DNA of 20,341 nucleotides from a virus. Under the pieces are notes generated by a model. It was given only the letters and a program-made list of their open reading frames with translations, did not search any database and was not told where the DNA came from. Below are positions 1 to 20,341 of this stretch, piece after piece. The stretch spans positions 1 through 20,341 of IMG/VR virus record IMGVR_UViG_3300022665_000975. The stretch is one strand, 5' to 3'. Made by a program: the position numbers and the translations under genes. The number at the start of each line of letters is the position of its first letter. The stretch's first letter is position 1.

Positions 1-1170
1 CTTGTCCCGCAGGTTCCTGCGCTGAAGGTCGCCTCCCTAGCAAGAGAAGCCCGCAGCGATATATATCTTCGACATGTTCCTCTCTTACTCGTCCGTGAAT
101 TCGCCAGGACAAAAGGTAACGGGCCGATTGTGGAGCAGACATTATTCGATGTTATCCAACGAGCTGACGAACTCACAGAATTCCTCGCTATTTATTGGAA
201 GGATGGTAAGACTCCTATCGCGAACGCCGTGAAGAGAGGTCTTGCACGAGCCTTCAATAAATTCAACACATACCAGCTTGCCAAGTATAACAGGCCAGAG
301 GGAATCAAACTTCGAGACGTCCTATTCCTCTGTCACGCGAAGCCGGACGGCGATCAACAGACAGAGGATTGGAAGAACCTAGTTGAGGGTACGTTGCCGT
401 CCCCAGATACCTGGGAGAGCAATTTAGTTGCAGGCAAAGACAAAAAGGAAACTTTCACACGACTCTTGCAGGAGAATAAGTTGGGCGGCCTTGCTGTCCT
501 ACGGAATTTGCGTCTGATGACTCAGATTGGTGTGGACGAAAATTTAATCGTAAACAGATTGAAGATGGGCATCAAAAAAGCCTTTCCTTATCGGTTTGTG
601 ACCGCTGCACGTTATAATCCAAACTTAGAACGTCACATTGAAGACGCTATGTTTTTAGCTTCTATTGAGCTTTCTGTCATTTCAGGCAAGACTGGCTTGC
701 TGGTTGACGTTAGTGGAAGCATGAGGAACACAGTAAGCGAGAGATCTGAAGCCACCCGAATGGATGTTGCCAGTGCTTTAGCAATTCATCTTTCAGAGAA
801 ATGTAAGCATTTAAGAGTCGCAACGTTCTCAGAGCATCTCGTAATAATTCCAGCACGGCGCGGCTTTGCGCTCCGAGACATTATCACGACTTCGCAACAA
901 CACTCTTCTACCTATCTCAAGGCTGCTCTCATAGAACTTCACGATAATCACCAATGGAACAGTCTCGAACGTGTAGTCGTGATTACTGACGAGCAATCAC
1001 ACGATGGAGTTAGAACGGGATGGGCACCCAAAAGCTACATGATTAACGTAGCACCTCATCAATATGGTGTAAGCTATGGAAATGGTTGGACACACATTGA
1101 TGGTTGGAGTGAGCGTGTTGTAGACTACATGCTGGCATGTGAAGATCTTGAAAATGGTGGAGAAAGATGA
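1..1170 (+). CDS. rsr: Ro60/Rsr-like TROVE-vWA RNA-binding protein, 5' end outside window
   Basis: The frame ending at 1170 is open back to base 1, and the residues before the GTG at 130 (for example LRHVPLLLVREFAR) fit the N-terminal part of a TROVE domain, so the gene is truncated by the window edge and does not start at 130. The visible 389 residues carry TROVE helical repeats (about 1-230) and a von Willebrand A domain with an intact metal site: DVSGS at 236-240, Thr304 and Asp330 in ITDE. In animals and bacteria Ro60/Rsr is a ring that binds Y RNAs in its outer surface and misfolded RNA ends in its hole; in Deinococcus it works with the nuclease PNPase. Structured RNA units lie just downstream (1375-1885), which suggests a phage-made Ro particle. 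The next gene overlaps by ATGA. Family assignment is firm; the role in the phage is inference. Confidence 0.93.
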   Translation, partial: LVPQVPALKVASLAREARSDIYLRHVPLLLVREFARTKGNGPIVEQTLFDVIQRADELTEFLAIYWKDGKTPIANAVKRGLARAFNKFNTYQLAKYNRPEGIKLRDVLFLCHAKPDGDQQTEDWKNLVEGTLPSPDTWESNLVAGKDKKETFTRLLQENKLGGLAVLRNLRLMTQIGVDENLIVNRLKMGIKKAFPYRFVTAARYNPNLERHIEDAMFLASIELSVISGKTGLLVDVSGSMRNTVSERSEATRMDVASALAIHLSEKCKHLRVATFSEHLVIIPARRGFALRDIITTSQQHSSTYLKAALIELHDNHQWNSLERVVVITDEQSHDGVRTGWAPKSYMINVAPHQYGVSYGNGWTHIDGWSERVVDYMLACEDLENGGER

Positions 1171-1364
1171 GCAAGGAAAACGAACTCAATCCTGAAGAAC
1201 AAGTTGAGGTCGACTGCTTTAATTGTGGTAACGTCGTAACCATGTCAGCTGTCAAACTTGAAGCTATGGAAGCATTTGAGCAAGAAGTTCTATGTAGAGA
1301 GTGCGACGAAACTGTAGAGTATAATGAGGATGAAGAAGAATTTGATTTTGTCCCATTTTTTTAA
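1167..1364 (+). CDS. Small acidic zinc-ribbon protein
   Basis: This 65-residue protein has two cysteine pairs, CFNC and CREC, about 26 residues apart, as in a zinc ribbon, and ends in a very acidic tail (YNEDEEEFDFVPFF). The start ATG overlaps the stop of the TROVE gene (ATGA at 1167-1170) and sits behind a GGAGAAAG ribosome site, so the two are probably translated together. It is the only gene between the Ro60 gene and the RNA units, and could be a partner or regulator of the particle, but nothing in the sequence proves this. No named family recognised. Confidence 0.75.
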   Translation: MSKENELNPEEQVEVDCFNCGNVVTMSAVKLEAMEAFEQEVLCRECDETVEYNEDEEEFDFVPFF

Positions 1365-1374
1365 TTAAGTCCTT

Positions 1375-1488
1375 AAGTGTTGCTGAGATTTAGTATAATT
1401 ACTAGATGTTTTTGAAAATGATAACTTGTTTTCAGGTTACTAAACCGACATCCAGTAAATCCTACCCCGGATATCTCAGCAACAGCTT
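1375..1488 (+). ncRNA. Structured RNA unit 1 (candidate Y-RNA-like)
   Basis: A perfect 12-bp helix joins 1378-1389 (TGTTGCTGAGAT) to 1473-1484, and three more pairs (1375-1377 with 1486-1488) extend it across a single bulged G at 1485. Inside are a hairpin 1391-1404 (TAGTA/TACTA), a helix 1405-1409 with 1448-1452 (GATGT/ACATC) that encloses two hairpins (1413-1434, TGAAAA/TTTTCA; 1435-1446, GGTT/AACC), and a hairpin 1459-1472 (ATCC/GGAT). No credible reading frame covers it. A long end-to-end helix with a bulge and a branched interior is the general plan of a Y RNA, and the Ro60 gene is just upstream. No Ro60-binding consensus or T-loop was found here, so the class is inferred from structure and neighbours. 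Confidence 0.5.
1406..1420 (+). repeat. Direct repeat box ATGTTTTTGARAATG, copy 1
   Basis: The 15-mer ATGTTTTTGAAAATG at 1406-1420 recurs at 1580-1594 with one mismatch (GAGAATG), and the shorter TTTTTGA core appears again at 1735-1741 at the head of the tRNA-like unit. Copy 1 lies inside RNA unit 1, while copies 2 and 3 lie at the 5' edges of units 3 and 4. It may be a processing site or a relic of duplication. Confidence 0.5.
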
Positions 1489-1578
1489 CAGCCTACCTGG
1501 TACGGCTCAGAGAAAGAAAGCGCACGCTTTAAATCGCGTTGTGTAGTCTCCTGACTCTCTGCTAACTAGGTAGGCTGA
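1488..1578 (+). ncRNA. Structured RNA unit 2 (candidate Y-RNA-like)
   Basis: A 14-bp terminal helix pairs 1488-1501 with 1565-1578 (core CAGCCTACCT/AGGTAGGCTG, one G-U pair). Inside, 1508-1513 pairs with 1556-1561 (CAGAGA/TCTCTG) and encloses hairpins 1517-1530 (AAAGC/GCTTT) and 1545-1556 (AGTC/GACT; this one shares base 1556 with the enclosing helix). The unit abuts unit 1, sharing base 1488 in the two extended helices, which suggests one precursor cut into pieces or one larger folded RNA. The helices are too long for chance, but there is no sequence match I can name. Confidence 0.5.
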
Positions 1579-1579
1579 T

Positions 1580-1594
1580 ATGTTTTTGAGAATG
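1580..1594 (+). repeat. Direct repeat box ATGTTTTTGARAATG, copy 2
   Basis: Second copy of the box described at 1406-1420, differing by one base (G for A). It sits in the linker between RNA units 2 and 3 and runs two bases into the terminal helix of unit 3. Confidence 0.5.
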
Positions 1595-1729
1595 CGCTGG
1601 AGTCTAAATATAAGGCTACCCTCGGCTGCATTGTTTCGGTTGAGGTAGTCAGGGCACACCGTGAGGGAGTAGGGCGATTTAGTCCGATGGGGTCATCCAT
1701 GAACTAGTTAGTGGAACCCTGCCAGCGCA
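1593..1729 (+). ncRNA. Structured RNA unit 3 (candidate Y-RNA-like)
   Basis: An 8-bp perfect helix pairs 1593-1600 (TGCGCTGG) with 1722-1729, and a U run (1583-1587) faces an A run (1731-1734) beyond it. Inside, GGCTACC near 1614-1620 can pair with GGTAGTC near 1634-1640, and a broken helix near 1690-1720 pairs GGGT with ACCC and TCCA with TGGA. There is no good open frame. Internal helices are less certain than in the other units, and the terminal helix alone is weaker evidence. Confidence 0.4.
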
Positions 1730-1734
1730 GAAAA

Positions 1735-1885
1735 TTTTTGATACTGGAGGCAGCGTGGAAGGACATGCATGGCCCAACAGTCTGTCCTCGTTGCGGATCG
1801 CCTTCCGCACAGGTGCACGAGTCTTCTAGGATCGAGAAGATCGAGCTGGCAGAAGCCGGTTTCGAGTCCGGTCCTCCAGCAAAAA
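1735..1885 (+). ncRNA. tRNA-like structured RNA unit 4 (candidate Y RNA / tRNA mimic)
   Basis: The geometry copies a tRNA: 7-bp acceptor 1744-1750 with 1873-1879 (CTGGAGG/CCTCCAG), a two-base linker CA, a 4-bp D stem GCGT/ATGC (1753-1756, 1765-1768) with a GG-containing 8-base loop, and a T arm GCCGG/CCGGT (1855-1859, 1868-1872) with loop TTTCGAGT, directly before the acceptor 3' strand. The T loop has 8 bases, not 7. In place of an anticodon arm there are 86 bases (1769-1854) with hairpins 1792-1809 (TGCGGA/TCCGCA) and 1822-1840 (TCTTCT/AGAAGA). The acceptor continues past an ATA bulge into TTTTTG/CAAAAA (1735-1740, 1880-1885), unlike a charged tRNA, and no CCA is encoded. tRNA mimicry is known for bacterial YrlA Y RNAs. 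The call as an RNA is good; the Y RNA label is inferred. Confidence 0.65.
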
Positions 1886-1889
1886 CATT

Positions 1890-2132
1890 ATGCCAGAACA
1901 AACTCTCGAAGAAACAAAAAATTTTCAGTTTCGAAATATTCCTGGAGATCTTCATTACAAATGGAAAATTATATCTGTATTTGAGGGCAAATCCATGGAG
2001 GAAGTTGGTCTTGAAGCAATAGCAATACATGTCTTAAAATTGATGAAGGAGCGTGGAGAAGATATAAAAGAAATGGCTCAAAGTTTAAGTGAGGATGTAG
2101 ATAATAAAGCACCTCTGCAGACAGAAGAATGA
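1890..2132 (+). CDS. Small protein, possible ribbon-helix-helix DNA-binding
   Basis: 80 residues. The stretch FQFRNIPGDLHYKWKI (about 12-27) followed by a SMEEVGLEAIAIHVLKLM helix has the strand-helix-helix spacing of Arc/CopG-type proteins, so a ribbon-helix-helix fold is plausible, but the match is by eye and weak. The ATG lies five bases after the last tRNA-like unit and has no clear ribosome site, so its translation may depend on processing of that RNA. Its stop overlaps the next start (ATGA). Confidence 0.65.
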   Translation: MPEQTLEETKNFQFRNIPGDLHYKWKIISVFEGKSMEEVGLEAIAIHVLKLMKERGEDIKEMAQSLSEDVDNKAPLQTEE

Positions 2133-2377
2133 CCGAACCTGAAAAAGATCCTGAAGACCTCCTAGAGATTTTCACTAAGCCCATCGACGACATGGAGTTG
2201 CCTGAGCTTCAAGAAAAACTAAAGATGCTTAGGAAACTTCGTACAATCAGAATATCTACAGTCAAAAAGAAAACTGAACTCGATATGATCTTAGAGAGAT
2301 TAACACCTGAGCTGGCTCGAAAGGCACTAGAGTCACTGGAGTCAAAAGAGCCGAAAGAGCCGAAAAAGAATGAGTAG
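2129..2377 (+). CDS. Small charged coiled-coil protein, function unknown
   Basis: 82 residues, rich in Glu, Lys and Leu, with a heptad-like central part (LPELQEKLKMLRKLRTIRIS, about 28-47) and a C-terminal tail of repeated KEP units (SKEPKEPKKNE). It overlaps both neighbours by a few bases: ATGA with the gene before and 8 bases with the nuclease after, so it is part of one translated cluster. It may be a small adaptor for the nuclease. No family recognised. Confidence 0.7.
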   Translation: MTEPEKDPEDLLEIFTKPIDDMELPELQEKLKMLRKLRTIRISTVKKKTELDMILERLTPELARKALESLESKEPKEPKKNE

Positions 2378-3434
2378 CACCTCAGTTCAAATAATTCACG
2401 CCCCTACCTTCAATGCCTTCAAAGAAGAGCTTGATGCTAGTACCCACGACAAAGAAGAGATCTTCGATAATTCAGCCTTAGACGTATTCTATCTCTGCGC
2501 TCGTAAGTATTTGTTTATGGAAGGATGGCGGCTCGAAGTTGACGAGGTTGAGCCTGACTATATAACTATGGGCCATGCCATCCACGACTTCCTATATGCC
2601 TTCGATTTAACTGGATCATTCGATGATGCTCTACGTTCGTTCGTAAGATGCTGTAAAGCTCCTAACACAAATATTGACACATCTTTAGCTCTTGAGGGCG
2701 ATCAGCAATATAGTATCGAATGGGGAGCATGGCTTTTACAAAAGTATGTCGAAACCTATCCTAAGGATAAGGAAGAATTTAAAATTCTGCTGGACGGTGA
2801 CGGTAAACCTTACCTTGAGATTGGCTTCGCTATAGATGCAGATGAAGGTATCTATTGTGGTAGAATTGACAAGGTCGTTGAAGCAGTAGACGATGGTCCC
2901 ATCTGGACGAAGGGTGACATCTACGTGATGGACCATAAGACTACAAAACGTCCTCTTAATGATGCCTTCCTCAAAAAGTTCAACCCTAACAATCAAATGA
3001 CAGGTTATTTATGGGCAGTCCACGAACTGACCGGAAAATGGCCTAAAGGTTGTATCATAAACGGTATCAGAGTCTATCAATTTAAGCGCGGGACTGAAAA
3101 GTCTGTCAAAGAAAAAATATTCACTCGCACTATCACACACCGTACACCAGCACAGATACGAGAAAGAGCTGACCAGATTAGATGGACCATGAAAGTTATC
3201 AAGGAAGCAAAACGAATTTATAGAGAGACAGGTAAGTTATTTCCTTTCTGGCAGAACGCTCCTCATGCATGCACAGCTTATTTTGGCTGCGGCTTCACAA
3301 TGTTATGTAAATCACAAACAGACGACTTAGTTAAGTTGCTTGCTAAGTCTAATTTCAAGCGGCGGTTGTGGGTTGCTTATGCTGAGCTTGAGAAGACTAA
3401 AAGGTATGAAATTATTAAAGTGAGGGCGTCATAA
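2370..3434 (+). CDS. Cas4/RecB-like PD-(D/E)XK nuclease with predicted iron-sulfur cluster
   Basis: 354 residues. The nuclease core is visible as GHAIH (68-72), GRID with Asp167, and VMDHKTTK (Asp188, Lys190), the D...(D/E)xK order of RecB-family nucleases. Cys43 in YLCARKY and three C-terminal cysteines (301, 307, 313) match the split four-cysteine 4Fe-4S arrangement of Cas4, AddB and many phage exonucleases. Such enzymes resect or trim DNA ends in phage recombination, which fits the Sak4-like ATPase and DUF669-like protein further down. No Cas gene or CRISPR array is nearby, so a role in spacer acquisition is not supported. Start ATG 2370 overlaps the preceding gene by 8 bases. Confidence 0.88.
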   Translation: MSSTSVQIIHAPTFNAFKEELDASTHDKEEIFDNSALDVFYLCARKYLFMEGWRLEVDEVEPDYITMGHAIHDFLYAFDLTGSFDDALRSFVRCCKAPNTNIDTSLALEGDQQYSIEWGAWLLQKYVETYPKDKEEFKILLDGDGKPYLEIGFAIDADEGIYCGRIDKVVEAVDDGPIWTKGDIYVMDHKTTKRPLNDAFLKKFNPNNQMTGYLWAVHELTGKWPKGCIINGIRVYQFKRGTEKSVKEKIFTRTITHRTPAQIRERADQIRWTMKVIKEAKRIYRETGKLFPFWQNAPHACTAYFGCGFTMLCKSQTDDLVKLLAKSNFKRRLWVAYAELEKTKRYEIIKVRAS

Positions 3435-3448
3435 TAACGGATCCACTG

Positions 3449-3619
3449 GTGACGTTCCTCTATCTTCTATTAAAGGAAAAGTTACCTGCCGGAGAAGTAG
3501 AAGTAATCGTCAACGAAGCTGAAATCAATAAAGGAACAACTGTATTATTTTCCAATAAAGGTTTACAGCTTTACGCTGAAGAATTAGCAGACAGATTAAG
3601 ATTGGAGGACCACAAATAA
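3449..3619 (+). CDS. Small protein, GTG start, function unknown
   Basis: A 56-codon frame from GTG 3449 to TAA 3617-3619 fills the gap between the nuclease and the membrane protein. It reads VTFLYLLLKEKLPAGEVEVI at the start and ends AEELADRLRLEDHK, and its stop overlaps the next ATG (TAATG). The frame has no ATG, and the GTG has no strong ribosome site, so the start is uncertain. The tight coupling and the lack of another explanation for the gap favour a real gene. Confidence 0.55.
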   Translation: MTFLYLLLKEKLPAGEVEVIVNEAEINKGTTVLFSNKGLQLYAEELADRLRLEDHK

Positions 3620-3819
3620 TGTTGACTGAACCATCTTCTCTCATTCTAGGTTTTTGTGTTGGATACGTCACATGTCTATTTTCGTTAGGTCTGCTTGCCT
3701 TCTTCCTAGTCCGTTCCCTCATTACAAAACAGAGAGATGGACTCACGAAGGATCTAGCAAGTGTGTTAGACAATGCAAAAGAAAAAATTCGTCATGCAGC
3801 AAGCGGCAGCATACAGTAA
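3619..3819 (+). CDS. Small single-span membrane protein
   Basis: 66 residues with one long hydrophobic segment at about 8-33 (LILGFCVGYVTCLFSLGLLA and on), then a charged, partly helical tail (LTKDLASVLDNAKEKIRHAA). The start at 3619 has a good ribosome site (TTGGAGG, 10 bases upstream) and overlaps the stop of the previous frame. The tail probably faces the cytoplasm. Small membrane proteins among early phage genes may act against host functions, but no specific role can be read here. Confidence 0.75.
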   Translation: MLTEPSSLILGFCVGYVTCLFSLGLLAFFLVRSLITKQRDGLTKDLASVLDNAKEKIRHAASGSIQ

Positions 3820-3955
3820 AATAAATCCAATAGCAATCTTTGTGTGGTGTTTGAGGGCTGGTGGAAAGAAACACTCCGAGATACCGTGGGATATAATGAG
3901 AAGGGATTATGACTACTGCGAGGGAGAGATTGAAGATCCGACGAAAGTAAAATGA
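3773..3955 (+). CDS. Small protein overlapping its neighbours, function unknown
   Basis: 60 codons from ATG 3773, or 53 if the ATG at 3794 is used; neither has a clear ribosome site. It overlaps the 3' end of the membrane-protein gene in another frame and ends in an ATGA overlap with the next micro-gene. The C-terminal part (IPWDIMRRDYDYCEGEIED) has ordinary protein composition, which supports coding. It looks complete, but no family is recognised. Confidence 0.5.
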   Translation: MQKKKFVMQQAAAYSKINPIAIFVWCLRAGGKKHSEIPWDIMRRDYDYCEGEIEDPTKVK

Positions 3956-4104
3956 GTCTCCTAATTTTAATCATCGCAGTTGTAGTTTTAACTTCAATAT
4001 TAAACTCTGACCATGAACAAGAATGTAGAGAAGAAGAGGAAGAGAACGATTCGACCTTGGCTGAGGGGCGAGTTGGAATACTTATCAGATTTCCACACAA
4101 CTAA
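3952..4104 (+). CDS. Candidate membrane-anchored micropeptide
   Basis: 50 codons: a hydrophobic N-terminus (MSLLILIIAVVVLTSILNS) followed by a very acidic stretch (EQECREEEEEND). The start forms an ATGA overlap with the previous frame. However, its second half overlaps the SANT-like gene by 92 bases in another frame, so either the two share DNA or only one is expressed at full length. The signal-like N-terminus and the coupling favour it; the long overlap counts against it. Confidence 0.4.
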   Translation: MSLLILIIAVVVLTSILNSDHEQECREEEEENDSTLAEGRVGILIRFPHN

Positions 4105-4372
4105 AAATAATGCAAAATTATCAGGGAGACTTACGGTTATGCGGGGCGCAGAAAGGTCTCCGAAAGCTGTTGCAGACAAGCTCTCTTTCCTCAGGCTTAT
4201 ACGGACGTCTGCTCAGAAAAAAGCTGTGTGTGGTATTGGGTACGGCAAAAGATGTAGATGCTGTCTAAGGACTAAGGATGAATGTGTATGCAGGTTTAAA
4301 AAAATCAAGCCACGAAAGTTGCCGAGGATATATTTGTGTACGGAACACAGTGAGTTTGTCTGGATTGATTAA
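4013..4372 (+). CDS. SANT/Myb-like DNA-binding protein with cysteine cluster
   Basis: 119 residues. The N-terminal half (about 13-65: basic KKRKR, then RPWLRGELEYLSDF, then SPKAVADKLSFLRL) has the Trp, acidic helix and final recognition-like helix of small phage SANT/Myb-type proteins. The C-terminal half has a dense cysteine run (RCRCCLRTKDECVC) and a last Cys in LCTEH that may hold zinc. The frame upstream closes within a few codons, so ATG 4013 is the first possible ATG start. It may regulate early genes. The assignment is from pattern, without an alignment. Confidence 0.65.
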   Translation: MNKNVEKKRKRTIRPWLRGELEYLSDFHTTKNNAKLSGRLTVMRGAERSPKAVADKLSFLRLIRTSAQKKAVCGIGYGKRCRCCLRTKDECVCRFKKIKPRKLPRIYLCTEHSEFVWID

Positions 4373-4402
4373 AAGATAAACAAAAAGATGTGGAGGAAAA
4401 TC

Positions 4403-4675
4403 ATGAAAATTAGGGAGCTTGAAGACATTTTTACTTATCACCCACCGTTTGGAGATCAGGGACAAAAGTATGATCGACTTCGGTCTAAAGCAAAGGAGTT
4501 GGCTTTTATGATTGAGAGTAATTGTCCCGACTCTCGTGAGAAGTCATTAGCACTCACAAGTCTGCAGCAGACGGTGATGTGGGCCAATGCATCAATAGCA
4601 ATCAATGAGAAGCCGACGGGTAAAATTCTAAAAGGTGGACACATTGCGTCAATGCCAGAGGCAGATCAAAAATGA
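4403..4675 (+). CDS. acb2: Acb2-type anti-CBASS cyclic-oligonucleotide sponge
   Basis: The 90-residue protein matches the Acb2/Tad1 hairpin-type domain from residue 10: FTYHPPFGDQGQKYDRLR, CPDSREKSLALTSLQQ, then VMWANASIAINE. Acb2 proteins (including T4 Vs.4) form small helical oligomers that bind cyclic di- and trinucleotides and so block CBASS and related defence signalling. The ATG at 4403 is preferred over 4388 because it follows TGGAGGAAAATC at the right distance. A short non-conserved tail (GGHIASMPEADQK) follows the domain. The gene sits just ahead of the recombination ATPase among early genes. Family recognition is by motif; binding to particular nucleotides is inferred. Confidence 0.85.
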   Translation: MKIRELEDIFTYHPPFGDQGQKYDRLRSKAKELAFMIESNCPDSREKSLALTSLQQTVMWANASIAINEKPTGKILKGGHIASMPEADQK

Positions 4676-4688
4676 TGGAGGTTACAGA

Positions 4689-5588
4689 ATGAAAATAGGC
4701 GACACCCCAAAAGTCCACGGCAGACATCTTTGGTATAGTGATTATGGCGGCGGTAAGACCTATCTTCTCGGTCAGCTACATAATGAGCTGAAGAAGAATG
4801 GCTCTCGCGGTTTGTATTTGATGGACCTAGATGTAGGTCATAAAACTCTGCGGAGTGCAGGGATTTTTGACGATCTTGAATTCGATATCTTCGTCGGTGA
4901 TAACAACTACAAAAAGTTTGAGGACAAACTCGGCGAATTTGCTAATGATAATCATGAGTTTGGTGGCTTAGCAATCGACTCGTTGACCACACTTGAGAAA
5001 GCCACGATGAAGCACATCATCAAAAACATCGCGCCGACTAAAGATAGACCTCTTGGCTTCCTGCCGAGTCTTCAGGATCAAGGTTGTCTCGTAACCATAA
5101 TCGAGAACATTATGCCTTATCTTCAGTCATTAAGTCTACATATGGAAGTTGTAATGACTGCTCACATGCAGGAACGGCGTAGTGACGAGACGAGTGTGCT
5201 GTGGATGCTACCTTGTGTGACAGGTAGAAAGTTACCCTCAAAGCTCGGTGCGTATTTCAATGAAGTGTGGCACATTGAAGCAGACAAGGTAGGTGATAAA
5301 ATGGAACGTACAGTCCAGACAGCAACTTTCGACCGCTTCAAATGCAAAACTCAGATTAAGGATATGCCTCTTCGATTACCTTCTGAGGAAGCACTAAAGC
5401 TCGCAGTCAAAGCATATGACATAGGCATGATATTGGATAAAGATGAGGCTGATGAACAAGCACAAAGAGTTGTGAAGGAAGCTGGAGGACAGCCATCAAT
5501 CTTAGGCGTTAAGGAGAAGCTGGAGGATGAAGAGATTGAGGAGCAGACTGTCACGAGGAAAGATCTTATGGAGGAAGTTAAGAAGTAG
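4689..5588 (+). CDS. Sak4-like RecA-fold recombination ATPase
   Basis: 299 residues from ATG 4689, chosen because GATGGAGG lies just upstream and the domain begins at once; the ATG at 4635 would overlap the Acb2 gene. The Walker A is SDYGGGKT (17-24), with Ser where the first Gly is usual, Walker B is LAIDS (Asp97), and a later VVMTAHMQERR matches the sensor strand of this group. Phage Sak4-type proteins act in single-strand annealing or recombination with an SSB or DUF669-like partner, and such a partner is encoded after the HNH gene. The tail after about 240 is charged and probably flexible. Confidence 0.82.
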   Translation: MKIGDTPKVHGRHLWYSDYGGGKTYLLGQLHNELKKNGSRGLYLMDLDVGHKTLRSAGIFDDLEFDIFVGDNNYKKFEDKLGEFANDNHEFGGLAIDSLTTLEKATMKHIIKNIAPTKDRPLGFLPSLQDQGCLVTIIENIMPYLQSLSLHMEVVMTAHMQERRSDETSVLWMLPCVTGRKLPSKLGAYFNEVWHIEADKVGDKMERTVQTATFDRFKCKTQIKDMPLRLPSEEALKLAVKAYDIGMILDKDEADEQAQRVVKEAGGQPSILGVKEKLEDEEIEEQTVTRKDLMEEVKK

Positions 5589-5684
5589 TCTCTTCAAATA
5601 ATAACAACAAACAAACAAACAAACATGTCTATTTTATTAACAAACCAACATCAATATCAGCACAAACAAACTGGAGGAAAACCT
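5589..5684 (+). other. A/C-rich leader with CAAA tandem repeat before the HNH gene
   Basis: The bases after the ATPase stop are almost free of G and contain CAAA four times in a row at 5608-5623. An ATG at 5625 is in frame with the HNH gene, but its first 20 codons are low-complexity, and a proper ribosome site (CTGGAGGAAAACCT) precedes the ATG at 5685. This looks like an unstructured leader and not coding sequence. A similar A/C-rich leader lies at 11799-11837. Confidence 0.5.
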
Positions 5685-6326
5685 ATGGGAGAGCCACGGG
5701 AACAACGTATGAATTCACCTGGGCCGAACGAGATTGAGATTTGGAGGCCAATTGAAGATTTTCCTGACTATGAAGTGTCGTCTTTTGGTAAAGTTCGTTC
5801 CTGTAAAATTCAAGGATCTCCGTGGCTAAAAGGTCCATGGAGAATTCTGAGTCTCAAAGGTAAATCAGGTTACAAAAAAGATTATATCCATGTTCATCTT
5901 TATCAAGGAAAGAGTAAAAAGAAACTCTGCGTTAAGTTTTACATTCATACTCTTGTCGCACGGGCTTTTATTGGACCTGCACCAACACCGAGTCATGTTG
6001 TAAATCACGATGATCTCAATAAAGAAAACAACTACTACGGCAACCTGGAGTGGGTCACGAAATCTGAAGATTGGAAACATGCCTTCAAAGCAGGACGAAC
6101 TCTCGGACATACAGATTCTAAGGGAGAGAAGAACGTACATGCCAAATTGACTGAAGAGCAAGTACTGGAGATTAGGAGGATTTGGAAAGAAAGTTCAAAA
6201 TACTCGAAGCGAATACGAATGAATACAACGAGGATAATGACACAGAAAGACATCGCAGAGAAATTTAACGTGTCAGAACACTTAATCCAGAGAGTCTGTA
6301 TCAGGGAAACTTGGAAACACATTTAA
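5685..6326 (+). CDS. NUMOD4-HNH homing endonuclease 1
   Basis: 213 residues from ATG 5685. Order of parts: NUMOD4 (EIWRPIEDFPDYEVSSFGKV, about 18-37), HNH core (VVNHDDLNKENN ... NLEWVT, about 105-130) and a C-terminal helix-turn-helix (AKLTEEQVLEI ... DIAEKFNVSEHLIQRV). Free-standing enzymes of this kind cut DNA lacking the gene and spread into it; they are common in phages. It separates two recombination genes (Sak4-like and DUF669-like) that are usually adjacent, which fits an insertion. It resembles the second copy at 13693-14295 and shares the ending [RK]xTW[KR]HI. Confidence 0.88.
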   Translation: MGEPREQRMNSPGPNEIEIWRPIEDFPDYEVSSFGKVRSCKIQGSPWLKGPWRILSLKGKSGYKKDYIHVHLYQGKSKKKLCVKFYIHTLVARAFIGPAPTPSHVVNHDDLNKENNYYGNLEWVTKSEDWKHAFKAGRTLGHTDSKGEKNVHAKLTEEQVLEIRRIWKESSKYSKRIRMNTTRIMTQKDIAEKFNVSEHLIQRVCIRETWKHI

Positions 6327-6355
6327 TTTTTAACACGAAAGAAGGGAAATATCTT

Positions 6356-6829
6356 ATGGGAAGATTTGATGATCTCGATTTAACTAAGGTGCCGTCACTT
6401 TCTCCGCTTCCTGACGGAGTATATATCGCCAGGATTAAGTCCCAGGAGGTCAAACCAACAAAGACGGGAAACGAGAAAATCCAGTGGTGCGTAGACATTG
6501 AAGAACCTGCTGAGGCTGCCGAAAAAGTTCCCAAATTCTACTTCGACACCTCTCTCGTTCCTGCCGGATTGTATCATCTGGTGAATCTTGCGAAAGCTGC
6601 TGGAACATACAAGGAAGGTCCGTTCGATCCTGAGGAACTTATTGACAAGCGGATTGGCCTTGTTATCGTATTCGAGAACACAGTGGAGTGGGGAGCACGA
6701 AGCAAAGTCTCGGCATTCGTTAGGGCTGACAGTGTAAGCCCTGGACTCAAAGGAAAATGGGAAGACGTCGAGGAGCCAGCTGCACCCGTGGCAGTCGGTG
6801 GAGGTGCTGGTAGTAGTCCTTTAATGTAG
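6356..6829 (+). CDS. DUF669-like phage recombination / single-strand DNA-binding protein
   Basis: 157 residues from ATG 6356 (MGRFDDLDLTKVPSL), behind GAAGGGA; the ATG at 6311 would overlap the HNH gene. A beta-rich core (PDGVYIARIKSQEV, KIQWCVDIEE) is followed by a region on opacity-type phrases (IDKRIGLVIVFE) and a Pro/Ala/Gly-rich end closing on PLM, like the flexible acidic tails of single-strand binding proteins. Proteins of the DUF669 kind usually sit beside a Sak4-like ATPase and are thought to act with it on single-stranded DNA. The family call is by resemblance. Confidence 0.65.
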   Translation: MGRFDDLDLTKVPSLSPLPDGVYIARIKSQEVKPTKTGNEKIQWCVDIEEPAEAAEKVPKFYFDTSLVPAGLYHLVNLAKAAGTYKEGPFDPEELIDKRIGLVIVFENTVEWGARSKVSAFVRADSVSPGLKGKWEDVEEPAAPVAVGGGAGSSPLM

Positions 6830-6858
6830 GACAGACCAACACCTGATCGCGTCGAAGA

Positions 6859-6907
6859 GGTCAGGAGTCCTATCCGCTGTGGCTCCTGGCCTTTTATTTT
6901 TTTTTTT
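6859..6907 (+). terminator. Intrinsic terminator, with possible competing hairpin
   Basis: GGTCAGGAG (6859-6867) pairs with CTCCTGGCC (6883-6891), nine pairs with one G-U, followed by a run of 15 T with one A (6892-6907). This ends the early operon after the DUF669-like gene. The upstream bases CCTGATC (6842-6848) can instead pair with GGTCAGG (6859-6865), which would break the terminator stem. Confidence 0.88.
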
Positions 6908-6922
6908 CAATTTAAAGATGAG

Positions 6923-7210
6923 ATGCTCATGACCTTCTCACATCTGAAAAACAAAGACGAGATTATACTTGGTAGTATTGGCCTAAAAGATGGTAAAATT
7001 GTTGTTGGGGCTGAAGATGAAAAATTTGTTTACATTACTGAATTTCTTGTGGATGATAACGCAGTCAATTTAATTAATGGCATCGCACTTGCGACAAAAT
7101 ACTGTAACGACCATAGGATAAAATTGTCCGAGCCGGAGCAGGTTCTAGTGAAAGCAGTATTAGAGCTTCTTATTAGAGCGATAGAGAAAAAGAAATGGTG
7201 GCACTTTTAA
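6923..7210 (+). CDS. Small protein of unknown function
   Basis: 95 residues. The N-terminal half looks beta-rich (DEIILGSIGLKDGKIVVGAE) and the C-terminal half helical (EPEQVLVKAVLELLIRAIEK). It is the first gene after the strong terminator, so it must have its own promoter or readthrough, but I see no convincing -35/-10 pair in the 15 bases left. The ribosome site is weak. It ends one base before the ParB-methyltransferase gene. Not recognised. Confidence 0.65.
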   Translation: MLMTFSHLKNKDEIILGSIGLKDGKIVVGAEDEKFVYITEFLVDDNAVNLINGIALATKYCNDHRIKLSEPEQVLVKAVLELLIRAIEKKKWWHF

Positions 7211-7211
7211 G

Positions 7212-8519
7212 ATGCCCACTCAAATAGTTGAAACTAAACAAATCCTCATCTCTAAAATAGTTATCGGTGATCGTGACCGTGAAGAACTTGGCAACATTGT
7301 AGGCTTGGCTAAATCTATTGAAGCAACATGTTTATTCAATCCTATAATCATTGACAAGAATTATAATTTAATCGCAGGCAGGCGGAGGATTGAAGCTCAT
7401 AAGTTTCTCAAGAGGAAAGAGATTGAAGCCCGATTTTTTGAGGAGCTATCTGATTATGAGCGACGCAGAATACTGATTGAGGAAGATATTCTCCATAAGA
7501 AGAATATGACCTGGCAGGAAGAAATTAGACTCAAACAAGAACTACATGAGCTGTACGTCAAAGAATATGATAAGCCTCGAAAGGTCAGGGAAGGAAAGAC
7601 CTGGGGCCAAAAACAAACAGCTGAAACATTAGGCATCGCGATGACTACTCTCAGTGAGGAGTTAAGGCTCGCGCAAGCATTAAAAAGTTTTCCAGAATTG
7701 TTAAAGATCAAGAGTAAGAGTGATGCAATCAGAAAAATGTACAGATTCCGTGAATTTGCAATCTTACAAGCCATCGCTCAGCGTCAAGCAGCCTCAGGCA
7801 AGACAGAGTTTGAGGGTGTTAATTTTCTTAATGATGACTGTTTGAAGGTGTTACCTAAACTTAAAGATGAGTCTGTCGATTTGGTGATAACTGATCCGCC
7901 GTGGGGAATTGATCTGAAGGGTATGCAAGGAGCACGCTCTGTTGATTACCATATGTTTAGTGATAAAGTTCGTGGCCTCTACACAAAAATAATTCCAGAG
8001 CTTTACAGAGTATTAAAGGACGGCAGTCATCTTTGGCTCTTTTTCGGTATAGAGCACTATGAGAAAATCTTGAAATTGTTACAGAAGGCTGGTTTTGACG
8101 TGCGTGAAGTACCTAATGTCTGGATTAAAGAGGGACCATCTTATTCCAACTGGGAATATAAAATGATGCCTCAATACGAATTGTTCTTCTTTGCAGTAAA
8201 AAGTGAGGATGGCAGTCCAAAACAGCTCAAAGAAGCTACGTCGGACGTATTTGATTACAAAAGAGCCAAAGGTGTCGACAAAATTCATCCTACCGAAAAG
8301 CCAGTTGAATTAATGAAACGGCTGATTACCTTGAGCAGTACTAAAGATGAACTCGTGCTCGATCCTTTTGCGGGGTCTGGATCTGTCATGATTGCTTCTA
8401 TGCTATTAGGACGGAGAGCGTTAGGCATAGAACTTGATAAAGAATATTATGATACTGCGATGGGTAGGCTTCATAATTACATGGCAGAAAAGAAAATTGA
8501 GGAGGAGGTAAAAGAGTAA
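7212..8519 (+). CDS. ParB-like domain fused to DNA methyltransferase
   Basis: 435 residues in two parts. Residues 1-190 are ParB-like: the ISKIVIGDRDREEL start, NLIAGRRRIEAHKFL (52-66) with the Gly-Arg-Arg of the ParB/sulfiredoxin box, and a helix-turn-helix (QKQTAETLGIAMTTLSEEL). Residues 200-435 are an amino-methyltransferase of the beta class: DPPWG at 228-232 before the SAM site FAGSG at 386-390, with PTEKP between. It probably methylates adenine N6 or cytosine N4 in phage DNA, guided or regulated by the ParB part. No matching restriction enzyme gene is adjacent, so self-protection is the likely use. The next gene overlaps by TAATG. Confidence 0.9.
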   Translation: MPTQIVETKQILISKIVIGDRDREELGNIVGLAKSIEATCLFNPIIIDKNYNLIAGRRRIEAHKFLKRKEIEARFFEELSDYERRRILIEEDILHKKNMTWQEEIRLKQELHELYVKEYDKPRKVREGKTWGQKQTAETLGIAMTTLSEELRLAQALKSFPELLKIKSKSDAIRKMYRFREFAILQAIAQRQAASGKTEFEGVNFLNDDCLKVLPKLKDESVDLVITDPPWGIDLKGMQGARSVDYHMFSDKVRGLYTKIIPELYRVLKDGSHLWLFFGIEHYEKILKLLQKAGFDVREVPNVWIKEGPSYSNWEYKMMPQYELFFFAVKSEDGSPKQLKEATSDVFDYKRAKGVDKIHPTEKPVELMKRLITLSSTKDELVLDPFAGSGSVMIASMLLGRRALGIELDKEYYDTAMGRLHNYMAEKKIEEEVKE

Positions 8520-8806
8520 TGGACATCATCGAGCTAAAGATTAACGGAATCCACGTCACAAAAGTCGAAACCCTCACAATGAAGGATGACGATGTCTTAT
8601 TCGTCACCTACACGGGCGACGTTGTTCCTGATATGCTTGGGCATCTACATAAAATGCTGGTAGAAATGCTTGGGCATGAACGGATTATGATTATGCACAA
8701 ATCATTCGATCTCCAAGTAGTAAGTGGGGCAGAAAAAGAGGAAGGGAAGAATGGAGACGGAAACGGGAATGAGAAAAAGAATAAGATTACGCTGGTAGAG
8801 AAATGA
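8519..8806 (+). CDS. Small protein with low-complexity tail, function unknown
   Basis: 95 residues starting inside the methyltransferase stop (TAATG). The first 70 residues look folded (MDIIELKINGIHVTKVET, then a helix MLGHLHKMLVEMLGHE); the tail is rich in Lys, Glu, Gly and Asn (KEEGKNGDGNGNEKKNK). AGGAGG lies at the proper distance upstream. No family recognised. Confidence 0.7.
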   Translation: MDIIELKINGIHVTKVETLTMKDDDVLFVTYTGDVVPDMLGHLHKMLVEMLGHERIMIMHKSFDLQVVSGAEKEEGKNGDGNGNEKKNKITLVEK

Positions 8807-8820
8807 GACACATCTATTAG

Positions 8821-9420
8821 ATGCTGACGTTAGTATATGAAGGTTATCTCTACTATGAGATTTGCCGAGCTTGTCACGGAATTTTGAGACCACCGAACAT
8901 TGAATGTCCAGTATGTTTGAAACCGTTTGATGAATGTAGAAAGCTGAGGATTCCAAAGATGAGTAAAGAGAAAAAAGAGACAATCCTTGAGAAGGCTGAA
9001 CGAATTGTGATGAAAGATCGTGAAGAGATGTACGGTCATCCTAAGGATAATCATGGGTGTACGGCAGCAATGTGGACTGCATACATTATACGAAAGCTCG
9101 AAGTAACTGGACCTGGTAGGGAATTCAGTTTCGATGCCGAAGACGTCTGTTTCTTAAACATCCTCCAAAAAATCTCTCGCTGTGCGAACACAATCACGAA
9201 AGACAATTTGGTCGATATCGCTGGTTGGGCACGTTGTGTTGAAAGAATCATGGATGGTTTAGGTAATAAAGATGAAGATGAGGGTATTCAGCATGCTTTT
9301 ATTGCAAATGTTGAAGGCGGACAGAGAGATATATGCGAACGATGTCGTCAACCGAAATCTCATCATTTTCATTACAACATGGCACGTCACTCAGTAGAAG
9401 CAGAAGGTAACAGAGTGTGA
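8821..9420 (+). CDS. DUF6378-type protein with N- and C-terminal cysteine motifs
   Basis: 199 residues. The middle (about 58-150) has the DUF6378 pattern seen in many phages: KDREEMYGHPKDNHG, an aromatic-rich helix, DAEDVCFLNILQKISR, then DNLVDIAGWARCVERI. A zinc ribbon precedes it (CRAC ... CPVC) and a CERC with several His follows it. The core is an all-helical phage family; a MazG-like nucleotide hydrolase role is sometimes suspected but not shown here. An internal ATG at 8959 would drop the N-terminal ribbon, and the 8821 start lacks a ribosome site, so the longer form is likely but not certain. It overlaps the polymerase gene by GTGA. Confidence 0.75.
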   Translation: MLTLVYEGYLYYEICRACHGILRPPNIECPVCLKPFDECRKLRIPKMSKEKKETILEKAERIVMKDREEMYGHPKDNHGCTAAMWTAYIIRKLEVTGPGREFSFDAEDVCFLNILQKISRCANTITKDNLVDIAGWARCVERIMDGLGNKDEDEGIQHAFIANVEGGQRDICERCRQPKSHHFHYNMARHSVEAEGNRV

Positions 9421-11798
9421 CTCATGCTCTCACTCCCGAACACTTATCCCAAATCCCCTATCACGTTGGCCCATTAGATGCCAAGATATGTTTCGTGGGC
9501 GAAAGCCCTGGTGTTGATGAAATTGCTGACGATCAAAGGAGACCATTCGTCGGTAAGTCTGGACAACTATTCAGAAAATGGTGTGCTAACGCAGGCATCA
9601 ATTTTGACGATTGTTACGTCACCAACCTCCTCAAAGAACACCCGCCCGGAAATAAATTCGCACAATTCGTAAACGAGAATCCTCAAATCCTCCTAACCCA
9701 TACCAAACTTCTTGCTGCAGAGCTCTCTCTTTTAACAAACGTTAATGTGATTGTCCCACTTGGGAATAGCTCTATGATGCCTATTTGTGGTAAACAGGGC
9801 ATCATGGCTTGGCGTGGCTCAATTCTTCCTGCAACGATGAAAACAATCAAGGGCAAGAAGTGTATTCCAGCACTTCACCCTGCTGGAATCATGAGACAAT
9901 GGAAGACACGAATTTCTCTCATGGAAGACCTCAAACGTATAAAAGGAGACGGTGAATTTGCAGATTTTCGACTGCCTAAACGAAATCTTATAATCCGTCC
10001 AAAGTTTGACGTAGTAATAGAATTTCTAACACGACTTCTTGATGAGAAAAAGATCGTGTCTGTAGATACAGAAACGCGTCGAGGGACAGGCATTATTGCA
10101 AGTATACAGTTTTGTAACGACACAGTCAACGCTTTGTGCGTGCCATTTCAATATGCACAAGGTACAAGTTATTGGCCTCTCGATCAAGAGGTAATTATTT
10201 GGAAACTCATATCCCAAGTCTTATATGGCCTATCGTTGGTTGGTCAAAATTTCCTGATGTTCGATATTTTTATCTTTTGGATCAATGGATTAGATCCCTG
10301 GAAAATATTAAAGAATGTAGTGTTTGATACAATGGAGGGTTTTCAGTGTATCCAGCCAGAATTACCAAAGAACCTTGGTTTTCTTACATCCATTTTTACA
10401 AGAGAGCCATTTTTTAAGTCTGAAGGTAAAGAAGGAAAGCGTAAAGAATGGGCACCCTCAGTCAGTGAGGATTCTTTTTGGGGGTATGGATGCAAAGACG
10501 TTCTTGTTACTTTAGAAATCTTTCCTCAAGTTTTACAGGAGCTAAAGGATGAGGGGCTGTATGAATTTTATAAGAAACGTTATATGGGGATGGCAAGTCG
10601 TCGATTAGGGATGTCTTTTAGAGGTATGCTCATAGATGAAAAGATCAGAAAAAAATTAAAGCTCAAGGTTGCTAAAGACGCCATAAGATATCAATCTAAA
10701 CTAAACATCCTAATTGATCGTAAGCTCAATGTCTATTCTAGCACTCAAATGAAAAAGCTTCTGTACGACGATATGAAGCTCCCGAAACAATATGATAAGA
10801 ACACTAGGGCCGTGACGTGTGGTGAGGATGCGATCCTTAAACTCTCAGCTCTTCATCCCTCTAAGGTCTTCGACCTCATCCTTAGAATAAGGAATCTTCG
10901 TACCTGCAACTCAAATTTTGTTGAGGTCAAAACAGATTCCGACGGGCGCGTTCGCAGCACTTACGGCTTCACTGAGACAGGACGTTTTACTTCTTCTAAG
11001 TGTCCAATCGGTACAGGAAGAAACATGCAAAATTGGACACCCGAAATGCGGAAAATGTTAAGATCCGATGACGATGATCATGTGTTTGTAGAAATGGATC
11101 TATCACAAGCTGAAGCACGAGTTGTTGCATGGAAATCACGAGCGGTTAAATTGATTGGAGACTTTTTGAATGGCGTCGATGTCCATATTGTTACTGCCAG
11201 CAATGTATTTAGTGTATTGTTTGCTGTCGTCAGTCCTACTGAACGATACACCGGCAAGCGTGTGAACCATGCTGCAAATTATGATATGCGTGCAGAAAAA
11301 TTCGCGATGGTCTTCAACAAGGATGCGTCTGACAATGGTGTAGAGCTTATGAGTATCACTACAGCCACAATGATAATGCAGAAACATCACAATGCGAATC
11401 CTCATATAAGACAGGTGTATCATAAGGAGATACGTGATGAAGTATCTAAAACTAAGAGAATGTATAATATATTCGGACGGAGAATGGTCTTTCTGGACCG
11501 ACTCGGCCCTGATCTTTTTAGGGCTGCTTACGGCTGGTACGCACAATCGATTGTTGGAGACCTCACTAACGTCATTTTCGATGCCATTGGAGATCGAATC
11601 ACCGTTGCGAATCAAGGTCATGATTCGATCATTGCTCATTGTCACAAAAATGAAGTGAAAGAAGTTTGCAAGATCATGTGGAACGAGGCGCAAATACCGT
11701 TGATGATTGAAGATCGAGAACTGATTGTCCCGTGTGAATTCAAAACAGGAACGTATTGGGGTGACATGAAAGAGTATGTGTATGAGGAGGCAGCGTAA
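9417..11798 (+). CDS. Uracil-DNA glycosylase-like domain fused to family A DNA polymerase with 3'-5' exonuclease
   Basis: 793 residues from GTG 9417, overlapping the previous stop. Residues 20-175 are a family 4-like uracil-DNA glycosylase (GESPG 28-32, PFVG 43-46, HPAG 154-157), without the usual CxxC and with Glu for Cys in LLKEHPPGN, so probably no iron-sulfur cluster. Next is a proofreading exonuclease (DTE at 217-219, GQNFLMFD, YGCKD). The polymerase has TGRFTSS, motif A DLSQAEAR (Asp561), motif B R610-YTG-K614 ... H618 ... Y622 and motif C HDS (Asp736). In E. coli numbering Arg754, Lys758 and Tyr766 are kept but Phe762 is His and Gly767 is Asp. It is the likely replicative polymerase of this phage. 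Confidence 0.93.
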   Translation: MTHALTPEHLSQIPYHVGPLDAKICFVGESPGVDEIADDQRRPFVGKSGQLFRKWCANAGINFDDCYVTNLLKEHPPGNKFAQFVNENPQILLTHTKLLAAELSLLTNVNVIVPLGNSSMMPICGKQGIMAWRGSILPATMKTIKGKKCIPALHPAGIMRQWKTRISLMEDLKRIKGDGEFADFRLPKRNLIIRPKFDVVIEFLTRLLDEKKIVSVDTETRRGTGIIASIQFCNDTVNALCVPFQYAQGTSYWPLDQEVIIWKLISQVLYGLSLVGQNFLMFDIFIFWINGLDPWKILKNVVFDTMEGFQCIQPELPKNLGFLTSIFTREPFFKSEGKEGKRKEWAPSVSEDSFWGYGCKDVLVTLEIFPQVLQELKDEGLYEFYKKRYMGMASRRLGMSFRGMLIDEKIRKKLKLKVAKDAIRYQSKLNILIDRKLNVYSSTQMKKLLYDDMKLPKQYDKNTRAVTCGEDAILKLSALHPSKVFDLILRIRNLRTCNSNFVEVKTDSDGRVRSTYGFTETGRFTSSKCPIGTGRNMQNWTPEMRKMLRSDDDDHVFVEMDLSQAEARVVAWKSRAVKLIGDFLNGVDVHIVTASNVFSVLFAVVSPTERYTGKRVNHAANYDMRAEKFAMVFNKDASDNGVELMSITTATMIMQKHHNANPHIRQVYHKEIRDEVSKTKRMYNIFGRRMVFLDRLGPDLFRAAYGWYAQSIVGDLTNVIFDAIGDRITVANQGHDSIIAHCHKNEVKEVCKIMWNEAQIPLMIEDRELIVPCEFKTGTYWGDMKEYVYEEAA

Positions 11799-11837
11799 AA
11801 ACAATCAACAACCAACAAAAAAAAGGAGAAAAAAGAA
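11799..11837 (+). other. A/C-rich leader
   Basis: The 39 bases after the polymerase stop hold only three G, all in the AGGAGAAAAAAGAA that forms the ribosome site of the next gene. The rest is AAC/CAA repeats, like the leader at 5589-5684. Confidence 0.4.
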
Positions 11838-12053
11838 ATGGCAGTAGACAACAAGTATGGACAAATTCACATCGAAAGAATTAAAGAAGACGAACCAATT
11901 TTTATCTTCCGGGCATCTGATGTAATGTCCACATATCCCTTGGCAGTATATAGGGATCTTATGGGATGTATCGGAAATACAGAAGGCAAGGATTCGGTTG
12001 ATCTCGCGATTAAAAGATTTCAGGCTTGGCAATACAGGAGGTTGCCGACGTAA
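11838..12053 (+). CDS. Small conserved-looking phage protein, function unknown
   Basis: 71 residues behind a clear ribosome site. The pattern IKEDEPIFIFRASDVMSTYPLAVYRDL resembles small phage proteins that carry an EDEPVFVLRAQD-type stretch; their function is not known to me. The stop overlaps the next start (TAATG), so the two are translated together. Confidence 0.78.
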   Translation: MAVDNKYGQIHIERIKEDEPIFIFRASDVMSTYPLAVYRDLMGCIGNTEGKDSVDLAIKRFQAWQYRRLPT

Positions 12054-12439
12054 TGAAACAAAATGAAGAAGAGAAAGAAGTTTGGTACGGATTCTGCACA
12101 TATTGGACAGAAGACTGGGATAAACTCAAATCTTTACCAGCGAATCCTGAATTCAGTCCAGCAATCCAAGGTGGCATTCCTTGTTGTCCTGAGTGTGGAT
12201 CTCCTGGTTTTCAGATGACAGTAATCGAATGGAATGGAGGTATTAAAAAATTCGAGATTGAATGTCCAGGCTACGCGAAATTTATAGAAGAGTTACGAGA
12301 GGTCTGTCACGGTAAGGGTGTAGACACTGGTGAGTTATGGGGAAAAAAGAGCATCGTAAATAGGAAGAAGAAAGAAGTCATGAATGACAGACAAACTGGA
12401 GGAGGGGAAGGAATCGAAATCGAAACCAAAGACTGGTAG
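12053..12439 (+). CDS. Small protein with zinc-ribbon motif
   Basis: 128 residues from ATG 12053 (MKQNEEEKEVWYGF), chosen because it overlaps the previous stop and GGAGG lies 11 bases upstream. It has a CCPECGSPGFQ knuckle at about 45-55 and a further Cys in IECPGY, which may complete a zinc site. The C-terminus is basic. It overlaps the helicase gene by 56 bases. Confidence 0.7.
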   Translation: MKQNEEEKEVWYGFCTYWTEDWDKLKSLPANPEFSPAIQGGIPCCPECGSPGFQMTVIEWNGGIKKFEIECPGYAKFIEELREVCHGKGVDTGELWGKKSIVNRKKKEVMNDRQTGGGEGIEIETKDW

Positions 12440-13685
12440 GTGTGTAAAAAAATCCTGGATTCAAGAATATCTCAAATACACAGCTGGTCAAGAATCCCCA
12501 GAACTGTTTCATCTTTGGACAGCGATTACTATTCTTGCAGGAGTGGTCCGTAGAAATGTCTGGTTAAAGTTCGGGGGCGGTAAGATAATACCAAATTTTT
12601 ACACAGTCTTAGTATCACCGACTGGAGTATGTAGAAAACAAGCTGCCATCGATGAAGGAACAAACATGCTAAGAGAGGTTGGAAATCTTAAAATTCTTCA
12701 CGAGAAAGTAACGCCGGAAGGTCTCATATCTTATTTACGTTTTGATTCAGTAAAAAAAATTGAAGTTGAAGGTAAACCAGTCATTGATGAGGAATGTGTA
12801 GTTTTTATACAATCATCAGAACTCGCCAATTTTATAGGATCTACTCAATATTCAGAACAATTACGAGAGCTGATGACTGGTCTATGGGACAACCATACGA
12901 ATTGGGACTACACAACACAGTCACGAGGGAAAGAACCACTCAGAAATGTAAATGTCAACTTTCTCGGTGCAAGCAATCCTGAGTGGCTCGCAAAAGGTTT
13001 CAAGGAGGATTCTTTTGGGGGAGGATTTATTGGCCGAATCATATTCATATTTCAAAATCGCCGTATTAAGGTTGCATGGCCAAAAAAGACACCGGAACAA
13101 ATATCACTTCGTAACCTATTAGTAATGGACCTACAACATATATCTACACTTCGTGGCTCCTTCAAGGTAACTGATAAAACGAGAGACTTTTTTGAAGACT
13201 GGTACATGGCTTTTGAACCAGACATGAGTGGTCGAATGGTCGGCTACCTTCAAAGGAAGCATGTTCACATGCTAAAACTAGCAATGCTACTATCTGTTGC
13301 TGAGAACGACGAATTAGTCATAAGAGAAGGACATATAAAAGCTGCCAAAATATTTCTCGAACAGATAGAAGATTTGATGCCTGAGGCTTTTGCATTTGTT
13401 GGAGCCACCAACGAAGCTAAGATTGCACAACGAATTATTGAGATATTAGTCGATAATGCTGGACTAATATCCCAACAAAGTCTCCTCAATGAAATTCGAC
13501 GCATGATTAAGAGTAAGAGAGAGTTTGACAACATTATTGAAGTTCTAGCTGAATCAGGTATAATACTTTTTGCAAAAAAGGATAATGTTCTGTACTATTT
13601 TTTGACTGATGCGTATCTTGAGGGCAGACTGGGACGGATTAAGGAGAAAAAAACTTCCGACAAAAGCAGAGATAAAGGAGGATAA
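12384..13685 (+). CDS. DUF3987-type primase/helicase-like ATPase
   Basis: 433 residues. The P-loop region is LVSPTGVCRKQAA (77-88): where this family often has GPxGxxRK[ST], the final Ser/Thr is Gln, so nucleotide binding may be altered. After it come an acidic strand (VVFIQSSELANF), LRELMTGLWDNHTNWDY, and the strongly typical LGASNPEWLAKGF ... GGGFIGRIIFIF; the C-terminus looks like a winged helix. DUF3987 proteins act in phage replication next to the polymerase, as here. The start at 12384 overlaps the previous gene by 56 bases and has only a weak ribosome site, but no later start keeps the fold. Confidence 0.85.
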   Translation: MTDKLEEGKESKSKPKTGRCVKKSWIQEYLKYTAGQESPELFHLWTAITILAGVVRRNVWLKFGGGKIIPNFYTVLVSPTGVCRKQAAIDEGTNMLREVGNLKILHEKVTPEGLISYLRFDSVKKIEVEGKPVIDEECVVFIQSSELANFIGSTQYSEQLRELMTGLWDNHTNWDYTTQSRGKEPLRNVNVNFLGASNPEWLAKGFKEDSFGGGFIGRIIFIFQNRRIKVAWPKKTPEQISLRNLLVMDLQHISTLRGSFKVTDKTRDFFEDWYMAFEPDMSGRMVGYLQRKHVHMLKLAMLLSVAENDELVIREGHIKAAKIFLEQIEDLMPEAFAFVGATNEAKIAQRIIEILVDNAGLISQQSLLNEIRRMIKSKREFDNIIEVLAESGIILFAKKDNVLYYFLTDAYLEGRLGRIKEKKTSDKSRDKGG

Positions 13686-13692
13686 AAAAATA

Positions 13693-14295
13693 ATGACAAA
13701 TGTATATGAGAAGTCAGACTACGGGTTACGTACTTTGAAAAGTGAAGTCTGGAAACCAGTAAAAGGTTATGAAGGATTATACACAATTTCAAATTTTGGC
13801 CATATAAGATCATATCATATCAGAACACGAGGAAAGGCACTGAAATCCAGCTTATCAGGTGGATACCTTACGGTGCATTTACGTAAAAATGGAAAACGGA
13901 AACATGCACATGTACATAAACTTGTTGCTTTAGCATTCTTAGGAGATCCTCCTGCTCCAGAATATAATTATTATTTAAAGAGATATATTCTTTATATTGC
14001 CAACCATAAAGACGGAATCAAGACTAATAACAATACAGGAAACTTAGAATGGAAGACTGTAAGTGAGGATGCATTGCATGCTTATGCACTAGGGCTTCGA
14101 CATGCTAGTGGATGGACATATAATAAGGAAGGAGAAACGAATCCAAGTGCAAAATTAACAGAAGAAGACATCCCGAAGATAAGAAAATTAGTAGAATGTG
14201 ACAGACTCACATGCGAACAAGTAAGTGAGAGATTCCAAGTCACAAAGAGTACAATATCAAGGATCGTTAGAAGAAAAACATGGAGACATATTTAG
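13693..14295 (+). CDS. NUMOD4-HNH homing endonuclease 2
   Basis: 200 residues from ATG 13693, preceded by AAAGGAGG; the longer frame from 13609 runs inside the helicase gene. Parts in order: NUMOD4 (EVWKPVKGYEGLYTISNFGH, about 19-38), HNH (NHKDGIKTNNNTGNLEWKT, about 107-125) and a C-terminal helix-turn-helix (CEQVSERFQVTKSTISRI). It is a diverged relative of the enzyme at 5685-6326 and sits between the helicase gene and unrelated small genes, as expected for a mobile free-standing endonuclease. Confidence 0.88.
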   Translation: MTNVYEKSDYGLRTLKSEVWKPVKGYEGLYTISNFGHIRSYHIRTRGKALKSSLSGGYLTVHLRKNGKRKHAHVHKLVALAFLGDPPAPEYNYYLKRYILYIANHKDGIKTNNNTGNLEWKTVSEDALHAYALGLRHASGWTYNKEGETNPSAKLTEEDIPKIRKLVECDRLTCEQVSERFQVTKSTISRIVRRKTWRHI

Positions 14296-14301
14296 AGTAT
14301 C

Positions 14302-14784
14302 ATGGAATTTACTTTGGAAGATAAATCCCAGGAATATATAGAAATGCTCAATGAGATAGTTGAGCGATATAAGGATACTCATCCTGTCTATATTAAAATG
14401 TTTTGTAAATATGCTAACTCTCAGACAGGATGCATCGATACGCGACTCGGTCTGTTCGCATTGTTAGCGGAGGAAGATCCAGGATTAATCATTCAAGATT
14501 ACCTACCATATCTCTTACTGAATCCCTCAACACTACGTGATGCAAAAGCCGACAACTTAAACGATCTTGAATTTAGACGAATCTCGGGTATCACGGCAAA
14601 AAAGAAACTTGACGGTTTCGAGAAACTTCTCTATATTAAGGAAAGGGATTGGTATGTCTCAATAGGCGAAGTTAATGCGATCTGGATTCCGTCAAATCAA
14701 ATCTGGCTACGATCAATAGATAAGGATTATCCTGGTTATTTTTATGACACATTAAAAATTATAGAAAAGGGGAAAAAAGGATGA
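14302..14784 (+). CDS. Unknown 160-residue protein
   Basis: Mostly helical in look, with two Cys (MFCKYANSQTGC) and a long middle stretch rich in Leu (LGLFALLAEEDPGLIIQDYL) that could be a helical repeat. The C-terminal part has several Trp (DWYVSIGEVNAIWIPSNQIW). No domain recognised. It starts six bases after the HNH stop without a clear ribosome site and overlaps the next gene by four bases (ATGA). Confidence 0.7.
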   Translation: MEFTLEDKSQEYIEMLNEIVERYKDTHPVYIKMFCKYANSQTGCIDTRLGLFALLAEEDPGLIIQDYLPYLLLNPSTLRDAKADNLNDLEFRRISGITAKKKLDGFEKLLYIKERDWYVSIGEVNAIWIPSNQIWLRSIDKDYPGYFYDTLKIIEKGKKG

Positions 14785-14978
14785 ACATATTACCGAGTGA
14801 TCAACGATTTGAGATTGACAAGATGATTGCGGAACAATTAATTACAGGTCAGCTCGTAATAATCAATGGTTTCAATTTTATTGTCAAAGGTATCTCAGTG
14901 AGACAAGGAAGCTTTGATCGTGTATTGGTCGCAAGTCGAATTCCAGACTTCAAATTGACAGAGATTGAGGGAAATTAA
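14781..14978 (+). CDS. Small protein, member of a duplicated 65-residue family (copy 1)
   Basis: 65 residues behind AAAGG. Its second half (TGQLVIINGFNF ... RVLVASRIPDF ... IEGN) matches the 65-residue protein at 15179-15376 at the same positions (TGSHIKINGD ... YILVAYTIPEF ... VTGEY). Both look like small beta proteins. Their function is not recognised. It is directly followed by the zinc-ribbon gene at 14979. Confidence 0.72.
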   Translation: MNILPSDQRFEIDKMIAEQLITGQLVIINGFNFIVKGISVRQGSFDRVLVASRIPDFKLTEIEGN

Positions 14979-15134
14979 GTGAGGGGATATTGTTTTGACT
15001 GTCTACGTCAAAGACTGAAGCTCATTCCGGTCATCAAAACTTTAAAGGATGGTGTGAGAGGTGTCTGTCCTCAATGTTGGCGGCGAAATTGGAAAAAATG
15101 GATGGAGGAAATTTCGAAATTTGTGCGCGTATAG
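14979..15134 (+). CDS. Small zinc-ribbon protein, GTG start
   Basis: A 51-codon frame from GTG 14979 to TAG 15134, directly after the previous TAA and behind GATTGAGGG. It reads RGYCFDCLRQRL at the start and GVCPQCWRRNWKKW later: two CxxC knuckles about 22 residues apart, a classic zinc ribbon, with a basic Trp-rich stretch that suggests nucleic-acid binding. It was missed by an ATG-only search and is well supported by the paired knuckles and the tight spacing. Confidence 0.72.
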   Translation: MRGYCFDCLRQRLKLIPVIKTLKDGVRGVCPQCWRRNWKKWMEEISKFVRV

Positions 15135-15178
15135 ATCCTATTTCTTTACAGTAACTATAAAAAATTGAAAGGACATTT

Positions 15179-15376
15179 ATGAAAAAACCGGAAGAGAGAA
15201 AAGTATTCAAAGTGCTTAAATCAGTTATGAAACATCCACTTACGGGAAGTCACATCAAAATCAATGGAGATCTACTCAGAATATCTCACACGATGGATCA
15301 TGGAACAGAAAATTATATATTGGTTGCATACACAATTCCTGAATTCGATTTCGAGGACGTCACAGGAGAATATTAG
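15179..15376 (+). CDS. Small protein, member of a duplicated 65-residue family (copy 2)
   Basis: 65 residues behind GAAAGGA. It is a relative of the product of 14781-14978, conserved mainly in the ING and LVA-IP-F positions and the final Gly. The copies are 398 bases apart with the zinc-ribbon gene between them. It is the last plus-strand gene before the strand switch. Confidence 0.72.
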   Translation: MKKPEERKVFKVLKSVMKHPLTGSHIKINGDLLRISHTMDHGTENYILVAYTIPEFDFEDVTGEY

Positions 15377-15382
15377 GTTAAG

Positions 15383-15399
15383 TTATTTTGAGGAAATAA
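15383..15399. terminator. AT-rich hairpin between convergent genes
   Basis: TTATTT (15383-15388) can pair with AAATAA (15394-15399) across five bases in the 23-base gap between the convergent gene ends. No long T run follows on either strand and the stem has no G-C pair, so it is at best a weak two-way terminator. Confidence 0.25.
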
Positions 15400-15600
15400 T
15401 TATAGAGTCATCTTCATCCAAATATCAAGTGCTTTGGAAACTCTCCTATCATGTCTCTTGATCACTTCGTCTACTTCTATGTATTCAGGCTTTACTCTCG
15501 TCGACGGTATGTACTCTACTCCATCCATATTTTTAGACCACATACCGCTGATCAAATCCGACATGTTAGGATTAAGAAGGCTTCTCGTTGATTTCAGCAT
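15400..15600 (-). CDS. Small basic protein, function unknown
   Basis: 66 residues reading leftward from 15600, with GAGGA upstream at the right distance. The sequence is soluble, with a central RVKPEYIEVDEVIKRHDRRV stretch. It lies at the downstream end of the minus-strand lysis cluster, 48 bases after the neighbouring gene. No family recognised. Confidence 0.6.
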   Translation of the reverse strand: MLKSTRSLLNPNMSDLISGMWSKNMDGVEYIPSTRVKPEYIEVDEVIKRHDRRVSKALDIWMKMTL

Positions 15601-15648
15601 AGTTTTTCCTCACACATCCAGCCTAAACCATTCTACTACATCAATCAC

Positions 15649-15861
15649 TTAGCTTCCGCTCTTTTCTCCTTCACTAAAATGGTGATGCTCTGTAATCTTG
15701 CTCCAATCAATAGGTTGTCCTGTCTCCTCTACAGCTAGATCATTCAATGCAATGACTGATTCTCGAATTAACCCAGGAATTTTCGCAAGCTCTTCTGTCT
15801 TTCCTCCGATCTTCGCAGCGAGAATCTTCAAGCCAGTCTCTACCAATAGCAATGATAACAT
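15649..15861 (-). CDS. Small helical protein in lysis cluster
   Basis: 70 residues, start coupled to the lipoprotein stop (TAATG) behind a strong AGGAGGTG. The first part (MLSLLLVETGLKILAAKI) is amphipathic to mildly hydrophobic; the end has a His-rich stretch (TEHHHFSEGEKSGS). It could associate with the membrane but has no convincing spanning segment. Its place between the lipoprotein and the end of the cluster suggests a lysis or late role. Confidence 0.68.
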   Translation of the reverse strand: MLSLLLVETGLKILAAKIGGKTEELAKIPGLIRESVIALNDLAVEETGQPIDWSKITEHHHFSEGEKSGS

Positions 15862-16253
15862 TATTCACCTCCTCTACTTGACACAATTCTGATTATTAAT
15901 CTGTCTAAGCTGAAGATCAAATCCTCAAGATTCTGTGATGAATCTGCCGTTGGTGGGTCTCCAACATCAAGGAACGCTACATAGATAAGTGATGCAGCTC
16001 GCGCTTCATTATGTACCTTCTCTAATAAAGCAAGTACAGGACGCATAAAATCTGCTATCTCACAACCATCCTCTAGATCAGTATCACATTTTGTAGCCAC
16101 ATTAAGTAGTTTCTCTGACGTCAGCATCAGGTTGTAAGTTCGCTCCTCCAATGATGTACGAGCATTGGGCCGCTCAATGGTTAATGGATTCCTGACGGCA
16201 CAACCCATGCTCGATAATAACATCAGCATAGGTAGTATTTTAATCAATCTCAT
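15861..16253 (-). CDS. Predicted lipoprotein in lysis cluster
   Basis: 130 residues. A basic start, hydrophobic core and Cys (MRLIKILPMLMLLSSMGCAV) form a lipoprotein signal with Cys18 as the likely lipidated residue; the lipobox SMGC is a little unusual at the middle position. The rest is helical and soluble (RTYNLMLTSEKLLNVATK). A strong AGGAGGT precedes the start, which overlaps the previous stop (ATGA). Small lipoproteins beside holin and endolysin genes can be outer-membrane spanins, but there is no obvious inner-membrane partner, so this is a suggestion only. Confidence 0.75.
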   Translation of the reverse strand: MRLIKILPMLMLLSSMGCAVRNPLTIERPNARTSLEERTYNLMLTSEKLLNVATKCDTDLEDGCEIADFMRPVLALLEKVHNEARAASLIYVAFLDVGDPPTADSSQNLEDLIFSLDRLIIRIVSSRGGE

Positions 16254-16438
16254 TTTGGTACCTCCTTCGTTGTAACACTTCCTGTTGTATTACACCGTAG
16301 AAGTGTATCAATCATAGATTTAGCCATCAGTGCCCAGCCAACCTCTGGCGGATATTCAGTAAAGAACGCTTCTACGAATCCAGTAATGAACTGTAAGACA
16401 GATAATTGAATCGTCTTACTCCAATACCACTTTTTCAT
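16250..16438 (-). CDS. Holin-like small membrane protein
   Basis: 62 residues from 16438 (MKKWYWSKTIQLSVLQFITG), chosen over the ATG at 16498 because AAAGGAG lies seven bases upstream. The KKWYxSKT start, a moderately hydrophobic helix, a second helix (VGWALMAKSMIDTLLRC) and the short T-rich end follow a pattern common in phage membrane proteins next to endolysins. Hydrophobicity is modest, so a true pore role is uncertain. Confidence 0.68.
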   Translation of the reverse strand: MKKWYWSKTIQLSVLQFITGFVEAFFTEYPPEVGWALMAKSMIDTLLRCNTTGSVTTKEVPK

Positions 16439-16454
16439 TCTTTCTCCTTTCAAA

Positions 16455-16838
16455 TTAATAAAGCCACGCAACCCGAGGATCCTTTGTTGGATCATCATCG
16501 ACGTGTATGAATGTTTTCGAGATTCCTATTCTCGTAAACCCAACACTGAGAAGAGCATCGAGTATAATAAATCGAGGCCTGGAACCTCTAGCTCCAATAT
16601 CACCTGCTTTGCATTTTTTCGTCTTGCTGGCCAAATGTGCGCTGTCCGGTTTTCCGCCCTCCTCCCTATTATGATCCTCGCACCGACAGCCACTCTGGAT
16701 TTTAAAAGGAATCCCCGCCCGTATTCTCGCCCTCTCGAGACGTTCTAGAAATGTCCGTTCGACGTTTAGAGTCTCGCAGCCACAGTTGCACCTGAATTCT
16801 TCCTCCGTAAAATGAGGAGCGAAATCATATCGGCTCAT
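16455..16838 (-). CDS. M15-family peptidase endolysin
   Basis: 127 residues. N-terminal FTEEEFRCNCGC (10-21), SGCRCEDHNREEGG (49-62), SAHL with His68, Asp80 in KAGDIG, and IHVD (His112, Asp114) are the expected elements of the zinc D-Ala-D-Ala or L-Ala-D-Glu carboxypeptidases of family M15 that phages use to cut peptidoglycan cross-links. A strong AGGAGGTG precedes the start. Downstream genes in the cluster encode the holin-like protein and the lipoprotein. Confidence 0.9.
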   Translation of the reverse strand: MSRYDFAPHFTEEEFRCNCGCETLNVERTFLERLERARIRAGIPFKIQSGCRCEDHNREEGGKPDSAHLASKTKKCKAGDIGARGSRPRFIILDALLSVGFTRIGISKTFIHVDDDPTKDPRVAWLY

Positions 16839-16884
16839 TGGGTTACACCTCCTAGATCCAGAACTGCCGTTTCCTCTTAGTTTG

Positions 16885-17175
16885 TTAGTTGATGGTGATA
16901 TCTGAGTATCCTCTGGAGTTAATATATTCTTTAAGTAAGATTTTTATGAAATTGTGGAGCATGATATTGTCAGACGGACTCAAATCGCTCTCTAAAATCC
17001 GCAGCTCTCCTTTCTCGCCTATTTCAAAAGTACCACCGATATCTTCACCCTCTGCAAAATTAGCTGCAATCTCATACAGCCCATCCTCCTCACGCAGATG
17101 CAGCCTAATGTCTGGTATGCGTATCTCATCTACATTTCCTAACGACCTAGGTGTACCGAATATTGCCTTGCTCAT
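16885..17175 (-). CDS. Small tail-associated protein, function unknown
   Basis: 96 residues, start overlapping the stop of the tail-fibre gene (ATGA), so the two are co-translated. Mostly beta in the first part (IRIPDIRLHLREEDGLYEIA), then a helical end (NIMLHNFIKILLKEYINS). Genes in this place often encode fibre chaperones or small baseplate parts, but there is no specific match. Confidence 0.7.
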   Translation of the reverse strand: MSKAIFGTPRSLGNVDEIRIPDIRLHLREEDGLYEIAANFAEGEDIGGTFEIGEKGELRILESDLSPSDNIMLHNFIKILLKEYINSRGYSDITIN

Positions 17176-19973
17176 TGTATTGCAATCTCCAATCTTTCAA
17201 GTCTTTTGTTTAATTCCTGGACTCCTGCTAATAAATATCCGAAGCCGCTCAGGGGTGAAAAAATTGCTCCGTTATGATGCATGACTTCTGAAAATTCATC
17301 AGCCATCGCGCCAGCATATAGATCATCAGTTCCAGTGCCTTTTCCTTCTTTGTATTTGAAAGTGTATACGGGAGCACCCAAAAGTTTCTTCAAAGCTTTC
17401 ACAGTGGACAGAAGTTTAATCATTCTCTTGTCTTTTCTCAGAGAGCCAGCTGCTGCCCATGTGAGTCCAGCACCTCCGTCAGTTTGAAGCTGCTGTCCAG
17501 CTGATCTAGTGCTTGGCCAATTATAGCCAAGAGAGCCAAATGTGGTGGTAGACGAAACGTTGATGGTAGCGAAAAAACAGTTCCATCTAGCACTAGATCC
17601 GCCTAAATTAGGAGTTCCAGCAGGCTCAAAATTATTGAACACCTGAATTGTCGTTACATCAGCTTTAATACCATCAAGAAAGATAGCACCAACATTAACG
17701 ATGTCTTTTTCAGTCATATCTAGGATGCTGTTTACTGCGATGTTTCCTGCTCCATCCTTAGTAAGTGAATCACATTCTAGATTACCGATGTTGAGAATAT
17801 TCCTGCCGCCCATATCTATAATGTCATTGAATAAGATATTACCAGCTCCATCTTTAGTAATCGAGTCCAACTCTAAGTTTCCAACATTGATAATGTTCTG
17901 GCCATTGTTATCTATACCATCGCCCATAATGACATTAGCCCCGCCACCCTGTTTATCAATTCTGTCACAAAATATATTTCCGGCATCATTAATATTGACT
18001 CCATTTAAATCAAGCAGGGTAAATATATCCACTCCGCTTGATGCTACAATTATATTCCCAATACCTCCTCCAAAAATCGTAACTGTGCCGCCTGAGGTAG
18101 TGAGAAGTCTCATATCATTCCCCAAAGCATTGAAAATCATGCGTCCGGTGGCTTCTTCAAAATCTATCGAACCGACGTTGCTACCTGCGTTATTGAAAAA
18201 CCGAAGATGTTGTGCCGCAGCCGTAAGTTCAATTCTATGACCGCTAGATGCGGTTCTGACAGTTCCGCCAGTAACAGTAGATGCATCTACTGTAACTGCA
18301 TTCATGCTGCCAGCTGTAATACTTCCTAAATCTGCTGTTAGAGCAGAAAGCTTTCCAAACGATCCAACAGCAGCAGTAAATATTGGTCCATTAATATCTC
18401 CGAACAGAAAGACTGTCGCAAACTCTCCTACCGTAACTGTAGTTACGACCTGCCCCAGATATGTTCTGTCATTTCCTACTGCTGTAGAGAATGTAGTAGT
18501 AAACTGAAGTGTGGAATTGCCGGTTATCTTAAAGACGTAATGAATTCCTGGAGCAGATAGTGTCTTTGGACTGCCCACTGCAGTAATAGATTCTGTTGTA
18601 TCATCAGCCCACGCTGCATTTCCAGCAGACCATGACACTGTATCGTTGTCAACAGACTGCATATTGATATCTACGGTGGCGGGAATGGTCCCTTTGCTTT
18701 GTGTTATAGCAGTGACTGCACCTGGCTCTATAGCATTTGTATTTATGTGCGACGGAGTAAATGTAACAGCCGCCGCTCTACTCGTACTTCCATTCGTCCC
18801 GTCCCAATACATCCACGGCCCATAACCCTCAAAGTTCCTTAATCTACAGCGAGCATAAACAGTCTCAGCAGTAAAAAGAATGTGGCTAACGTCAACCACG
18901 TCAGGATCGCCAACACCTGCACCTTGATTAAAGAATGGTTTTACTTGTTCAACCCATGTTGAAGGATTGCCGGGTGTTCTGAAATCATCAACAATAACCC
19001 AGTTGACGACGCCAGCAGTTCCTACAACACCACGACGGAGATTAAATACATTATCTCCTATTATATTGACTGTCCAAGTTCCATCACCATTGTCAACTAC
19101 AGTGTTGATTCTCAATATATCAGGAGCGGAAACTTCTCCTGTAGTTAGATTTATAGATTCGTGCGTGTGGATGAGTTTTCCAGCAAACCCGGTGTTTAAA
19201 GTAACACTCGTGGTTAAAGTATTTCCGCCTTGAGTAATAGCTCCATCACTTCCAGATGCCTGTGTTCCTATTAAACCAGTTAAGTTTTCGAAGTCCTCAG
19301 GCCAAAGTATGGTACTGGTTTGTATATGGACTCTAAATAGAGACTTTATCTGGCTGGTAGGCAGTTCAATAGCCATAGATATTCCATTACCAATAGCTCC
19401 TACTACATTAGTAAGGACAAATGAGACAGGAGCAAGCGGTAGAACATTATCTAAATTGCCTGCCAGAACTATACTATTGTGAGGAACAGTATATTTCATT
19501 AGGGCTACTGCAGTAGTGTCTGCGTGGGAGGCTGCTGTAGTTCCATGCGCTCCACGCTCCTCTACAGTCGCTGCACCTGTACCAGTGTTCCAGGTAAGGA
19601 GCACCATCAGTTCGTTCTCTATTTCTATAATGTCTCCTACTTTAAATGAGGCGGCATTAGATGGAGCAACAAGTGTGAAAGATGTTGACGTAGCATTTAT
19701 TGCACCACTTAGAGTCGTTCTGATAGTGGTACGCTTGATCGCAACGACATTCCCGACACCACTTTCATTTACAGAACGATAGAATAGATCGTACTTCTCA
19801 TTAGCTGGGTCAAAGGCGATATCGACATCACCTTCATTCTGGATGTTAGCTAGTGCATCGTCACTATCCACTCCTGGTTGATTAAGTGTTATACCTATTC
19901 TGACTTCCTGCATACGCTGAGTACGAAGTTTATAAAAAACCTCGATACCAGATGGCATTGCACTTTGTGACAT
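17172..19973 (-). CDS. Large tail fibre / host-recognition protein with S74-like C-terminal chaperone
   Basis: 933 residues behind TAGGAG. The N-terminus (MSQSAMPSGIEVFYKLRTQR) is the likely attachment part. The long middle is rich in Thr, Val, Asn and Gly, typical of a trimeric beta fibre, and residues about 660-775 hold 32-residue repeats (KDGAGNI ... GQNIINVGNLELDS). Residues 844-933 look like an intramolecular chaperone of the S74 kind: RKDKRMIKLLSTVKALKKL, VYTFKYK, AGAMADEF, and a C-terminal helix ELNKRLERLEIAI. The usual S-D-x-R start reads K-D-K-R, so the self-cutting serine may be missing. The first 128 bases are repeated in inverted orientation at the right edge. Confidence 0.88.
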   Translation of the reverse strand: MSQSAMPSGIEVFYKLRTQRMQEVRIGITLNQPGVDSDDALANIQNEGDVDIAFDPANEKYDLFYRSVNESGVGNVVAIKRTTIRTTLSGAINATSTSFTLVAPSNAASFKVGDIIEIENELMVLLTWNTGTGAATVEERGAHGTTAASHADTTAVALMKYTVPHNSIVLAGNLDNVLPLAPVSFVLTNVVGAIGNGISMAIELPTSQIKSLFRVHIQTSTILWPEDFENLTGLIGTQASGSDGAITQGGNTLTTSVTLNTGFAGKLIHTHESINLTTGEVSAPDILRINTVVDNGDGTWTVNIIGDNVFNLRRGVVGTAGVVNWVIVDDFRTPGNPSTWVEQVKPFFNQGAGVGDPDVVDVSHILFTAETVYARCRLRNFEGYGPWMYWDGTNGSTSRAAAVTFTPSHINTNAIEPGAVTAITQSKGTIPATVDINMQSVDNDTVSWSAGNAAWADDTTESITAVGSPKTLSAPGIHYVFKITGNSTLQFTTTFSTAVGNDRTYLGQVVTTVTVGEFATVFLFGDINGPIFTAAVGSFGKLSALTADLGSITAGSMNAVTVDASTVTGGTVRTASSGHRIELTAAAQHLRFFNNAGSNVGSIDFEEATGRMIFNALGNDMRLLTTSGGTVTIFGGGIGNIIVASSGVDIFTLLDLNGVNINDAGNIFCDRIDKQGGGANVIMGDGIDNNGQNIINVGNLELDSITKDGAGNILFNDIIDMGGRNILNIGNLECDSLTKDGAGNIAVNSILDMTEKDIVNVGAIFLDGIKADVTTIQVFNNFEPAGTPNLGGSSARWNCFFATINVSSTTTFGSLGYNWPSTRSAGQQLQTDGGAGLTWAAAGSLRKDKRMIKLLSTVKALKKLLGAPVYTFKYKEGKGTGTDDLYAGAMADEFSEVMHHNGAIFSPLSGFGYLLAGVQELNKRLERLEIAIQ
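17660..17960 (-). repeat. 32-residue tandem repeats inside tail fibre
   Basis: Repeating units on the pattern D(I/L)D...G-NI-N-GN-E-DS-TKDGAGNI, with a period of about 96 bases (gctccatc occurs at 17749 and gctcca at 17845 on the plus strand). Three or so copies are visible, diverging toward the ends. Length variation of such repeats can change fibre length. Confidence 0.7.
19844..19972 (-). repeat. Inverted repeat arm 1 (start of tail-fibre gene)
   Basis: This 129-base stretch, from the second base of the fibre ATG inward, is matched exactly in reverse complement by 20213-20341, with 240 bases between the arms. I compared the arms base by base and saw no mismatch. Confidence 0.92.
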
Positions 19974-20006
19974 TTTTTTACTCCTACTCTTACTCTATTT
20001 TTATTC

Positions 20007-20249
20007 TTATGAAACTCTCACTGTTACAGACTCCAACGACTCATTTGACGATAAATCATTAACAAATAATGTTACTACGTTAAATCCCTGAGAGGCTATA
20101 GAGAGCTCAAATCCTCGCGCGATAAGATCCAGCGTACCACCATCTAGAATTTCATAAACATCGGCTGAGTCCCAATCATTATCTGTTCCACCACCAAGAG
20201 TAGCCGTGATAGTGTCACAAAGTGCAATGCCATCTGGTATCGAGGTTTT
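20007..20249 (-). CDS. Structural protein gene, 3' part only, cut at inverted-repeat junction
   Basis: An open minus-strand frame ends with TAA at 20007-20009 and reads TATLGGGTDNDWDSADVYEI ... LIARGFELSIASQGFNV ... ESLESVTVRVS, a beta-rich, Ig-like C-terminus. It is followed 34 bases on by the fibre gene, so it is probably another tail component. The frame continues to 20249, where a stop (from TTA at 20250-20252) lies inside the inverted repeat that begins at 20213; there is no start codon. The true upstream part is thus missing or replaced at the junction. Confidence 0.6.
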   Translation of the reverse strand, partial: KTSIPDGIALCDTITATLGGGTDNDWDSADVYEILDGGTLDLIARGFELSIASQGFNVVTLFVNDLSSNESLESVTVRVS

Positions 20250-20341
20250 TTATAAACTTCGTACTCAGCGTATGCAGGAAGTCAGAATAGGTATAACACT
20301 TAATCAACCAGGAGTGGATAGTGACGATGCACTAGCTAACA
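20213..20341 (+). repeat. Inverted repeat arm 2, duplicated start of tail-fibre gene, at window edge
   Basis: Exact reverse-complement copy of 19844-19972 running to the last base of the window, so its true length is unknown. It carries the fibre N-terminal code on the plus strand with the first base changed (GTG at 20212-20214 in place of ATG), and no ribosome site of note is upstream. It may be a contig-end fold-back artefact or a real duplicated or invertible fibre start. Confidence 0.9.

Follow-up and report, generated by a model that had tools for sequence, protein, structure and literature searches.

The window analysed here, a whole IMG/VR virus record of 20,341 bases, opens with a Ro60 gene, its first open reading frame (ORF), whose 5′ end is truncated by the contig edge. 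Between a small ORF at 1167-1364 and an ORF starting at 1890 lies a non-coding gap of about 525 nt. This intergenic region, which as a whole folds with a z score of -6.5, is laid out as four tandem closed elements (E1-E4), the last of which is the RNA considered below, 0.6 kb downstream of the Ro60 gene.

1-1170, plus strand: Ro60 gene with TROVE and vWA domains (Pfam TROVE E 1.2e-12, vWA_Ro60 8e-6)
1378-1487, plus strand: E1, tandem structured element, folding z -6.6
1487-1580, plus strand: E2, tandem structured element, folding z -6.6
1592-1728, plus strand: E3, tandem structured element, folding z -2.1
1744-1879, plus strand: E4, core of the family RNA in the order P1-P2-insert-P6-P1′ (covariance model R1, 59 bits, E 3.3e-12)
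1890-2132, plus strand: small ORF starting 11 nt past the end of the RNA, which is thus in leader position

E1-E3 stand outside the family, the covariance model R1 (described below) matching nothing in 1378-1728. E1 and E2 are each closed by a stem of 12-14 bp; E2 appears Y RNA-like by eye (GGUACGG..CUGCUAACU), and our model of the Ro60-binding site has no match there. E3 is multibranched, with closing strands TGCGCTGG and CCAGCGCA, and shares GGGCACAC with the region at the equivalent place in another phage locus, L101, to which it is possibly homologous. A reading of 1365-1889 as one large ornate RNA was rejected: L101 has E4 and hints of E3, without E1 or E2. Elsewhere in the window, 9417-11798 encodes a DNA polymerase A with a uracil-DNA glycosylase domain fused to its N-terminus, and a related pair of ORFs (5625-6326 and 13609-14295) looks, judged from sequence, like NUMOD4/HNH homing endonucleases. 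Searches with the DNA polymerase and PDDEXK proteins found no sister phages.

Anatomy of the RNA

1735-1740 with 1880-1885, plus strand: extension of P1, TTTTTG with CAAAAA, an ATA bulge lying between it and P1 (from sequence)
1744-1750, plus strand: 5′ strand of P1, CTGGAGG, acceptor-like; pairs with 1873-1879, and all seven pairs covary in the family
1751-1752, plus strand: linker J1/2, CA (in the family CG in 67/75, CA in 7/75)
1753-1768, plus strand: hairpin P2, D-arm-like, GCGT-GGAAGGAC-ATGC, strands 1753-1756 and 1765-1768; compensatory stem changes in the family
1769-1854, plus strand: variable insert of 86 nt at the place of the anticodon arm, its last base the conserved A (1854)
1781-1786 with 1848-1853, plus strand: helix B, TCTGTC with GGCAGA; family-wide excess of complementarity before the conserved A
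1787-1821, plus strand: insert module, CTCGT-(hairpin 1792-1809)-CAGGTGC-ACGAG, 1787-1791 pairing with 1817-1821; common to L101 and L466
1822-1840, plus strand: insert hairpin TCTTCT/AGAAGA; in L101 and L466 a hairpin of other sequence occupies the same place
1855-1872, plus strand: hairpin P6, T-arm-like, in all members and directly before P1′; GCCGG (1855-1859), 8-nt loop TTTCGAGT (1860-1867), CCGGT (1868-1872)
1873-1879, plus strand: 3′ strand of P1, CCTCCAG (from sequence and the R1 model)

The original prediction, made from this one sequence, had described acceptor-, D- and T-like arms, an 8-base T loop, the absence of an encoded CCA, an acceptor running on through an ATA bulge into TTTTTG/CAAAAA and, at the place of the anticodon arm, 86 bases holding two 6-bp hairpins. 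All of these are present, as confirmed base by base (insert hairpins 1792-1797/1804-1809 and 1822-1827/1835-1840). P2 becomes a 5-bp stem if G1757 and C1764 pair, which leaves the loop GAAGGA. Folding energy is by itself weak evidence for this architecture (z about -1.8 for E4 and -1.9 for 1725-1895), and in unconstrained minimum-energy folds of the isolated stretch other pairings are often preferred. What settles the fold at 1744-1879 is comparative evidence, namely the match to R1 and the pairing of P1.

A large family of phage RNAs

A single-sequence query from the window gave a weak match (E 0.36) in L051, a Ro60 phage in which the RNA lies downstream of TROVE as in the window; the reverse query retrieved the window at E 0.006, and a two-sequence profile led to a third Ro60 phage, L110 (E 0.009). 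A pattern scan of IMG/VR for the GTGGAAGGACA hairpin together with CCGG-N8-CCGG then returned at least 120 stretches, and among the matches listed 82/120 had the three helices under a relaxed test. P1 pairing was not part of this pattern; at fixed geometry, and among the matches listed, all seven positions of P1 paired in 70 of 82 distinct ones with an intact P2, against 2.4 with shuffled partners. A second, independent scan with the loop variant GATGGA had P1 paired in 40/48, against 4.4 when shuffled. The original prediction had named the loss of acceptor or T-arm pairs in homologues as evidence against itself; by these counts the pairs are instead retained, and by compensatory changes. In an alignment of 70 members (window not included), two-sided changes occur at each of the seven P1 pairs, 99% of the P1 cells are paired, and covariation scores 0.51, compared with 0.11 for shuffled and at most 0.10 for slid alignments. 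These members had been selected for at least 6/7 pairs in P1, and for this reason 70/82 against 2.4 is the unbiased figure.

The covariance model R1 was trained on those 70 other phage RNAs, with the window left out. Its sole match in the 20 kb is 1744-1879, with all P1, P2 and P6 pairs. R1 also matches L110 (E 4.5e-13) and, weakly and at the expected place, L101 (E 0.095), and yields 149 matches at E<1e-3 within member loci. The IMG/VR pattern scans brought together well over 100 phage RNAs on the same plan. Among 398 Pseudomonadota genomes the pattern scan gave two matches, the structure being absent from both, and R1 had no match on four genomes when the best 150 of thousands of candidates were scored. 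Neither the window nor the members match any family of Rfam 15; the element is unannotated in the named carrier phages, and searches of an open-access literature collection turned up no description of such a family. At the level of sequence comparison, this evidence shows the product of 1744-1879 to be a structured RNA belonging to a large phage family in which a constant frame carries an interchangeable insert. The family is widespread in bacteriophages and apparently unrecorded so far.

The frame consists of a P1 of variable sequence, a CG or CA linker, a P2 loop GAAGGA or GATGGA, the conserved A, and P6 with an 8-nt loop containing UCRAG. The search patterns set the P2 loop sequence, G-GA(A/T)GGA-C, and the P6 loop length; the linker, the conserved A and, in the second scan, the bases of the P6 loop were left free. 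Linker and loop lengths are constant in 75/75 members (loop lengths set by the search, linker length not), and the P6 loop mostly reads x-x-U-C-R-A-G-Y, with U-C-R-A in most members. In L101 the GG of the P2 loop is AG, and the UC of P6 is lost too. P1 exceeds 7 bp in 94/115 members and is exactly 7 bp in 21/115.

Modular inserts

The inserts range from 54 to 86 nt, and in most members their sequences are unrelated. In 20/72 members (5.4 expected) the 5-6 nt just preceding the conserved A have a complementary site upstream in the insert, and this was replicated in the second scan (14/42 against 2.9); from 4 nt further away there is little or no excess. Helix B therefore abuts P6. In L343, L409 and L406 the sequences are suggestive of a pseudoknot in which the loop of helix B could pair upstream. 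A different, H-type pseudoknot (CUGU/ACAG) was considered for the window insert and rejected: it is lost in L466, where the nested helix B fits, and a genome pattern scan for it gave chance-like matches in coding DNA.

The sequence CCTCGTT..ACAGGTGCACGAG is identical in the window, L101 and L466, the hairpin that it encloses varies, and the three inserts have the same order: CCTCGTT-hairpin-ACAGGTGCACGAG, a hairpin, helix B. In L466 this window-type insert is combined with a frame that has the other P2 loop. Some phages have two copies of the RNA (L339, L386, L309, L409); in L339 and L386 these are in tandem. Judged from these sequences, the inserts are modular, that of the window being one module among several. 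A second insert module (GACGGAGTAGACCC...ACCGATGCGCC...GGCTGGC) occurs in L315, L387, L484, L344 and L470, some of which have a P1 of 17 bp. By eye, tRNA-like or T-arm stretches also lie inside the inserts of L372:2024-2156, L354:11155-11283 and L334:1076-1203; ARAGORN called no tRNA there.

Genomic setting and transcription signals

The named carriers are Caulobacter phage DMCA, Pseudanabaena phage Pan3, Komagataeibacter phages phiKX1/2 and Acidovorax phage AP1 (R1 matches for loci L419-L424; phiKX2 by BLAST only), and plasmid records of Sinorhizobium and Roseomonas also carry the element. We saw no fixed neighbour gene and no association with defence genes or reverse transcriptases; the lone PADLOC RTasPolA match among the neighbours probably represents a polymerase of PolA type. 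Boxes resembling a -10 element end 3-12 nt upstream of P1 in 24 cases, against 3.3 per stretch of equal size elsewhere, and a -10 box plus a -35 box precedes P1 in 9 (against 1). A ribosome-binding site with a start codon follows within 70 nt in 45/114 members, compared with 15/112 controls, and a downstream T-run is present in only 8/114, so that a terminator is mostly absent. From these counts, the RNA tends to lie at the start of a transcript or in a leader.

One alternative reading is a cis-acting leader, riboswitch-like or mRNA-stabilising, in which a tRNA-shaped 5′ structure controls the next phage gene. The RNA indeed often lies between a promoter and a ribosome-binding site or right before a start codon, the ATG in the window being 11 nt past P1′, and downstream terminators are few. 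However, the genes that follow differ (polymerase, portal, terminase, RecT and others), many lie on the opposite strand (32/71, from crude gene calls), and the conserved bases are in loops rather than in an expression platform. As a complete account we consider such a leader possible, if on the unlikely side.

Somewhat harder to sustain, and in our judgement unlikely, is an RNA acting in trans, by which the phage would titrate or redirect host enzymes binding tRNA (anticodon nucleases, RNase P, the ribosome) and in which the insert would be the effector. It would accord with the enrichment of promoters right at P1, with tandem copies bearing unrelated inserts, and with the proposal that the tRNA-like domain of another RNA, YrlA, competitively inhibits an anticodon nuclease (PMC7790460). 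Against it, most members have no terminator, which speaks against a free-standing small RNA unless it is processed, and antisense matches of inserts to their own loci show no excess.

Most members are intergenic. At L466:2205-2570 an open frame surrounds the RNA, and the two halves of this frame resemble one small HTH-type protein, suggesting from sequence that the element may have inserted into a gene; no homologue of the frame without the insert was found. This case, and the conserved ends flanking a variable core, could point to an element acting at the DNA level or a mobile one (an attC-like folded site, a retron msr-msd, a small intron or a bypass element). We consider this improbable, given that the 5′ module is no inverted repeat of the 3′ module, that most members are intergenic with promoters abutting P1, and that, for the retron reading, the 111 nearest neighbours contain no Pfam reverse transcriptase domain.

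Relation to Ro60 and YrlA

YrlA (RF02553) is described as a circularly permuted tRNA on a Ro60-binding stem (Chen et al. 2014, as cited in PMC7790460). Like YrlA, the window RNA has D- and T-type arms similar to those of tRNA, does not decode, and is found in a Ro60 phage, and the original prediction had likened the two. That Ro60 is encoded just upstream, and that relatives carry YrlA, makes the comparison pertinent; membership of the YrlA class did not survive the searches. The Rfam YrlA model has no match in the window at E up to 5, and matches a positive control, phage Olaya, at E 3.5e-10. R2, a model of the Ro60-binding site built here, reaches at best E 1.4 in the window; in other Ro60 phages its E values are as low as 4e-17, including strong matches in L101 and L110 away from the family member.

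In relatives of the window's Ro60, arrays of Y RNAs lie beside the gene, mostly upstream, and many contain a permuted tRNA. There are 2-7 Y RNAs per phage Ro60 gene in L003, L005, L006, L007, L011, L080 and L101, with the Ro60-site consensus TGGYGNAG-N7-KTACTTC...CGYTTGTTCC; IMG/VR holds 435 such Ro60 loci, which would form a rich covariation set. For the window itself, the Y RNAs are probably located past the contig edge. The family RNA might serve the adjacent Ro60 as a Y RNA, a bound tRNA mimic that tethers or gates a nuclease. The proximity of the gene, the arrays in relatives, and the presence of a family member in two Ro60 phages, L101 and L110, argue for this; the blank YrlA and R2 searches and the unpermuted order of the window RNA, where relatives' YrlA is permuted, argue against it, as does the scarcity of Ro60, seen only at the window and L110 among 80 member and named-record loci (loci of at most 15 kb). 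We regard this reading as very improbable. Both types of RNA are present in L101 and in L110, so that two independent tRNA-like RNA designs can occur in Ro60 phages.

Comparison with tRNA and tRNA-shaped RNAs

Like tRNA (RF00005), the family RNA has the order acceptor-D-...-T with the T-arm abutting the acceptor, and a GG in the D-like loop (as G18G19) and UCRA in the T-like loop (as U55C56R57A58). Both pattern sets have the GG in every P2 loop, where the pattern fixed it, and the UC in most P6 loops, where it was free. The base after P1 is most often A (52/114). Unlike tRNA, the T-like loop has 8 nt rather than 7 throughout the members collected (in part a consequence of the search design), the U54 position is variable, C and G stand in place of U8 and A14, P1 is often longer than 7 bp, and there is no anticodon arm; CCA is absent from the window and present in 3/114 members. 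No tRNA or tmRNA model matches the window or the tested members (Rfam; ARAGORN at default for the window). Of the proposed tRNA mimicry, the order of the arms and the GG and UCRA bases thus hold, while the 7-nt T loop, U54, CCA and a match to a tRNA model do not, and on sequence grounds the resemblance is partial. A degenerate tRNA, a tRNA with an intron or a chance tRNA-like fold is hardly credible, since the only call (ARAGORN with introns, threshold lowered to 80%, a tRNA-Arg with a 48-nt intron) is absent at default settings and was rejected, Rfam tRNA has no match, the family is conserved without an anticodon arm, and P1 covariation excludes chance.

The RNA is akin to tmRNA (RF00023) in its tRNA-like ends and replaced anticodon arm; it differs in having a real P2 stem and no tag frame, long insert or CCA. 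As with mascRNA/menRNA and the tRNA-like structures of plant viruses, it is a viral or noncoding RNA with a tRNA shape, here, however, in DNA phages, with an internal variable module and no Rfam match. In the laboratory tRNA scaffold a foreign RNA is put into the anticodon arm. The family RNA likewise is a tRNA frame bearing an interchangeable insert, while being natural, phage-borne and different from tRNA in its loop consensus.

Discussion

The reading that we favour, with a confidence that stops just short of even, is that the RNA forms a platform resembling the tRNA elbow, located at the 5′ end of phage transcripts or close to it, read by host machinery and carrying a phage-specific insert. 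The loops of P2 and P6 would dock like the D and T loops of tRNA (GG with UC), and P6 would stack on P1, so that an elbow-like platform forms from which the insert would project in the position of an anticodon arm. Recognition or processing of this platform would probably fall to host machinery able to read the elbow and acceptor stack, with RNase P the first candidate, and this would protect or release the RNA; the insert would supply a phage-specific activity. L101, with both the GG and the UC altered, speaks for the docking. P1 is not sharply 7 bp, so that the family imposes no 12-bp ruler of RNase P, and this counts against the reading, as do the 8-nt T-like loop, the variable U54 position, the absence of tRNA and tmRNA model matches and the scarcity of terminators. 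An action in cis, as a leader on the downstream gene, is a prospect that we hold as evenly poised; one in trans, after release, is plausible at somewhat less than that.

This RNA class, which covaries strongly and occurs in well over a hundred phage contigs, adds a new component to phage biology. From the frame one can predict that an elbow forms by contacts between GG and UC, and the exchange of inserts points to a modular platform. It is conceivable, if doubtful at present, that this family of elbow mimics is a common platform for exchangeable RNA effector modules, much like a natural tRNA scaffold, docking on the host tRNA machinery (RNase P, the ribosome, anticodon nucleases) to the benefit of the phage.
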